Source: a virus. From it: a stretch of 50,759 nt of DNA. Under the pieces are notes generated by a model. The model had not been told where the DNA came from. It did no database searches and saw only the letters and a list, made by a program, of their open reading frames with translations. The translations under genes were made by a program, and so were the position numbers. The stretch covers positions 1-50,759 of the IMG/VR virus record IMGVR_UViG_3300012201_000005; one strand, written 5' to 3'. Below are positions 1 to 50,759 of the stretch, piece by piece. Numbering within the stretch: position 1 is the first letter of the stretch; each line of letters begins with the position of its first letter.

Positions 1-7
1 ATCGCCA
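1..7. repeat. Terminal 7-bp overlap (contig circularisation point)
   Basis: The first seven bases (ATCGCCA) are identical to the last seven (50753-50759). Collapsing them makes the gene beginning at 50258 continue in frame through base 1 to the TAG at 427-429; joining without collapse breaks the frame. This supports a circular or circularly permuted assembly cut at an arbitrary point. Confidence 0.8.
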
Positions 8-429
8 ACACGAACTACCGGACTTGGTTGCGGACGGACGACTCGAACGCAACTTCGACCTCGATTACCAACTGGTTTTCTCAGGTCGTTCTCTCTTCGA
101 GTGCGGACCTCGGCGCTTTGTCGGCTGTCGTGGCCAAGAGCACTACGAAGGCGACGTTTACCTTCACCAAGGTTGGCGGTGGAAACATCACTCTGACCCA
201 GTCGAACTTGACCACGGCTACGTTGCCCACCTACAAGAGCACCAATGCCGCTCCGATTGCGGGTGCCTACGTCATCACCAATAACGGAACGGCGACTGTG
301 ACGGTCACCTTCACGCCCGCTGTGGCCTATGGTGCAGTGCCTGTCGGTGGATCGGTCGAGAAGAACGCCGTCTACGACCAGAATGGTGTGTTTTGCGCTC
401 AGACCGGTGCCGTCTGGACTTCGGACTAG
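1..429 (+). CDS. Major tail protein, C-terminal part (split by contig end)
   Basis: This is the downstream half of the gene that starts at 50258; the joined product is about 307 aa. It would form the hexameric rings of the tail tube. The visible part is Thr/Ser/Ala/Val-rich with alternating beta-strand character, ending VWTSD before a TAG stop. Placement directly before the tail chaperone and tape measure genes, and after the head-tail joining genes at the other end of the contig, is the standard siphovirus order. The C-terminal 80 residues read like an Ig-like or beta-sandwich decoration, which is common in tail tube proteins. A strong terminator follows at once, as expected for a highly expressed structural gene. 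Family assignment rests on context and composition. Confidence 0.75.
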   Translation: MANTNYRTWLRTDDSNATSTSITNWFSQVVLSSSADLGALSAVVAKSTTKATFTFTKVGGGNITLTQSNLTTATLPTYKSTNAAPIAGAYVITNNGTATVTVTFTPAVAYGAVPVGGSVEKNAVYDQNGVFCAQTGAVWTSD

Positions 430-436
430 CATCCAA

Positions 437-467
437 GCCCCGGGGATTCGCTCCGGGGCAACTTTTT
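437..467 (+). terminator. Rho-independent terminator after major tail protein gene
   Basis: A 7-bp GC stem, GCCCCGG (437-443) with CCGGGGC (453-459), a 9-nt loop, then a run of five T at 463-467. It sits between the major tail gene and the chaperone gene and would reduce readthrough into the less abundant downstream products. Confidence 0.75.
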
Positions 468-486
468 GATCCTGAGGAGGACGAAA

Positions 487-984
487 ATGGGCTTGAAGAA
501 TCTTGTTGAACAGAAGAGTGAGATTGAACTTGGGGGCAAGAAGTTTTTGCTCAGATTCCCCAACCGAGCAACCAGAGAATTGCAAGAGACATATGGCGGA
601 TGGGTCAAGGCATGGGCGAAAATGACCTTCCAGGAACGAGCGGAGCCCATGCTCAACGAAATCGACTATGACATCCTGGCGGATATCTTGGTCATTGCCA
701 TTCATCAGGAAGGCGTTGATCGAAGCAAAGTGGCCACCTGGCTGGCAGACCTGATGCAGGATGAGACCATCGAAATCATCAATGCTCTGGTTGCCTGTCG
801 GAACCGGTATGGTCCTGAGCCGAAAGATTCTACGGTCGAGGTCATCAGCCATCTTGAGGCGGCAAAGGCGTTACTTCTGGCTGACAAGCGAGAGGCGGAG
901 GTTTCGGCCTTTGACGAGTTGCTGGACGCCCTGAAAGAAGAGGTTGCAGACAACGAGGATGACCCTCCGAAGCAGACCGCCTAA
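487..984 (+). CDS. Tail assembly chaperone (gpG-like)
   Basis: A 165-residue, acidic, helix-rich protein between the major tail protein and the tape measure, the position of the lambda gpG/gpGT chaperones that load the tape measure for tail tube assembly. The start is the ATG at 487, preceded six bases earlier by a perfect AGGAGG (475-480); an upstream in-frame TTG at 466 lies on the terminator T-run and is rejected. The N-terminus is a short beta region followed by helices. The stop (982-984) is followed by a second open frame in the -1 register, open from 963, that fits the usual frameshifted T-domain. The call rests on synteny and size, not on a recognised sequence motif. Confidence 0.7.
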   Translation: MGLKNLVEQKSEIELGGKKFLLRFPNRATRELQETYGGWVKAWAKMTFQERAEPMLNEIDYDILADILVIAIHQEGVDRSKVATWLADLMQDETIEIINALVACRNRYGPEPKDSTVEVISHLEAAKALLLADKREAEVSAFDELLDALKEEVADNEDDPPKQTA

Positions 985-1250
985 ACGGTGAAGAGTTGCC
1001 ATGGGACTATTTGTTCTACATGGCGACGGTTCCTCTTCAGCGGTCGGAGGAACAGTTCTGGGAGATGAGTCCGCGTCTTCTTGTGTCTCTGATTCGAGAA
1101 CACGAGAAAATGGAACGGAACAAGGCGAAGGCAGTCGGGTATATGACGGCATGTTTCATGAATGGCAAGACCCCCGACGGTGAAACGGAAATGATCAGCC
1201 CTAAACGCCTTCGAAAGAAGGAGTTGGAAATGGGAAATGCGATGTGGTAG
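963..1250 (+). CDS. Tail chaperone extension (gpT-like), likely made by -1 frameshift
   Basis: This frame is open from 963 (just after an in-frame TGA at 960) to the TAG at 1248-1250 and overlaps the end of the chaperone gene by 22 bases. The product contains helical, Lys/Glu-rich sequence (SPRLLVSLIREHEKMERNKA) typical of the T domain. There is no ATG with a good ribosome site: a TTG at 996 or an ATG at 1020 would be the only independent starts. A -1 shift between 963 and 981 would fuse it to the upstream protein. The only candidate slip site is C_CCT_CCG at about 963-969, which is weak by the XXXYYYZ rule. The exact mechanism is uncertain. Confidence 0.6.
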   Translation, partial: PSEADRLNGEELPWDYLFYMATVPLQRSEEQFWEMSPRLLVSLIREHEKMERNKAKAVGYMTACFMNGKTPDGETEMISPKRLRKKELEMGNAMW

Positions 1251-1260
1251 GAGGTGAGCT

Positions 1261-4200
1261 TTGAGTGTCCTTGGAGAACTGCTAGTCCAAATCAATGGGG
1301 ACAACTCTGGGCTGAACAAAAGCCTCAATCAATCTTCCAAGACGGCTGGTGAATTCGCCAATTCGATTGTTCAGAAGTTGGGTGGGGTGGCCCTGGCCTA
1401 TAAGGCCCTCCAGGTGGCCATAGATGGCATCCAATACAACGCGATGAGGGAACAGGCGGAGATAGCCTTTGGCGTGTTCCTGGGATCGGCTGACAAAGCC
1501 AAGGCCATGATCAAGAGTCTCCAGCAGGTGGCCATTGATACGCCGCTTGAGTTTGCCGATGTCCGCGACGCTGGTAAGCAGTTGTTGGCCTATGGTGTAG
1601 CTGCTGAGGATCTGGTACCAACCATCAAGACATTGATCGACGTTTCAGCTGGCTTGAACATCCCAATCAAAGACCTGTCCTATCTCTATGGCACGATTAA
1701 GACTCAGGGTCGGGCGATGACGGTAGACATCAACCAATTTGCCAATCGAGGCATCCCGATTTGGGAAGAGCTGGCCAAGGTCACGGGCAAGAATGGCCAG
1801 GAACTCAGATCCTTTGTTGAGGCTGGTCAGGTCGGATTTCCGATCATCGAGAAAGCTTTCCAGGGCATGACTTCCGAGGGTGGGAAGTTCTTCAATATGG
1901 CTGTGAAGCAGATGGACTCTTTTGTGGGCACCCAATCGAACCTTTCCGATGCCACGGGGATCTATCTTTCAAACCTTACAGCAGGAATGATGGGGCCCTT
2001 AAAAGAGGGAATGATCAGCATCACGAAATCCATGAATGATGCGACTGTAAGTTCTCATGAATTCGGGGCAACTCTTGGGAAAGTCTTTGATATTGCGGTT
2101 GCCGTCGTCGGTCCAGTTTTTGACGTTCTGAGCAAGATGCCCGGTGAGTTCACTGCGATAGGAATAGCGGCTGGGATTGCCTTTGCCGTCTTTGGACCAT
2201 GGGGCGCGCTTGTGGCTGGTATTGCCGTAAGCATCGGGGCTATCGGGAAATATCTTGATGACCTGGACAAGTCAAAGACAGAGGGTTTGAAAAGTTCATT
2301 CTTAAGTATTGCCGAAAGTTCGAAGATGACAGCGGATCAGACTAAAACGTTCCTTGCTTCGGCTGATAAGGTTGAGCAAAACCTCATCAGCTGGTCAGGC
2401 GATTCCAGTAATGTGGCGACTGCTTTCGGTAACATTGCAAAAGCATCGGGAATGACGGCTGTCCAGGTGGCAAACATTGCCATCAATTCGGATAAGATGA
2501 GCCAGGGTCAAAAAGATGTTGCTCAGCAATTTCTCAAGCAGAATGGACTTACTGCCATAGGTTCTTTGAATACTGAACAGATAGCTAAGAACCAAGCCGC
2601 CATTGTTGCAAGAGTAAAAGAATCCTCTGATCTATATGCAAAACAGCATCCATTGGAAATAGCAGCGGCGAAATTGAAGGCTCAGGCTGACAAGGACGCA
2701 GCAGTCGCGGCTAAAGCTCAGGCCGATGCTCTGAGAGGATTGCTTGCCAACCAAGAGGCATTAGAAAGGGGCATCCTTGCTACAAATGCCATCAATAAAG
2801 CTGGTAACAAAGACGTTGTGGACTCATTGTTGGATCAGAACAAACTTAGAAGTGAATACCTTGCAAAACTTGAAAAAGAAGGTATAGAAGGCAAGGCCTC
2901 TCTTTCCTTTGTTGAGTCGGAAACTGCTCGAATAACCGGATTGAATAATGATAATTTGACCATCATCAAGAATCTTGGAATCGCTCAGGCTGGGGTGACG
3001 ATCAAGCTACAGGAACAGAATGATACCTCTTATGAATTCCTACAGGGTCTTGTTGAGACGGGAACGACAGTAGCCCATATTAATGGCCTTTTTTCTCTTA
3101 CCAATTTAGACCTAACAAATATAGGAACAAAACAAAAGATTGTTGCTGATACTCAGGAAAAGGTATTGACGGCCACTGAGAAGACTAGGAAAGAACTTGA
3201 AAAGATAGGCATGGGTAAAATCTTCGATGAAATATTGACTGATTCCGAGGATTGGAATGGGAGGATCAAAGATGTCTATAATGGAGTAAGGGCTGTCTGG
3301 AAAGATGGATTCGAAAGAATGGGAGAATCTCTCGTTACAGGCAAAGGTAGCTGGCAAGGATGGGCCGCCGCCGCTGATAAAGCTCTTGCTTCCGTACTCG
3401 AGGGGCTAGGGATGCAATTGGCGGCCATGGCAATCGGGAAGGCCCTTATGAATGACTGGACTGGCGCAGCACTTGCTACTGCCGGATCTATTGCCGCTTT
3501 TGTAGGAGCTGGGGTTCTTAATGCTTTATCAGATCAGTTGTCCGCAGTAGTCGAGCAAGAAAAGAAAACAGGGACTACGGCGCATGTTGTGGCAAAAGAG
3601 GTGGCGGCTACTGTCACTTCAGTGCAGTTGCTCGCAGAAGCAGTAAAGAAGGCAAAAGAACAGATTGATAAAAAATCAGATACCAGTTCTTATGCTACAG
3701 AACTCATAAAACAAACCGATGCAGTAAGGCTTCATTATCAGAAATTAGAAGCTGAAGCAGCGAATGCGGCAAGACGTACAGTCTCAGCTATGCATGATAC
3801 AACTAAGGCGGCTACGAGTCATACAAGTACCTTCGCCCAGGATATTGCTTTCTATACAGAGCAAGGAAAGCATAGCACAGGAGCGCTTAGGGAATATTAT
3901 TTTAAGCTTGCAAACGAAGTTATAGATGCAAGAGATAAAGCGGCAGCAAAAATTGCTGCCGATGGGAAAGTAATTCTCGACGCCCAAATGCAGAAAGAAA
4001 TCGACGATCTTGGATACAACATGGCTCTTTTCCAACAGAGAGCTGATGAAGCCGGGTCAAACCTTTCAAGTTCATTTGCCGATGCTCTGAAAAAAGGCAC
4101 GTCTGAGACTGACTTCACCAAAAGCATCATGGATATGCTCCGTGGTATGGCGATAGACGCCGCGATCCTGGCAGGGGGATTTGCCGACAAGTTCAAAGCC

Positions 4201-4608
4201 ATTGGGGCTCAGATTGCGGCAGCGCTTCAAGATGGGTTTCAGGCTGGAGAAGTCGACACCCTCAAGACAACGATTTCTGACCTCTATTCTCAGGCCACTT
4301 CGGCAGTCACTCAGATCAATACGCTGTTCCCAGGATTCGCATCTGGTACCGATTGGGCTCCCGGTGGCATCGCCTTGGTAGGTGAACAGGGCCCTGAGCT
4401 GATGAACGTCCCTCGAGGCTCACAGATCGTTCCTGCGGCCCAAACCAGACGACTTTTACAATCGACTCAGAATAACCAAACCAACAATACCTCGACAAAG
4501 GGGGATACCGTGATCAGCATCCAATCAAATGCACCGCTTGACCCATTGCAGACGGCTAGAGCTGTGAGAGAGACTATGGAATCCTTGGCCTTTGCGGGAG
4601 TGGCATGA
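1261..4608 (+). CDS. Tape measure protein
   Basis: This 1115-aa protein sets tail length and is expelled during DNA ejection. It starts with TTG at 1261 after AGGAGGTGAG at 1249-1258. Residues about 50-220 match the conserved tape-measure N-terminal domain, with motifs such as VAIDTPLEFADVRDAGKQLL and VDINQFANRGIPIWEELAKV. A hydrophobic stretch follows at about 275-330, then long Ala/Lys/Glu/Gln-rich helical stretches. Near the C-terminus is the motif FASGTDWAPGGIALVGEQGP, a hallmark of siphovirus tape measures. The gene is the longest in the genome and the stop overlaps the next start (ATGATGA). Tail length could be estimated at roughly 1.5 Angstrom per residue, about 165 nm. Confidence 0.95.
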   Translation: MSVLGELLVQINGDNSGLNKSLNQSSKTAGEFANSIVQKLGGVALAYKALQVAIDGIQYNAMREQAEIAFGVFLGSADKAKAMIKSLQQVAIDTPLEFADVRDAGKQLLAYGVAAEDLVPTIKTLIDVSAGLNIPIKDLSYLYGTIKTQGRAMTVDINQFANRGIPIWEELAKVTGKNGQELRSFVEAGQVGFPIIEKAFQGMTSEGGKFFNMAVKQMDSFVGTQSNLSDATGIYLSNLTAGMMGPLKEGMISITKSMNDATVSSHEFGATLGKVFDIAVAVVGPVFDVLSKMPGEFTAIGIAAGIAFAVFGPWGALVAGIAVSIGAIGKYLDDLDKSKTEGLKSSFLSIAESSKMTADQTKTFLASADKVEQNLISWSGDSSNVATAFGNIAKASGMTAVQVANIAINSDKMSQGQKDVAQQFLKQNGLTAIGSLNTEQIAKNQAAIVARVKESSDLYAKQHPLEIAAAKLKAQADKDAAVAAKAQADALRGLLANQEALERGILATNAINKAGNKDVVDSLLDQNKLRSEYLAKLEKEGIEGKASLSFVESETARITGLNNDNLTIIKNLGIAQAGVTIKLQEQNDTSYEFLQGLVETGTTVAHINGLFSLTNLDLTNIGTKQKIVADTQEKVLTATEKTRKELEKIGMGKIFDEILTDSEDWNGRIKDVYNGVRAVWKDGFERMGESLVTGKGSWQGWAAAADKALASVLEGLGMQLAAMAIGKALMNDWTGAALATAGSIAAFVGAGVLNALSDQLSAVVEQEKKTGTTAHVVAKEVAATVTSVQLLAEAVKKAKEQIDKKSDTSSYATELIKQTDAVRLHYQKLEAEAANAARRTVSAMHDTTKAATSHTSTFAQDIAFYTEQGKHSTGALREYYFKLANEVIDARDKAAAKIAADGKVILDAQMQKEIDDLGYNMALFQQRADEAGSNLSSSFADALKKGTSETDFTKSIMDMLRGMAIDAAILAGGFADKFKAIGAQIAAALQDGFQAGEVDTLKTTISDLYSQATSAVTQINTLFPGFASGTDWAPGGIALVGEQGPELMNVPRGSQIVPAAQTRRLLQSTQNNQTNNTSTKGDTVISIQSNAPLDPLQTARAVRETMESLAFAGVA

Positions 4609-6443
4609 TGAGCAAAAGAGCTTTTATCTTTACACAAGCCAACTCTTCGCCATTTGCTGGACTTGATGGATCGGTGACATTCTCCAATGGCACTCAGACT
4701 GCGGATAAGATCCTGCTCATTTCTGCCGATGGACTAGGGGCTCCGGCACTCAGCACTCAGACTCAGAATGCCCCGTTCCAGCAAGGCGCTTCCTTGATTA
4801 GGACATTATTCCAGCCCAGGACTATTACCCTGGAATGTGCTATCTCGGTTCCTGCCGCGAGTTCAAGCGGTCGTGCCGAGGTGACCACGATCAAGCGTCG
4901 TTTATCAAAGTATCTTTCACCAGTTGGCATGGGGTTCCTTCCTGACACTTCCTTGACCTTGTCGAACTATTCCACTTGGATCGGAAAGCTTTCCTATGCC
5001 TCGAATGGGACGACCTTTGACCGGTTCATTGACTGTGTACCGATGACCGTTGAGTTCCCGAATGCCTTTTATCAGGATGGGTTCCAGAAGATGCGGGTCG
5101 TGTTCTTCTGTCCTGATCCATTTTGGTATGGCGCAGATCAGACCCAGACTATGGCTAATGTTTCCTTAGCCATTTCTGGAATTTGGGCTTCTATTGCATG
5201 GTCACCAACGTTAAGATTATTCTGTTCTCCAGAATATGGAACAACACGTATCCAGACATCCCCCGATGGAATTAACTGGACTCTCCATAATACAGCAGGG
5301 GCGGCAGGGGCCCAATGGTATGTCACGGTATGGAGTCCGGAATTAGCATTGTTTTGTAGTATAGCTACAACCAATACAGCCATCCAAACATCCCCAGATG
5401 GATTGGTATGGACATTGAGAACAGGAGTATCGGCTGTTGCATGGGTATCTCTTGCTTGGTCTTCTAAGCTGTCATTATTCTGTGCTGTAGCTGTTTCCAG
5501 CACAAATATTCAGACATCCCCCGATGGGATTAACTGGACATTAAGGACAGGGGTATCTTCTGTTTCCTGGTTTTCAGTATGCTGGTCAGAGGAACTAAAC
5601 ATTTTTTGTGCTATTGCTCAATCCAGCACAAATATTCAGACATCCCCCGATGGAATTAACTGGACATTAAGGACAGGGGCTTCTTCTGCTCAATGGTATT
5701 CCATGACATGGGCTGCTGGACTTGGACTGTTTTGTGTTTGTGGAACAAATGCTATTCAGACATCCCCCGATGGGATTAACTGGACATTAAGGACTAGTGC
5801 ATCCTCGGCTGAATATCGTCGGGTTAAGTGGGCTCCTGAGCTTGGGTTATTATGTTCATTTGCCGCAAATTCTAGCACAGCCATCCAAACATCCCCAGAC
5901 GGAATAACGTGGACATTAAGGGCTGGATCTGGCTCAATAAATAGATTTGACATGGTATGGGCCAATTCAATTGGCATGTTTTGCATTGTTGCCAATTCAG
6001 CAGGGCAATATCCTGAGATCAGCTATGATGGCATCAATTGGGTACAAAACTCAGCCACAACAGACTGGTATGCCACAATCAACAATCAAGGCGACATTTC
6101 AGCTACATTCGCCATTACTATTCCCATTGTCGGCGGAGAAACTGGAAAAGTTGTCGCCATAGGTGAAAACTTCCTTTGGGCAGGGTCGGGCGACCCTCCA
6201 TCCGACCACAACATAGTGTTTTCCACTCAGGGACTCAAGACTGGATCAGTGATTCTTAATACGAAGTTTGGATCGAAGACCATCACCCAGTTCGGAAACT
6301 CGGTCATGAACAACTTCGTAGGCGGCACATTCTTCGCGCTCTATGTTTCTGGGTCACAGTCGAACATCCTCTATCTCAGGAATACCGGTACACCAGCGGC
6401 AGCTCCATCCATAACTTATCGGAACAGGTATATTGACGTATGA
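4605..6443 (+). CDS. Distal tail protein (Dit-like) with inserted seven-blade beta-propeller
   Basis: A 612-aa protein. The first ~180 residues and the last ~110 look like the N- and C-terminal parts of a Dit or tail-tip family protein. Between them (about residues 180-490) lie seven units, each with a W-S/A-x-x-LxLFC strand followed by IQTSPDGINWTLR, resembling BNR/Asp-box propeller repeats. Seven WxxxxxLFC-like strands and seven S-x-DGxxW motifs are present, so a closed seven-bladed propeller is predicted. Such inserts in tail-tip proteins commonly carry carbohydrate-binding or receptor-recognition function; that role is inferred. The start may be ATG 4605, overlapping the tape measure stop, or ATG 4608; GGGAG at 4596-4600 favours the second slightly. 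It is followed by a gene overlapping by four bases. Confidence 0.8.
   Translation: MMSKRAFIFTQANSSPFAGLDGSVTFSNGTQTADKILLISADGLGAPALSTQTQNAPFQQGASLIRTLFQPRTITLECAISVPAASSSGRAEVTTIKRRLSKYLSPVGMGFLPDTSLTLSNYSTWIGKLSYASNGTTFDRFIDCVPMTVEFPNAFYQDGFQKMRVVFFCPDPFWYGADQTQTMANVSLAISGIWASIAWSPTLRLFCSPEYGTTRIQTSPDGINWTLHNTAGAAGAQWYVTVWSPELALFCSIATTNTAIQTSPDGLVWTLRTGVSAVAWVSLAWSSKLSLFCAVAVSSTNIQTSPDGINWTLRTGVSSVSWFSVCWSEELNIFCAIAQSSTNIQTSPDGINWTLRTGASSAQWYSMTWAAGLGLFCVCGTNAIQTSPDGINWTLRTSASSAEYRRVKWAPELGLLCSFAANSSTAIQTSPDGITWTLRAGSGSINRFDMVWANSIGMFCIVANSAGQYPEISYDGINWVQNSATTDWYATINNQGDISATFAITIPIVGGETGKVVAIGENFLWAGSGDPPSDHNIVFSTQGLKTGSVILNTKFGSKTITQFGNSVMNNFVGGTFFALYVSGSQSNILYLRNTGTPAAAPSITYRNRYIDV
5253..5930 (+). 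repeat. In-frame tandem repeats encoding propeller blades
   Basis: Near-identical DNA units beginning CAGACATCC or CAAACATCC occur at 5253, 5385, 5511, 5637, 5757 and 5886, with spacings of 132, 126, 126, 120 and 129 bp, all multiples of three. Units at 5511, 5637 and 5757 share long stretches of near identity. The conservation at DNA level suggests recent unit duplication or gene conversion. Confidence 0.85.
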
Positions 6444-7783
6444 GCACATTGCCTTTCGAACAACAACCGGTCAATCTCTATGCTTCTGGTTTGATCAATA
6501 GCGACATTCCGACAGATCCTGTTGATGGATCTTTCTTGGACTTCATCGCTATTATAGATGATTGCCAGACGATCCGATTCAAACGTGGTTGGTACCAGCC
6601 AGGAGACTTTGAACTCACGATCAACAAAAACACGAACTATGCCGGATTATTCGAACGAAAGAGAATCATCCAAATCGGAACCGATGTCCATAAATGCGGC
6701 GTGATCGAATCTGTTGAAAACAAGATCGGACCAACGGGCGCTTTGTCGGAATTGATCACGGTGAAAGGTCGAGAATTGACTTCCTATCTCGACCGGAGAA
6801 ATATCCTCCCCCCGGCCGGTCAGGCCTATTATGCGCTTGCCTCTACGACACCCGCCGAGACGGTCATAAAAACCATTCTGGACTCTTCCTTAGGCCCTGG
6901 AGCTTCGGCCAATAGAAAGGATGCAAATCTCACTATCGAAGCCAATGCGGCTCTAGGCAATGCTTATGTGCTATCAGCACGATATGACAATCTCCTGACT
7001 ATTGTTGGCAATTGTTGCCTTGCTACCAACTCGGGAGTTTTCGCCTATCTGAATCATACCACGAAGAAATGGGTTTTTGGATTTAGTCTCGGAATCAATC
7101 GGACCACTTCGCAATCAACAAATTCCCAGGCCGTATTCTCTACTGACCGCGAGACAGTCCTTAAATCGAGCATGAAGGATGTTGATACTGGATTTAAGAA
7201 TCTTGCCTTCGTTGGGGGCCAAGGGGAAGGTGAGAACAGGACCATCATCACTGCCCCATCCATCGAACCCACAGGAATCGACCGGCGTGAGATGTTCGTA
7301 GATGCCAGGGATTTGACCCTTGCGGCATCATTGCTAAATCGAGGACTTCAGAAGCTTGCAGAGAACCAGTTTGTGAAGTTCATTTCAAGTGATGTTCTAG
7401 CCTATTCCCAACTGATCTATCAACAAGATTATGATGTTGGCGATCAAGTGACGATCATTCAATTTGGGCAGACCCAGGACGCGTTCATAACGAGCGCCGA
7501 AGAATACTGGGCGAACGGAGTCTATAATCTGACCATTGGGTTCGACCGGTCATCTCCGACATTGCCCAGCCAGGTTTCTGGGGCATTAAGTCAGATCCAG
7601 AAAACTTTGAACGCGACTGAATTTGTGAACCAACAAGCCGTGATTATGGAATATGAACCGGTCATTGTTCTGGATTACACTTTGACGGCTGGACGAAATG
7701 GAGTAAGCTTTTCTGACGTGACAATTGCTCCAGGGGTGACCGTGACGATACCGACTGGATACGACTGGAGGATTAGACCATGA
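6440..7783 (+). CDS. Tail protein, siphovirus Gp37-like family
   Basis: A 447-aa tail-tip protein that follows Dit, in the place of the tail-associated baseplate hub. The N-terminal region has FLDFIAIIDDCQTIRFKRGW and PGDFELTINKN, and then a TVKGRELTSYLDRR segment; these match the ReqiPepy6 Gp37-like tail family, which is structurally related to hub proteins. No protease or lysozyme catalytic motif is visible. ATG 6440 overlaps the previous stop (ATGA). The C-terminal ~80 residues (after about 365) look like an added beta domain that may anchor the next protein. The family call is good; the precise structural role is inferred from order. Confidence 0.8.
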   Translation: MSTLPFEQQPVNLYASGLINSDIPTDPVDGSFLDFIAIIDDCQTIRFKRGWYQPGDFELTINKNTNYAGLFERKRIIQIGTDVHKCGVIESVENKIGPTGALSELITVKGRELTSYLDRRNILPPAGQAYYALASTTPAETVIKTILDSSLGPGASANRKDANLTIEANAALGNAYVLSARYDNLLTIVGNCCLATNSGVFAYLNHTTKKWVFGFSLGINRTTSQSTNSQAVFSTDRETVLKSSMKDVDTGFKNLAFVGGQGEGENRTIITAPSIEPTGIDRREMFVDARDLTLAASLLNRGLQKLAENQFVKFISSDVLAYSQLIYQQDYDVGDQVTIIQFGQTQDAFITSAEEYWANGVYNLTIGFDRSSPTLPSQVSGALSQIQKTLNATEFVNQQAVIMEYEPVIVLDYTLTAGRNGVSFSDVTIAPGVTVTIPTGYDWRIRP

Positions 7784-8733
7784 GCAGTCAAATAATTGCG
7801 GATACATCAGGGGTTCGAATTGTCGCGGATGCTTCTGGAAACTTAACATTCACAGTTTCTGGAACCCTTACCTATGGAAAAGTGATTATTACTCAGCCAG
7901 CAACGGGATCGACATTAACCATTCTTGATGGGAAAACTGTGACCGAAAAATCCACACGGACCATTCAAGGGACTGATGGAAACGTGCTCGATACTGACGC
8001 GTTGATCCGGTCCTGCTACCAGGGATTGCTGATGACCTATGTCAGCACCACGTCATTCTCGGTCGGCGTCGGTGCAGTAGGAGATTCCACGTTTGTCTCA
8101 ACCATGGTCCTGGCAGCCACCACGACAAAGACCACGGCGGCATGGGCGGTTGGATCGGCTCAAGGCGGTCTGGACACGGGAGCTATCGCGGCCACGACAT
8201 GGTACTATGTCTATCTGATCAAGCGGGTTGACACCCAGGTGGTGGATATTCTGTATTCGACTTCGGCAACAACCCCGACAATGCCGACAAATTACACCTT
8301 GAAACGAATGATTGGGGCCGTTAAGACCAACGGATCAAGTCAGTTCATCCAATGGATTATGTATAATGACGGCACACAAATGTGGGTGACAACCCTGGCA
8401 GATGTTAATGATTCTACACTTACGACGGCACGAAAATCTTATACTCTTACGTCCATTCCACCAATCCAAGTCAAGGCTAACCTTTATGTTTATGCAAATA
8501 GTGCTACGGCTGCCGGTACAGGAGTTGAATTCTATGGGGATACAGGCATATCAGATAGTGCTCCAGGTACCTCGCCGCTCAACTTTGTTCTTAATGTACC
8601 TGTAGTAAATCAAGCTGCACAATCTGTAATCCCAATGTTTTTCCCTTCTGGGATTCTCTATGCCAGATCAAATCAAGCATCTACCACCATCATTGCCACA
8701 GCAAGAGATTTTAATCTTAGGCCATTTAATTAA
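7780..8733 (+). CDS. Tail fibre / receptor-binding-like protein
   Basis: A 317-aa protein rich in Thr, Ser, Ala and Val, with repeated beta-strand patterns and few charges, typical of fibre or tip proteins. ATG 7780 overlaps the preceding stop (ATGA). The first ~60 residues share the small-beta style of the end of the upstream protein. The middle (about 90-220) has an alternating hydrophobic pattern with WYYVYLIKRVDTQVVDILYS, resembling domains in phage tail appendages. No chaperone or peptidase motif is visible. It is the last clear tail gene before the lysis cassette. Function is inferred from position and composition. Confidence 0.6.
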   Translation: MSSQIIADTSGVRIVADASGNLTFTVSGTLTYGKVIITQPATGSTLTILDGKTVTEKSTRTIQGTDGNVLDTDALIRSCYQGLLMTYVSTTSFSVGVGAVGDSTFVSTMVLAATTTKTTAAWAVGSAQGGLDTGAIAATTWYYVYLIKRVDTQVVDILYSTSATTPTMPTNYTLKRMIGAVKTNGSSQFIQWIMYNDGTQMWVTTLADVNDSTLTTARKSYTLTSIPPIQVKANLYVYANSATAAGTGVEFYGDTGISDSAPGTSPLNFVLNVPVVNQAAQSVIPMFFPSGILYARSNQASTTIIATARDFNLRPFN

Positions 8734-8742
8734 GGAGTTGTC

Positions 8743-9138
8743 ATGTCTAAACTGAGAGATTTTATTGAGAGAGGCCCTGAACTCTGTGGGGCCAGGAATG
8801 CCGCCAGGTGGTCCAAAAACTTCCTTCTGCAATTCGACTGCGAGATCAAAGACCCTGTGTCTGAGTTTGCATCGAAAAAAGGAGAAGATCCATGGGACCG
8901 CCTTGAAACCCTCTACGGACTGACCGTGGCCGATGGTATCGATGATGACAAGGTCAATTACTGGATTGACCTGATCGGGCTTGCGGCTCATGCCTATGCA
9001 GTGAGCAAAGGTCATATTGCGCTTGAGTATGTGGTTTCGACCATGGCCGAGGATTTGGCGATTCAGGAATCCAGTTACCCAGAGTTCGCCTCTATCCTAT
9101 CGGTATCCGAAGCCTCAGTTATGTCCAACTGGGCCTAG
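8743..9138 (+). CDS. Unknown protein between tail and lysis genes
   Basis: A 131-aa, mainly helical, slightly acidic protein. A good ribosome site (AAGGAG, 8732-8737) precedes ATG 8743. There is no signal peptide or membrane segment. It ends SNWA with TAG, and the next start follows immediately. I do not recognise the family; position suggests a tail accessory or a lysis-associated protein. Confidence 0.75.
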   Translation: MSKLRDFIERGPELCGARNAARWSKNFLLQFDCEIKDPVSEFASKKGEDPWDRLETLYGLTVADGIDDDKVNYWIDLIGLAAHAYAVSKGHIALEYVVSTMAEDLAIQESSYPEFASILSVSEASVMSNWA

Positions 9139-9139
9139 A

Positions 9140-9718
9140 ATGTTGCATAAGCGAATAGGCCTTGTCTTTATTTTATTCTCAGCCTTTTCGCTTATGATTA
9201 ACATATTCACCCCTAGCAACCCAGATCATTTAATGAACGTGATTGAACAAGCAATCCTAGTCATGGTCTTTTCTCTTTCATATTTCCTCCATCAGCCAAC
9301 CTCAGGGGCCCTTCAAATCCTCATCCTTATAGCTACAGCCTTCATTCCCATGCATTTGAATGATTCCCCATTTTTCGGAGCTGTTATTGCCGTCTTCGCC
9401 TTGATCCTGATACATGCTTATGGGGGATATAAGACGCATGTGTGGTGGAAGCTCCCTGGCACATTTCTCACCCTCTTTGCTCTTTGTGCGATTGCCAAAA
9501 GTAACTTTTCGTCACCATCCCCAGAAATGTATGTCAGTGCCTTTGCATGGACGATGTTTATCAGTGTTTTTTGCTTTGTACTTTGGTTAGTGGTAGCTGA
9601 TATGGAGCGACAGTTCCATACTGACTATGTTTCTGGTATCGTAAAACTCAACAGAATTCTTTTAGAGGAACTGAAGCAGAAAGACGGAGGTTGCACCGAT
9701 GGCGACACAAGAGGGTAG
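9140..9718 (+). CDS. Six-helix membrane protein in lysis cassette
   Basis: A 192-aa protein with about six hydrophobic helices (for example IGLVFILFSAFSLMINIF, FFGAVIAVFALILIHAYG, MFISVFCFVLWLVVA) and a charged, Cys-containing cytoplasmic tail. ATG 9140 directly follows the previous TAG, giving translational coupling; longer upstream readings in this frame overlap the previous gene and are rejected. The 3' end overlaps the next gene by 20 bases. It is larger than typical holins, which usually have one to three helices. It may be an accessory membrane protein of lysis or a superinfection factor. The family is not recognised. Confidence 0.75.
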   Translation: MLHKRIGLVFILFSAFSLMINIFTPSNPDHLMNVIEQAILVMVFSLSYFLHQPTSGALQILILIATAFIPMHLNDSPFFGAVIAVFALILIHAYGGYKTHVWWKLPGTFLTLFALCAIAKSNFSSPSPEMYVSAFAWTMFISVFCFVLWLVVADMERQFHTDYVSGIVKLNRILLEELKQKDGGCTDGDTRG

Positions 9719-10091
9719 GATTTCCGCTTTGGAGCAATGGCAGAAAAGTCATGAAGATTCCGAAAGGGAATGGAGAATGCAACATCAAGAAACAAATCAG
9801 AAATCAATTGAAAGTCTGACCTCTCTTTTTTCCCTTCGATTTGAAGCCGTTGAGGGGATCGCTCAGGAGGCAGTTATCATGGCACGACAAACGAACATCG
9901 ACATGGTGACATTGCCGGACAGAATCATCAAGGCAATCAAGGAAGAGGCAATAACAAATAAAGCCCATAAAACCCCGTGGGATATGTTTAAGGCAAAGAT
10001 GATTGAGTCCTTGGCAACGCTCATTGCCGGGGGCATCGTTGCGGGAGTAGGTTACATCATTGTTCAGGTGGTGGCAAAGGGGCATCTATGA
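9699..10091 (+). CDS. Coiled-coil plus C-terminal TM protein (XhlA/holin-like)
   Basis: A 130-aa protein. Residues 1-90 are polar and helical (a coiled coil with SALEQWQKSHEDSEREW near the start), and residues about 100-125 form one hydrophobic segment (LATLIAGGIVAGVGYIIVQV). This is the architecture of XhlA-type lysis proteins and some holin partners. The gene starts inside the previous gene with GGAGG at 9687-9691 upstream of ATG 9699 and its stop overlaps the next start (ATGA). Context with a putative peptidoglycan peptidase and spanins supports a role in lysis. Direct holin function is not shown. Confidence 0.65.
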   Translation: MATQEGRISALEQWQKSHEDSEREWRMQHQETNQKSIESLTSLFSLRFEAVEGIAQEAVIMARQTNIDMVTLPDRIIKAIKEEAITNKAHKTPWDMFKAKMIESLATLIAGGIVAGVGYIIVQVVAKGHL

Positions 10092-10576
10092 TCTTCCAAA
10101 ACGATAATCTACTGGCGGATTGGATTCAGCATTACGCCTGCTTGATCGACGCCGTGGCCTCCTATCGGGAGTTCGTCCAGGGTAAACCATGGCGGGTTCA
10201 CGAGTTTGCCGCAGCCGTACACCTGGCTGTTGACAAGGGAATCGTCTCAGGAGACCGGACCGATGACGACGACATGGATGACCCAAACGAGGCGCTTGTT
10301 CTGGACCTTCAGAAACTCGCTGACCATTTTGGCCTTCCGTTCAAATACCTGGGGAAGTTTGACCAATCCGATTCTGTGAAGTTCCAGGGCCCGAAATATT
10401 GGGTGGTAACAAGCTGGCGAAATCCCAGAAATGGATTCATCCACTGGGTCATCGGAAACACTCGTCCCGTTCGGTGGGACTCGATCCGGGGTGGTTCCGT
10501 AACGGTTGCCGAAGGTGCCCCATATCCTTTGCAAAAAGATGGGAGTGGAGGAATCCGCGTGTTCCAAGTAGTTTAA
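10088..10576 (+). CDS. Candidate endolysin, papain-like cysteine peptidase fold
   Basis: A 162-aa protein with no signal peptide. I see a possible catalytic triad: Cys18 in HYACLIDAVA, His119 in GFIHWVIGN and Asp131 in RWDSIRGG. That order (Cys near a helix start, His at the start of a hydrophobic strand, Asp/Asn after it) is the papain/C39-like plan, and resembles the DUF261-type proteins. It lies between a coiled-coil/TM protein and a small holin-like protein, the usual slot for the endolysin. No lysozyme, amidase or cell-wall-binding domain is evident elsewhere in the genome, which makes this the best endolysin candidate. The fold call is my own pattern reading and needs a profile search. 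Confidence 0.55.
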   Translation: MIFQNDNLLADWIQHYACLIDAVASYREFVQGKPWRVHEFAAAVHLAVDKGIVSGDRTDDDDMDDPNEALVLDLQKLADHFGLPFKYLGKFDQSDSVKFQGPKYWVVTSWRNPRNGFIHWVIGNTRPVRWDSIRGGSVTVAEGAPYPLQKDGSGGIRVFQVV

Positions 10577-10590
10577 TCAAGGAGGTTGGT

Positions 10591-10821
10591 ATGAATAAAA
10601 CCAAATGGTATGAGGAGTCGCCTGGGGTGACCTCGTCGAAACGAGGTTTCGGAGGGGTTGCGCTAGGGGCTGGGGTGGCCATGAAACTTATCATTTTTGT
10701 GTGGGCACTCGTTGCCCCCCTTGGCGACGTTGTCACCGCCTCGGCCCAAGCTGATGGTCTGTTGATGGCCGGAGGCGGTATCTTGTTTGGAACCGTATTT
10801 GACGTGTTCAAAAGGAGCTAG
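10591..10821 (+). CDS. Small membrane protein, holin candidate
   Basis: A 76-aa protein with AAGGAGG (10579-10585) ahead of ATG 10591. It has one clear TM helix (VAMKLIIFVWALVAPLG) and a second hydrophobic Gly/Ala-rich stretch (LLMAGGGILFGTVFDVF), with a positively charged end, matching a class II-like holin. It follows the candidate endolysin and precedes the spanin-like pair. Confidence 0.65.
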   Translation: MNKTKWYEESPGVTSSKRGFGGVALGAGVAMKLIIFVWALVAPLGDVVTASAQADGLLMAGGGILFGTVFDVFKRS

Positions 10822-10822
10822 C

Positions 10823-11293
10823 GTGTGCAAAAAATCATTGCGTGGTATTCAGGTCAAAACCCTTGGGTCAAAGTTATCCTTGCCCTTCCTATTGGGGCTC
10901 TTGTTTTTCTTGGTCTATTCACCCTTCGTCGAATCCCAGGCCCAACAGTCCCCGCAGACACCGCCATCGGATCAATACTCAAAGATGACGCAGGACGAGT
11001 TGCTGAAGCTGACCAAAGACAAGGACTGCTTACTCCTGGATTGGTTGAATTGGAGCGAGAAAGAGAAAGCCTTGAGGAAAGAACGAGACGAAGCCTCGGC
11101 GGAACAACTGGCAAGCCGTGACAAGCTGATCAGGGATCAAGCCATAGCTCTCAAGGCTGTCACCCAGGAGCGAGATGATGCCAAGGCTGAACTGGGACGT
11201 CAGCAGCTCATGGGCTGGCTAGAACGGGGCCTGTGGGGCCTTGGGGGCCTTGGTCTTGGATATGTTACCGGAGACTTGACACCGAAACGGTGA
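10823..11293 (+). CDS. Spanin-like secreted coiled-coil protein (frame 1 of overlapping pair)
   Basis: A 156-aa product starting with GTG 10823. A signal-like N-terminus (LPFLLGLLFFLVYSPFVES then QAQQ) is followed by a long charged coiled coil (SEKEKALRKERDEASAEQ, AVTQERDDAKAELGRQQ) and a Gly-rich hydrophobic C-terminus (LERGLWGLGGLGLGYVTG). This fits a bilayer-spanning Rz-type or unimolecular spanin. No lipobox Cys is visible near the N-terminus. The start is two bases upstream of the start of another frame (10825), sharing one AGGAG (10813-10817). Because the C-terminal 57 codons are unique to this frame, it is the better supported of the two. Confidence 0.6.
   Translation: MCKKSLRGIQVKTLGSKLSLPFLLGLLFFLVYSPFVESQAQQSPQTPPSDQYSKMTQDELLKLTKDKDCLLLDWLNWSEKEKALRKERDEASAEQLASRDKLIRDQAIALKAVTQERDDAKAELGRQQLMGWLERGLWGLGGLGLGYVTGDLTPKR
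10825..11121 (+). CDS. Spanin-like membrane protein (frame 2 of overlapping pair)
   Basis: A 98-aa product starting with GTG 10825, entirely nested in the preceding gene in another frame. It has a TM helix (VKVILALPIGALVFLGLF) preceded by an Arg/Lys-poor cytoplasmic stub, and then a charged helical C-terminus (LVELERERESLEERTRRS). This is the topology of an i-spanin or an Rz-like protein. Both frames having a membrane segment at about the same place and a charged helix after it parallels the embedded Rz/Rz1 arrangement. It could instead be a chance open frame; the nearly equal starts and shared ribosome site are why I keep it. Confidence 0.45.
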   Translation: MQKIIAWYSGQNPWVKVILALPIGALVFLGLFTLRRIPGPTVPADTAIGSILKDDAGRVAEADQRQGLLTPGLVELERERESLEERTRRSLGGTTGKP

Positions 11294-11462
11294 GGGTGTA
11301 GATTCCTGTAATCCGCTAAGTGATCCTAAAAATCCATGTTAGGGATCAACGGTTCGACATCGACACCCGAGAAGGATAGAAGGCCGAGCGTCGGAAAAGG
11401 CTTGATAGAGTCGGGATTCTAGATGCCGATATCACTAACCAGACTTCGCGGTCTGATTTTTT
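11294..11462 (+). ncRNA. Structured RNA element with tRNA-like outline and terminator
   Basis: This stretch has no open frame. Bases 11294-11368 form a cloverleaf-like outline: GGGTGT (11294-11299) pairs with ACACCC (11363-11368); GATT/AATC forms a small hairpin (about 11301-11313); TGATCC plus TAA pairs with TTA(G)GGATCA (about 11320-11349); and GGTTCGACA resembles a T-loop. The T-stem is poor and the anticodon arm is too long for a functional tRNA. A terminator ends the region. Best read as a structured leader or small RNA after the lysis operon. Confidence 0.35.
11440..11462 (+). terminator. Rho-independent terminator closing the lysis operon
   Basis: A stem CAGAC (11440-11444) / GTCTG (11451-11455) with loop TTCGCG, followed by A and six T (11457-11462). 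Confidence 0.75.
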
Positions 11463-11473
11463 ATTCCCCTCTC

Positions 11474-11502
11474 TTGACAAAGCGATCCATCGGCATGATT
11501 CT
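11474..11502 (+). promoter_or_regulatory. Sigma70-like promoter
   Basis: TTGACA (11474-11479), a 17-bp spacer, and GATTCT (11497-11502) as a moderate -10. It lies right after a terminator and 60 bp before the next gene. It lacks the CAACTRTA motif of the early promoters. Confidence 0.6.
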
Positions 11503-11562
11503 TGAATCTACTGCTCACTGTGGGCAAAGTTTTTTCTACATCTTTTAAAAGGAGGATGCCCA

Positions 11563-11994
11563 ATGCTCAAACATTGGCTATTGGTCGCGCTGGCGGTCTT
11601 CGGACTTCTGGCGGTTGACCTATATGCTTCGCCCCCCGATCCCGGTGGCCAGATGGTTTCGACTGCCATCACCCCCAATTCCACTTTCCTGACCGGAGGC
11701 ACAATCGAACGTTCCACGGTCCCGGCCTTCGAAGCCTTCACAATTGCCCGAGGAGCGGCCTATCTGGCCGTGGGCATCGTCGGGGTTGGGCTTCTAGCTA
11801 TTCTGTTCGCGCTCACTTTGTCCCCTCTTTTCATAGGTCAGAGCGCCAACGGTCCTTCGAGGTACTTCAACACTGGCCCCGCTTCGCCGGTTCCTGACCG
11901 ATACGACAAGGCTGAAGTCGGTGAAATGTTTGGCGACTACCTTGGAAAGTTCAAGCAAACCAAGAGTCCCGTTTTGAAGTCCCATAGCGCATAA
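11563..11994 (+). CDS. Membrane/secreted protein of unknown function
   Basis: A 143-aa protein. AAAAGGAGG at 11547-11555 precedes ATG 11563. A signal peptide (HWLLVALAVFGLLAVDLYA) is followed by a Thr/Pro-rich linker and one strong TM helix (AAYLAVGIVGVGLLAILFAL), then a polar C-terminal tail of about 45 residues. If the N-terminus is cleaved, the middle is periplasmic and the tail cytoplasmic. It is monocistronic, with its own promoter and a terminator downstream. No family recognised; a role at the host envelope, such as superinfection exclusion, is possible but not shown. Confidence 0.75.
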   Translation: MLKHWLLVALAVFGLLAVDLYASPPDPGGQMVSTAITPNSTFLTGGTIERSTVPAFEAFTIARGAAYLAVGIVGVGLLAILFALTLSPLFIGQSANGPSRYFNTGPASPVPDRYDKAEVGEMFGDYLGKFKQTKSPVLKSHSA

Positions 11995-12015
11995 TCCTTC
12001 AGGTCACTTGACCAC

Positions 12016-12053
12016 GGAACTTGCAAGCGCCGGTTTGAATCCTTGCAAGTTCC
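12016..12053 (+). repeat. 12-bp perfect inverted repeat
   Basis: GGAACTTGCAAG (12016-12027) and its exact complement CTTGCAAGTTCC (12042-12053) enclose 14 bases containing GGTTTGAATCC, which resembles a tRNA T-loop. No tRNA acceptor or D-arm can be built around it. It may stabilise the 3' end of the upstream transcript. Confidence 0.7.
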
Positions 12054-12108
12054 CCCAACCAAGGGATATCGGACAAAACGAAGTCCATCCGTCACAGACG
12101 GTCCCGAC

Positions 12109-12134
12109 GCCCTCCACTACGGAGGGCTTTTTTT
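12109..12134 (+). terminator. Rho-independent terminator
   Basis: GCCCTCC (12109-12115) pairs with GGAGGGC (12121-12127), a 5-nt loop, and seven T (12128-12134). Confidence 0.85.
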
Positions 12135-12160
12135 ATTCCCAAAAAATCTTTCGATTCCTC

Positions 12161-12189
12161 TTGCTAAACCTCATAACCAACTGTATACT
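12161..12189 (+). promoter_or_regulatory. Early promoter with CAACTGTA motif
   Basis: TTGCTA (12161-12166), 17-bp spacer, TATACT (12184-12189). CAACTGTA at 12178-12185 runs into the -10. The same motif recurs at four other promoters. Confidence 0.75.
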
Positions 12190-12229
12190 TACTATAAGGC
12201 CAACAGAGAAGTTGGGAAAGGATCTGAAA

Positions 12230-12412
12230 ATGATCAAGCACACCGACGAAACGATAGCCGCCTTGATTGCCAAGCTCGATACCCTGGATATCAACAGCGA
12301 TGAAGCGGAAGTGCTGAGGCACGAGATTGCCAAGTTGTTGATCGAGGACAGCCGCAAGATTCAGCAATCGGAATTGTCGATGGTGTTTTGTCAGTTGCTG
12401 ACCTCAATGTAG
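12230..12412 (+). CDS. Small helical protein
   Basis: A 60-aa protein, first gene after the promoter at 12161. AAAGGA (12217-12222) precedes ATG 12230. It is predicted to be two amphipathic helices (DETIAALIAKLDTL and EAEVLRHEIAKLLIEDS). Unrecognised; size and position suggest an early regulatory or host-interacting protein. Confidence 0.7.
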   Translation: MIKHTDETIAALIAKLDTLDINSDEAEVLRHEIAKLLIEDSRKIQQSELSMVFCQLLTSM

Positions 12413-12442
12413 GTCATAAGTTTATGTAAGGGAGGAACTAAT

Positions 12443-12553
12443 ATGGTGCTTTTCATTGGTTCTGTTTTGATTCTTGTCATCGTTGTGATGGCTTGGGGAT
12501 CAGTGGTGATTCTCGACCTAGTGACCCGGGATGCTGACGGGTATCCCAAGTAA
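12443..12553 (+). CDS. Small single-TM protein
   Basis: A 36-aa peptide with GGGAGGAA (12430-12437) before ATG 12443. Residues 3-25 form a TM helix (FIGSVLILVIVVMAWGSVVI), followed by a short acidic/polar tail. No family recognised. Confidence 0.6.
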   Translation: MVLFIGSVLILVIVVMAWGSVVILDLVTRDADGYPK

Positions 12554-12635
12554 GAAGCAGCCATCTTCGGAAGGCCCTCCTCCATCGCTGTAAGCGGTGC
12601 TGATGATGACTCAAAAGAGTCGAAAGGAGTTCGGA

Positions 12636-12758
12636 ATGAAGAATCGCAAACTGACCAAGGAACAGCAAATGGCCAAGCTCAAGAAGAGCAACGCCAAGTT
12701 CGGCGACTCGAACGGTGATAAGGCCGTGAAGCTGGCCAAACTCGCCAAGAAGTCCTAA
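12636..12758 (+). CDS. Small lysine-rich protein
   Basis: A 40-aa, very basic protein (about 12 Lys) with AAAGGAG (12623-12629) before ATG 12636. It contains KLTKEQQMAKLKKSNAKFG. It is possibly nucleic-acid binding by charge only. Confidence 0.6.
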   Translation: MKNRKLTKEQQMAKLKKSNAKFGDSNGDKAVKLAKLAKKS

Positions 12759-12765
12759 CCCTGAC

Positions 12766-12797
12766 CCAAGCCACCTAACTTCGATTTGGTGGCTTGG
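12766..12797 (+). terminator. 10-bp hairpin, weak or factor-assisted terminator
   Basis: CCAAGCCACC (12766-12775) is perfectly complementary to GGTGGCTTGG (12788-12797). There is no T-run after it, so it may be an attenuator or mRNA stabiliser between the Lys-rich gene and the ssb gene. Confidence 0.5.
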
Positions 12798-12830
12798 TAC
12801 GTGACTGAGGCTAAGTCAAAAGGAGTGAGA

Positions 12831-13160
12831 ATGAATCATCTGAACAGTTTTTTGATTGAGGGAAATCTGACGGCGACCCCCGAGTATAATTCTCTCAAGA
12901 ATCGCTGCATCTTCACAATTGAGTCGATGCGTTACTACAACCAAGACAATGAGAAGAAAGTCGAGGTTTCACGCTTTGACGTTGAGACATGGAACAATAA
13001 CGCCCAGCTTTGTATGAAAGCTCTTTCTAAGGGGCGCGGCGTTCGGGTCGTGGGTCGGGTCAAAGCGGTTGACGGGATTGCCATTGTTATCGGTGAGACC
13101 GTCGAGTTCAAGGCGAGGTTAGACAAAAAGCCTTCGGAGGTTGGCTATGACCGTCCTTGA
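12831..13160 (+). CDS. ssb: Single-stranded DNA-binding protein (SSB-like, OB fold)
   Basis: A 109-aa protein. The start is ATG 12831 after AAAGGAG (12819-12825). The sequence NSFLIEGNLTATPEYN, then FTIESMRYYNQDNEKK, then FDVETWNNNAQLCMKALSKG and VRVVGRVK follows the OB-fold order of bacterial SSBs (strand 1 with L-x-G-N-L-T, the FxVET/W strand, then KG-x-x-VxVxGR). It is shorter than E. coli SSB and lacks the acidic C-terminal tail that recruits partners. It would protect ssDNA during replication and recombination. It overlaps the next gene start by 14 bp. Confidence 0.85.
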   Translation: MNHLNSFLIEGNLTATPEYNSLKNRCIFTIESMRYYNQDNEKKVEVSRFDVETWNNNAQLCMKALSKGRGVRVVGRVKAVDGIAIVIGETVEFKARLDKKPSEVGYDRP

Positions 13161-13389
13161 AAAGTGCCTTTACGAAGCCGACGTCAACAAAGTGTGTGCG
13201 AAGAAGTCCCCCACGAAGACGATAAAAGACCACTTCCTTGCCGATGCTGAACTCTGGAAAGCCAGAGCTAGACGGTTAACCCCGGAGCAAGCGGCAAAGA
13301 ACGTGAACGAGGTAAACTGGGACGAGATGTTCAAGCCACTTCCCAAACGGCCTGTTCTCATTACTACGAACGAAGAGGAGGAAGACTGA
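13147..13389 (+). CDS. Hypothetical protein
   Basis: An 80-aa protein starting at ATG 13147 with GGAGG at 13136-13140, overlapping the ssb stop. Basic N-terminal half, acidic C-terminus (NEEEED). No family recognised. Coupled with ssb, so probably a replication or recombination accessory. Confidence 0.7.
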   Translation: MTVLEKCLYEADVNKVCAKKSPTKTIKDHFLADAELWKARARRLTPEQAAKNVNEVNWDEMFKPLPKRPVLITTNEEEED

Positions 13390-13571
13390 TGTTCATTTGC
13401 AAGCAATGCGTTCTTCCTAAGGCGAAATAGAGGTTTGACATCCCGATGAGCTTGAGCCTGGGGACTTGCGAAGTGTGCAGGACGAAACTGATGCCCTGCT
13501 TTGATGGGCCCCAGGTCATTGTCGATATAGAAGCAGTCACGAAGCCGAGACAGCAAGAAAAAGAAACGTGA
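13389..13571 (+). pseudogene. Zinc-ribbon protein interrupted by in-frame TAG
   Basis: ATG 13389 overlaps the previous TGA. The frame reads MFICKQCVLPKAK, then TAG at 13428-13430, then RFDIPMSLSLGTCEVC... up to TGA 13569-13571. With the TAG read through, this is a 60-residue protein with CKQC and CEVC, a typical paired-Cys zinc ribbon, and CEVC...C-F-D resembles small phage zinc proteins. It is either broken by a CAG/AAG-to-TAG change or read through. A restart at ATG 13446 would keep only the second Cys pair. Confidence 0.6.
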
Positions 13572-13620
13572 TTCCCTGGGATGGGGCCGGTGACAGGGCG
13601 GGGAAACTCGACTGAAGGTG

Positions 13621-13733
13621 TCCATGATGGCCTGAACGGTATCGGCACACTGATGATCAACGGTGGAACGCAGTTGCCCTAAGAACGGTGAAACCGGAAA
13701 AGGTGGTTAGGGGTTCGAATCCCTTTCATGGAT
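13621..13733 (+). tRNA. tRNA-like element with abnormal anticodon/variable region
   Basis: The 7-bp acceptor TCCATGA (13621-13627) / TCATGGA (13726-13732) is perfect. D-arm GCC/GGC (13630-13632, 13644-13646) has a GG-containing loop. T-arm AGGGG-TTCGAAT-CCCTT (13709-13725) is canonical. The anticodon arm CACTG/CGGTG (13648-13652, 13661-13665) has an 8-nt loop ATGATCAA and then a 43-nt variable region. Alternatively the 3' anticodon strand is the second CGGTG (13686-13690), leaving a class II-like 18-nt variable arm and an oversized 33-nt loop. AACGGTG is duplicated at 13659 and 13684, so an insertion/duplication is likely. CCA is not encoded. It may be a decayed tRNA. Confidence 0.45.
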
Positions 13734-13761
13734 AAAAGCTCGTTGGGCAAAAGGAGTGAAA

Positions 13762-15036
13762 ATGGAACGAATCGAGAAAAGGGCTGACGAACTTCATGCC
13801 CTGGGGTTGAAGTTTGACGGTGAGCAATACCACGGCACCTGGAACATGATTGACATCAACGTCCATCATATTGAGATGACAACCATGAACGAAGAGGACT
13901 GGGGCAAGATGGTGTCCGACCTCAAGAAAGTCATCATCGAGCATGGTCCATCTTTGCCGGTGGCTGAGCTTCCGGCATTGATCGGCACCATCGAGGACGT
14001 TCCTGCGGGAACGATCAAGAACGCGCTGGTCAAGTTGAACATCACAGACGTTGAGCTTGCCAAGATCAGAACGTTGGTCATATCGGCTGTTGAGAAATAT
14101 GACGGCACCAAGGCGTCCTATGAGGCCGTCAAGCGCGCCAGGCTCGATGTGGTGCCCAAGCGCACTTCGGTCAAAAAAGAGGCTGAGGAAGGCAGGGCCG
14201 AGGCAATCCAGGTGCAAAAGCTTTGGATCGGTGCCGAGAAGACCGTCACGAAGTTCTACGCCGACTTGGAAGCCCTTTGTGTCGCCAAAGAAGCCGAATA
14301 TGAAGCCGAAATCAAGCGCAAGGCCGACGAAGCCGAAGCCAAAGAAAAAGTTCGGGTGCAAGCACTTCTCGACCGGCTGACCCCGTTTGAGTGGGCAGGG
14401 AACCCATTTGAGGTTGCCCAGGACACTCCCGCCATGTTCGCCGAAAGGTTGGCTAAGGCTCAGGAGTCGTTTCGGCTGATCGAAGCGGGGCGCAAGGCTG
14501 AGGCTGATCGTTTGGCCCGTGAAGAACAGGAGCGCAAAGACGCCGAGGAACGCAACCGGATCGAAGCCGAACGTCTGGCCAAGATTCAGCGCGAACAAGA
14601 CGCCGCTGCCGCCAAGCTCAAGGCCGACCAGGAAGCCTTCGCCAAACAACAGCAGGAAGCCCGTGAAGCCGCCGACTGTGCCGAGCGTGAAAGACTGGCC
14701 AAGGTTGCCGCGGACGAACGGCAAGCACGACTCAAGGCCGAAGCGGAGACTTTGCGCCTTAAGAAGGAAGCTGATGCGAAGCTCAGGGCCGAGGAAGACG
14801 CGAAGCAAGCCCAGTTGAAGGCCGAAGCTGACGCCAAGGCCGCAGAAGCTGAAAAGGCACGGTTGGCTGCACTGGCCCCGGACAAGGAAAAGGTCAAGGC
14901 TTGGGCCTGGAACATCGAAGCTGAGATTGACGACGACCTTCCCGAGGTCCAGGACAAGGAACTCTTTGCCGCCATGGCTTCGACGAAGGTCCAGATCATG
15001 GACTTGATTCACGCCCTGATGGCACTCGCTAAGTAA
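13762..15036 (+). CDS. Large Ala/Glu/Lys coiled-coil protein in recombination region
   Basis: A 424-aa protein with AAAGGAG (13750-13756) before ATG 13762. Residues 1-180 are mixed alpha/beta; about 190-375 form a long, highly charged, Ala-rich coiled coil (KAEADRLAREEQERKDAEER is typical); the last 50 are helical and less charged. No catalytic motif is seen. Its codon pattern leaves a long mirror-image open frame on the minus strand, which I treat as a shadow. Its placement upstream of Erf and YqaJ recalls DUF1351-like genes in phage recombination loci, but I cannot confirm the family. A structural or scaffold role in recombination or DNA handling is possible. Confidence 0.75.
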   Translation: MERIEKRADELHALGLKFDGEQYHGTWNMIDINVHHIEMTTMNEEDWGKMVSDLKKVIIEHGPSLPVAELPALIGTIEDVPAGTIKNALVKLNITDVELAKIRTLVISAVEKYDGTKASYEAVKRARLDVVPKRTSVKKEAEEGRAEAIQVQKLWIGAEKTVTKFYADLEALCVAKEAEYEAEIKRKADEAEAKEKVRVQALLDRLTPFEWAGNPFEVAQDTPAMFAERLAKAQESFRLIEAGRKAEADRLAREEQERKDAEERNRIEAERLAKIQREQDAAAAKLKADQEAFAKQQQEAREAADCAERERLAKVAADERQARLKAEAETLRLKKEADAKLRAEEDAKQAQLKAEADAKAAEAEKARLAALAPDKEKVKAWAWNIEAEIDDDLPEVQDKELFAAMASTKVQIMDLIHALMALAK

Positions 15037-15078
15037 CAAAGAAAGTTGGACCGGCGCGGATCGACCGGAAAGGAAGGA

Positions 15079-15445
15079 ATGGTGAGAGTGTTCAATAAAG
15101 CGACAGCCTATTTGTTGGCGCTTGTGGCGTTCTGTTTTGCATGGTTCGCGGTTTTCCGATCAGATTGAAGGAGCCATTGAAAGTAAAGTGAAAACAGAGC
15201 AAGCCACCTTGCAGAAGCAATTTCAAGTCGCCTAGGCCCGAGCTGAGGCCGATATTCAAGTGGCACGGGCTACCGGAGAAGCTGCGGCAAACGTCATCCT
15301 TGCGAGATCCATTAGCCCGGAGATTTTGCAGCTCAAGGCACTCCAAAACCAGGAAGCATTTATCGAAGCTCTGAAATCTGGAAAGGCCACAATGCCGACT
15401 CCCTACGTTACAAGTGGTTCTCAGACATTCATCCCGCTCAAGTAG
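15079..15445 (+). pseudogene. Remnant of prohibitin/Band 7 (SPFH) protein with internal deletion and TAG
   Basis: Bases 15079-15168 encode a 29-aa signal/TM peptide (YLLALVAFCFAWFAVF). From about 15155, in the +1 frame, the sequence reads SDQIEGAIESKVKTEQATLQ, then a TAG at 15233-15235, then ARAEADIQVARATGEAAANV and PEILQLKALQNQEAFIEALK to the TAG at 15443-15445. This is the C-terminal coiled-coil of a Band 7/prohibitin family protein, in which the TAG replaces an expected Gln (CAG). The SPFH domain itself, normally about 150-200 aa, is missing. So a deletion fused the N-terminus to the C-terminal coil out of frame. The function is probably lost. Confidence 0.65.
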
Positions 15446-15468
15446 ATATCGGATTCGTTCTATCAAGA

Positions 15469-15491
15469 CCCATCTTCGGATGGGCTTTTTT
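15469..15491 (+). terminator. Rho-independent terminator
   Basis: CCCATC (15469-15474), TTCG tetraloop, GATGGG (15479-15484), C, then six T (15486-15491). Confidence 0.85.
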
Positions 15492-15500
15492 GCTTTACCC

Positions 15501-15529
15501 TTGCAAACCATCATTATCAACTATATACT
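15501..15529 (+). promoter_or_regulatory. Early promoter with CAACTATA motif
   Basis: TTGCAA (15501-15506), 17-bp spacer, TATACT (15524-15529). CAACTATA at 15518-15525 is the one-base variant of the motif shared by the early promoters. Confidence 0.75.
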
Positions 15530-15567
15530 ATTTACAGGTGAACAAAGATTCCCAAAGGAAGGACAAG

Positions 15568-15759
15568 ATGACCGTGACCAGATACCAATACATGAAAAAC
15601 GAACTGGACAACGCCGAGTTGAAAGCGCAAACGCTGGAGGATCCAATCGACAGGGCGCTCTTTGCGATCCATGCCGACAAGGTTCGCGCTCGGATTGATT
15701 CGATGTCGGTGGCCGAGGCGTCGGTGGTTATGTTCGAAGAAGACGGTATTTCGGAATGA
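15568..15759 (+). CDS. Small helical protein
   Basis: A 63-aa protein after AAGGAAGGA (15554-15562). Two helices, acidic C-terminus. First gene of the transcript from 15501. Family unknown; stop overlaps the next start (ATGA). Confidence 0.7.
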   Translation: MTVTRYQYMKNELDNAELKAQTLEDPIDRALFAIHADKVRARIDSMSVAEASVVMFEEDGISE

Positions 15760-15944
15760 TCGTATCCAACCTCAAAGAAAACGACCCCATCCAAATCCAT
15801 GGCAAACCTGATGATGACTGGCGATTCTACCGGAGACATCCCAGCGGCATGATTGAGCTTTGGCGACGGCGTAAGAATGGGTCCATGGATTTCAAGGTAG
15901 TGAAAGAGTCGGATATTGTTACGGTACCAACTGTACAAAACTAG
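15756..15944 (+). CDS. Small basic protein
   Basis: A 62-aa protein (ATG 15756, coupled to the previous stop). It is a predicted beta-rich fold with GMIELWRRRKNGSMDFKVVK, possibly an SH3- or OB-like small barrel. Its TAG stop lies inside the next promoter. Unrecognised. Confidence 0.65.
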   Translation: MIVSNLKENDPIQIHGKPDDDWRFYRRHPSGMIELWRRRKNGSMDFKVVKESDIVTVPTVQN

Positions 15945-15960
15945 CGTTATGCTATACAAT
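15932..15960 (+). promoter_or_regulatory. Early promoter with CAACTGTA at the -35
   Basis: TGTACA (15932-15937), 17-bp spacer, TACAAT (15955-15960). An extended -10 reading (TGC followed by TATACA) is also possible. CAACTGTA is at 15928-15935, here overlapping the -35 rather than the -10. Confidence 0.65.
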
Positions 15961-16003
15961 ACAGAGAGACGGAAAGACCTGAAGGTATGAAAAGGAGTTT
16001 GAA

Positions 16004-16423
16004 ATGAAATGTCCGAAATATGAATACCACGTGCAGACATGGGGCGGCTTCTACAACAAAGAACATGCTAAGAAGCACAAGCTTAAAGAAGGAGACTTCT
16101 TCTTTGACACCAAAGAGGCCCGGAACTCTTTCATTGAGAACCGTCGGCGCATCGAGAAAGAACTAGACGCCCATGTCTTGATGATCGACACAACTGAGGG
16201 GTTTTGTTCAAGAATCAAGACGGTACTTCACCGCGTCATCGAGGTTGATGGCGTCCAGTACTACTCCCAAAGAGAAATGGGATTCAACTATCCCTTTGGC
16301 GCGGCCAAGTATCACATGGAATGGAAGTGGTACCCAGGATTCAATGACTATCCACTTGGGGAAGGCTTCGATTACTCCGGGGTCAAGATCGTGCAAGCGT
16401 GGATCACTGGAGCATGGCAATAA
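16004..16423 (+). CDS. Hypothetical protein
   Basis: A 139-aa protein after AAAAGGAG (15989-15996). It is Tyr/Trp/Phe-rich with an alpha/beta pattern (HVQTWGGFYNKEHAKKHKL, EWKWYPGFNDYPLGEGFDY). No catalytic motif, signal or TM. It is preceded by its own promoter and followed by a small gene and Erf, so it belongs to the early operon. Family not recognised. Confidence 0.75.
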   Translation: MKCPKYEYHVQTWGGFYNKEHAKKHKLKEGDFFFDTKEARNSFIENRRRIEKELDAHVLMIDTTEGFCSRIKTVLHRVIEVDGVQYYSQREMGFNYPFGAAKYHMEWKWYPGFNDYPLGEGFDYSGVKIVQAWITGAWQ

Positions 16424-16458
16424 CTGGATTTGAAAGACCGGTAAAAGGAGTCTAAAGA

Positions 16459-16590
16459 ATGAAAAAGATACTTTGGCTGGGCGTCAACCTCGGGGACAAG
16501 GCGCACACTGCGGAAGGTGACATTTTGGCCACCATTGAAGTTTGGAAGAAACTCGTCGAGCACGACGAAAGGATTGAAAAGAATGTCTGA
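16459..16590 (+). CDS. Small protein upstream of Erf
   Basis: A 43-aa protein (ATG 16459, AAAAGGAG at 16443-16450) overlapping the Erf start by eight bases. Composition is ordinary and helical. Its coupling to erf suggests that it helps set Erf translation. Confidence 0.55.
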   Translation: MKKILWLGVNLGDKAHTAEGDILATIEVWKKLVEHDERIEKNV

Positions 16591-17404
16591 CCATAACGAA
16601 TCCAAAGCCGAAGTCTTGGACTTTGACGAAGCGCGAACGAATGAAGTTGCCATCAAGGGCCATTCCGGTCCTGAGCATATCAATGTCCCCACGATGGTCC
16701 AGCCTCCCACGGTGATTTCCATGACCAGTCAGGAGCTTGTGACCTTCGCCGTCCTGAACGACAAACTTGACATGCTGGACCGGGTTATCGCGTTGAAGAA
16801 CGCCGAAGAAGACCGGGCGGCTAAGATCGAGTTTGACCGCCACTTTGCCGAGATGCAGAAGGACTATGAACCAGTCCGACGCTCTACCAATGGACAGTTT
16901 GGAGTATTCGCTGACTTGAACGCCATCTTGTCAGTCTATGGGCCAATCCTGGCGAAGCACGGTTTTTCAACTTCGTGGGAAGAAGAAGACATCCCGGAAC
17001 AGAAGGGTTGGAAGCGGATTTGGAACCTCATCAGCGGGTACGGGTACACCAAGCGGGTCAAGTTCGACTGCCCACCGGCTCCGTCCATTGATGGGGGGGC
17101 CAAGGGTGCCAACGTGATCCAGCTTCAGGGAATCCAAACCAGCTATGGAAAGCGCTACAGCTTCAATTCGAACGCTGGCGTAATCCTCACCGACGAGGAC
17201 AAGGACGGGGCTTCCTTTGAGGATGGCGTGAAACTGGGGCAAGCATTCCAGTTGATCCGGGAAGCCACTACGCAGGCGGCACGGAAGCAAGCGTACATGG
17301 CCGCGATTCAGGGCAAAGACCTGACCGAACGGGAAAAGATCCTCATTTCTGAGGAGTCAAAGTGCAAGGCAAAGGAATTGTTTGATGCTGGGGTGAAGGA
17401 ATGA
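16583..17404 (+). CDS. ERF-family single-strand annealing protein
   Basis: A 273-aa protein starting at ATG 16583. About residues 60-215 carry the ERF core, with LNAILSVYGPILAKHGFSTS and GIQTSYGKRYSFNSNAGVI followed by TDEDKDGA. ERF proteins anneal complementary ssDNA after 5' resection, permitting recombination-dependent circularisation and repair. It is directly followed by a YqaJ-type exonuclease (4-base overlap), forming a two-component SynExo system as in lambda Red or SPP1. The N-terminal ~55 residues are acidic and unconserved-looking. The C-terminus is helical. Confidence 0.9.
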   Translation: MSDHNESKAEVLDFDEARTNEVAIKGHSGPEHINVPTMVQPPTVISMTSQELVTFAVLNDKLDMLDRVIALKNAEEDRAAKIEFDRHFAEMQKDYEPVRRSTNGQFGVFADLNAILSVYGPILAKHGFSTSWEEEDIPEQKGWKRIWNLISGYGYTKRVKFDCPPAPSIDGGAKGANVIQLQGIQTSYGKRYSFNSNAGVILTDEDKDGASFEDGVKLGQAFQLIREATTQAARKQAYMAAIQGKDLTEREKILISEESKCKAKELFDAGVKE

Positions 17405-18060
17405 TCGACCTTGCTACGAAACCCAACTGGAGATTTGACCTTATCCAAGGAACGGACGAATGGAAAGCCTGTCGTGCGGCCAAGGTCACGGCTTCAATGG
17501 TCAATGACATCTTTGCCGAGGGGACAGGGAAGAGCCGAGAGAACGCTATGGCGGCCCTTGTGCTTGAGCTTCTGACCGGAAGTCCAAGAGAGTCGTTCCA
17601 TAATAAACACACCGAACGAGGCACCGAGAATGAGCCCATGGGGAGGATTGCCTATGAGGCTTACGTTGGCGATGAAGTTGGTCAAGTTGGGTTTGTGGAT
17701 CACCGGACCATTGAACGGTACGGAGCCTCGCCGGATGGATTCCGGTGGGACAATGGGAAGTTCATTGGTTTGGAACTCAAGAATAGAACCGATGCAATCC
17801 ACATTGCTATCCTGAACGGGAAGAACATTCCGAAAGCCGATATGGACCAGATGCTCGCCCAAATGGATTGTTGCGAGTTTGAAGGCGTGGACTACGGGAG
17901 CTACAACCTCAAGTTTCCAGGGAAGATGGCCCTATTGATTCGGCGGGTATGGCGAACGGATGAGGTTGAAAAGACCATCAGAGAACGCCGGATCAAGATC
18001 AAGGAGTTTATCGAAGAGGCGGTGAATACTGCCGGAGACTTGCGGAGGAAATACGAATGA
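17401..18060 (+). CDS. YqaJ-type recombination exonuclease
   Basis: A 219-aa lambda-exonuclease-like PD-(D/E)XK enzyme that digests one strand of duplex DNA and hands ssDNA to the annealase. The YqaJ motifs are in order: QGTDEWKACRAAKVTAS, then TERGTENEPMGRIAYE, then YGASPDGF, and GLELKNR containing the ExK pair at about 124-126, followed by a helix with QMLAQM. ATG 17401 overlaps the Erf stop (ATGA), so the two are produced together. Length is usual for the family. Confidence 0.93.
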   Translation: MIDLATKPNWRFDLIQGTDEWKACRAAKVTASMVNDIFAEGTGKSRENAMAALVLELLTGSPRESFHNKHTERGTENEPMGRIAYEAYVGDEVGQVGFVDHRTIERYGASPDGFRWDNGKFIGLELKNRTDAIHIAILNGKNIPKADMDQMLAQMDCCEFEGVDYGSYNLKFPGKMALLIRRVWRTDEVEKTIRERRIKIKEFIEEAVNTAGDLRRKYE

Positions 18061-18326
18061 GTATCGACGTAAAGCAAGCCTACCGCGAAATGGTCCAGCA
18101 GCAGGAATCGATCCACGTAGCCCGAGCCAGGGCCAACCTAGCCATCCTTCGAGCGTCAACCATCCCTTTCATCGTCGAACCATCGGGGCTGGTAAAGGTG
18201 CGCTCTCTGGGCTATCCGGCCATTGACTTCGATCCGGGTCAAAACGTCTGGATTGTCGGGAATCGGAAGAGGATGGGCGATGGGCAATCGTTGATTGACT
18301 GGCTCAAAAGGAAGGCGATGAGATGA
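18057..18326 (+). CDS. Hypothetical protein
   Basis: An 89-aa basic protein; ATG 18057 overlaps the exonuclease stop. Helical N-terminus, then a beta segment (FIVEPSGLVKVRSLGYPAID). No family recognised; operon position suggests a recombination accessory. Confidence 0.7.
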   Translation: MSIDVKQAYREMVQQQESIHVARARANLAILRASTIPFIVEPSGLVKVRSLGYPAIDFDPGQNVWIVGNRKRMGDGQSLIDWLKRKAMR

Positions 18327-18844
18327 GGGTCAAGATCATAGAGGTGTCAGGTACCATTGGCCGGGTTGTCATCGAGAGCAAGGAGACTCCTATAGTTGGG
18401 ACGACCTATGAGCTGGCCGACTATGATGACCCGACAGCGAGGCAGGGGCGAACCTTTGAAGCATTGGTAACCGAGTATTGGAGGTCCGGGGCCTGGTCCT
18501 ATCCTAGCTCCGGGTACCGTCCTGGATTGACGCTTTTTGAGTTCAGGAAACTGATCAAGGCCAAGTTGGGCCCTGCTTTTGAGAAGGTGATTTTCATCAA
18601 CCGAGAGACTGGGTTTTGGGATGAATGTGCCACACCTGCCGACCTTCCGGACTATATCAAGACGAGTCCAGATAAGGCAAAATTAGCCTATGGACGCCTC
18701 AAGTCCCGAACAGATTGGACAAAAAAGGAACTTCGCAATACAATTGACAACATCATCACCGAAGGAAACCAAGTGGGGGTGAACACGAAGAAATGGGGCG
18801 AGATCATCGAAGGCATGGAAAAGGGAAAGGAGAGTACAAAGTGA
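18323..18844 (+). CDS. Hypothetical protein in recombination operon
   Basis: A 173-aa protein, ATG 18323 overlapping the previous TGA. N-terminal beta region, then a mixed segment with EFRKLIKAKLGPAFEKVIFI, and a Lys-rich helical end. I considered a NinB or HNH relation, but the needed Cys/His motifs are absent. Function unknown. It ends the operon before a new promoter. Confidence 0.7.
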   Translation: MRVKIIEVSGTIGRVVIESKETPIVGTTYELADYDDPTARQGRTFEALVTEYWRSGAWSYPSSGYRPGLTLFEFRKLIKAKLGPAFEKVIFINRETGFWDECATPADLPDYIKTSPDKAKLAYGRLKSRTDWTKKELRNTIDNIITEGNQVGVNTKKWGEIIEGMEKGKESTK

Positions 18845-18874
18845 GCGAACAAACACATTCAGGCCATGTTGATA

Positions 18875-18883
18875 TGCTATACT
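18875..18883 (+). promoter_or_regulatory. Extended -10 promoter
   Basis: TGC (18875-18877) directly upstream of TATACT (18878-18883) is an extended -10. The -35 region is poor. It drives the homing endonuclease that follows. Confidence 0.55.
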
Positions 18884-18910
18884 GATCATGTCGGGAGCTT
18901 TGCAAGGCTC

Positions 18911-18934
18911 GGGCGGGGGCTTCCCTCTCCGCCC
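18911..18934 (+). promoter_or_regulatory. 5' UTR hairpin before homing endonuclease
   Basis: GGGCGG (18911-18916) pairs with CCGCCC (18929-18934) with a 12-nt loop, in the leader between the promoter and ATG 18966. It may restrict expression until a certain stage, as in T4 homing genes. Confidence 0.5.
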
Positions 18935-18965
18935 ATCCGACTTCAAATGGGAAACGGGAGTAAAC

Positions 18966-19433
18966 ATGGCCACAATTATGATCAGAGGATACAAAGTCCT
19001 GATTGATGATGAGGATTTGGATTACGTATCTAGTCGGAATTGGTATATATGCCAACCGAGAAAAGGTAACGTTGAATCTCCAATTTATGTAAGGGAGTCA
19101 CTTAACACTAGCTCATTCATGCATAGGATGATAACCAATTGCCCGAAAGGAATGGAAGTTGATCATATCAATGGCAACGGACTAGATAATAGAAAGGTGA
19201 ATCTTAGAATTTGCACTCATCATGAAAACAGCCTTAACAGTAAGTTATCCAGAAGAAACACCTCTGGCTTTAGAGGTGTTTGCTGGGATAAGGCAAGAAA
19301 GAAGTGGATTGCTACCATAGGATTTAAAGGCGTGCTAAGGAATCTAGGAAGATTCGATAGCCCTGAATTAGCCTCAGAAGCATATAAATCTGAGGCAAAG
19401 AAACTGTTTGGTAATTTCGTGAGAGCGGAATAA
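18966..19433 (+). CDS. HNH homing endonuclease with AP2 DNA-binding domain
   Basis: A 155-aa protein. I choose ATG 18966, which has GGGAG (18956-18960); the upstream ATG at 18888 is only five bases from the -10 and would need a near-leaderless message. Residues about 50-95 carry the HNH (HNH_3) signature, MEVDHINGNGLDNRKVNLR followed by HHEN. Residues about 98-150 are an AP2-like DNA-binding domain (SGFRGVCWDKARKKW, LGRF, ASEAYKSEAKKLFGNF). The gene is distinctly AT-richer than its neighbours and has its own promoter, as expected for a mobile endonuclease gene. It would cut alleles lacking the insertion and spread by repair. Confidence 0.92.
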   Translation: MATIMIRGYKVLIDDEDLDYVSSRNWYICQPRKGNVESPIYVRESLNTSSFMHRMITNCPKGMEVDHINGNGLDNRKVNLRICTHHENSLNSKLSRRNTSGFRGVCWDKARKKWIATIGFKGVLRNLGRFDSPELASEAYKSEAKKLFGNFVRAE

Positions 19434-19445
19434 AAGGAGACGAAA

Positions 19446-19709
19446 ATGAAAGAAAAAACTCATTCTGGTGGGAAACCTGGGAAACGATGCTTCACCTTCC
19501 TGAACAACGAAGTACAGTTTCACGGGAATATTTCGGAAGCAGCAGAAAGACTCGGGATCACCGGGAAACCTGGCGCAATGATCCGGGTCAAGCTGGCTTC
19601 GGAAGGGTTCTACCGGCCCCGTGCTGGCGGGGTGGCTTGGGAGGTTGACAAGCCATGGCCCGAGGAAGCGGTGCAAGCAATGATCCAATGGAAAAGGGAC
19701 AGCCTATGA
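19446..19709 (+). CDS. Hypothetical protein
   Basis: An 87-aa protein, AAAGGAG (19433-19439) before ATG 19446. The middle is a helix-turn-helix-like stretch (ISEAAERLGITGKPGAMIRVK), so DNA binding is possible. Trp-rich C-terminus. Confidence 0.7.
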   Translation: MKEKTHSGGKPGKRCFTFLNNEVQFHGNISEAAERLGITGKPGAMIRVKLASEGFYRPRAGGVAWEVDKPWPEEAVQAMIQWKRDSL

Positions 19710-19924
19710 AAGGGCGACGATATGGACGGTGGGGTGGATTCCCTCGTGGACATGCTGAGGACGTGACAAAGTGCGCCCTTGAGGTTTGCTCTCAGGAAAG
19801 AGGGGTATTGCCACACCAATGCAATAGAAAGCGAGGGCATGGACCAAGTGGCATGTACTGCAAGCAACATTCGACCTACACAGAGGCTCAATTGAAATTT
19901 TGGACACCGGAGGAAAAGCCATGA
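19706..19924 (+). CDS. Small Cys/His zinc-binding protein
   Basis: A 72-aa protein starting at ATG 19706, overlapping the previous stop (ATGA). CALEVC, then C-x-R-K-R-G-H-G-P-S-G, then YCKQH form a C-H-C-H-type cluster often seen in small phage proteins. It probably binds one zinc ion; its partner is unknown. Confidence 0.65.
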   Translation: MKGRRYGRWGGFPRGHAEDVTKCALEVCSQERGVLPHQCNRKRGHGPSGMYCKQHSTYTEAQLKFWTPEEKP

Positions 19925-20145
19925 AAAAGGAAACTCAAGTCCTTATCGGTAAAGGCGTCTTAACTTTACTGGCCGCTCTCGTCTCATTCGTAGCTTTCTA
20001 TCTCCTCGGTGTTTTCATTAATCTATCCTGGAACGTTGCGACATGGGGAGGTGGAGCTAGATTTACCGTTGCCTATTTCGGTTTCTTTCTAGGGGCCGGA
20101 GCGGGTGGTGTTAGTGGGTATTTTTTGTATCGGAGGGACCAATGA
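19921..20145 (+). CDS. Two-TM small membrane protein
   Basis: A 74-aa protein; ATG 19921 overlaps the previous TGA. Two TM helices (VLTLLAALVSFVAFYLLGVF and FTVAYFGFFLGAGAGGVSGY) and a short basic tail. No family recognised. Confidence 0.7.
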   Translation: MKKETQVLIGKGVLTLLAALVSFVAFYLLGVFINLSWNVATWGGGARFTVAYFGFFLGAGAGGVSGYFLYRRDQ

Positions 20146-20417
20146 CCGCCCCGAAAACCTTCATGATCGCCACAACCCTAGACGGTCAAGCAAAGCGCCC
20201 CCATCCATTCGAGGAAGAGTTCCAGGCCCATGGTGAGTGGTGGGTCACCCATCGCCGCCTCTATGGAATCGGATTTTGCATGTCCCACCGTGACACCGGC
20301 TACAAAGTCCATGGCACCGACCGGGAACGCGCCATCGAATCCAAGGTCAAGGGCCTGGAACTGCTCGAAAAGAAGAAGGACCAGATTGACGCGATCATCA
20401 AGGGTCTGGCTAAGTGA
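20142..20417 (+). CDS. Hypothetical protein
   Basis: A 91-aa basic protein, coupled to its neighbours by 4-base overlaps on both sides. Contains WWVTHRRLYGIGFCMSHRDT and a Lys-rich helical C-terminus. Family not recognised. Confidence 0.7.
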   Translation: MTAPKTFMIATTLDGQAKRPHPFEEEFQAHGEWWVTHRRLYGIGFCMSHRDTGYKVHGTDRERAIESKVKGLELLEKKKDQIDAIIKGLAK

Positions 20418-20794
20418 CTGGCCTAGACAAGTTGGAAGCCAATGAGTTGAAGCAAGAACTTAGGGCCAAAGCTGGGTTTCGGTGTGTCATCTGTGGTGAG
20501 GTTCTAGACCCCGAACTTTTCGACTTAGGCCATCGCGTCCTAAAAAGTCGGTCCATGATAGAGACCTACGGCCGCGAAGTGATCTTCCATCCCTTGAACA
20601 TGCTTCCGGTTTGCAACAAGAAACGGGCCGGGGTGAGCTGCAATGATCGGTGCAATCTCGCAGGGCAACGAGTCCAAGCCCATGAGCTACTTGACCGCAT
20701 CATTAGGATTACGACCGGCCGCGAGTCTGAGCCTGACATGGCCTACGAGTACGAATTGCTCCGTGAGGAATTCGCCGAATGCTGGAAACCTTGA
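20414..20794 (+). CDS. HNH-like nuclease
   Basis: A 126-aa protein starting with GTG 20414 (GTGA overlap). It has CVIC at residues 24-27, then DLGHRV, and then NMLPVCNKKRAG with further Cys residues (VSCNDRC). This arrangement (C-x2-C, G-H, N, C) fits a zinc-stabilised HNH fold, used as an endonuclease in recombination or packaging. A free-standing homing type is less likely because of its close packing in an operon. The exact catalytic residues need a profile check. Confidence 0.65.
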   Translation: MTGLDKLEANELKQELRAKAGFRCVICGEVLDPELFDLGHRVLKSRSMIETYGREVIFHPLNMLPVCNKKRAGVSCNDRCNLAGQRVQAHELLDRIIRITTGRESEPDMAYEYELLREEFAECWKP

Positions 20795-20834
20795 CGCCGA
20801 GGCTTCCTTGTGGTAGTTTTCTAGAGTCCACTAG

Positions 20835-20945
20835 TTGCCGGGAATCACCCCCGCGGCAAAAGGTGGAAACGCTTTTTGGGCCTTAGTCGGTCATTCCGGG
20901 GTGAACACACGAAAGTGTGCTGGGATGGTCGGCTAGGGCCTTTTT
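20835..20945 (+). ncRNA. Strong structured RNA / very long terminator
   Basis: The 168 bases from 20795 to 20962 hold no open frame. A first hairpin pairs TTGCCG (20835-20840) with CGGCAA (20854-20859). The second is very long: 20879-20897 pairs continuously with 20922-20940 (19 bp including G-U), with an apical CACAC-GAAA-GTGTG (20906-20919). It is followed by five T and a second T-rich run (TTTTTCATTTTT). This is either a very strong bidirectional-looking terminator or a stable small RNA upstream of the replication genes. Confidence 0.7.
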
Positions 20946-20962
20946 CATTTTTGGAGGTTTCC

Positions 20963-21310
20963 ATGTTAAAAGAATCGGAAAAGATCTTTATTTCGACTAT
21001 TCTTGATGAACTTCTTAGAAGTGGTGACGTCATGCTTGCTCTCCATTGTGGATATGGATGGGGAGAAATTAACGGGGCAGAGGTCGTGAGAATTCTTGAA
21101 GGAAATACCATAGGTGTGATCGTAGATGGATTGGGTATAACTCGAGAAGACTACCTCGCATGGCAGGCTCAAATGACCAATGAGCGAGTGCAATGCCGAT
21201 ATGATATCAGCCCCGGGAAGAGGTGTCGAAAGAACGCAGAGGTGCAATTCGATCTATCAACTTTTTCCCATGAGAAGATTGGTCTGTGTCGGATTTATGG
21301 TGGTAGATAA
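20963..21310 (+). CDS. Hypothetical protein upstream of replication initiator
   Basis: A 115-aa protein with TTGGAGG (20951-20957) before ATG 20963. Helical N-terminal part, then IGVIVDGLGITREDYLAWQA, then a Cys-containing end (CRYDISPGKRCRKNA). No family recognised. Stop overlaps the initiator start (TAATG). Confidence 0.7.
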   Translation: MLKESEKIFISTILDELLRSGDVMLALHCGYGWGEINGAEVVRILEGNTIGVIVDGLGITREDYLAWQAQMTNERVQCRYDISPGKRCRKNAEVQFDLSTFSHEKIGLCRIYGGR

Positions 21311-22053
21311 TGACGTTCACCATTGAAGGCTTTTCACAGGAAGAACTTGTGAGGCTCAAACTCGACAACACTGACGCCGTGATTCTTCGGTGGTTCATTA
21401 CGTTTCAACTCACTGGACGCATGGATGAAGAGAAAGGACCAGATGGAAAAACGTACTTTTGGGTTCGCTATCCGAAGGCGAGAGACGACCTGCCAATTCT
21501 TGGGTTGACTCCTGAAACCCTAGCCCGGAGATTCCGAAAGATGGCTGATTCTGGGGTATTGAAACACTACCACCACAAGGTGGGTGGGAGTTTTTCCATG
21601 TACCGTGTCGGGGATTGTTTCGAGGCTTTGGCCTTCACACCCCCTCTGCGTTCAAACGCAGACCCCTCTGCTTCTGAACGCACACCCCCTCTGCGTTCAA
21701 ACGCAGACCAAAATACTCTTCTCTTAAATAGTGATCAAAAAGAAAAGAGTCAGAAGAACACGAAACACAAACATGGGGAGTACAACCATGTTCTCCTTAC
21801 CTCTTCAGAACTCGAAAAACTCGAGAGAAACTTCCCTCTAGACTGGGAACACCGAATCAAGACCATGGACGAAGGAATCGAACTCAAGGGGTACAGGTAC
21901 AAGAGTCACTACCTAGCAATCTTGAAGTGGGCCGAGCGTGATCGAGCTACTTCAATACCCCTCTTCCCTGAGTCCAAGGAAGAACCCTACGTGGACAAGT
22001 TTGCGGAACGATGGTTCAAGAATCACCCTGAGGACCGGCCCCGTGCTCAGTAG
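21310..22053 (+). CDS. Replication initiator protein
   Basis: A 247-aa protein. Residues about 15-100 look like a winged-helix domain (GLTPETLARRFRKMADSGVL). A linker (about 110-155) contains two copies of TPPLRSNAD. A C-terminal domain includes YNHVLLTSSELEKLERNFP and ELKGYRYKSHYLAILKWAER, typical of phage/plasmid initiators that recruit the helicase. It lies immediately upstream of the DnaB-like helicase, and its linker DNA holds palindromic repeats with an AT-rich flank, as in lambda O. I infer that it binds these repeats and loads the helicase encoded next. Confidence 0.8.
   Translation: MTFTIEGFSQEELVRLKLDNTDAVILRWFITFQLTGRMDEEKGPDGKTYFWVRYPKARDDLPILGLTPETLARRFRKMADSGVLKHYHHKVGGSFSMYRVGDCFEALAFTPPLRSNADPSASERTPPLRSNADQNTLLLNSDQKEKSQKNTKHKHGEYNHVLLTSSELEKLERNFPLDWEHRIKTMDEGIELKGYRYKSHYLAILKWAERDRATSIPLFPESKEEPYVDKFAERWFKNHPEDRPRAQ
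21636..21755 (+). repeat. Palindromic iterons inside initiator gene - likely replication origin
   Basis: Two 29-bp direct repeats at 21636-21664 and 21681-21709, 45 bp apart, each contain the perfect palindrome TCTGCGTTCAAACGCAGA (21645-21662, 21690-21707). A partial third copy lies between them. An AT-rich stretch (about 21710-21755) follows and would serve as the unwinding element. Confidence 0.75.
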
Positions 22054-23287
22054 GGAAGACGCCGAAAAAGGCTACCTCTCAGCCTTCCTGCATGACAACG
22101 GGATTCTGGGCATGAGCCCGAAGGATTGTGGACAGCTCGACTCCGAAATGTTCACCACCTACCGGGTGATATTCGACCAGGCTTGCAAGCTGGCGACACG
22201 GGGCAAGGTTCGCAAGACTGACTTGCTGTCCCTGGCCAGTGCGAAGATTTCTGGTTTGGTGGCTGAGCTTGACCCCTACACTTCGGCGAACTGGGAGTTT
22301 TACCACAAAGTTATTTTCGAAGCATGGGCTCAGGAGTTGATCGAGCGAACTTGCAAGGAAGCCGCCGGGGAGACTTATCCCAGGAGCGTGGATATTTTGG
22401 ACAAGGGCCTGACCACGCTGAGCATGCGCGAAGGTGGAACAAAGACAGTCACGGGGGGTGAAATTCTTCCAGCCATATTGGCTAGAATCGAGGAGCGCAT
22501 AAAATCGGGAGGGAATATACCTGGGATCAAGACAGGTATGCAGTTAGTCGACCAAGCCACTCTTGGATTGGGAAAGGGACAATTCATCATCATCGCGGGG
22601 CGGCCATCATCCGGGAAAAGCGCTCTAGGCTGGCAATTGGCTCGTTTCATTGCGCGAAGTATGCCCATAGGCTTTATCAGTCTTGAAGATTCAAAAGAAG
22701 ACCTAACTATCAGAGGGCTGGCTGCCGAAAGTCAGATAGATTCCAGGGCCTTGATCACCGGCCAAATGGACCACGAAGAACTTGTGAAGTACCGAGACGG
22801 AATCTACAGTTACGACAAAATCAAAGACAATCTTTTAATTCATGAACATCCGGCGATGACGTTACATCAAGCGGAAGGTGAGATGCGGGCCATGGTTCGG
22901 CGTGGGGCTCAGGTTTTGTTCTACGATTATCTACAGCTTACCAATATCAAAGGCAATATGCCGAAACACGAACAGGTAGCGCTCACTTCAAATACGTTTA
23001 AAGCTGTAGCAAGAGAGTTGAATACACCCTTGATCTCGTTGGCACAACTAAGAAAACCAGAAGGATACGACAAGAGGCCATCAAGCAATAGTGGAGATAT
23101 ACAACACTCTGATCAACCCGGACAGGATGCTGACCAGGTATGGTTTCGATGGGACAAGCGAGACAAGAATGGAATCATTGAAGACAGTCTGTTGATCATC
23201 GACAAGGCCAGAAATGGGGCACCTCGAGACATCAAGATCGAGTTCAACCGTCCCACTCTGACGATCAAGGAGAAGTTTCCACAATGA
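22043..23287 (+). CDS. dnaB: Replicative DNA helicase (DnaB family)
   Basis: A 414-aa ring helicase of the replisome. I choose GTG 22043 (VLSREDAEKGYLSAFL, a typical DnaB N-terminal start), overlapping the initiator stop; the longer reading upstream duplicates the initiator sequence in another frame and is rejected. N-terminal DnaB helical domain to about residue 115, then the RecA-like core: Walker A GRPSSGKS (186-193), SLEDSKEDL, Walker B with VLFYDYLQL, and SLAQLRKPEG, QHSDQPGQDADQVW. It ends with IEFNRPTLTIKEKF. The phage probably does not need a separate loader because the upstream protein fills that role. Confidence 0.93.
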   Translation: MLSREDAEKGYLSAFLHDNGILGMSPKDCGQLDSEMFTTYRVIFDQACKLATRGKVRKTDLLSLASAKISGLVAELDPYTSANWEFYHKVIFEAWAQELIERTCKEAAGETYPRSVDILDKGLTTLSMREGGTKTVTGGEILPAILARIEERIKSGGNIPGIKTGMQLVDQATLGLGKGQFIIIAGRPSSGKSALGWQLARFIARSMPIGFISLEDSKEDLTIRGLAAESQIDSRALITGQMDHEELVKYRDGIYSYDKIKDNLLIHEHPAMTLHQAEGEMRAMVRRGAQVLFYDYLQLTNIKGNMPKHEQVALTSNTFKAVARELNTPLISLAQLRKPEGYDKRPSSNSGDIQHSDQPGQDADQVWFRWDKRDKNGIIEDSLLIIDKARNGAPRDIKIEFNRPTLTIKEKFPQ

Positions 23288-23817
23288 GTGATATCTCACC
23301 TGATTTTCGACCGAACAAAAAGGACTCGGACTTCATGCGCCAGCTATTGCCTCTAGAAGTCACTCCGGAGGCCATCAAGTTCTTCGTCCGACATTCATGG
23401 AAGTTGACCGATTACGGATACTGGTTTTTTCTATCGACGCTCTGGGTTAGCTATACCGGATGGTCAAACCTCGGGCAATGGCGCTTGCTCTTTTCATCGG
23501 ATCGTCCCAAGAGGCACACAAGCATCATGAAGCCTTCCGAGGTTCTGGCCCTGGCAAAACTCCCTCCAATAGTTACGGCCTTTCGTGCCCATCGACCTGG
23601 AGAAAAGGATTGGATTGCCTATACCATCAGCCCCGAACGTGCGGCATTCTTTGCCAAGACCAGGGGCGTGGAAGAGGTTTCCGAGTATAGAATCCCTCTG
23701 GAGGACATTCTTTGCCTATTCTTACGGCGTGGTGAATTTGAAGTCCTGGTCCTAGATCAGTCGCGCATTGAATTTGTCCGAAAGGTCAAGATCGAAATCA
23801 TCAAGGTTCCACAATGA
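23284..23817 (+). CDS. Putative ADP-ribosyltransferase-like protein
   Basis: A 177-aa protein. Residues 98-160 show an R / S-T-S / E-x-E type pattern: TAFRAHRPGEKDW (Arg101), then YTISPERAAFFAKTRG, then FLRRGEFEVLVLD (Glu151, Glu153). That order resembles ART-fold proteins found in phages. The N-terminal 90 residues are Trp/Tyr-rich and unassigned. The gene sits between helicase and methyltransferase genes with 4-base overlaps on both sides. If active, it would modify host targets or nucleic acid; no evidence of substrate. The call is from motif reading only. Confidence 0.5.
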   Translation: MSDISPDFRPNKKDSDFMRQLLPLEVTPEAIKFFVRHSWKLTDYGYWFFLSTLWVSYTGWSNLGQWRLLFSSDRPKRHTSIMKPSEVLALAKLPPIVTAFRAHRPGEKDWIAYTISPERAAFFAKTRGVEEVSEYRIPLEDILCLFLRRGEFEVLVLDQSRIEFVRKVKIEIIKVPQ

Positions 23818-24071
23818 CGAAACAAACCGAGACCAAACTGGCCTCCCTGCTCAAAGCCATCCAGTCGTGGGGACTCATGGAACTAGTCAAGGAGTCCTAC
23901 TGCTACCAGATGGTTTGCCGAATCCTAGACACAGGGAGCGACCTTCAGCCAGCCGGAGAAGACACCGAGGCCGATACCGAAGTGAGTCTGGCCATCGTGA
24001 TCGAGCCGCTTCACTGGGGGATTGACGATCCTTTGTGGAGAGAATTCACGTTGGCGTGGGGCGAGGCTTGA
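23814..24071 (+). CDS. Hypothetical protein
   Basis: An 85-aa acidic protein (ATG 23814, overlapping the previous stop). The C-terminal half (ADTEVSLAIVIEPLHWGIDD) may be a beta-rich domain. Unknown function; its stop lies one base before the dual-coding locus. Confidence 0.65.
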   Translation: MTKQTETKLASLLKAIQSWGLMELVKESYCYQMVCRILDTGSDLQPAGEDTEADTEVSLAIVIEPLHWGIDDPLWREFTLAWGEA

Positions 24072-25190
24072 ATGGCATGGCACATTTCCCAAGCATTGAT
24101 GAACCAATACGAAAAAGCGAACTCTTTGCCGGTGCCGGAGGCGGAATCCTGGGAGGTCTCCTCCTCGGGGAAGTTACGGTCTGCGCCGTCGAGTGGGACC
24201 CATATTGCGCTTCTGCACTTGCCCAAAGACAGAATGACGGCTTTCTCGATCCATTCCCTATCTGGGACGACGTTAGGACTTTTGACGGATTCTCTTGGCG
24301 AGGACGTGTTGACCTGGTTTCTGGCGGGTTCCCCTGTCAGGATATCAGCGCAGCGGGAAAAGGCGAAGGAATCACTGGAGAACGTTCTGGACTCTGGAAA
24401 GAGTTTAAGCGGATTATTGGCGAAGTACGACCCAGTAGAGTCCGTGTGGAGAACTCCCCAATGCTCACTCTTCGAGGAATCGAGGTTGTACTCGGGGACC
24501 TGGCCGCGCTGGGGTACGATGCAAAATGGGGCGTTCTCGGAGCGGATGACGCCGGGGCACCTCACATCCGCAAGAGGATCTGGATTGTGGGCAAGCCCTG
24601 CGTCAGCGGATTCGGTCGGAAGCCACGGAGGCGGACAGGGTCGGAGTCTGAGGACGGACATCCACAATTGGAAGCGGAGGCTCTGGCCGACTCCAGTCGC
24701 GGACGGGGACAGGACGACGAACTATGCCCAGGGCGGGGAGAGCCTTGGGTTCGTCGTGAGGACATGGCCAACCCCGCGAACTCACGAATCGGGAACATAT
24801 CAGCGAGATCGCGGCGAGAAGGGCAAAGAACGCCCAACGCTGGCCGGAGCGGTCAAGTTTCCGACACCGAAGGCGAGGGATTGGAAACGGGCCGGAGGCA
24901 ACGGGAATACTCCGGACCTCAGTACGTTTGTTCATGGTGGGATGCAGACCCCGCCGACCTACCCGACGCCAACCTCAGTGACGAACAGCGGCGGGAGCGC
25001 GCTGAACAAATGGGGAGGGAGTGGGGCAAGGAAGGCGATGAACGCGCTCTTGCCTTCGGAAGAGATCAATGGGGCGTTGAATCCCGAGTGGGTCGAGTGG
25101 CTCATGGGGTGGCCGCTAGGGTGGACCGACTTAAAGCCATTGGGAACGGCCAGGTTCCAGACGTGGTGGTTCTCGCGGAGAGGTATGTGA
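24072..25190 (+). CDS. WPTP-repeat protein, read in +1 frame over the methyltransferase gene
   Basis: A 372-aa open frame starting at ATG 24072, directly after the previous stop with GGGGCGAGG at 24058-24066. It is not random-looking. The N-terminus is MAWHISQALMNQYEKANSLP, followed by Ser-rich and SLFEESRLYSGTWPRWGTM segments. Four WPTP-type motifs (WPTP 24684, WPTP 24765, FPTP 24858, YPTP 24960) and WVEWLMGWPLGWTDLKPLGT at the end follow. I recall that phage hypothetical proteins with repeated WPTP and a terminal GWP-GWTDLKPL motif exist; no database was checked. It overlaps the methyltransferase by 1114 nt. No enzymatic motif recognised. Confidence 0.7.
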   Translation: MAWHISQALMNQYEKANSLPVPEAESWEVSSSGKLRSAPSSGTHIALLHLPKDRMTAFSIHSLSGTTLGLLTDSLGEDVLTWFLAGSPVRISAQREKAKESLENVLDSGKSLSGLLAKYDPVESVWRTPQCSLFEESRLYSGTWPRWGTMQNGAFSERMTPGHLTSARGSGLWASPASADSVGSHGGGQGRSLRTDIHNWKRRLWPTPVADGDRTTNYAQGGESLGFVVRTWPTPRTHESGTYQRDRGEKGKERPTLAGAVKFPTPKARDWKRAGGNGNTPDLSTFVHGGMQTPPTYPTPTSVTNSGGSALNKWGGSGARKAMNALLPSEEINGALNPEWVEWLMGWPLGWTDLKPLGTARFQTWWFSRRGM

Positions 25191-25195
25191 AATGA
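24077..25195 (+). CDS. DNA (cytosine-5) methyltransferase
   Basis: A 372-aa C5-methyltransferase starting at ATG 24077 (an upstream in-frame ATG at 24035 lies in the previous gene and is not favoured). Motif I LFAGAGGG (16-23), catalytic motif IV GGFPCQDIS with Cys87, ENS (125-127), RKRIWIVG (165-172) and a C-terminal RLKAIGNGQVP (from 351) are in order. The region from about 180 to 330 is the target-recognition part, rich in Arg, Gly and Glu, with LADS, MANP, SDTE and PDAN motifs that coincide with WPTP-type motifs in the other frame. It would methylate phage DNA against host restriction. No cognate restriction enzyme is seen. Confidence 0.93.
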   Translation: MAHFPSIDEPIRKSELFAGAGGGILGGLLLGEVTVCAVEWDPYCASALAQRQNDGFLDPFPIWDDVRTFDGFSWRGRVDLVSGGFPCQDISAAGKGEGITGERSGLWKEFKRIIGEVRPSRVRVENSPMLTLRGIEVVLGDLAALGYDAKWGVLGADDAGAPHIRKRIWIVGKPCVSGFGRKPRRRTGSESEDGHPQLEAEALADSSRGRGQDDELCPGRGEPWVRREDMANPANSRIGNISARSRREGQRTPNAGRSGQVSDTEGEGLETGRRQREYSGPQYVCSWWDADPADLPDANLSDEQRRERAEQMGREWGKEGDERALAFGRDQWGVESRVGRVAHGVAARVDRLKAIGNGQVPDVVVLAERYVK

Positions 25196-25398
25196 CCTGC
25201 GTACAATGTGGCAGACCAATCAGCAGCGCCGAGAGCATGGCAAGTGGTCTGGGCCCGCGGTGCCGCGAACATCGAACGGCGATAGACCAGCCCGAACTAT
25301 TCGGAGTTTCCGAAGAATTGGGAACGAAGCCGAAGAAAGAGGCGGAAGTGATTGACTTCGACGTTTTGACCGGGAGGAAAGGAGGTGCCGGAATCTGA
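25192..25398 (+). CDS. Small zinc-finger protein (DUF6011-like)
   Basis: A 68-aa protein, ATG 25192 overlapping the methyltransferase stop (ATGA). CVQCGRPISSAESMASGLGP then RCREH is the pattern C-x2-C ... G-x-G-P-x-C seen in DUF6011-like small zinc proteins found next to phage replication genes. A polar, Lys-rich tail follows. The function is not known. Confidence 0.75.
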   Translation: MTCVQCGRPISSAESMASGLGPRCREHRTAIDQPELFGVSEELGTKPKKEAEVIDFDVLTGRKGGAGI

Positions 25399-25442
25399 GG
25401 AGCGGGACTAGAATAGAGAACGAATCAAAGGAGATTCAAGAA

Positions 25443-25706
25443 ATGGCTACAGTACGAAAAGCATCGGGATCATTGCATCTTTCTGGATCGTGGGAAAACG
25501 GCAAGGTATTTTCCACGGCAGGGGGTGGCTATGCAATCACCTTCAAGACGGACGACGAACAGGCAATCAACTTGGTTGCCAGGTCCAGAAAACATGCTTC
25601 GGCGGAAATTGATATCGAGTTCTACGACATAGAAGATGTGCCGGACCCGAGCGATCCCGAAGACCCGAGTCAACTGACCCTGGGCGATCTGGAAGACAAG
25701 GACTAG
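25443..25706 (+). CDS. Hypothetical protein with acidic C-terminal tail
   Basis: An 87-aa protein (AAAGGAG at 25427-25433, ATG 25443). The first 60 residues are beta-rich (SGSLHLSGSWENGKVFST), and the last 25 are strongly acidic (DPSDPEDPSQLTLGDLEDKD). The tail resembles those that SSB-like or recombination proteins use to bind partners, but the fold is not recognised. Confidence 0.7.
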   Translation: MATVRKASGSLHLSGSWENGKVFSTAGGGYAITFKTDDEQAINLVARSRKHASAEIDIEFYDIEDVPDPSDPEDPSQLTLGDLEDKD

Positions 25707-25708
25707 AC

Positions 25709-26263
25709 ATGCTCCCCAACCTCGACGAACTGAACATCGCGTTTGTAGATCCTAGCTTGAGGTCGTCGGGGATCTTTATCATCCGTCATGGCAAAATAGA
25801 GACATACGCCTTGCAATGGAGCTTGAAGGAATACCCGGATCGGATGCGAGTCCTGGCGAAATACGCCATTCACTTCACGAAACTTTGCAAGGGGACGGCA
25901 TTCGACTTGCTGGTGGTCGAAAATTACATGCCGGGATCGAAGGGCGCACAAGCCCGTGTGGCAGGTGAGGTGGGAGGCATCATCCGGGCAATATTCGCGG
26001 CGCACCAGGTGCCCATCATCGAACTAGACATTCAAACATGGCAAGGTCTTTTGAAGTTTAGAATGCCAAAGCAAAGCGTTTCTGAAAAGGGAGAATACAT
26101 CAATGAATGTTTGCGAAGATATGGTGTTCGATTCCAAACGGTCGATGAAGTCGATGCCTTCCTCTTCTTCCAAGCCCTCAAGAAATGCTCTCGGGGTGAC
26201 TTCGTGAAAGGAATGGGCTCAAAGATCCGTGATCAGCTTGAAAGATTGTACATTGACCTTTGA
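25709..26263 (+). CDS. RuvC-like Holliday junction resolvase
   Basis: A 184-aa RNase H-fold protein with the RuvC order of acidic residues: Asp14 in IAFVDPSLRSSGI, Glu71 in LLVVENYMPGS, and Asp146/Asp149 in TVDEVDAFLF. RuvC-type resolvases cut four-way junctions to debranch DNA before packaging. It lies within 10 kb of the Erf/YqaJ recombination genes and just downstream of the methyltransferase. ATG 25709 follows the previous stop by two bases. Confidence 0.85.
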   Translation: MLPNLDELNIAFVDPSLRSSGIFIIRHGKIETYALQWSLKEYPDRMRVLAKYAIHFTKLCKGTAFDLLVVENYMPGSKGAQARVAGEVGGIIRAIFAAHQVPIIELDIQTWQGLLKFRMPKQSVSEKGEYINECLRRYGVRFQTVDEVDAFLFFQALKKCSRGDFVKGMGSKIRDQLERLYIDL

Positions 26264-26269
26264 AAATTC

Positions 26270-26298
26270 TGGACAATTCTATGCATCAACTGTATAAT
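26270..26298 (+). promoter_or_regulatory. Strong early promoter with CAACTGTA motif
   Basis: TGGACA (26270-26275), 17-bp spacer, perfect TATAAT (26293-26298). CAACTGTA (26287-26294) abuts the -10. It drives the micro-gene cluster. Confidence 0.85.
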
Positions 26299-26327
26299 GA
26301 GTCAAAGACCTTGAAAGGAGCGTGAAG

Positions 26328-26648
26328 ATGGACGAGATTCTGACCAACGTTATCGAGAAAGCGACAATGACTTTCAGAGGTAACATGAACCATGAACAAG
26401 AAGCCCACACCCTCGAAACATTTGTTTCCTTGAGGGTTTACGCCGCCGGCTACCGACTCGACCCCTACCCCAACGGCAAGAGTAAAGACGAACTGATCGC
26501 ACGAATTGAGGCGGTTGAGGCGGAACGGGATAAGACGAGGAACTTGCTGATGGAGGAGCATTACCGCAAGACCTCACATGGGGTCACCGCTGATGATGGT
26601 TGCCGCGTCTGTATCTTCCTCGCCGACACCTTCACGGTGAAGCCATGA
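26328..26648 (+). CDS. Hypothetical protein
   Basis: A 106-aa protein, first gene after the strong promoter at 26270; AAAGGAG (26313-26319) precedes ATG 26328. Helical, with DELIARIEAVEAERDKTRNL and a CRVC pair near the C-terminus. The C-terminal HY-x-K-T...CRVC part resembles the terminal modules of other small proteins here. Confidence 0.7.
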   Translation: MDEILTNVIEKATMTFRGNMNHEQEAHTLETFVSLRVYAAGYRLDPYPNGKSKDELIARIEAVEAERDKTRNLLMEEHYRKTSHGVTADDGCRVCIFLADTFTVKP

Positions 26649-26773
26649 GTCTTTACGGACCTGTCTACGACCAAGCGGCCAGGGAATATGAGCAAGAGCC
26701 CGAAGATGATTTCGAACCATCGGACGAGGACTTTGATGACATAGACATTGATGATGATTCCATCATGGAATGA
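26645..26773 (+). CDS. Very acidic small protein
   Basis: A 42-aa protein with more than one third Asp/Glu (DDFEPSDEDFDDIDIDDD). ATG 26645 overlaps the previous stop. Such DNA-mimic-like peptides are often host inhibitors, but nothing here proves it. Confidence 0.6.
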   Translation: MSLYGPVYDQAAREYEQEPEDDFEPSDEDFDDIDIDDDSIME

Positions 26774-26785
26774 AGGTAGTGATTC

Positions 26786-26926
26786 ATGAAAACAATCTTC
26801 TGGACAAAATGGACGGGCTGTATTGTGGCCATCGTCGTCTTTTCAATAGGATTCCTGGCATATGCACGACGAGAACATGAACGCGAGATGGGTAAACTAG
26901 AAAAAAAAGAGCATCCTCATGTCTGA
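26786..26926 (+). CDS. Small single-TM protein
   Basis: A 46-aa protein: TM helix (WTGCIVAIVVFSIGFLAYAR) and a basic/charged tail. Overlaps the next start by eight bases. Confidence 0.6.
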   Translation: MKTIFWTKWTGCIVAIVVFSIGFLAYARREHEREMGKLEKKEHPHV

Positions 26927-27068
26927 TGCCAAAGACAACGGACAAGATAATGATTGCAATTGCCATCGTTGCCAAGAGCATCGCCGCCGCCTTGAATCTC
27001 CGAACTACTATCTAACAACTCCTGATGTTTTCGCCAGGGTTAAGGAACTTCTAGAGGTAAAGAAATGA
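26919..27068 (+). CDS. Small Cys/His protein
   Basis: A 49-aa protein with C-N-C-H-R-C-x2-H near the N-terminus, potentially zinc-binding. ATG 26919 lies in the previous gene, and the stop overlaps the next start. Confidence 0.6.
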   Translation: MSDAKDNGQDNDCNCHRCQEHRRRLESPNYYLTTPDVFARVKELLEVKK

Positions 27069-27370
27069 AACGAAGCGAAGCCCTTGGAGTCGCCATTCAA
27101 GCCATCGGAGAATGGAAAAGACGACTCCAGGCCCAGGTCTATGGGGACCCAAAAAGTAAGGGGTTGCTTGATATCATTGCCGATATCAATCCTGTGATTA
27201 TTTATCTCATTGCCGAACTTGAGACTCATCCCGAGGGCTGGGAAACAACATTTGTACAAATTGATACTCGGTTGCCAGTTGATGGAATGAAAGAAGCCAT
27301 CCATCAGGCCATTTGGGATTGCACTCCCAGACTAGAGAAGAACGATATTGTCGTGAGGATGATTGAGTGA
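27065..27370 (+). CDS. Hypothetical protein
   Basis: A 101-aa helical protein (ATG 27065 overlapping the prior stop). Contains INPVIIYLIAELETHPEGWE. Unrecognised. Confidence 0.7.
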   Translation: MKRSEALGVAIQAIGEWKRRLQAQVYGDPKSKGLLDIIADINPVIIYLIAELETHPEGWETTFVQIDTRLPVDGMKEAIHQAIWDCTPRLEKNDIVVRMIE

Positions 27371-27639
27371 AGTTGTATCATATCCCAGTCGCCATATTGG
27401 TTTTTATCCTGGGCATCCTATATCAATATTCTCAAACCCACATCCTCATCTCCACTGTCTATATGCCGGTCAAGCTCGTGGACGCCGACATCGCCCATCT
27501 GATCGTGCTTGAGGAAACCGGCGGGACCTATAAGCGATATGCGATCAACACCCCTGGGATCATCGCTACGCGGCAGCTTGGAGAGATTTGGATTGTACCA
27601 TGCGATGAGAAGATGAAAGTTATTGGAGGAAAGAAATGA
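27367..27639 (+). CDS. Membrane-anchored hypothetical protein
   Basis: A 90-aa protein starting with GTG 27367 (GTGA overlap). N-terminal TM helix (IPVAILVFILGILYQY), then a beta-rich soluble domain. Unrecognised. Confidence 0.65.
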   Translation: MKLYHIPVAILVFILGILYQYSQTHILISTVYMPVKLVDADIAHLIVLEETGGTYKRYAINTPGIIATRQLGEIWIVPCDEKMKVIGGKK

Positions 27640-27851
27640 ACCGACCAACAAGCATGGGTAAATTTATTAAGAAGATAGTTTTCTATGTTTGCAAAAAACA
27701 CGGATGTGATTCAAAATATGTATTTTTATATGTTGCTGCCGACCAAAAATCTTTTTCATATCTAATCAAACAAGGATCTATAAACATAGCCACGATGGAC
27801 ATAAGTAAAATCCCTCAAGACTTTGAAGAAATCACAGAGGATATAATCTAA
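27636..27851 (+). CDS. Hypothetical protein
   Basis: A 71-aa protein, AT-rich gene. Basic N-terminus, beta-strand-rich middle (KYVFLYVAADQKSFSYLIKQ). Coupled by overlaps on both sides. Confidence 0.65.
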   Translation: MNRPTSMGKFIKKIVFYVCKKHGCDSKYVFLYVAADQKSFSYLIKQGSINIATMDISKIPQDFEEITEDII

Positions 27852-28543
27852 TGAACCAGCCAACCGACCGGGAAGTGATGATTCAGGAAATCAGGAAAAT
27901 AACGGGTAATATCATCCATACATATTCTGGAGATTATCTAGAAAGTAGGATTGCCGACCGACTTCTCTCCGCCAACTTCCACCGCACGGGATCGAGCGAA
28001 TTGACGGGGAGATTGATGGAAGTATTGGAGAAGGCTCATGAAGACCTGATTAGAAACTGGAAAAATATCGTCGTGAACCATCCTAAAGACGAATGCGATA
28101 CATGCACCTTCATCGCAGAAGCCGAGTCCGCTGAACCGGTGGACTTTGAACCCGGTGACGTTCTTTGCGAGAAAGGCCAACAGCCAGCTTGCTACCATGA
28201 AGGCGGAAGATGCCCAGCCGAGGCAGCGCCGGAACCTGTGGCGGGACGAATGATGCTTGATAATATCGAGTCTTTGATCAATAAAGCATCAAGACCAATG
28301 GATTGGAAGCCTGGGATTCGTGATATCTTTTCTGACGCGTTTACCGAGACTAGATATTTATGGAATCGGCTTCAGGATATTGAGGCCGAACTCACTATTC
28401 TCCGCTCCGCCCCCGTCTCTCAAGTTGCCACGGGGTATTCGAGGGAGCAAGTCAGAAAAATAATTGAGCATTTCTGGAAAATGGGGACGCCAGAAACAAT
28501 CGAGAAATATTTGTCCACCCTCACCCCCGAGGTGAATCCATGA
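27851..28543 (+). CDS. Hypothetical protein with repeated host-like modules
   Basis: A 230-aa protein (ATG 27851 sharing one base with the previous stop). Helical N-terminal 70 residues (LMEVLEKAHEDLIRNWKNI), a Cys-bearing middle (DECDTCTFIAEAE, CYHEGGRCP), and a helical C-terminal third. Similar small modules (H-P-x-D-x-C-x2-C) appear in neighbouring genes and resemble accessory modules of many phage micro-gene clusters. No function assigned. Confidence 0.65.
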   Translation: MNQPTDREVMIQEIRKITGNIIHTYSGDYLESRIADRLLSANFHRTGSSELTGRLMEVLEKAHEDLIRNWKNIVVNHPKDECDTCTFIAEAESAEPVDFEPGDVLCEKGQQPACYHEGGRCPAEAAPEPVAGRMMLDNIESLINKASRPMDWKPGIRDIFSDAFTETRYLWNRLQDIEAELTILRSAPVSQVATGYSREQVRKIIEHFWKMGTPETIEKYLSTLTPEVNP

Positions 28544-28749
28544 GTGAACTGAAACCCTGGAAAATAGTCCCGTGGACCGACAAGGGGGTAACCAAGTACA
28601 AAGTGGAGGACCATCAGGGATACAACTTCTCATTTGATAGCATGGACGAGGCAAAGGATTTTTGTGATGCATGCGGCTTATATCTTGAGGAGATCGTAAA
28701 ACAAGAAAAGGCACGTGTGGCAAGATTCAAAGAGGAGCTTTATTCATGA
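28540..28749 (+). CDS. Hypothetical protein
   Basis: A 69-aa protein, ATG 28540 coupled to the previous stop. Small alpha/beta: YKVEDHQGYNFSFDSMDEA then a helix. Unrecognised. Confidence 0.65.
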   Translation: MSELKPWKIVPWTDKGVTKYKVEDHQGYNFSFDSMDEAKDFCDACGLYLEEIVKQEKARVARFKEELYS

Positions 28750-29174
28750 GTGAACAGTTTAGACAATGGTTCAACGAACGTTGGAAATCGTCGGGACTCA
28801 CAAGCCCGAGACTCAAAAAAGTTGCCCTGGAGTTTTCACTTGACGCTTGGATTTCCAGGCCAGTCCAGGCCCCGTCCGCCGTGGATTTGTCAAATGTCCA
28901 GAGGTATCGAGTTCACAGCAGCAAAATATACGAGGTCAGAAACGGGAAAATAGACCATGGACAAAATCTAGCTTTTGCCAACTACGATTTCATAGCCGAG
29001 CCAGATTTGGTAAACTTATCCCCACTCCAGAGCGCAAGCGCAACCCAGGTGCCGAATGGTCTCAATAGGCCAACCTCATTGATCGATACCATGATTCGAG
29101 ATGACCGATATCCTGGATTGATTCGATACATCTACCGATTGGAAAACCTCTTGGCGCAAAAGGATGGAGCGTGA
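28746..29174 (+). CDS. Hypothetical protein
   Basis: A 142-aa protein (ATG 28746 in ATGA). The N-terminal 35 residues (FRQWFNERWKSSGLTSPRLK) and the C-terminal helix are recognisable modules; the middle is variable. It ends at 29174, which is also the first base of the next ATG. Unrecognised. Confidence 0.65.
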   Translation: MSEQFRQWFNERWKSSGLTSPRLKKVALEFSLDAWISRPVQAPSAVDLSNVQRYRVHSSKIYEVRNGKIDHGQNLAFANYDFIAEPDLVNLSPLQSASATQVPNGLNRPTSLIDTMIRDDRYPGLIRYIYRLENLLAQKDGA

Positions 29175-29332
29175 TGACTCAAGACGAACACGATGCGAAA
29201 TGTTGGCGGGCTCTCAAGAGGGCAATCATTGAAACTATACCGACTCTAAGCTCACCGGCTCAAAATCTATCTAACGACATGCAAATCCTCATGGCCCATA
29301 TAGAGGTATTTGTCGAGGCGGTGAAGCCATGA
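29174..29332 (+). CDS. Small helical protein
   Basis: A 52-aa protein starting at ATG 29174 (TGATG overlap). Helical throughout, with MTQDEHDAKCWRALKRAII. Unrecognised. Confidence 0.6.
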   Translation: MTQDEHDAKCWRALKRAIIETIPTLSSPAQNLSNDMQILMAHIEVFVEAVKP

Positions 29333-29739
29333 CCGAAGAAGTAAAGATCCTGCGGGATGGACTAAAGAAAATTGCTAATCCCGGTTCCGGACCATGGCAA
29401 CCTATGGATATCGCCCGTGAAACTCTCGCCAAGGCCGATGCTATTCAGCCAATTACCATATCCGAACCTGACCATATCGATCATTGCCGCATTGCCGCAC
29501 CTCATTGTGGAGACATTTGCACTTGTGATAAGGCTGACCTTGATAAAGGGGCGGGAGATGGGTGGTCCAGAGCCGACAATACGCAACTAGCCCCAGGTGT
29601 TCATGTGTTGGGATACAACAAGAGTCGACCGGAATGCGGCTTTACCGAGGTCTGGTTGAATGGCGCTTTTGAATGGTGTGCAAGGGGTGGATGGATCACA
29701 CTCACCCATTGGCAACGACTCCCTGAGGCCCCCAAGTGA
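29329..29739 (+). CDS. DUF551-domain protein
   Basis: A 136-aa protein. A helical N-terminus and a CRIAAPHCGDICTC segment are followed by a DUF551-like C-terminal domain (ended by GGWITLTHWQRLPEAPK), seen in many phage accessory proteins. ATG 29329 overlaps the previous stop. DUF551 has no known function. The next gene carries the same kind of domain. Confidence 0.7.
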   Translation: MTEEVKILRDGLKKIANPGSGPWQPMDIARETLAKADAIQPITISEPDHIDHCRIAAPHCGDICTCDKADLDKGAGDGWSRADNTQLAPGVHVLGYNKSRPECGFTEVWLNGAFEWCARGGWITLTHWQRLPEAPK

Positions 29740-30062
29740 TCCCTAGTGAAATCTCCAACAAGATCATCACCGAGTGGCTTGCCGAAGTAGGAGAGCAAGG
29801 AATGGAATGGGATGACATCGCAGACCTTGAAGATAGGATTGTGAAGTCAATTTCTGGTCAATGGATTCCCGTTTATGACCGTCTTCCCGAAGTGATTTTA
29901 CCAAGAAAACCTTATGCCGGATTCTGGGTCTACCGTCCAGGAAGCAACGCCAAGACAATGTGGGAAATGATGCATCCCTCATGGTGGAATCATCCTGCTG
30001 CTGATGGTGAATGCCCCATAACCGCATGGCTCGATTGGCAACCTCCCGAACCCCCGAAGTAA
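29736..30062 (+). CDS. DUF551-domain protein, second copy
   Basis: A 108-aa protein starting with GTG 29736 (GTGA overlap). QWIPVYDRLPEVILPRKPYA and ITAWLDWQPPEPPK mark a DUF551 domain. Tandem DUF551 genes suggest domain shuffling or duplication. A promoter follows. Confidence 0.7.
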   Translation: MIPSEISNKIITEWLAEVGEQGMEWDDIADLEDRIVKSISGQWIPVYDRLPEVILPRKPYAGFWVYRPGSNAKTMWEMMHPSWWNHPAADGECPITAWLDWQPPEPPK

Positions 30063-30067
30063 TCAAC

Positions 30068-30096
30068 TGTACGCCAATCGAAAAACGTGCTATAAT
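30068..30096 (+). promoter_or_regulatory. Early promoter with CAACTGTA at the -35
   Basis: TGTACG (30068-30073), 17-bp spacer, TATAAT (30091-30096), with an extended -10 TG at 30088-30089. CAACTGTA is at 30064-30071. Confidence 0.8.
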
Positions 30097-30141
30097 GGAA
30101 CGAACGAAAACGGCTGAGATAGGACCTAAAAGGACTTGAAA

Positions 30142-30504
30142 ATGAAGATTGTCAATCGCAAGGAATTTCTTGCCATGCCTTCAGGAACGATTTACCAGTC
30201 GCTTACTCCAAACATCTTTGGAGGCCTCGAGATAAAATATGAGACATGGACCAATCTTAATGGGAAGCCAATAGACTTCATCTATGCCAGCCTAACGGGA
30301 GACTTCGCGACTCCCGAGGGAATGGACTGGGATGATGTACTTTTTGATATGGAAGAGAATGGAATCTCGGTCCCCGTCAGCTTTGAAGAGACCTCAAGGG
30401 ATGGTAGCTTCAAAGATGATGCTAAATATTTTGTCTGGGATGCTCAGGACATAAAAGGATTGATCGCCAAGCTAACGGAATATCTGCCCGAGGGATCGAA
30501 ATGA
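30142..30504 (+). CDS. Hypothetical protein
   Basis: A 120-aa acidic alpha/beta protein, AAAGGA (30128-30133) before ATG 30142. Contains FLAMPSGTIYQSLTPNIFGG, a pattern I associate with small phage proteins of unknown role, and a C-terminal helix. First gene after the promoter at 30068. Confidence 0.7.
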   Translation: MKIVNRKEFLAMPSGTIYQSLTPNIFGGLEIKYETWTNLNGKPIDFIYASLTGDFATPEGMDWDDVLFDMEENGISVPVSFEETSRDGSFKDDAKYFVWDAQDIKGLIAKLTEYLPEGSK

Positions 30505-31583
30505 TTCACAGCGAACCGGCCAAACCCAACCGAAACATCTTGATCACCGTTTTGGTGGTGGCGCTCATCGTGAGTGTCTTGATGCTCCTGGTTTCCTTCA
30601 CTGGAATTGCCCCAGACCTTCCCACTAAGATCGGCATGGGGAGCATCGCCTTCATCGTCGGATTTTTCGGGGTTCAAGGGTGGATCAGTCGAACAGGACT
30701 AGGGTTAACGCTCTGTATCATCTTTGGGACAGCGGAAGTATTCACCCACATTTCCTTTGTGCTCATTTCCACGAACATACAGGCGAAATCAGCGAAGATT
30801 GCAGAGACGAAGATAGAAGATGACCCAGAGTACAAGCGTCTAGTCAAAAGGGCGGACGATATTCAGGGTACCGCCAATTCGCTGGCTTTGAAGGTGGCTG
30901 GGACATCTGAGGGATTCAAATCGGAAGTCGACATAAGGCAAGGCGGCGTCAAAGAACAAAACATCACGGCAAAAGAAGCCTCTGATGACGTGAAAGATTA
31001 TGTCAAGCAGTTTAGAATGGCCGTAACAAATGGGGCTGCCGACCATGGCGGCTCAGTTAGGATTGATGCCGACCAGTTCTTTACGGCCATTCCAGACGCC
31101 GTAACTTCTGGAATCCCAGCTAGATGGATAGAGTTTTTCTTTGCGGCCTTCATTTTTAGTGGCATACAAATAACCGTTCTAGTTGCCGCTGATTTGATGA
31201 TTCTCCTGGCCGAACAAAAACGGGAAGCAAAGAATCTTGCCGAACAAGAGGAAAAGACCGCTGAACTCCTGGCCGAAGAAGCGAAGAAACCGAGGACTGG
31301 CCGCGCCCCGGGTGTGGTTCGATCCATCCCTAAAAAAGTGGTATACGGGTGGGTAGAAGCCCTTTGGCATGACGCCAAGGTCGGCACCTCCGACAAGATC
31401 ATCAACCGGGCGCAGGCGGCTAGGTTCCTGACTGAAAAGGGAATCCCGATCACGAAGCTCCACGACGAAAAGTTGTACAATCTGGCCTTGAAACTTGGAA
31501 TTATTGCCGAGGATGGAACGATCAAGAAGACCGCAATCGAAGCAAAAAAACTATTAGACGATGCTCAGAAAAGGAAGGAATAG
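30501..31583 (+). CDS. Four-TM membrane protein with long cytoplasmic domain
   Basis: A 360-aa protein. Four hydrophobic helices: about 10-34 (NILITVLVVALIVSVLMLLV), 45-64, 68-92 and about 205-230 (FFFAAFIFSGIQITVLVAAD). Between TM3 and TM4 a 110-residue helical loop; after TM4 a Glu/Lys-rich helix and a C-terminal domain of about 100 aa (GWVEALWHDAKVGTSDKIIN). Possibly a sensor or an exclusion-type membrane protein. ATG 30501 overlaps the previous stop. The family is not recognised. The C-terminal KKLLDDAQKRKE is echoed by the next protein. Confidence 0.7.
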   Translation: MIHSEPAKPNRNILITVLVVALIVSVLMLLVSFTGIAPDLPTKIGMGSIAFIVGFFGVQGWISRTGLGLTLCIIFGTAEVFTHISFVLISTNIQAKSAKIAETKIEDDPEYKRLVKRADDIQGTANSLALKVAGTSEGFKSEVDIRQGGVKEQNITAKEASDDVKDYVKQFRMAVTNGAADHGGSVRIDADQFFTAIPDAVTSGIPARWIEFFFAAFIFSGIQITVLVAADLMILLAEQKREAKNLAEQEEKTAELLAEEAKKPRTGRAPGVVRSIPKKVVYGWVEALWHDAKVGTSDKIINRAQAARFLTEKGIPITKLHDEKLYNLALKLGIIAEDGTIKKTAIEAKKLLDDAQKRKE

Positions 31584-31585
31584 AG

Positions 31586-31957
31586 ATGGAAAGAAGTGAT
31601 CAAATGAAGCTGTCTGAAGCGGAAATAAAATTCACGCAACGCAAACTGTGCGCCGCAACCCTTGCCTCACTAGAATATAACACGATGAAGGAAGTGACTG
31701 GATTCTACAAGGAATCTCTTATGGTCAGCTTGACTGGACTGGTCTATGAAGCATCCCTTCCGGAACAGAAGGTAATTCATACCGTTGCAAGGCCGACTTT
31801 TATTGAATGGCTTTTTAGGAAGGAGCGAGATGTTATATTGACAGTAAAGGTTAGTGGCCTATTGTTGGAGCCTCCCCCTCAAAGCCCTCCAACAATTCGG
31901 ATCATGACAATCGAAGCAAAGAAGGCGCTGGACGAAACGCAAAAGAGGAAGGAATGA
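31586..31957 (+). CDS. Hypothetical protein
   Basis: A 123-aa protein, AAGGAAGG (31571-31578) before ATG 31586. Its last ~20 residues (IEAKKALDETQKRKE) closely resemble the end of the preceding protein (IEAKKLLDDAQKRKE), suggesting a local duplication of the gene end. Otherwise unrecognised. Confidence 0.65.
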   Translation: MERSDQMKLSEAEIKFTQRKLCAATLASLEYNTMKEVTGFYKESLMVSLTGLVYEASLPEQKVIHTVARPTFIEWLFRKERDVILTVKVSGLLLEPPPQSPPTIRIMTIEAKKALDETQKRKE

Positions 31958-32187
31958 GTAGCGTGTTTGCTCCAAAGGATATGAACGGGAACGATGTCAA
32001 GCTGTTACGTTTGACGATACATACTGAAGATGAAAATGTGAGATTTGATTTCATCAAGCCTATGGTGAGCGATTACGGATCTCCGTTCACTTTTGAAGAT
32101 ATGTGCAATTCTATCGGCGACGGATGGATTACTATGTACCTAGACAGTGTAAAAAAGATGTTGCTTGAACGATACAAAAGGAAGTAA
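31954..32187 (+). CDS. Hypothetical protein
   Basis: A 77-aa alpha/beta protein; ATG 31954 overlaps the previous stop. No family recognised. Confidence 0.65.
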   Translation: MSSVFAPKDMNGNDVKLLRLTIHTEDENVRFDFIKPMVSDYGSPFTFEDMCNSIGDGWITMYLDSVKKMLLERYKRK

Positions 32188-32188
32188 T

Positions 32189-32290
32189 ATGCAAAGAGTA
32201 TTTTTTTTTATTATCATGATGTTTCTCATTGGTCTTTGGGGGTTGTTCTTGTTTGCCCCTCTTGTGAGGCATGTGCTGGCAACACTATGA
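32189..32290 (+). CDS. Small TM peptide
   Basis: A 33-aa peptide almost entirely a TM helix (VFFFIIMMFLIGLWGLFLFA). The stop overlaps the next start. Confidence 0.5.
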   Translation: MQRVFFFIIMMFLIGLWGLFLFAPLVRHVLATL

Positions 32291-32436
32291 AAACAACCTG
32301 TCCCCTCTGTCGAAAGGATTTCGACCTATCCCAAGTACCGGTGAAGTACAACAAAAAGCACGGACGCGAAGGGAAATGTCCTCACTGCGGGAAGAAACTG
32401 TTTTTCCATAGGTTTGTCAGGAAGGAAGCAAAATGA
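32287..32436 (+). CDS. Zinc-ribbon protein
   Basis: A 49-aa protein with CPLC and CPHC pairs separated by about 28 residues, a rubredoxin-like zinc ribbon, and a basic C-terminus. ATG 32287. Confidence 0.75.
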   Translation: MKTTCPLCRKDFDLSQVPVKYNKKHGREGKCPHCGKKLFFHRFVRKEAK

Positions 32437-32648
32437 AAATTGTATTTGGCAACGGATCAGAAATCGAGCTTGAGTCTGTTAAGACTTTGCTTGTGGAATC
32501 ATGTGAAACCTTGATCCTATCTCTGAAGCAAGATCCTTCAATGGAACAGATAGAACGGTTCCAGAAAAGCCTAGGCCAGTATCTCGGATGTAAGGTTTTG
32601 GTCATGGGTCCAAATGTGAGCATGGTAAAAGTGAGTACGGAACATTGA
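32433..32648 (+). CDS. Hypothetical protein
   Basis: A 71-aa alpha/beta protein, ATG 32433 coupled to the previous stop. It ends at a TGA overlapping the TTG start of the J-domain gene. Confidence 0.6.
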   Translation: MKIVFGNGSEIELESVKTLLVESCETLILSLKQDPSMEQIERFQKSLGQYLGCKVLVMGPNVSMVKVSTEH

Positions 32649-33274
32649 ACCCCTACGAACTGCTAGGAGTCCCCAAAGACGCCAACCTCGCCGAGATCAA
32701 GAAAGCCTACCGCAAGCTAGCCAAGGAGCGCCACCCAGACCAAGGTGGTTCAACTGAGGAAATGGCGAAGCTAGCCCGGGCATACTTGATACTTTCCGAC
32801 CCTGAGAAGCGCAAGCGATTCGACGAGACAGGGAGCGACAAGGAGCCTGATTTCTCAGGAGAAATGCACATGGCGTTCGCCACGATGTGCGAGAAGATAT
32901 TCTTTGCCGAGGAAGACCGAAACGCAAAAAACGCCCTTGAAGTCTTTTCCGCAACCCTGGAAAGGGAGTATAATGCAGGGAAGGAACGAATTGCAGCGCA
33001 GCGGAGGATTCTGGAACGGGCAAAGGGTCGCATCGTAAAGGCTCCGGAGTTCGACCTTTTGGGTGGCTTGATTGCTCAAAGGTTATTGGCAGTGAAAGGG
33101 CTTGAAGATCTAAACAACCGGGAGTACAAGACGCATAGCGAGGCTTTGAAGCTGTTGCAAGCGTATGTATTCAATGAACCGATGGAACGAAGCCAGTTCG
33201 TCAGAATGTTCGATGTCACGATCAATGGCATGAAAATGCCAGACATGCAAGGCTTTGTGGACCGAAAGAGTTAG
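32645..33274 (+). CDS. J-domain (DnaJ-like) co-chaperone
   Basis: A 209-aa protein starting with TTG 32645 (TTGA overlap). Residues 1-65 are a full J domain: NPYELLGVPKDANLAEIKKAY, HPD at 30-32, and ending YLILSDPEKRKRFD. J domains stimulate Hsp70 ATPase, so this probably recruits host DnaK to replication or assembly complexes. The rest (about 75-209) is helical and not of the DnaJ type; there is no zinc-finger or substrate-binding domain. It is the last member of this tightly coupled cluster. Confidence 0.9.
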   Translation: MNPYELLGVPKDANLAEIKKAYRKLAKERHPDQGGSTEEMAKLARAYLILSDPEKRKRFDETGSDKEPDFSGEMHMAFATMCEKIFFAEEDRNAKNALEVFSATLEREYNAGKERIAAQRRILERAKGRIVKAPEFDLLGGLIAQRLLAVKGLEDLNNREYKTHSEALKLLQAYVFNEPMERSQFVRMFDVTINGMKMPDMQGFVDRKS

Positions 33275-33312
33275 AATGGCCACTTGAGAAAATCAGGGGC
33301 AAGGAGAAAGAG

Positions 33313-33579
33313 ATGATCGAATTGGGATTGACCGTGAAAGACAAGATTACCGGGCTAACAGGCGTTGCCGTTGCCAGGACCGAATATCTGACCGGGTGCG
33401 CTCGGATCAGTGTTCAGCCCACCGAGGTTAAGGACGGGAAAACGGCCGACTGGGTAACTCTAGACGAGGGCCAAGTCGACATTATCAATGCCAAGAAAAA
33501 GATCGTCCTGAACGAGATCAAGGCCGCAACTCCGAGGCAAGAACGCGGTGGTCCGCAACCTGCCGTGGGAAAATGGTAG
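33313..33579 (+). CDS. Hypothetical protein
   Basis: An 88-aa beta-rich protein, AAGGAGAAAG (33301-33310) before ATG 33313. LGLTVKDKITGLTGVAVART is typical of a small phage protein family with KDKITG..G motifs, probably an SH3-like barrel. Function unknown. Confidence 0.75.
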   Translation: MIELGLTVKDKITGLTGVAVARTEYLTGCARISVQPTEVKDGKTADWVTLDEGQVDIINAKKKIVLNEIKAATPRQERGGPQPAVGKW

Positions 33580-33588
33580 GTGAGTATC

Positions 33589-33915
33589 ATGGAAATCGGA
33601 ACAACGGTCATCAGCACCGAGGAATACATGGAACTGCGGGCCATGAGGGACAACCTTGAGGCCAGGAAAGCGGAGATCGAGGCGAATGCCGATAAGGTTT
33701 TCGTGAATGAGTTTGGGACATATTTCGCTTCTTCTCGATATATCCTAAAAGATGAGGCATTGAAGAAACTGACAGACGAAGCAACCAGAAGGGATGCACT
33801 GATCGATAACCAGAAGGAGAAAATATCAGAGCTGAACAGAATAGCCAATTCACACCCCAAAACCACCATTTCTAACCGTCTCCGTTTCCTCTTCACCGGA
33901 AACCTCGAATACTAA
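33589..33915 (+). CDS. Coiled-coil hypothetical protein
   Basis: A 108-aa mostly helical protein. The start is ATG 33589 after AGGTGAG (33578-33584). Unrecognised. Confidence 0.65.
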   Translation: MEIGTTVISTEEYMELRAMRDNLEARKAEIEANADKVFVNEFGTYFASSRYILKDEALKKLTDEATRRDALIDNQKEKISELNRIANSHPKTTISNRLRFLFTGNLEY

Positions 33916-33930
33916 GCCACCGAGTAGACA

Positions 33931-34074
33931 ATGTGCCACTCTTATCAAAAACATTTCATTCCTGATTGCTGGCCATCCGTTATCTACGGAGAATGGGCTT
34001 GTACTTGTCTCCGATTACAGAAATATATGGTCAAGCCAATGTCTGGCCTTATTATCGAAAAGGACAGGGATTAG
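33931..34074 (+). CDS. Possible small Cys-containing protein
   Basis: A 47-aa frame (ATG 33931) with no strong ribosome site; contains ...CWPSVIYGEWACTC. It fills the gap before the small terminase candidate. Low confidence. Confidence 0.35.
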   Translation: MCHSYQKHFIPDCWPSVIYGEWACTCLRLQKYMVKPMSGLIIEKDRD

Positions 34075-34076
34075 CA

Positions 34077-34571
34077 ATGGCAGGCGGTAGACCAACATCC
34101 TTCGACGCCGAAAAGGCAAAAATCATCATAGATACTGTCAAGGCAGGTAATTACGTTGAGACAGCCGCCGCTTATGCCGGTGTGAACAAATCAACCGTCT
34201 ACGATTGGATCAAGCGCGGTGCCCGAAACGAGAGCAAAGAACTACACGAGTTTTCCAACGCATTGTATTCTGCAGACGCCGAAGCTGAGATTCGAGACAT
34301 CCAAACTATCGAAAATGCATCAAAAACCCAGTGGCAAGCGGCAGCATGGCGAAGGGAAAGAAGAGCGCCTCAACGGTGGGGAAGAAAGGACCATGTCGAG
34401 ATGAACGGCACGATGGACCTGAACCATGTGGCCCTGACAAAGCTTTCCCCACAAGAGTTCCAACAGGCCCAGGATGCTTTCATCATCAGGAACGCCGAAC
34501 GGATCGAAAGACTAAAGAAAGAGGCCGAAGAGCGGTTATTGCTTGAAGGGCCTGAAGAGGAATCTAAATGA
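34077..34571 (+). CDS. Candidate small terminase subunit
   Basis: A 164-aa protein starting at ATG 34077. An N-terminal helix-turn-helix (ETAAAYAGVNKSTVYDWIKRG, about 24-44) is followed by a helical, charged part with an acidic end. This architecture, plus the motif-rich phrase AAWRRERRAPQRWGRKDH, is typical of phage small terminase-like proteins that bind pac DNA. The large subunit is 4.5 kb downstream, which is unusual, so a transcriptional role is an alternative. Confidence 0.6.
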   Translation: MAGGRPTSFDAEKAKIIIDTVKAGNYVETAAAYAGVNKSTVYDWIKRGARNESKELHEFSNALYSADAEAEIRDIQTIENASKTQWQAAAWRRERRAPQRWGRKDHVEMNGTMDLNHVALTKLSPQEFQQAQDAFIIRNAERIERLKKEAEERLLLEGPEEESK

Positions 34572-34762
34572 TAATCGAGAGAGCCCCTGTCCATGTCACG
34601 CATGAGAAGGCGCAAGAGCAATACAGGCGATACTGCACCCTCACTGCGCCATTGGAGAAACTCTGGCACACCAAGGAGATGCGATACATATACGACAAGC
34701 CGATGACGTTCAAAAACTTCATGGATTGCAGCCAAATGGTGATTACAGAGGCCTCTCTTTGA
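34568..34762 (+). CDS. Hypothetical protein
   Basis: A 64-aa protein, ATG 34568 coupled to the previous stop. Mixed helical; the C-terminus contains MDCSQMVITE. Unrecognised. Confidence 0.6.
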   Translation: MIIERAPVHVTHEKAQEQYRRYCTLTAPLEKLWHTKEMRYIYDKPMTFKNFMDCSQMVITEASL

Positions 34763-35100
34763 TTCCACTGTACGACCTCCACGACCTCACCACCTACTCA
34801 ACCGAACGCCTTGAAGGCGAACGGGACGAGGCAATCCTTGGCATTGGCGCGATTAAACAGAAGCTTTTGCGGCTCCCCAATGGCCTCAAGGATGCTCAAC
34901 TGTCGCTCCTCTCGGCAAAGCTCAACTATGGAGCAGTCCATCAACTCACGTCCTCAGAGCTAGGCAGGCGACGCCGTGCGGCCCGTTTGGAGCGTATTAA
35001 GGTGGTGGAGTCGGCTTTTGTTACCTTGGCGAAGGAACGGCTACCAGCTGATGTGTTTCAGGACTTGCTTGACGAGGCTGTCGAGAAAACGAGGGGGTAA
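34759..35100 (+). CDS. Hypothetical helical protein
   Basis: A 113-aa protein starting with TTG 34759 (TTGA overlap); a longer reading from ATG 34726 lies in the previous gene. Two charged helices (LGRRRRAARLERIKVVESAF). Unrecognised. Confidence 0.6.
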   Translation: MIPLYDLHDLTTYSTERLEGERDEAILGIGAIKQKLLRLPNGLKDAQLSLLSAKLNYGAVHQLTSSELGRRRRAARLERIKVVESAFVTLAKERLPADVFQDLLDEAVEKTRG

Positions 35101-35129
35101 TAGGTATTTGTTTGACGAAATAGGTATTT
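35101..35129 (+). repeat. Direct repeat near promoter
   Basis: TAGGTATTT occurs at 35101-35109 and 35121-35129, 20 bp apart. The second copy is in the spacer of the promoter at 35112, so the pair may be operators. Confidence 0.65.
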
Positions 35130-35140
35130 ACCGTTAAACT
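35112..35140 (+). promoter_or_regulatory. Promoter with TTGACG/TAAACT
   Basis: TTGACG (35112-35117), 17-bp spacer, TAAACT (35135-35140). It lacks CAACTGTA and has the repeats described above. Confidence 0.7.
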
Positions 35141-35181
35141 CGTATTTATGAAACGAAAGGACCTTGAAAAGGAGGCCAAAA

Positions 35182-35535
35182 ATGGCTGAAAAGTTTTATC
35201 CTGAGACGATCAATCACGATGACAAAAAGTACATCCGTGAAGACCTTGTCTCGAAGCAAATCGCCCGCGAGATCAAAGGAGCATGGACGGTTGGCGAAAA
35301 GTACATCATCCGAACGGTGACCATGATCCAGACCGGGCGACTGATCTTTGTGGACGACCATGAGCTTGTCCTTGAAGATGCCGCATGGATCGCTGATACG
35401 GGCCGATGGGCTGACGCGATTTCCACGGGAGTGCTCAACGAAATTGAACCTTTCGAGGATGACGTCATTGTGGGCCGTTCTGCCGTGATCGACGCTACCC
35501 TATGGAAACATGCGCTTCCCAGGACGAAGAAATGA
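35182..35535 (+). CDS. Conserved phage protein (DUF6948-like)
   Basis: A 117-aa protein, AAAAGGAGG (35167-35175) before ATG 35182. WTVGEKYIIRTVTMIQTGRL, followed by HELVLEDAAWIADTGRW, matches the pattern I know for DUF6948 proteins, which are widespread near packaging genes in siphoviruses. Function unknown. Confidence 0.8.
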   Translation: MAEKFYPETINHDDKKYIREDLVSKQIAREIKGAWTVGEKYIIRTVTMIQTGRLIFVDDHELVLEDAAWIADTGRWADAISTGVLNEIEPFEDDVIVGRSAVIDATLWKHALPRTKK

Positions 35536-35571
35536 TCCAGGCCATTTCTAGAACGGGCTTAGATATCGCGC

Positions 35572-35649
35572 GGTCGCGGTCGGGGTCGGGGTCGTGGTCG
35601 CGGTCGGGGTCGGGGTCGCGGTCGGGGTCGCGGTCGCGGTCGCGGTCGT
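35572..35649 (+). repeat. GGTCGN hexamer array, 13 units
   Basis: From 35572 to 35649 there are 13 tandem hexamers of the form GGTCGC, GGTCGG or GGTCGT. Length changes by whole units preserve reading frame. The array precedes the AT-hook gene and leaves it without a normal ribosome site. It may form G-quadruplex-like structure on one strand. Confidence 0.9.
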
Positions 35650-35656
35650 GGTCAAA

Positions 35657-35968
35657 ATGACTAGGGCTCAGGTTGTTGCCACCATTGAACAGGCACGGAT
35701 AGATTGCCTTGAAGCTGGCCTAGTTGGAACGGCAAACGCCTTGAAACAAGTTCTAGACGAGTTTGATTCCATGCCATCCAAGGCCGCTTCGATCATGGGT
35801 TCCAAAGGAGGCACCCCTCCCCCGAAACCAGGATCAAGGCCGCGTGGACGACCGAGAAAGATTGTTGACGCCATGGCGGGAATGGAAGCGGTAATGTCGC
35901 CCGAGTCTATCAAGGCTTCGGACAGAATCTTCGAGCAACTGAAAGCGGACGACCGAGAAAGGAAGTGA
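35657..35968 (+). CDS. AT-hook DNA-binding protein
   Basis: A 103-aa protein starting at ATG 35657, just after the hexamer array; a reading from GTG 35594 through the array adds a Val/Ala/Gly dipeptide repeat and is less likely. Residues 56-70 contain RPRGRPRK, the canonical AT-hook that binds the minor groove of AT-rich DNA. The N-terminal part is helical. There is no clear SD sequence, so expression may depend on the array or on upstream coupling. Confidence 0.7.
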   Translation: MTRAQVVATIEQARIDCLEAGLVGTANALKQVLDEFDSMPSKAASIMGSKGGTPPPKPGSRPRGRPRKIVDAMAGMEAVMSPESIKASDRIFEQLKADDRERK

Positions 35969-35972
35969 GAGA

Positions 35973-36191
35973 ATGAATAGTGATGTAGTTTTATTGAACG
36001 GAAAATGCTTCAAGAAGTATGATCCAAGATTGCATAGACGAAGTCCACTCAGAAAAGATCGGCGACGTCTAGAAATAGAGGAAAGATATAAAAATGGCAA
36101 TACTCAGGCAGAAATAGCCAGGGAATACGGTGTCACAAGACAAAGGGTTCACGCATTGCTAAAAGATCTGATTGTGAAGGAAGGTGAATGA
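35973..36191 (+). CDS. Small helix-turn-helix protein
   Basis: A 72-aa basic protein with a C-terminal HTH of the sigma-factor/resolvase type (NTQAEIAREYGVTRQRVHAL). GGAAG at 35961-35965 precedes ATG 35973. A possible late activator or repressor; the location is just before the NTase gene and the packaging genes. Confidence 0.75.
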   Translation: MNSDVVLLNGKCFKKYDPRLHRRSPLRKDRRRLEIEERYKNGNTQAEIAREYGVTRQRVHALLKDLIVKEGE

Positions 36192-36952
36192 TGAAAGGAC
36201 TGAACGAAGCTGAGAAGAAGGAGCTGCTTCCTTCTGACCTGATTTTCCTGGGATACCGGGGAAGCATTGCACATGGGATATATGTCCCAAACATCGACCC
36301 CAATAGCATCGACGACAAAGACGTAATGGGCGTTTACGTTGGCCCACCCTCTCACTACATCGGAACCAGGAAGGTCAAAGATGTCCGGGAAAGATGGTAC
36401 AACGAATGGGACTGCGTTTACTACGAGGTCTTGAAACTCGCGGGATTGCTTGAGAAAGGGAACCCCAATGTGCTTTCGTTGCTTTGGCTTGATGATCGCT
36501 ACATCATTCACAAGTCGCCCGAGTGGGACCTATTCAAGGAGAATAGGGACGCCTTTTCGAGCAAGGCTGTCTATCATTCCTTTTCCGGGTACGCTCATGG
36601 ACAGCTTCACCGCATGACCCGCATGGCCTTCGATGGGTATATGGGAGAGAAGCGAAAGGGGCTTGTTGAAAAGTATGGCTACGACTGCAAGAACGCCGCG
36701 CACTTGATTCGGTTGCTCAGGATGGGAATCGAGTTCCTGACTGAGGGGGTCCTCTACGTCGAACGAAAGAATGACGCAACCCAGCTACTCGAAATCAAGC
36801 GCGGGGAATGGACCCTTGAAAGCGTGAAGACCGAAGCTGCGAGACTGTTTGCTCTTTGCGAACAGGCGTACATCCATAGCCCACTCCCTGCCAAGCCTGA
36901 CAGCGAACGAATTAACGCCATATGCATGAACGTTCTCAGGAATAGGATCTAA
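36188..36952 (+). CDS. Nucleotidyltransferase, RlaP-like (Pol beta superfamily)
   Basis: A 254-aa protein. LGYRGSIAHGIY followed by SIDDKDVMGVYVGP is the G-S ... D-x-D segment of RlaP/MNT-type nucleotidyltransferases. A helical domain follows (SFSGYAHGQLHRMTRMAFDG; NAAHLIRLLRMGIEFLTEG), as in the PF10127-like family that nucleotidylates or works with RNA ligases. Such proteins appear in phages that repair or modify RNA. No ligase is seen here. ATG 36188 overlaps the previous stop. Confidence 0.8.
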   Translation: MMKGLNEAEKKELLPSDLIFLGYRGSIAHGIYVPNIDPNSIDDKDVMGVYVGPPSHYIGTRKVKDVRERWYNEWDCVYYEVLKLAGLLEKGNPNVLSLLWLDDRYIIHKSPEWDLFKENRDAFSSKAVYHSFSGYAHGQLHRMTRMAFDGYMGEKRKGLVEKYGYDCKNAAHLIRLLRMGIEFLTEGVLYVERKNDATQLLEIKRGEWTLESVKTEAARLFALCEQAYIHSPLPAKPDSERINAICMNVLRNRI

Positions 36953-36987
36953 AACCAGCCCGGCGTCATCCGGGAAAAGGAATAAAA

Positions 36988-37404
36988 ATGAATGCGATTT
37001 TTCAAGTCTTAACGCTGGCATGGTCATTTCAAGGCGGGGTTCTTCCTGAGTTGGATATGGGCAGTATCTTGCAACCTGTCTATTTGAACCATGGGCTTGA
37101 GTTCGTGGCCTACTCATTCGAGGCTACCTACCCAGTTTTTAGCGGTCGCAAGGATGACGTGGACGGGATGTACGTCGGATCATCACTCGAGAACGTATTT
37201 ACGAACGGCGTCCAGTTGCTTCGATTCTCACCCATCCAGGATACCTACAAGTTTTCAGCCGGTGTTCGATGGGGCGGTTTGACGCTTGGATGGGATCAGA
37301 TTTGCACCCACTCAATCGAGACTGTGAGGGATAACAAGGTTGCTAGTCAGTATCTTTTCGGGGACATGACTAGGGTCTTTTTGAAAGTCGAAGGAAAGAT
37401 GTAA
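36988..37404 (+). CDS. Hypothetical protein
   Basis: A 138-aa protein, AAAAGGAA (36974-36981) before ATG 36988. Beta-rich with several Trp. No family recognised. Confidence 0.7.
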   Translation: MNAIFQVLTLAWSFQGGVLPELDMGSILQPVYLNHGLEFVAYSFEATYPVFSGRKDDVDGMYVGSSLENVFTNGVQLLRFSPIQDTYKFSAGVRWGGLTLGWDQICTHSIETVRDNKVASQYLFGDMTRVFLKVEGKM

Positions 37405-37540
37405 ACTAAGGTCGCTCCGCGCTGGGAGAGTCCAGCGAGTGGCGTCTAGCCCTAGACTATTAGGGCACCACGGGGCTTGCTGAAGGTAAGCACGATCTTT
37501 TGCGCGGATCGGTGAATGGGTTCAATCCCCATAGGGTCCA
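37405..37540 (+). ncRNA. Structured region with tRNA-like body lacking a paired acceptor
   Basis: There is no gene between 37405 and about 37534. Two hairpins come first (CGCTGG/CCAGCG, GCCCTA/TAGGGC). Then 37478-37532 contains a D-arm (TGCT/AGCA with a GG loop), an anticodon arm (GATCT/GGATC around TTTGCGC, anticodon TGC if real), a 5-nt variable loop and a T-arm (ATGGG-TTCAATC-CCCAT). The 3' acceptor strand AGGGTCC (37533-37539) has no complementary 5' strand at the expected place. A decayed tRNA-Ala-like gene or a tRNA-mimic. Confidence 0.4.
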
Positions 37541-37714
37541 AGTGTTTCATGGAAAGCCAACGAGGAAACCAAGATCGGCGACGACCTGATTACGGCTATC
37601 GAAGTCAACGACAAGAAAGGCGTCATATCCGACCAGGTGGCCAGGATCTTCTACAATACCAGTCAGCGATACGCCGAGATGCTGAGGAAACCTGAAAAAG
37701 TAAAACCGATCTGA
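37535..37714 (+). pseudogene. Start-less gene fragment
   Basis: An open frame from 37535 to TGA 37712-37714 reads naturally (KANEETKIGDDLITAIEVND, SDQVARIFYNTSQRYAEMLR) but has no ATG/GTG/TTG before codon 30. Probably the 3' remnant of a small gene whose 5' end was lost beside the tRNA-like element. Confidence 0.45.
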
Positions 37715-37739
37715 GCGGTATCTCAGAAAAGGAAACGCA

Positions 37740-37982
37740 ATGTCAGTATTGGTAATCAACCCCAACGGGGAAATTATCGGCCACGGTATCAGCGCGGTAC
37801 GTGGAGACTTTCAAGGCGAGAAGGGCCTCATTAAGGTCACTGTGGGATCTGGAGAGTTTGACTTCCACTATATCGGCACGAACGACCGGGACAACTACAC
37901 CTTCGTTACCATGGACTTGCCCGGGGGATTCAATCCGGACAACTTCAAGGTGGTGAACGGAAAACTGAAGGCGAAGAGCTGA
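37740..37982 (+). CDS. Hypothetical protein
   Basis: An 80-aa beta-rich protein (AAAAGGAAA at 37727-37735, ATG 37740). First of four genes joined by the same stop-start junction TGACCATGG. No family recognised. Confidence 0.7.
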   Translation: MSVLVINPNGEIIGHGISAVRGDFQGEKGLIKVTVGSGEFDFHYIGTNDRDNYTFVTMDLPGGFNPDNFKVVNGKLKAKS

Positions 37983-37984
37983 CC

Positions 37985-38266
37985 ATGGGTGTCAAGGTTG
38001 TAATCGTTCAATTTCCCATCCGAGAATGGAATGTTGCCGATGTCTGGGAAATCTCCCGAGACCATGGGTGTTCAAGAAAGTTAGTTCATACCATCAGTAG
38101 ATTCTTTCGGGTCACTGATGACGCCATTATCGAGGAGAAGGCCATCCTTGAATCTGGCGTCGGATACAAGCCGGGCGAGATTGTTTGGATACACTCGTTG
38201 ATCGGTAAGGACTTTGAACTCCAGACAGCCAAGACAGAGCGAGACGGCCCGTCGGAGGATAGCTGA
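37985..38266 (+). CDS. Hypothetical protein
   Basis: A 93-aa protein, ATG 37985 two bases after the previous stop (CTGACCATGG junction). A helical N-terminus with NVADVWEISRDHGCSRKLVH could be an HTH. Confidence 0.65.
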   Translation: MGVKVVIVQFPIREWNVADVWEISRDHGCSRKLVHTISRFFRVTDDAIIEEKAILESGVGYKPGEIVWIHSLIGKDFELQTAKTERDGPSEDS

Positions 38267-38268
38267 CC

Positions 38269-38445
38269 ATGGAAATCACAGAGGACGTTGCCCTAGCACG
38301 GTTAGAAGCTTGCAATGAGTATGTGTCTCGAATCATGAACTATGAGGGAACAAAAGCCATGGTCTGCCTTGACGGAAACTTTGAGGTAGAAGAAATTGAA
38401 GCTATCTTGTGGTGTCTCAAGAATGACAAATGGACTAAGGACTGA
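38269..38445 (+). CDS. Small acidic protein
   Basis: A 58-aa protein, again two bases after the preceding stop. Helical, acidic. Unrecognised. Confidence 0.6.
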   Translation: MEITEDVALARLEACNEYVSRIMNYEGTKAMVCLDGNFEVEEIEAILWCLKNDKWTKD

Positions 38446-38447
38446 CC

Positions 38448-38624
38448 ATGGCAAGAAAAAAGCAATTCAAGGAAGTCACAGTCTATCAGGAGTTCACCTT
38501 CTACATGGGCTCTTGTGGATTTCCTAAGGCCCCCATCCTGACTAACAAACCTCTTTCAAGGCCTGTTCATATCTGCTGGATTGAGAGGCTCATGCAAGAA
38601 TCCATGATGTACGGCGCGGTCTGA
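38448..38624 (+). CDS. Small protein upstream of large terminase
   Basis: A 58-aa basic protein, ATG 38448; same junction motif upstream and downstream. Unrecognised. Confidence 0.6.
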   Translation: MARKKQFKEVTVYQEFTFYMGSCGFPKAPILTNKPLSRPVHICWIERLMQESMMYGAV

Positions 38625-38626
38625 CC

Positions 38627-40249
38627 ATGGAACTGGGCGTGGGCGATGACGAACTAACAGACGAAGAGTTCCACGCCCAGCTTGAAGAGTTCCGTATCGC
38701 GGAAGAGTGGCATGCTCACCAGGAGTCCCTGAAGCCATTCCGCGAGTCTCACTTGAAGTTCATGCAAAGTACCTGGATGACCGGGAACGATGGGCCTTTT
38801 GTCGTAGGATTCCATACCATGGAAATCTGCAAAGCGATTGATGAAGCCATGGTCAGGTTTCGACGGGGTGAATCAACATTCCTTCAAATCAAATGCCCGC
38901 CGCGCCACGGGAAATCCGACCTAGTTTCCAGGTATCTTGCTGCCCATTTCCTTGGTGAGTTCCCAGAGAAGAAGGTGATGCAAGTTGCCTTCCGTCAGGG
39001 GTTGGCTTCCCTGTTCTCGGGTTTTGGCCGGAACCTCATCCAGACGGAACCATACCAAGAGCTTTACCCAGGGGTTAGGCTTTCGAACGAATCAGCGGCC
39101 AAGGATCTTTGGACCATCATGACTCCCGAAGGTGTTCATACCGGGGGCGCTCTCATGGCCTCTGGCTTGACCTCTGGGCTCACTGGATCCGGGTTCTCAT
39201 TAGGTATCCTTGACGACTTCTGTGGCAGCCGTGCCGATGCTGAGAGTCGAACCATCCGAGACAACACTTGGAACGCATTCAAGGACGACTTTCTGACCCG
39301 TCGGGCCAAGGTGTCCATCGTGATCGTGTTGGCGACTCAGTGGCATTATGATGATGTACATGGTCGAATCCAAAGCATGATGAAGTCCGAGCCGAACTTC
39401 CCCAGGTTCGAAGACCTGACCTTTCCCGCTAAGGCTGAGAAGTTCAAGATACCAGGCGCATATGGGCAGGAGTATCTCTTTGAAGAGTTCTTCGGGAAGA
39501 AATACTACCAAGAGCAATATGCAATCCTGGGGCCATATTCGTCTGCCTCACTTCTGGACTGTTCGGCCTATCTTCGATCAGGTGGGCGATTCTCTGAGGT
39601 CGGTATAGTTTGGGAAGATAACATCGTGGTGGATACCTCGAAACGATGGGTTAGAGTTTGGGACCTTGCACACTCGGCGAAGCAGCGGGGCGGTGATGAC
39701 CCTGACTGGACCTCTGGTACCCTTCTAGCCTTTGAGGAACGCCCTGGTGACCCGGTTCGCCATCTTTACATCAAAAGCGTAAGAAGGACCCGGGCGGGGG
39801 CATTGGAGCGGGATGCTATGATTAAGGCGACCGCTGATAAAGATGGGCCATATGTTACCCAGGGGCTTGAAATCTCCCTAGATACCAAGGACGCCGCTGA
39901 ATATTTGGCCAACGCATTGAAAGACTATACCTTCACCCCGATTTCTGTGACTGGCGATAAGGGAGCCAGGGCAACCCCGCTAGAAGTGATGTTTGCTACA
40001 GATGGAAACAATCATGATAACCCTCACGTCCATGTTCAACGGGCCGAATGGAACGACGCCTGGCTTGATGAGGTTCTTCGATTCGATGGCATGGGTAAGG
40101 AACATGACGATCAGGTGGACAATATTTCAGCGGGATATATTCTACTTATTGGAGCGAAGGCCCCAGAATATGCATTCGCCTTCGGAGGTGCATCCATAGT
40201 CAAGTCAGCCGATGGGGATACCGTCGAACTCGACCCTAGTATCTGGTGA
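38627..40249 (+). CDS. terL: Terminase large subunit
   Basis: A 540-aa packaging motor. Walker A CPPRHGKS (90-97), Walker B ILDDF (194-198), then the RNase H-like nuclease with VWDLAHS (about 337-343) and DDQVDNISAGY near residue 500. The ATPase drives DNA into the prohead and the nuclease cuts concatemers. A promoter lies between it and the portal. ATG 38627 is coupled to the previous stop (TGACCATGG). Length and motif order are standard. Confidence 0.95.
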   Translation: MELGVGDDELTDEEFHAQLEEFRIAEEWHAHQESLKPFRESHLKFMQSTWMTGNDGPFVVGFHTMEICKAIDEAMVRFRRGESTFLQIKCPPRHGKSDLVSRYLAAHFLGEFPEKKVMQVAFRQGLASLFSGFGRNLIQTEPYQELYPGVRLSNESAAKDLWTIMTPEGVHTGGALMASGLTSGLTGSGFSLGILDDFCGSRADAESRTIRDNTWNAFKDDFLTRRAKVSIVIVLATQWHYDDVHGRIQSMMKSEPNFPRFEDLTFPAKAEKFKIPGAYGQEYLFEEFFGKKYYQEQYAILGPYSSASLLDCSAYLRSGGRFSEVGIVWEDNIVVDTSKRWVRVWDLAHSAKQRGGDDPDWTSGTLLAFEERPGDPVRHLYIKSVRRTRAGALERDAMIKATADKDGPYVTQGLEISLDTKDAAEYLANALKDYTFTPISVTGDKGARATPLEVMFATDGNNHDNPHVHVQRAEWNDAWLDEVLRFDGMGKEHDDQVDNISAGYILLIGAKAPEYAFAFGGASIVKSADGDTVELDPSIW

Positions 40250-40259
40250 GGTTCTAGGT

Positions 40260-40288
40260 TTGACAAAAACGTAGGATTGCCATAACCT
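40260..40288 (+). promoter_or_regulatory. Late-type promoter before portal
   Basis: TTGACA (40260-40265), 17-bp spacer, TAACCT (40283-40288). No CAACTGTA. It lies in the 56-bp gap between terL and the portal gene. Confidence 0.65.
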
Positions 40289-40305
40289 AACCCCAGAGGC
40301 ACCGC

Positions 40306-42435
40306 ATGGGATGGTTTACGAACATAGTTTCAAAGGCTTTGCCAGCAATCCAGACCAAGCTGCGAAATACGTTTATGCCAAAATGGGTAACCGTAAGTCG
40401 TAGGGCATCTACTGCCTATTCCGACCTTTTCCATACTTCCCCGCAACTAGACGCCGTTGACATCATCTCCACCGACTATGCAAATGCTGGATTCAAGATC
40501 TTCAACAAACATCATCTACGCACCGATGAAAAGAACGCTGAGGCCCTTGGAGATCATCCGGCCTATGATGTTCTGGAAAATCCCATACCAGACAATCCCA
40601 GTTTTGACGGGTTCTCGCTTCGATACCTGACAAACGTCTATCTTGAGATCCATGGGGAATGCTTTTGGTTTGTCCTTCGCGATATTCATGGTATCCCGCG
40701 AGAAATCTATCTGGCCCCGACCACGTGGGTCATTCAAACGCCGTTCGTAAACCATCCCGTCTTTTTGCTCATGCCTTTGGGGAACAATTCTTCGATGACA
40801 ATGGAAGTTCCGAAAGAAGATGTGGTTTACTTTAAGATGCCCAACGCCGTCCAACCTTATGACCGAGGCAGAGGGCGAACAGAGACTATAGGTACCGAGA
40901 TTGAGGCCTATGAATATGCCATGAACTACGCCAGGAACTTCTTTTTCAACGATGCCACCCCCAGGACAATCGTTACGGCACCCGGAGCTTCGGAAGACCA
41001 GGTCAAGGCTTTCAAGGCCGCTTGGGACTTGAACTTCCGAGGGGTATCGAACGGGAATAAAACTGGATTTGTTGGATGGGATTCGAAGGTCCTCAAGCTC
41101 TCGGATAATCCTCATGAGATGGACTTTATCGAATCCATGAAAGCCCTTGCCGAAAAAGCCCGGTCCCATTATCAGATTCCTCCGGAAATCTTCGGTATCA
41201 TGAACGACGCCAAACGGGCGACGGTTGATGCTGCACAATACCTCTATGCCAAGAATGTCCTGGTGAAGCGATTCGCTCGACATGAGGCTGTCCTGAATCG
41301 TCAGTTCATGCCGATGTTCGGGAATAAGGACGAGGTCATCAAGTTTGATAACCCTGTTCAGGAAGACCTTGAGTTCAAGCTCAAGGTTGCCAATGACGGA
41401 TGGGAAAATGGGGCTTTGATCAGGGATGAATGGAGAACTGCCAATGGGTACAAGGCTCTTGGCGGAGAGACTGGAAATGAGTTGAAGATTTCCATGGGTG
41501 AGACCGCCCTCTTGGCCACCGGAGCCATCCCCAAGCGCCTAGCAGTTATAGAGCCTGTCGCCGAACCTTTGGCGATTGTCCCCGGGGAGGTCGGCAATGT
41601 ACCATCTTCCAAATCCATGCGTCAAATTGTTGATGATATTTCGACCAAGGCGCTTTCCGATTCCGAGAAGGAAGCCGCATGGCAAGAGTTCTACAAGATC
41701 GAGCAAGCCAATTGGCCCGGATTCATCCAAGGAGCCAAAGCTATCGCGGTCGCTCAAAAGAAACAATTCAGGAACCTGTTTGACGCCTACATTGGGGATG
41801 AGGAAGATCCTGTTAACGCCCTGAACAAAGCTACGGCGGAAATCTATGGTTCAGCGGTGACCAATGGTCAGACCTTTGCCAAACTCGCTCCGGCATGGGC
41901 TAAAGCACTTCGGGACGGGTTCGACATTGCCGACAAGATGCTAGGCGGTGGGATTGACTGGAAACTATACAATCCGAAGCTGACAGAATGGCTAAAAACA
42001 CATGGACTTGAGGCTGCCAAGGAAATCAACGGTACGACGAAGAAAGAACTCTTGGCACTGGCTCCAAAAATCGAAGAAGCCTTGGCGAATGGCAAGAGCA
42101 TCGCGGATATCGGGCGAATGTTGGACAAAGTTTACACGAAGCTGGGAACGACTCGAGCAAACCTGATCGCCGAGACGGAAAGCATGACTTCGATCAACAA
42201 TGGGCAGTTCCTGGTTTACAGGGGCGAAGGCGTGATCAAGAAGACATGGCTCCATTCCATGCTTCCAAACGGTCGAGACAATCACAAGGCTCTGAATGGG
42301 GTAACCATCGGGATTGACGAGAAGTTCAATATGGGCGGAAATGTTCACATGCTCCATCCCGGAGACCAGGAAGGTGGGGCTAGTAACATAATTTCGTGCC
42401 ATTGTACGATTGTTCCAGGCGATCAAGAGGAATAA
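40306..42435 (+). CDS. Portal protein fused to MuF-like head morphogenesis domain
   Basis: A 709-aa protein. Residues 1-400 have HK97-type portal features (DIISTDYANAGFKIF, HGECFWFVLRDIHGIPREIY, ALAEKARSHYQIPPEIFGI). A linker (410-450) is followed by a helical domain and a C-terminal SPP1-gp7/Mu-F-like region (TTRANLIAETESMTSINNGQ, then HPGDQEGGASNIISCHCTIV with the conserved Cys and His). In many phages these are two genes; here they are fused, so one polypeptide could carry both ring and minor capsid roles. ATG 40306 follows a weak ribosome site (AGAGG, 40294-40298). Confidence 0.93.
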   Translation: MGWFTNIVSKALPAIQTKLRNTFMPKWVTVSRRASTAYSDLFHTSPQLDAVDIISTDYANAGFKIFNKHHLRTDEKNAEALGDHPAYDVLENPIPDNPSFDGFSLRYLTNVYLEIHGECFWFVLRDIHGIPREIYLAPTTWVIQTPFVNHPVFLLMPLGNNSSMTMEVPKEDVVYFKMPNAVQPYDRGRGRTETIGTEIEAYEYAMNYARNFFFNDATPRTIVTAPGASEDQVKAFKAAWDLNFRGVSNGNKTGFVGWDSKVLKLSDNPHEMDFIESMKALAEKARSHYQIPPEIFGIMNDAKRATVDAAQYLYAKNVLVKRFARHEAVLNRQFMPMFGNKDEVIKFDNPVQEDLEFKLKVANDGWENGALIRDEWRTANGYKALGGETGNELKISMGETALLATGAIPKRLAVIEPVAEPLAIVPGEVGNVPSSKSMRQIVDDISTKALSDSEKEAAWQEFYKIEQANWPGFIQGAKAIAVAQKKQFRNLFDAYIGDEEDPVNALNKATAEIYGSAVTNGQTFAKLAPAWAKALRDGFDIADKMLGGGIDWKLYNPKLTEWLKTHGLEAAKEINGTTKKELLALAPKIEEALANGKSIADIGRMLDKVYTKLGTTRANLIAETESMTSINNGQFLVYRGEGVIKKTWLHSMLPNGRDNHKALNGVTIGIDEKFNMGGNVHMLHPGDQEGGASNIISCHCTIVPGDQEE

Positions 42436-42451
42436 CCCGAGGAGGGGTATC

Positions 42452-42991
42452 ATGAGTCAGATGAGACTTGAAGGCGGGTTCGCCGACCCGATTGCCCAGA
42501 AGTGCAACAACAACTTCGATGAGCTGTATGCCACTAAGCTTATTGATGAAGCGGCCATCGTCGCCGCTCAAGCTGATGCTACTGCCGCCTTGAGTGCTGG
42601 TAGGCCATTCCGAGTAACGGGAACCTTGACAGCCGCCGCCGCTGCCACTGCAATCCACGTCCTGCTTGATGCTACTGTAGGGACCGGTAAGAAGGCATAT
42701 CTTACCCATATGATTCTGAACGTGAATGGTGCGACTGCTTGGACGGATGCTACTGCTACCCTGGTCAAGGTTCAGGATACCAATGGGACGCCCTTAATCG
42801 GACCCACAGTACCTAAGGCACTTCTGATCGCCAACGCCAATATAGGGCTTACCAGCATATCGGTAACACTCGGCAATGCGGTTGCTCGTGGGACGGGGTT
42901 TACAACTGCAAAGGGCCTAGACATCATAGCTGATGCCAACTTTGCCGCCGGGTCTGATATTTACGTGACATTGGTCGGCTACATCGCTTGA
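42452..42991 (+). CDS. Head-associated protein, paralogue A
   Basis: A 179-aa protein (GGAGGGG at 42441-42447, ATG 42452). Residues about 50-179 closely match the protein at 43535: LNVNGATAWTDATATLVKVQ and IADANFAAGSDIYVTLVG are nearly the same in both. Ala/Thr-rich, beta-dominated, as for decoration or fibre-like head proteins. The first 45 residues are unique. Located between portal and protease, and duplicated, so a role in head decoration or attachment is inferred. Confidence 0.75.
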   Translation: MSQMRLEGGFADPIAQKCNNNFDELYATKLIDEAAIVAAQADATAALSAGRPFRVTGTLTAAAAATAIHVLLDATVGTGKKAYLTHMILNVNGATAWTDATATLVKVQDTNGTPLIGPTVPKALLIANANIGLTSISVTLGNAVARGTGFTTAKGLDIIADANFAAGSDIYVTLVGYIA

Positions 42992-43026
42992 GTGGCCTAG
43001 ATATTCACTTCTGAGGAGGCATATAG

Positions 43027-43365
43027 ATGGCAAAGCCCAATGGACTTATTCCTGGTTACGGTTCTCAGTATCGAGAGGATGGAACTCAAAGCAACTTGGC
43101 CGACCGAGAGGATGAGTCTCTTGGCCGTAAGGGAATGGTTATCATTTCCGATACCAACGCTCATACGCCCGCGGTAGGGGCTTGCTTTGCGGCAATCGAG
43201 GCGACTTCTGACACGGTCATCGCTGCTGCAACGGCAGACTCTAGCGCCCCCATCACCGGTACTATTGCAGGCTTGGCAATTCCAGCGGGTGGCGTGATCT
43301 ACGGGAAGTTTGTTTCTGTCACATTGACCTCCGGTGCTGTGATCGCCTATCTCGGGACAATCTGA
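43027..43365 (+). CDS. Head-associated beta protein
   Basis: A 112-aa protein, GAGGAGG-type site (43013-43018) before ATG 43027. Ala/Thr/Val-rich second half (ITGTIAGLAIPAGGVIYGKF), beta-sandwich-like, lying between the two paralogues. Possibly a small decoration protein. Confidence 0.65.
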   Translation: MAKPNGLIPGYGSQYREDGTQSNLADREDESLGRKGMVIISDTNAHTPAVGACFAAIEATSDTVIAAATADSSAPITGTIAGLAIPAGGVIYGKFVSVTLTSGAVIAYLGTI

Positions 43366-43523
43366 TGCGCCAAGTTCTTGGACTTGGCTTGGCTAGAATC
43401 GGAAGACTGATTAAAAGGATTCCTGAACTTTGGCTTTTGACGGCCGGAGCGGCTAGTCCTGACTTTGCCTATGTCTGGGATGACACTCAGACATGGGACG
43501 ATACAAAATTCTGGACAGATTGA
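43365..43523 (+). CDS. Small protein
   Basis: A 52-aa protein, ATG 43365 overlapping the previous stop. Basic helical N-terminus, C-terminus with two WDDTQTWDDTKFW repeats that may bind a partner. Confidence 0.6.
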   Translation: MRQVLGLGLARIGRLIKRIPELWLLTAGAASPDFAYVWDDTQTWDDTKFWTD

Positions 43524-43534
43524 AGGGGTAGAAT

Positions 43535-44011
43535 ATGGCACAATCAACGCTTACCAATGGGCAGTCAGCGGCAAGTTTTAGGGCTGCTCTTAACGCGATG
43601 TTCGGAGACCTCTATGCCACCATTCCATTTGAAGTGACTGGTACTCTGACCTCTGCGGCGGCCGGGACTGCGGTTCACGTCCTTCCTGCCGCCAGTATCC
43701 CAGCAGGAAAGAAAGCCTATGTCACGGGCATGCTTTTGAATGTCAACGGGGCCACTGCTTGGACCGATTTGACAGCAACAGTCCTGACCCTTCAAGATAC
43801 TGCTGGCACTCCCATTGTCGGAATTACGATCCCGAAGGCGGTCCTATTAGGAAATGCCTTGATCAATCTTTTTACTGCGACATTGACCTTGGCAACCTTG
43901 ATCCTCCGGGGGATTGGTTTCACTACGGCGAAGGGAATCGACATTGTGGCCGATGCGAATTTCGCGGCTGGATCAGATATCTATGTCACGCTGACCGGAG
44001 TCATCAAGTAA
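43535..44011 (+). CDS. Head-associated protein, paralogue B
   Basis: A 158-aa protein (AAGGGG at 43523-43528, ATG 43535). Shares most of its length with the protein at 42452, including LNVNGATAWTDLTATVLTLQ and VADANFAAGSDIYVTLTG. The N-terminal 35 residues differ. A gene duplication with conserved core and variable N-terminus suggests different attachment points for the same module. Confidence 0.75.
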   Translation: MAQSTLTNGQSAASFRAALNAMFGDLYATIPFEVTGTLTSAAAGTAVHVLPAASIPAGKKAYVTGMLLNVNGATAWTDLTATVLTLQDTAGTPIVGITIPKAVLLGNALINLFTATLTLATLILRGIGFTTAKGIDIVADANFAAGSDIYVTLTGVIK

Positions 44012-44203
44012 ATGGAAGTCACTGCCGACCTGATGGAAGACATCAAGAAGGGCCTCGAAAGCATCAGTTTCGGCAAGGTGACAATCTCGGTCGATTCCGG
44101 AGGTGATGTGGTGACTGCTGATGTATCGGTGGAGAAGCGAACCCGGCATAAGCTCAAGAAACGGGAAGATGCGGGAACGATTGTAAAGGCTGGACAGAGA
44201 TAG
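44012..44203 (+). CDS. Small protein
   Basis: A 63-aa protein starting immediately after the previous stop. Acidic N-terminus, basic C-terminus. Unrecognised. Confidence 0.65.
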   Translation: MEVTADLMEDIKKGLESISFGKVTISVDSGGDVVTADVSVEKRTRHKLKKREDAGTIVKAGQR

Positions 44204-44212
44204 GAGGATGAT

Positions 44213-44374
44213 ATGGGATTCGGAAAAATCGAAAAGGCAAGTTCCCATCATCCTCGTCGAGCCAGATATAAGCAGTTCTTGAAGAAAGCCATTCACCGCC
44301 GAGAAAGGCAAAGGGTAAGAATTGAATCCGAGGTCAATCCGCAATATCGGAGATTCGGAGGTTGGGAACTATGA
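44213..44374 (+). CDS. Small basic protein
   Basis: A 53-aa Arg/Lys-rich protein (TAGGAGG at 44202-44208, ATG 44213). Its charge suggests nucleic-acid binding; there is no known fold. Confidence 0.6.
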   Translation: MGFGKIEKASSHHPRRARYKQFLKKAIHRRERQRVRIESEVNPQYRRFGGWEL

Positions 44375-44484
44375 TTAATTCAGTTCCAGGAACCACCGAA
44401 TACGCCATCTCCGCCTACCAACGCGAAATGGACAGGGCCTTTGTTGAATGGCTGAGAAAGCGCATGATCGAAAAGAAGGGGTAG
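44371..44484 (+). CDS. Small helical protein
   Basis: A 37-aa peptide, ATG 44371 overlapping the previous stop. Amphipathic helix (EYAISAYQREMDRAFVEWLR). Confidence 0.55.
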   Translation: MINSVPGTTEYAISAYQREMDRAFVEWLRKRMIEKKG

Positions 44485-44487
44485 AGA

Positions 44488-44787
44488 ATGGCCAGTAAAT
44501 ATCTTTGTTTCAAAGCTGATCAGGCAAAAGAAGCTGTCCCATTCATAGGAAAATTGGGGTGGTATTATGTTCATCGCAATGATTTGTTCGATGGGGTGAA
44601 TGGTGAAACACCTCCAACAACCCCTCCCCGACGATTAACTGAAATCGATCTTCACAAGAGGCATATCCCTTTCGTCTCTCAGGGGATGAACTTCCCTCTA
44701 TTTGTCACTCTCAACCCTAATCGGTTTTCATGGCCCATTCTGAACCATATAGCAATGGCGCTTGACAAAATTGTAGGACGTGCCTAA
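44488..44787 (+). CDS. Hypothetical protein
   Basis: A 99-aa protein, GAAGGGG (44475-44481) before ATG 44488. Beta-rich, Pro-rich centre. Last gene before a terminator; unrecognised. Confidence 0.65.
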   Translation: MASKYLCFKADQAKEAVPFIGKLGWYYVHRNDLFDGVNGETPPTTPPRRLTEIDLHKRHIPFVSQGMNFPLFVTLNPNRFSWPILNHIAMALDKIVGRA

Positions 44788-44840
44788 GCTACTCTTACAA
44801 GCAAGTAGACATTTCGATGTGCGGAGACTGACTTGAATGC

Positions 44841-44878
44841 GGCCTCCTCTGGGATCAAACCCGGGGGAGGCCTTTTTT
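44841..44878 (+). terminator. Rho-independent terminator before protease gene
   Basis: GGCCTCC (44841-44847) pairs with GGAGGCC (44866-44872), with an inner GGG/CCC, followed by six T (44873-44878). Confidence 0.85.
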
Positions 44879-44894
44879 ATTTCCCGGAGGGGTC

Positions 44895-46229
44895 ATGGAC
44901 AAGAATCAAATCGGCTCTTTTATGGTCAAACAGATCGGAGACGAAGCTGCCAGGATTCTTGAGTTTGTCGGAACTGACGAATCCCCCGACCGAATGGGCG
45001 ATATCATCAAGGCCGATGGTTGGAAATTTGAAGACTACCAGAAGAACCCTGTTTTCATTTGGGCCCATGATTACTATTCCATCCCTCTCGGTAAATGTCT
45101 TGAGATTACCCGTGCCACCGGTTCAACCGGGACCAAGTTCAAAATCAAGTTTGCTTCCATCGAAGAACTCTGCAGCAACCCAGATATTCCTTCGGAAGAA
45201 GCCCAGTTCGCAGATACCGTTTACATGGCCTACAAGAATGGTTACCTAAGCGGGGTTTCCGTTGGTTTCCAGGGACTTACCTCAGAAGAGCGAGATGACC
45301 AGAAGGATTTGCCATCATGGCAGAGGGGTCGAGTTTTTACCTCTCAAAACCTTCTCGAGCTTTCTGCCGTTGTCGTCCCAGCAAATCAAAACGCCTTGAT
45401 CCAGGCTCAGAAGTCCATGGCACCTGACCAGTTCAAGCAACTTGAATCACTGCTCAAAGCAGTCACTGAAAAGGGAGCAATTCCTTTCAAGAAATTTCCC
45501 CTCGCTGAAGAGGGCACTTCTTGGGATGCTGGAGCCGTTGTCAAGGAAGCTGATATAGATGACCTCAAGGTTATCTGTGCATGGTATGACTCCGAAAACG
45601 CCGACGTGAAGGGAAGCTACAAACTCCCCCATCATGAGGGAAGCGCAGGTGGGCATAGGACGGTGTGGAAGGGTGTAAGTGCTGCTATGGCTGCTCTTCT
45701 TGGCGCTCGGGGTGGCGTTGATATTCCCGAGGCAGACCGAAAAGCTGTTTACAACCATCTGAAGAAGCATTACGCCGAGTTCAAGAAAGATGTTCCCGAG
45801 TTCAAGGCGTATTCACCTTCCGAACTCAAATCCATGTTCAGGGAGGATTCTGATATGGACATGAAGACTGTTCAGAAAATGATCGAAGAGGCAACCGCGC
45901 CTCTGTTGGCAGAAGTCGCGGCGCTCAAGGCTATGGGATCGGTTTCGACCGTGACTAGATCTGGGGCCAAGTTCAGTGCCGATACCAAAGCCAAAATGAC
46001 CAAGGCCATGGACGACATGCAGATGGCTCTTGATGGGTATGAAACCCATTCGAAAGCCTTGAAGGGCGTCATGACCGCCATCAAGGGATTGATGGATGGT
46101 GACGGGTCACAGCCCGATGGACAATCCAGTTCTGAGGACAAGCCCCAGCCCGGTGAAAATGGTGACGTACCCGCCCCAGTCAAGGCACTCGGGGACTTCA
46201 TTGACCTTGACACGTTTGTTTTGAAGTAA
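44895..46229 (+). CDS. Prohead protease with scaffold-like C-terminal region
   Basis: A 444-aa protein. Residues 1-180 form an HK97-type (S78) prohead protease with candidate catalytic His58 in WAHDYYSIPLG and Ser122 in LSGVSVGF; LELSAVVVPANQ closes the domain. Residues about 210-310 carry a KLPHHEGSAGGH / VYNHLKKHYAEF module, which I have seen in other phage protease-type proteins, and the rest is a helical acidic region typical of scaffold (delta) domains. Fusion means that the maturation protease also serves as scaffold. CCGGAGGGG precedes ATG 44895. Confidence 0.93.
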   Translation: MDKNQIGSFMVKQIGDEAARILEFVGTDESPDRMGDIIKADGWKFEDYQKNPVFIWAHDYYSIPLGKCLEITRATGSTGTKFKIKFASIEELCSNPDIPSEEAQFADTVYMAYKNGYLSGVSVGFQGLTSEERDDQKDLPSWQRGRVFTSQNLLELSAVVVPANQNALIQAQKSMAPDQFKQLESLLKAVTEKGAIPFKKFPLAEEGTSWDAGAVVKEADIDDLKVICAWYDSENADVKGSYKLPHHEGSAGGHRTVWKGVSAAMAALLGARGGVDIPEADRKAVYNHLKKHYAEFKKDVPEFKAYSPSELKSMFREDSDMDMKTVQKMIEEATAPLLAEVAALKAMGSVSTVTRSGAKFSADTKAKMTKAMDDMQMALDGYETHSKALKGVMTAIKGLMDGDGSQPDGQSSSEDKPQPGENGDVPAPVKALGDFIDLDTFVLK

Positions 46230-46266
46230 GACCGCGAGGGCGGTAAGAAACTAGGAGGTTTCAAGC

Positions 46267-47520
46267 ATGGATCAGAAAGATTTTGATGCTCTTGTGGCCA
46301 AGGGTGTCGCAACCGCCCTTCCCAACGAGATCGAGAAGGCGCTTCCGGGGGCCATCGAAAAGGCATTGAAGGACGAAGGCGTCCGCAAGTCCTTTATGGG
46401 AGGAACCCCACTCGTCAAGCTGTCCAGTGAGCCGGTGAACGGCGGCATTGTGGCAGCTCGTTACATCAAGGCTCTGGCGGTTTCCGGGCTCAGCCGGGAG
46501 TCAATGGCCCCTCGGTCACCTCTTGACGTGGCCAAGGCCATGTATCCCCGGGACGAAGCTCTGGCCGAAGCCCTTGAACAGCGGGCCAGTGGCGGTGCCG
46601 TGCATAAGGCTTTGAGTGCGACCATCCTTTCCGATGGTGGATCAACCGTTCCCGAGGTTCTGTCCAGTGAGCTGATTTTGCCGCTCTACATCAAGATCGG
46701 CGTGACCAAGCTCGGCGGCCGGCGCATCCCTCTTGTGAATGGCAATATGACCATTCCCAGGATTGACACCGCTTCGTCGGTTTCGTGGGTGGGTGAGAAC
46801 AAGAGGGTTACTAAGAGCCAGCCGGTAACCGGCGACATCAAGCTCAACGCGAAGAAACTCGGTGTTGTGGTCCCCATTTCGAATGACCTTCTGAGGTCCT
46901 CGAATATGGCGGCTGACCAGTGGGTCTTGGATGACATCCGAAACCAGATGTTCGTGGAAATGGATCGTTCGATGCTCTACGGATCGAACACCCAGTACCA
47001 GCCTGGTGGTCTCGACACCTTGCTCCCTGCCGCTCAGAAGCAGGGGTCTAGCTCGACGGCCTTCACCACGACCCTGATTTCCCAGCTCTACGGTGCCCTT
47101 CAGCAGGCCAACGTCATGATGCTCCAGCCGGGCATCATCATGAACGCCGTGACCGAAGCGTACCTTATGAACCTGACCACCTCGACCGGTGCGTTCTTGT
47201 TCTACGCTGAGATGGTCGAGCGTGGCACGGTCCGAGGCATTCCCTACGCCGTTTCGAATAACTGCAACTTCACCGATACCGGGACCTACTCGACCTCGAG
47301 CGTGGACTTCTTCATCGGTGACTGGAGTGAGTTCGTCATCGGTGAACAGCTTCCCTTGAGCGTGGAGATGAGCCGCGAGGCCAGCTACTATGATGGTTCG
47401 GCCACCGTTTCCGCTTACCAGAACGACCAGACCCTCATCCGGGTCTTGAGCCTGATGGACTACAACATTCGGCATACCAAGTCGTTCATCAAGTACACCG
47501 CCAAACTGGCGACGAGCTAA
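46267..47520 (+). CDS. Major capsid protein (HK97 fold)
   Basis: A 417-aa protein. The first ~100 residues are helical, resembling a delta-type scaffold to be removed by the protease. The HK97 fold follows: TVPEVLSSELILPLYIKIGV, IPRIDTASSVSWVGENKRVT, KKLGVVVPISNDLLRSS and SVDFFIGDWSEFVIGEQLPL. ATG 46267 is preceded by AGGAGG (46253-46258). The neighbourhood (protease before, connector after) confirms the role. It forms the capsid shell. Confidence 0.95.
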   Translation: MDQKDFDALVAKGVATALPNEIEKALPGAIEKALKDEGVRKSFMGGTPLVKLSSEPVNGGIVAARYIKALAVSGLSRESMAPRSPLDVAKAMYPRDEALAEALEQRASGGAVHKALSATILSDGGSTVPEVLSSELILPLYIKIGVTKLGGRRIPLVNGNMTIPRIDTASSVSWVGENKRVTKSQPVTGDIKLNAKKLGVVVPISNDLLRSSNMAADQWVLDDIRNQMFVEMDRSMLYGSNTQYQPGGLDTLLPAAQKQGSSSTAFTTTLISQLYGALQQANVMMLQPGIIMNAVTEAYLMNLTTSTGAFLFYAEMVERGTVRGIPYAVSNNCNFTDTGTYSTSSVDFFIGDWSEFVIGEQLPLSVEMSREASYYDGSATVSAYQNDQTLIRVLSLMDYNIRHTKSFIKYTAKLATS

Positions 47521-47534
47521 GGAGGGCTTGAGAT

Positions 47535-47984
47535 ATGTTTAGCAAGTTTCTTGAACGGACCCAGGGAGTCGCCGAAGTCCTTCCCGTGATCACGATCAGC
47601 ACTGCTACTGTGAAGGGCGTTGCCGTTGATCGCCTCGGGTATTTGTCGGCTTGTCTGGCTTATATCGCAGGAATCAACCCCAGCGTTCCTACCGGGTTCA
47701 CCGTGGCTACCACGGTCCAGCACTCGGACACGACCACGGATGGGGACTTCGTTGACTTCATCACGACCATCCCCACCTTTGGAACTGCGTCGACCCTGGC
47801 CGCTGCCTCGGTGGCGAAGTACTGGGACCTGGATTTGACTGGGGCCAAACAGTACATCCGGAGCGTAACCGTGATCACCTTCACCGGTGGTTCTAGCCCA
47901 TCTTCGATCTGGGCCGAGTTCTTCATTCTTGGTGATAAGAATATGGAATCTGTCGGGAACGCCGTAGTCTATGGCCCTAGCTGA
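47535..47984 (+). CDS. Small head protein (decoration-like)
   Basis: A 149-aa Thr/Val/Ala-rich, beta-dominated protein directly after the capsid gene (AAGGAGG at 47519-47525). The sequence STATVKGVAVDRLGYLSACL, with VATTVQHSDTTTDGDF, matches a widespread post-capsid phage protein that is sometimes annotated as decoration or head protein. Role inferred. Confidence 0.7.
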   Translation: MFSKFLERTQGVAEVLPVITISTATVKGVAVDRLGYLSACLAYIAGINPSVPTGFTVATTVQHSDTTTDGDFVDFITTIPTFGTASTLAAASVAKYWDLDLTGAKQYIRSVTVITFTGGSSPSSIWAEFFILGDKNMESVGNAVVYGPS

Positions 47985-48008
47985 GCCTGACTTCGACAGG
48001 ATGATTCG

Positions 48009-48043
48009 AAGGCCGGAGGTCCAAAAGGGCTTCCGGCCTTTTT
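48009..48043 (+). terminator. Terminator after capsid operon
   Basis: GGCCGGA (48011-48017) pairs with TCCGGCC (48032-48038), extended by AA/TT, followed by TTTTT (48039-48043). It overlaps the ribosome site of the next gene, so it may act as an attenuator. Confidence 0.8.
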
Positions 48044-48058
48044 CAGAAGGAGGACGAG

Positions 48059-48730
48059 ATGGGAAACTTGACGACGCTGGCTCAAATGAAACTCATGCTT
48101 GGGATTCCTTCGGCAATAACGACCAGCGACGCACTTCTAAATGTTCTGATCGCCAGCGTTTCCAGTCGCATTGAAACCTACCTGAATCGAACCCTTGGAC
48201 TTGCCACCTATACCCAGAACCTTGCCCCATCCTACGACCAGGTTTTGCAGATGGCGCAATGGCCCATTCGAACGGTCACTTCCGTAACTTCTCAGGGTGA
48301 TCCTTTAACCGTGAATGTGGACTACTTCCTTTATGACCAATACACCCGTTCGGGCCAGATTTACCGGGGCCAGATGTGGACCGGGGCTACCTATATCCGG
48401 GGGCTGACCGGAGACCCTTATGCTGGCGTCATAGAAATTGTTGTGGTCTATTCGGCTGGCTACAACCTGCCAGACGAAGCAACTCAAACCTATCCACTTC
48501 CCGCTGATATCGCACTTGTGTGCCAAATGATGGTGGCCCAGCTCTACAACAACATCAAGCGCCAGAACTTGAGCGGAGATCTTTCGAGCTACTCGGAAGG
48601 CGGGATTTCGATGTCTTGGGGCCATGCGGTGGCTGGGGCTGCCGGGCTTGAGATGTTCGGGGTCAATGCTGGGATGGATACGCAGTTTGCCAGCATCTTG
48701 AACGCCTATAAGAAATGGGCGGTGGCATGA
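48059..48730 (+). CDS. Head-tail connector (gp6-like)
   Basis: A 223-aa protein, AGAAGGAGG (48045-48053) before ATG 48059. Helical N-terminus (LMLGIPSAITTSDALLNVLI, SRIETYLNRTLGL) and a beta-rich centre are typical of the HK97-gp6-like / DUF3199-type connector that binds the portal. Called from order and pattern. Confidence 0.75.
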   Translation: MGNLTTLAQMKLMLGIPSAITTSDALLNVLIASVSSRIETYLNRTLGLATYTQNLAPSYDQVLQMAQWPIRTVTSVTSQGDPLTVNVDYFLYDQYTRSGQIYRGQMWTGATYIRGLTGDPYAGVIEIVVVYSAGYNLPDEATQTYPLPADIALVCQMMVAQLYNNIKRQNLSGDLSSYSEGGISMSWGHAVAGAAGLEMFGVNAGMDTQFASILNAYKKWAVA

Positions 48731-49311
48731 TGGTCAATGTCAGCACTTTGAAACTGTATCAGAAGGTCACCACGAAAGCCGCGAATGGTCAGGTCATCAA
48801 CACATTTCCAGTGGTCACAGCACGAATCCAAGCTGATGAACAAGCGTCCATGCTCACCAAGGAAGAGGCTTACAAATGGGGCCAGACTGACCTTTCCGCA
48901 AACTCGAAATGGGTTTCTATCGACCCGAATCCTTTGGTCAGGATGCTGGATAGGATTGTGGATGAGGCTGGTGGATATTTTGAGATTCGGGGCGTGAATT
49001 CTTGGCCCATCCACAATGAAGTTCTTTTAGTTCCGGTTGTCGGGGAAGTAGCTCCGGTTTCAGTCGATGGAATTGCAGTTACCCCCGCGACCGTCTCCCT
49101 GGCCATTTCGGGTACCCAGCAACTCACGGTCACTTTCACTCCAGTAAGCCCGACCAATCAAGCGGTATCATGGGACTCCTCGAATCCGGCCAAGGCAACG
49201 GTCAGTTCGACCGGGCTGGTTACGGCGGTTGCATCTGGCACTTCGGTCATCACGGTCACCTCAACGGATGGCGGTTTCACAGCGACTTGCATAGTCACGG
49301 TGACGCCATGA
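48727..49311 (+). CDS. Head closure protein with C-terminal Ig-like domain
   Basis: A 194-aa protein (ATG 48727 overlapping the previous stop, or ATG 48730). Residues 1-110 are a beta/alpha mix expected for a head-tail adaptor. Residues about 115-194 form a Big_2-like Ig domain (VTPATVSLAISGTQQLTVTF, AVSWDSSNPAKATVSSTGLV). Ig-like modules often decorate phage structural proteins and may bind the host surface or sugars. Confidence 0.8.
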   Translation: MMVNVSTLKLYQKVTTKAANGQVINTFPVVTARIQADEQASMLTKEEAYKWGQTDLSANSKWVSIDPNPLVRMLDRIVDEAGGYFEIRGVNSWPIHNEVLLVPVVGEVAPVSVDGIAVTPATVSLAISGTQQLTVTFTPVSPTNQAVSWDSSNPAKATVSSTGLVTAVASGTSVITVTSTDGGFTATCIVTVTP

Positions 49312-49862
49312 GTACTAAGACAATGGCGGCTCAGATTGCTGACCTGAAGAAAAACTTCGCTTTGGCTGGGGTGGAATTGAAGACGGCACTAGGAAAGGGT
49401 TTGACGAATGCCGCCTTGATCGTTGAGCGGGACTACAAGGTTCGGTTGACCAAGGGGGGGCATGTTGCATCGGGATTGCTCCGAGCTTCCGCATCACACC
49501 GATTGATTGATCCTTCTGTGGGCTATCCATTTGCTCAGATTGGCCCCTTGGCTGATTATGGCAAAGAACTTGAACTCGGAAGTGCCCCTCATCATGTCCC
49601 CATTGAAGACTTGATTACTTGGGTTCGAAGAAAAGGATTGGCTGGTGAAGGATATGCCAGTAATAGGTCTGGACGATCATTCAAAAAAGGCGTTGAGAAA
49701 TCTATCGCCTATGAAATTCAGAAACATATTGAATCCTATGGAACAATGCCCCATCCCGCATTGCTACCGGCGCTGCTTTCCAACAAGGAAGCCATTTTCA
49801 AGGCCATCGCAGCGCCCATGAAAGCCGAACTGGCGAAAGGCAGGGGGCAAGGTGCTACTTAA
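49308..49862 (+). CDS. Tail completion protein (HK97 gp10-like)
   Basis: A 184-aa protein, ATG 49308 overlapping the previous stop. A longer reading from 49170 is an artefact in the Ig gene. TNAALIVERDYKVRLTKGGHV followed by GLLRASASHRLIDPSVGYPF and a YGKELELG motif resemble HK97-gp10-type tail or head-tail proteins. It probably joins head to tail. Confidence 0.75.
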   Translation: MSTKTMAAQIADLKKNFALAGVELKTALGKGLTNAALIVERDYKVRLTKGGHVASGLLRASASHRLIDPSVGYPFAQIGPLADYGKELELGSAPHHVPIEDLITWVRRKGLAGEGYASNRSGRSFKKGVEKSIAYEIQKHIESYGTMPHPALLPALLSNKEAIFKAIAAPMKAELAKGRGQGAT

Positions 49863-50241
49863 TGCAGACGTTTGGGTATATTCGGCATTGGCTACCGATG
49901 CTGCAGTGAGTGCATCTCTGACTGGTGGGGCTGGCGTGGTCCTGATTTTTCCTAATGACTTTGAGATATTGCCCGTTCTGACCTATACAGTGACTCAGAG
50001 CGTTTCGACGATGGACATTTGGGATGACCAGCCTCATGGCAATGACGTAGTTGCGACCTTGGACATCTATACTAGGAACGATGCCCTGACCAGGGCTATC
50101 GAGGTCGCTGTTGATGCGGTGATGGTTGGGCTTTTGTTCAACCTAGATTTCCGCGAACCGTTGGGTGATCCGAGTGCGAAAACCCAGCATGTGAGTTTGA
50201 GATATTCCCGTTCGGGAGTACTAGCAGAAGATGTGGCTTGA
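49852..50241 (+). CDS. Tail terminator/tail completion protein (DUF3168-like)
   Basis: A 129-aa protein with GTG 49852 start, overlapping the previous gene. The order (connector, closure, gp10-like, this, major tail) and the FPNDFEILPVLTYTVT ... WDDQPHGNDVVATLDIYT pattern match DUF3168-type tail terminators that cap the tail tube. It ends just before the major tail gene. Confidence 0.75.
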   Translation: MLLNADVWVYSALATDAAVSASLTGGAGVVLIFPNDFEILPVLTYTVTQSVSTMDIWDDQPHGNDVVATLDIYTRNDALTRAIEVAVDAVMVGLLFNLDFREPLGDPSAKTQHVSLRYSRSGVLAEDVA

Positions 50242-50257
50242 CCACAGGAGGTAAATT

Positions 50258-50759
50258 ATGGCTTACGGAGCCCGTCCGCGTATCGGACTTTCCAATGTGG
50301 TCTTCGCCGTCCTTGACGAGTCCACAGATGTTTCGGGGGGAACCCCTAGTTACGGAACCATCACGCCGTTGGCGAATGCGATGGAACTTTCCTTTGACCC
50401 CGCTGGCAATGAGTCCATGCTCTTTGCCGACGACGGTCCCGCTTTCTTGGCTGACAACGTCGGTGAGATGAAGCTGTCCTTTGGGATTGCGGACATTTCT
50501 CCCGCGAACTTGGCAACTCTGTTGGGTCATACCTATGCCAATGGGATTACCACGGAAGCCCCGACCGATCAGAGCCCCTATGTCGCCATCGGGGCGAAGA
50601 AGCTACGGTCTGGCAAGGACGGAGCTGCCCTTGTCTATGACTATTTCTGGCTGTTGAAAGTGAAGCTCATGAAGCCGAAAGAAGATGCCAAGACCAAGGG
50701 TGCAACCATCGAGTTTCAGACCCCGATGTTGGAAGGCATGGCGGTCCAGCTCATCGCCA
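50258..50759 (+). CDS. Major tail protein, N-terminal part (split by contig end)
   Basis: This reads from ATG 50258 after CAGGAGG (50245-50251). The first 165 residues (MAYGARPRIGLSNVVFAVLD, ...YVAIGAKKLRSGKDGAALVY, ...KGATIEFQTPMLEGMAVQL) fit a phi13-type major tail protein. Removing the 7-bp duplicated end joins to base 1 and continues to 429. Confidence 0.85.
   Translation, partial: MAYGARPRIGLSNVVFAVLDESTDVSGGTPSYGTITPLANAMELSFDPAGNESMLFADDGPAFLADNVGEMKLSFGIADISPANLATLLGHTYANGITTEAPTDQSPYVAIGAKKLRSGKDGAALVYDYFWLLKVKLMKPKEDAKTKGATIEFQTPMLEGMAVQLIA
50753..50759. repeat. Terminal 7-bp overlap, right copy
   Basis: Identical to bases 1-7 (ATCGCCA); see the left copy. Confidence 0.8.

Follow-up and report, generated by a model that had tools for sequence, protein, structure and literature searches.

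A probable two-subunit phage C5 methyltransferase with its modular specificity subunit written over its catalytic subunit

We identify two genes that share about 1.1 kb of one strand in a phage genome and propose, with a probability of roughly 85%, that they encode two subunits of a single C5 cytosine methyltransferase, a modular specificity subunit being written over the catalytic subunit. Both frames are real genes under purifying selection and constitute a same-strand overlap. The window analysed here takes in an entire virus record (50,759 bases) and is a tailed phage by gene content: genes for tape measure, Dit-like, terminase, head and protease proteins were identified along with those for an Erf annealing protein, a DnaB helicase and a RuvC resolvase, and the overlapping pair sits between the helicase and resolvase genes. 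Frame A (24068..25195, + strand) encodes the putative catalytic subunit. Frame B (24072..25190, + strand), offset by +1 relative to A, encodes a phrog_1008 protein of 372 aa, the proposed specificity subunit.

An earlier note on this DNA had described two open frames of 372 aa each, counting A from ATG 24077 to 25195, and this is exactly what the locus contains. ATG 24077 does open frame A, as that note had it, but we prefer TTG 24068 as the probable start, since this junction reads [AGT]TGAATG in 104 of 132 loci, and TTGAATG (24068..24074, + strand) in the window. Within these seven bases the TTG of A overlaps the TGA of the upstream gene, and the ATG of B follows immediately. At the downstream end, the ATG of a DUF6011 gene (25192-25398, E 3e-7) overlaps the stop codon of A (ATGA).

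Anatomy of the two proteins

The earlier note's reading of frame A as a C5 methyltransferase is borne out by matches to PF00145 (E 1.5e-29) and phrog_363 (E 2.7e-58) and by structure. Motifs I, IV (PC), VI (EN) and VIII lie in a large catalytic domain (motifs I-VIII at about 24110-24610, + strand), and the predicted model aligns with M.HhaI at Z 22.7 and rmsd 2.3, with 196 of 327 residues matched. Residues 8-178 and the C-terminus are modelled with confidence; over residues 193-292 pLDDT is about 36 (disordered). Compared with ordinary enzymes, the A profile matches template positions 3-206 (E 2e-31) and, weakly, 340-362, which correspond to motif X; template 207-339 is unmatched. The linker of A (24612..25076, + strand) is predicted to be disordered, and its identity (0.11-0.15) is no higher than that forced by B (0.10-0.15). 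Motif X follows (RVDRLKAIGNGQVPDVVVLAERYV, 25118..25190, + strand), conserved far above the forced level and modelled at pLDDT 82-94 over residues 361-372. At this C-terminal motif X of A, RVDRLKAIGNGQVP is conserved well above what B imposes, and the structural alignment with M.HhaI extends into the C-terminal part, at residue 319; taken by itself, the motif X part of the profile match does not reach significance. Because residues 193-292 are disordered and unconserved and template 207-339 is unmatched, A does not have the make-up of a monomeric enzyme, in which a target-recognition domain (TRD) and the small domain with motif IX reside in the same chain. The model thus predicts an A that has neither a folded TRD nor a small domain. 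Salmonella phage S9-5 has an A in which the stretch between motif VIII and the motif X region is just a few tens of residues long.

Frame B matches phrog_1008 over residues 78-354 (E 7.1e-33), which gives substance to the family of phage proteins that the earlier note had mentioned. Searches of B against Pfam, NCBIfam and a defence library matched no model, and a sequence search of solved structures returned a single weak match (3nng, E 0.054). The AlphaFold model of B alone is poor (pLDDT 56) and has no structural match, so that it lends no support to a TRD-like fold; obligate assembly with A could explain this, and we do not count the model as evidence, nor does it bear on the relatives. The N-terminal domain of B (24303..24587, + strand), where the phrog_1008 match begins at residue 78, lies over the catalytic domain of A and contains WRTPQCSLF and TWPRWGTM. 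It is followed by a tandem array of PTP modules of about 33 aa, most of which open with W/F/Y-P-T-P, and by a motif-IX-like end (LNPEWVEWLMGWPLGWTDLKP, 25077..25139, + strand) that lies over VGRVA..RVDRLKAIG of A and is succeeded, in relatives, by motif X in the same frame. In ordinary C5 enzymes, it is motif IX that completes the small domain. When the B profile is compared with those enzymes, its best local match falls at template 312-345, which is motif IX, and is not significant alone. Pfam has no match to the IX-like end, and for most relatives in which IX and X occur together Pfam and NCBIfam match nothing outside the catalytic part.

We propose that A would provide the large domain with motifs I-VIII, the disordered linker and motif X, and that B would provide an N-terminal domain, an array of exchangeable target-recognition modules and motif IX. 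From this division of parts we infer a heterodimer that resembles M.HhaI once assembled, its small domain supplied in trans by B with the IX-like end serving as motif IX. The module array could occupy the +1 frame over the linker of A because the linker need only stay open and flexible. The interlock of both starts with the upstream stop in TTGAATG may couple translation and keep the subunits balanced; B is in the same frame as the upstream gene, an arrangement that would suit such coupling. Each module may recognise one sequence, in which case several sites would be methylated and the phage protected from several host restriction enzymes, and a module swap would re-target the enzyme. The few neighbouring genes that were examined included none recognisable as a restriction gene or as a partner from a defence system. 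The earlier note had guessed at a specificity or anti-host partner of the methyltransferase: comparative anatomy strongly favours the former, and the latter finds no support. That note had missed the IX-like end of B, the predicted absence of a folded recognition domain from A, and the nature of the WPTP units as exchangeable modules.

Modules and layouts among relatives

The window carries five modules. The earlier note had placed four WPTP/FPTP/YPTP motifs at 24684, 24765, 24858 and 24960, over the LAD/MAN/SDT/PDA motifs of A. These positions check out, with WPTP, WPTP, FPTP and YPTP over LADSS, MANPA, VSDTE and LPDAN of A, and the count of four rises to five with the unit WASPASADSVGSHGGG... 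at 24588-24683; the PTP modules of B seem to give rise to the LAD/MAN "motifs" of A as a side effect. All five are on the + strand, and their nearest relatives are scattered across a Paenibacillus phage and an Elusimicrobia locus, Geothrix, Coriobacteriia/Eubacteriales, Oscillibacter and phage contigs. Module 2 (WPTPVADGD..., 24684..24764) has 92% identity to a module in the Geothrix locus L168. The corresponding values are 70% to Paenibacillus phage Tadhana (L002) and 75% to L180 for module 1 (WASPASADSVGSHGGGQGRSLRTDIHNWKRRL, 24588..24683), 55% to the Coriobacteriia/Eubacteriales loci L215 and L232 for module 3 (WPTPRTHES..., 24765..24857), 59% to the Oscillibacter locus L237 for module 4 (FPTPKARDW..., 24858..24959), and 56-63% to L106, L168 and L007 for module 5 (YPTPTSVTNSGG..., 24960..25076). 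In the module 1 comparison (L002, L180) the catalytic domains of A are 36-40% identical.

The same pattern holds across the family. B proteins carry 1-7 modules, and the 643 modules collected, recurring types among them, fall into 158 arrangements. Module types are common to B proteins at up to 93% identity where the catalytic domains of A are 56% identical; 343 of 1527 matched module pairs occupy different array positions; and the loci L067 and L080, with catalytic domains identical by BLAST, have arrays that differ by one module. On these comparisons the B protein of the window is a mosaic, and modules have been exchanged between phages. Module exchange is typical also of the recognition domains of type I systems and of multispecific phage methyltransferases.

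Relatives with other layouts indicate that the modules occupy the place of target-recognition domains in C5 methyltransferases. Motifs I-VIII, PTP modules, IX and X lie in one frame in Actinomyces phage xhp1 (L006) and two related viral contigs (L321, L322), where the tandem variable modules stand between motifs VIII and IX as they do in multispecific methyltransferases. In a second group (L003, L004, L169, L171, L209 and L310-L316, actinophages included), A comprises I-VIII and B comprises modules, IX and X; in the group of the window, motif X belongs to A instead of B. In L204, L227 and L193, B is intact and an interruption of A falls past or close to motif VIII.

Several of these genes merit individual mention. 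The single-frame genes (L006:1996-3348, L321:2058-3443 and L322:2052-3314) have 3-4 PTP modules, with clean gain or loss between closely similar genes. At L169:2983-4149, L171:2983-4497 and L209:2479-4056, B runs on through motif X and A stops after VIII. In L089, L119 and L128, A reads straight into the modules and IX-like end of B in one frame, with motif X absent; L089 has a short tandem repeat at the junction, and the three may represent natural fusions or assembly errors.

These layouts bear on the alternative that B is real but is an independent DNA-binding or anti-restriction protein sharing the locus with A by chance. Taken alone, B is not significantly similar to any known methyltransferase domain of Pfam or NCBIfam, as this alternative would have it, and the phrog_1008 label "DNA methyltransferase" may stem from the overlap itself. 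We nevertheless consider an independent protein improbable: the modules and IX-like end share one frame with I-VIII and X in the three single-frame genes, they are joined to X in L003, L004, L169, L171 and L209, and the part missing from A is exactly what B would supply. Of the prokaryotic-genome loci found by the end motif of B, moreover, 80 of 80 had A overlapping at offset +1 (74 fully, 6 partly), none having B away from an A. Their assembly labels span Pseudomonadota, Spirochaetia, clostridia, Verrucomicrobia, Planctomycetota and archaea, and some of these contigs may be viral. Among the best 80 viral loci found with B, A overlaps at offset +1 and nearly all have both frames open over 0.8-1.2 kb. 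Searching by tblastn with B gave matches in 100 phage records, where similarity in the first half may partly be forced by A, and viral contigs yielded at least 599 candidate B stretches. The pair is widespread in phages and prophages, usually with one gene annotated.

A somewhat less probable alternative still is that ribosomal frameshifting after motif VIII produces an A-B fusion and that B serves solely as its tail. L089, L119 and L128, where one frame joins the catalytic domain of A to the modules and the IX-like end, would be in keeping with such a product. Against it, B has its own conserved ATG right after the upstream stop (104 of 132 loci), and its frame is shielded from stops throughout the catalytic half of A, which a frameshift after VIII would not need.

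Selection on both reading frames

Evidence for double coding comes from stop codons and from the pattern of substitution. In 131 pooled relatives, with synonymous recoding of frame A as the expectation, B is open in 96% versus 1% expected, with a mean of 0.12 stops versus 5.1. In the same genes the +2 frame averages 13.6 stops, and the +1 frames of 20 ordinary C5 methyltransferases contain 6-33 each. For the window alone, synonymous recoding of A leaves B open with a probability of about 0.0002-0.0014. We reject a chance open frame on the recoding odds, the 131 relatives and the stops in ordinary enzymes. A reverse check, using loci found by the N-terminal half of A alone, gave a B frame that is open, bar its own end, in nearly all; mean stops at these loci are 1.0 in the B frame, against 13.6 for the +2 frame and 4-8 for the reverse ones.

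For the first half, we dropped as evidence the excess similarity of B over what A imposes, since the +2 control frame had a nearly equal excess, and substituted a test at the fourfold sites of A. Over nucleotides 24089-24613, synonymous changes at these sites would be expected to create 203 stops in B, and none is observed. The changes they do cause in B are conservative (z 21.9 versus -0.9 in the +2 control); with stops left out and each sequence used once, z is 7.0 versus 1.7 in the control. The control is flat over the whole half and fluctuates in sub-bins, so we rely on the whole-region and stop figures only.

Across 54 independent pairs, variability peaks at the third codon position of A in 24089-24613 and at the first of A, which is the third of B, in 24614-25093; both frames are constrained in the last 120 nt. 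Identity of A is far above the B-forced level outside 24612-25076. Constraint is therefore partitioned, with A kept at 24089-24613 and motif X and B constrained at 24612-25076. The earlier note had asked for the absence of stops in the +1 frame of relatives and for purifying selection in both frames, and had supposed that the two genes evolve together; the stop counts, the substitution pattern and the phylogenetic spread agree with it on each. A GC content of 59% at the locus, above the rest of the window, does lower stop frequency, but a non-coding B kept open by base composition and the conserved protein of A is already contradicted by the substitution pattern, the stop counts and the fourfold-site test, and has next to no likelihood: synonymous recoding of A gives 5-8 stops in B on average, variability switches to the third position of B in mid-gene, and B belongs to a recognised family.

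Known systems and spread of the pair

Two-polypeptide C5 methyltransferases are already known, M.EcoHK31I and M.AquI among them. The small subunit of EcoHK31I is reportedly encoded in an alternative frame inside the gene of the large subunit, as Lee et al. are said to have described in 1995. M.EcoHK31I, which recognises YGGCCR, has motifs I-VIII and X in its large subunit and IX in its small subunit (PMC3404938). The window may have a comparable layout: I-VIII and X lie in one chain, and the end of the other aligns best, non-significantly, to motif IX, a reading that the single-frame relatives support. Unlike the window, where target recognition appears to fall to a multi-module array in B, M.EcoHK31I has its TRD assigned to the large subunit; further differences are that B runs the whole length of A and that phages carry the arrangement widely. 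The alpha and beta subunits of M.AquI carry I-VIII and IX-X, respectively (PMC3404938), a layout echoed in the relatives L003/L004 and L169/L171/L209. The window departs from it in that motif X is in A, not B, and that the genes overlap along their entire length. Multispecific phage C5 methyltransferases such as SPR, phi3T and H2 obtain several specificities from tandem target-recognition domains (PMC8936443). These are single polypeptides, whereas the array of the window is a separate polypeptide in an overlapping frame, with a specificity that we infer for each module. In PHROGs, phrog_1008 (B) and phrog_363 (A) are labelled just "DNA methyltransferase" and are not linked to each other.

No earlier description of this overlap was found in the open-access literature searched, and papers outside that set may hold one. 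By that literature, what is new is the full-length overlap, the recombining module array carried in the overlapping frame, its broad distribution and the series of intermediate layouts. We consider it likely, at somewhat lower confidence than for the pair itself, that split multispecific C5 methyltransferases of this kind form a class found throughout phages: a mosaic, recombining +1 array of target-recognition modules would lie over the disordered linker of its own catalytic partner, and re-targeting by module exchange would leave the overlapping gene unbroken.

Full-length, conserved and selected double coding has seldom been established in bacteria and dsDNA phages, and here hundreds of phage contigs have it, as do genome assemblies from many phyla, with a comparative series available that runs from a one-frame enzyme through partly overlapping to fully overlapping genes. 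The overlap explains conflicting annotations of the locus as one gene, as the other, or as two "DNA methyltransferases", and points to a second gene as the source of the LAD/MAN repeats in the methyltransferases annotated at these loci, where they would be a side effect. Naturally swapped recognition modules would have DNA targets readable by methylome sequencing.

The overlapping pair also occurs on contigs binned as archaea (Candidatus Poseidoniaceae; L216, L242), which may be viral contigs. E. coli loci recovered through similarity have the appearance of prophage copies. At L251:2001-2762, in the E. coli PCP07014 prophage, the annotation gives a methyltransferase pseudogene that contains an internal stop; the stops of both frames lie close together there, so that both products are broken at one place.

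Follow-up and report, generated by a model that had tools for sequence, protein, structure and literature searches.

Two overlapping phage genes under selection that alternates between reading frames: a probable two-polypeptide cytosine methyltransferase

Can two almost coextensive reading frames of one phage locus both be genes and, if so, which of the two does selection follow along their length? The question is raised by the window, the 50,759-nucleotide stretch of the IMG/VR virus record IMGVR_UViG_3300012201_000005 analyzed here, a fragment of a tailed-phage genome in which tape measure, terminase, portal and capsid ORFs are recognizable by eye. Two plus-strand frames overlap almost completely in this window: frame A is open at 24035-25195 and frame B at 24072-25190. 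Frame A carries the catalytic motifs I, IV, VI and VIII of a C5-cytosine DNA methyltransferase (FAGAGGG, PCQD, ENS and PHIRKRIW, respectively). The parts of the locus are as follows.

24068-25195, plus strand: gene A, a C5-cytosine DNA methyltransferase that has motifs I-VIII and X and lacks an in-frame motif IX
24072-25190, plus strand: gene B, +1-frame companion of 372 amino acids, proposed small-domain/target-recognition subunit; matches phrog_1008 (7.1e-33), open and conserved in relatives
24068-24079, plus strand: tandem start region TTGAATGGCATG, with A-frame TTG at 24068, B ATG at 24072 and A-frame ATG at 24077
24122-24583, plus strand: catalytic block from LFAGAGG (motif I) through motif VIII; frame A sets selection, B constrained too
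24588-24683, plus strand: B cassette C1, WASP anchor; against a cassette from Paenibacillus phage Diva, B 69%; against locus L173, B 75%, A 28%
24684-24764, plus strand: B cassette C2, WPTP (A: LADS...); against Geothrix locus L162, B 92%, A 46%
24765-24857, plus strand: B cassette C3, WPTP (A: MANP...); against L208, B 55%, A 29%
24858-24959, plus strand: B cassette C4, FPTP (A: VSDT...); against L230, B 59%
24960-25076, plus strand: B cassette C5, YPTP (A: LPDA...); against L001, L005 and L162, B 57-61%, A 30-34%
25077-25136, plus strand: B motif-IX-like segment LNPEWVEWLMGWPLGWTDL, aligned by hhalign to canonical motif IX; B-dominated substitutions
25136-25159, plus strand: A motif X, AIGNGQVP; A-dominated substitutions

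Three other ORFs of the window deserve mention. A short ORF at 25192-25398, with a DUF6011 match, has an ATG that overlaps the stop codon of A; a 612-amino-acid ORF at 4605-6443, near the tape-measure ORF, contains several tandem TSPDGINWTLRTG-like repeats; and a 437-amino-acid minus-strand ORF at 13726-15039 lies almost exactly opposite a 426-amino-acid plus-strand ORF rich in Ala, Glu and Lys, the composition of which it probably mirrors.

Two genes in one locus

The arrangement is conserved in hundreds of phage and prophage sequences, drawn from viral and genome locus sets that partly overlap. Searches of IMG/VR with A and B separately yielded 160 loci which, together with the window's own, make 161; in 160 of these, both ORFs are present and overlap by more than 300 bases, in a relative frame that is always identical. 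A genome scan with a B profile recovered 80 loci from many bacterial groups and two archaeal MAGs, probably for the most part prophage or virus sequence, with A overlapping B in every one. A further scan with an A profile gave 80 loci, all of them with B, which is full-length in 77.

A codon-shuffling null model, in which the A protein was kept, left B open over the second half of the window's locus in 1.1% of the trials and across the whole overlap in none of 200. Because loci selected with B are biased towards an open B, the shuffle test was repeated on A-selected loci. Among these, B is open in 73 of 74 catalytic halves (5.3 expected) and in 67 of 67 second halves (15 expected), and the third frame is almost never open. 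B, read in the +1 frame, is a genuine second gene and is conserved. Several loci are irregular: in L269 and L027, which come from the same contig, a stop falls inside B, the A frame of L294 runs into the C-terminus of B, and L184, L195 and L220 have an in-frame stop of A near or after motif VIII. These loci could be either real variants or assembly errors, and some of the type-ii loci considered below could likewise be misassembled; metagenomic contigs may contain errors.

The starts of the two genes are set in a fixed tandem. A start codon in frame A is located exactly 4 nt upstream of the B start in 199 of 235 relatives, compared with 4.5% at control positions; in the typical start region, RTGAATGAGYTGG, A begins with MNEL and B with MSWL. 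In the window, the B ATG directly adjoins the stop codon of the ORF before it, and the start of A is uncertain, with TTG at 24068 (the position used in most relatives), ATG at 24077 and GTG at 24035 as the candidates. We rejected, as a general feature, a B start that embeds the ATG of A at +5, which is true of the window and fails across the family, where the upstream A start is the common layout. A single initiation region for both products would be a natural route to equal amounts of two subunits.

Selection alternates between the frames

In this overlap, the first, second and third codon positions of A are the third, first and second positions of B, respectively (A1=B3, A2=B1, A3=B2), so that rates by codon position tell which frame is being conserved. 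They were compared in 41 disjoint pairs of relatives, which are not fully independent phylogenetically. Across motifs I-VIII, A3 (=B2) evolves faster than A1 (=B3) in 41 of 41 pairs, whereas in the half with the PTP repeats the pattern is reversed, A1 outpacing A3 in each of the 24 pairs that had enough sites. Further downstream, B again dominates in the LNPxWVEWLMGW segment (A3/A1 0.33) and A in the motif X segment (A3/A1 2.29). In the catalytic half, B is still constrained, with A-silent/B-nonsilent changes being rarer than changes silent in both frames. Thus, the codon-position rates bear out the proposal of the initial annotation that selection is divided along the locus, with A governing the catalytic half and B the WPTP half, but the division into two parts has to give way to one into three, motif X returning to A. 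The resulting succession, A (motifs I-VIII), B (cassettes and motif-IX-like segment) and A again (motif X), is the canonical order of the enzyme.

The anchors of the B repeats leave a visible trace in frame A. Four motifs of A (LADS, MANP, SDTE and PDAN) had been described as coinciding base for base with PTP motifs of B. All four pairs are present and, for two of them, the match is exact at a one-base offset, LADS (24683-24694) lying over WPTP (24684-24695) and MANP (24764-24775) over WPTP (24765-24776); the other two had been mis-registered by one residue, FPTP (24858-24869) lying over VSDT (24857-24868) rather than SDTE and YPTP (24960-24971) over LPDA (24959-24970) rather than PDAN. A fifth, earlier anchor, WASP at 24588 over VGKP, makes the series WASP, WPTP, WPTP, FPTP, YPTP. 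The sequence TGG CCN ACN CCN, read one base earlier, translates as [LMV]-Ala-[DNHY]-[STAP], and the mark of this forcing is clear where the frame-A pattern [VLM]A[DNHY][SATP] occurs in the second half of the relatives (n=202): GCC accounts for 95.5% of the Ala codons (30.5% in the catalytic half), the third codon has a final C in 100% against 63%, the fourth in 98.5% against 31%, and frame B reads xPTP in 186 of the 202. LADS and MANP in A are shadows of WPTP in B. The behavior that would speak against a WPTP half constrained by B, namely, drift of WPTP under a persistent LAD or MAN motif, is absent from the relatives, where the opposite is found.

The B segments between the anchors form families that are common to otherwise different loci (463 modules in 167 loci). 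Most of the proteins contain two to four modules, with a range of one to six among the relatives and five in the window. Over 1230 pairs of shared modules, the mean identity is 76% in B and 37% in A, with A never above B, and the ordinal position differs in 59% of the pairs. The modules are thus shared and moved between loci, and might determine specificity. The part of A that had been taken for the target-recognition half of the methyltransferase looks unconserved in that frame and is probably a disordered tether; the recognition modules most likely reside in B rather than in the second half of A.

The proposed division of the enzyme

The Pfam and structural matches of A are confined to its catalytic part. 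The PF00145 match (E 1.5e-29) spans residues 26-186 only and ends past motif VIII, Foldseek aligns M.HhaI and M.HaeIII over about 167 columns of the catalytic part alone, and the PHROG match of A is to phrog_363 (2.7e-58). In the structural model of A, residues 27-190 are mostly well predicted and residues 211-310 mostly have pLDDT<50. Given the low pLDDT and the limitation of the structural match to the catalytic part, the second half of A acts like a tether leading to motif X, one that, in the model, is probably disordered.

Frame A does not combine motif IX with a target-recognition domain (TRD) in the same polypeptide. A survey of 62 methyltransferase ORFs in 30 genomes detected motif IX in the ORF's own frame in none of the 29 ORFs with B and in 30 of the 33 without B (19 by pattern and 11 by eye). 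When the ends of 250 diverse B proteins were compared with canonical motif IX using hhalign, the score was 17.9 against a shuffle maximum of 13.8, none of 300 column shuffles being as good; this match is short and, in absolute terms, weak (E 0.0046, probability 7.6%), and the conserved Glu of B is located two positions later than in canonical motif IX. With the close B set only, the score (13.0) stayed below the shuffle maximum (13.4), short of significance. The layout is, then, one with motifs I-VIII and X on A and, by a short and moderately significant match, motif IX on B. This layout is not invariable: in seven relatives, motif X is found in frame B, and in five of these, A ends 7-18 residues past motif VIII, after which stops fill frame A. 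In mycobacteriophage Datway, a protein with motifs I-VIII is followed, with hardly any overlap, by a B-type protein with motif X (gp76/gp75).

It appears quite probable, therefore, that the locus encodes a two-polypeptide C5-cytosine DNA methyltransferase, with its two structural domains in the overlapping frames A and B. Frame A would provide the large domain, consisting of motifs I-VIII, a poorly conserved, probably disordered tether and motif X, and frame B, from its own start a few bases away from that of A, would provide the small domain, with a conserved N-terminal part, interchangeable xPTP recognition cassettes and a C-terminal end that acts as motif IX. Together, the two chains would form a single enzyme, presumably a heterodimer, that could mark the phage DNA against host restriction, plausibly at several sequences. 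The broader view, that these loci represent a widespread class of phage enzymes in which the domains are laid out block-wise in alternating frames, the frame under selection changes where one domain meets the next, and specificity is reassorted via the B cassettes, with the A translation hardly mattering, we hold to be slightly better than an even bet. Such a layout may have been derived from a single-chain enzyme through two compensating frameshifts around the recognition-IX block.

The main competitor is the possibility that B is a protein in its own right, for instance, a regulator, an anti-restriction factor or a partner for some other enzyme, and does no more than share DNA with A. Neither Pfam nor any solved structure offers a relative that would give B a function: B has no Pfam domain, a Pfam search over 71 B members gave chance matches only, and a PDB profile search with B returned nothing meaningful. 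Moreover, the roughly 160 residues that make up the N-terminal half of B are conserved with no known role, and the AlphaFold model of B alone is not confident (pLDDT 54.6). Nevertheless, none of the locus sets sampled yielded B without A, motif IX is missing from A exactly where B occurs, and motif X can move into the B polypeptide, as in Datway, so that an independent role of B seems unlikely. A still smaller chance attaches to programmed frameshifting that would produce a single canonical polypeptide by crossing from A into B past motif VIII and returning to A ahead of motif X. The A-B-A order of the selected blocks, which reproduces the canonical succession of motifs I-VIII, recognition region, IX and X, would fit such a mechanism; however, it requires neither a catalytic half of B that is open almost throughout the A-selected loci, nor constraint on B within that half, nor a B start codon in fixed tandem with that of A, and all three count against it. 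Finally, although high G+C makes stops scarcer and long chance ORFs occur on the minus strand too, the notion of B as an artefact, a frame left open by the codon bias of A, is contradicted by the codon-shuffle nulls, the reversal of the codon-position pattern between blocks, the GCC and C-ending codons forced under PTP, the phrog_1008 match and the existing annotation of the internal gene in Paenibacillus phage Diva, and hardly merits belief.

For two of the three remaining ORFs without B in the motif IX survey (L352 and L356), a +1-frame companion ends in a canonical motif IX (IRWLSGSERLxMMGFASDWM); on this evidence, the two would represent a second, different family of C5 methyltransferases with the same layout; the companion in L356 has one internal stop. 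Separately, the C5 methyltransferases of L378/L396 and L382 share their DNA with a +1-frame protein that contains the motif YYLSxxACxGILRRA or a close variant. In L396, possibly a degraded prophage, neither of the expected motifs, IX and X, was found.

Relationship to known systems and annotation

M.EcoHK31I is a two-polypeptide C5 methyltransferase that recognizes YGGCCR, and its small gene lies inside the large one in another frame. In the published layout, the larger subunit contains motifs I-VIII and X and the TRD is predicted on that subunit as well, with motif IX on the smaller polypeptide (PMC3404938). Compared by this layout only, the phage pair is alike in having I-VIII and X on one chain and IX on the other, but differs in that the second half of A is unconserved and the cassettes are in B, as well as in its occurrence in phages and prophages. 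In M.AquI, the break between the alpha and beta chains falls past motif VIII and ahead of the recognition region, and the second polypeptide carries IX-X (PMC3404938). Datway gp76/gp75 and the type-ii loci (L109, L116, L163, L165 and L317) resemble that split, and motif X is on the second polypeptide in the seven relatives and Datway, whereas in the window motif X is on A and the genes overlap over ~1.1 kb; in M.AquI, the variable region is itself split between the subunits.

The methyltransferases of phages SPR, phi3T, rho11 and H2 contain recognition modules in a row within a single polypeptide with a canonical motif IX. These Bacillus phage C5 enzymes are multispecific, as cited in PMC8936443. 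They share with the present system a phage origin and several modules in a row, but here the modules are in the other frame and would only by analogy make the enzyme multispecific. In mycobacteriophage ShiLan, an HNH endonuclease is hidden within a methylase, as in other mycobacteriophage methylases, that is, a second protein in another frame of a phage methylase; however, this is a homing insertion, and no methyltransferase motif has moved to the hidden protein (PMC11855218). Among protein families, PHROG 1008 and PHROG 363, both labeled 'DNA methyltransferase', match B and A of the window, respectively, and are filed as separate families, the overlap not being expressed there. No description of the phage arrangement was found in the literature searched, which is weak evidence of novelty because most subscription papers were outside its reach; what appears to be new is that the frames switch block by block, that the second frame holds an array of cassettes and that the arrangement is so widely distributed among phages.

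If the two-polypeptide reading is correct, the locus would be a clear natural case of two fully overlapping genes that divide selection between them domain by domain, and the sequence diversity of the loci suffices for a quantitative study of overprinting. Furthermore, phrog_1008, a large phage family with a generic label only, would gain a testable function, half of a C5 methyltransferase may go unrecorded in annotated phage genomes, and cloning A alone would be expected to yield an inactive enzyme. The pair is easy to miss inasmuch as gene finders tend to report one gene of two. Three overlapping pairs in GenBank illustrate the range of outcomes: only A is annotated in Acinetobacter phage ABMM1 (L392), only B, as hypothetical, in phPA-G (L393), and both genes in Paenibacillus phage Diva (L395), where B is recorded as 'g49 internal gene'.
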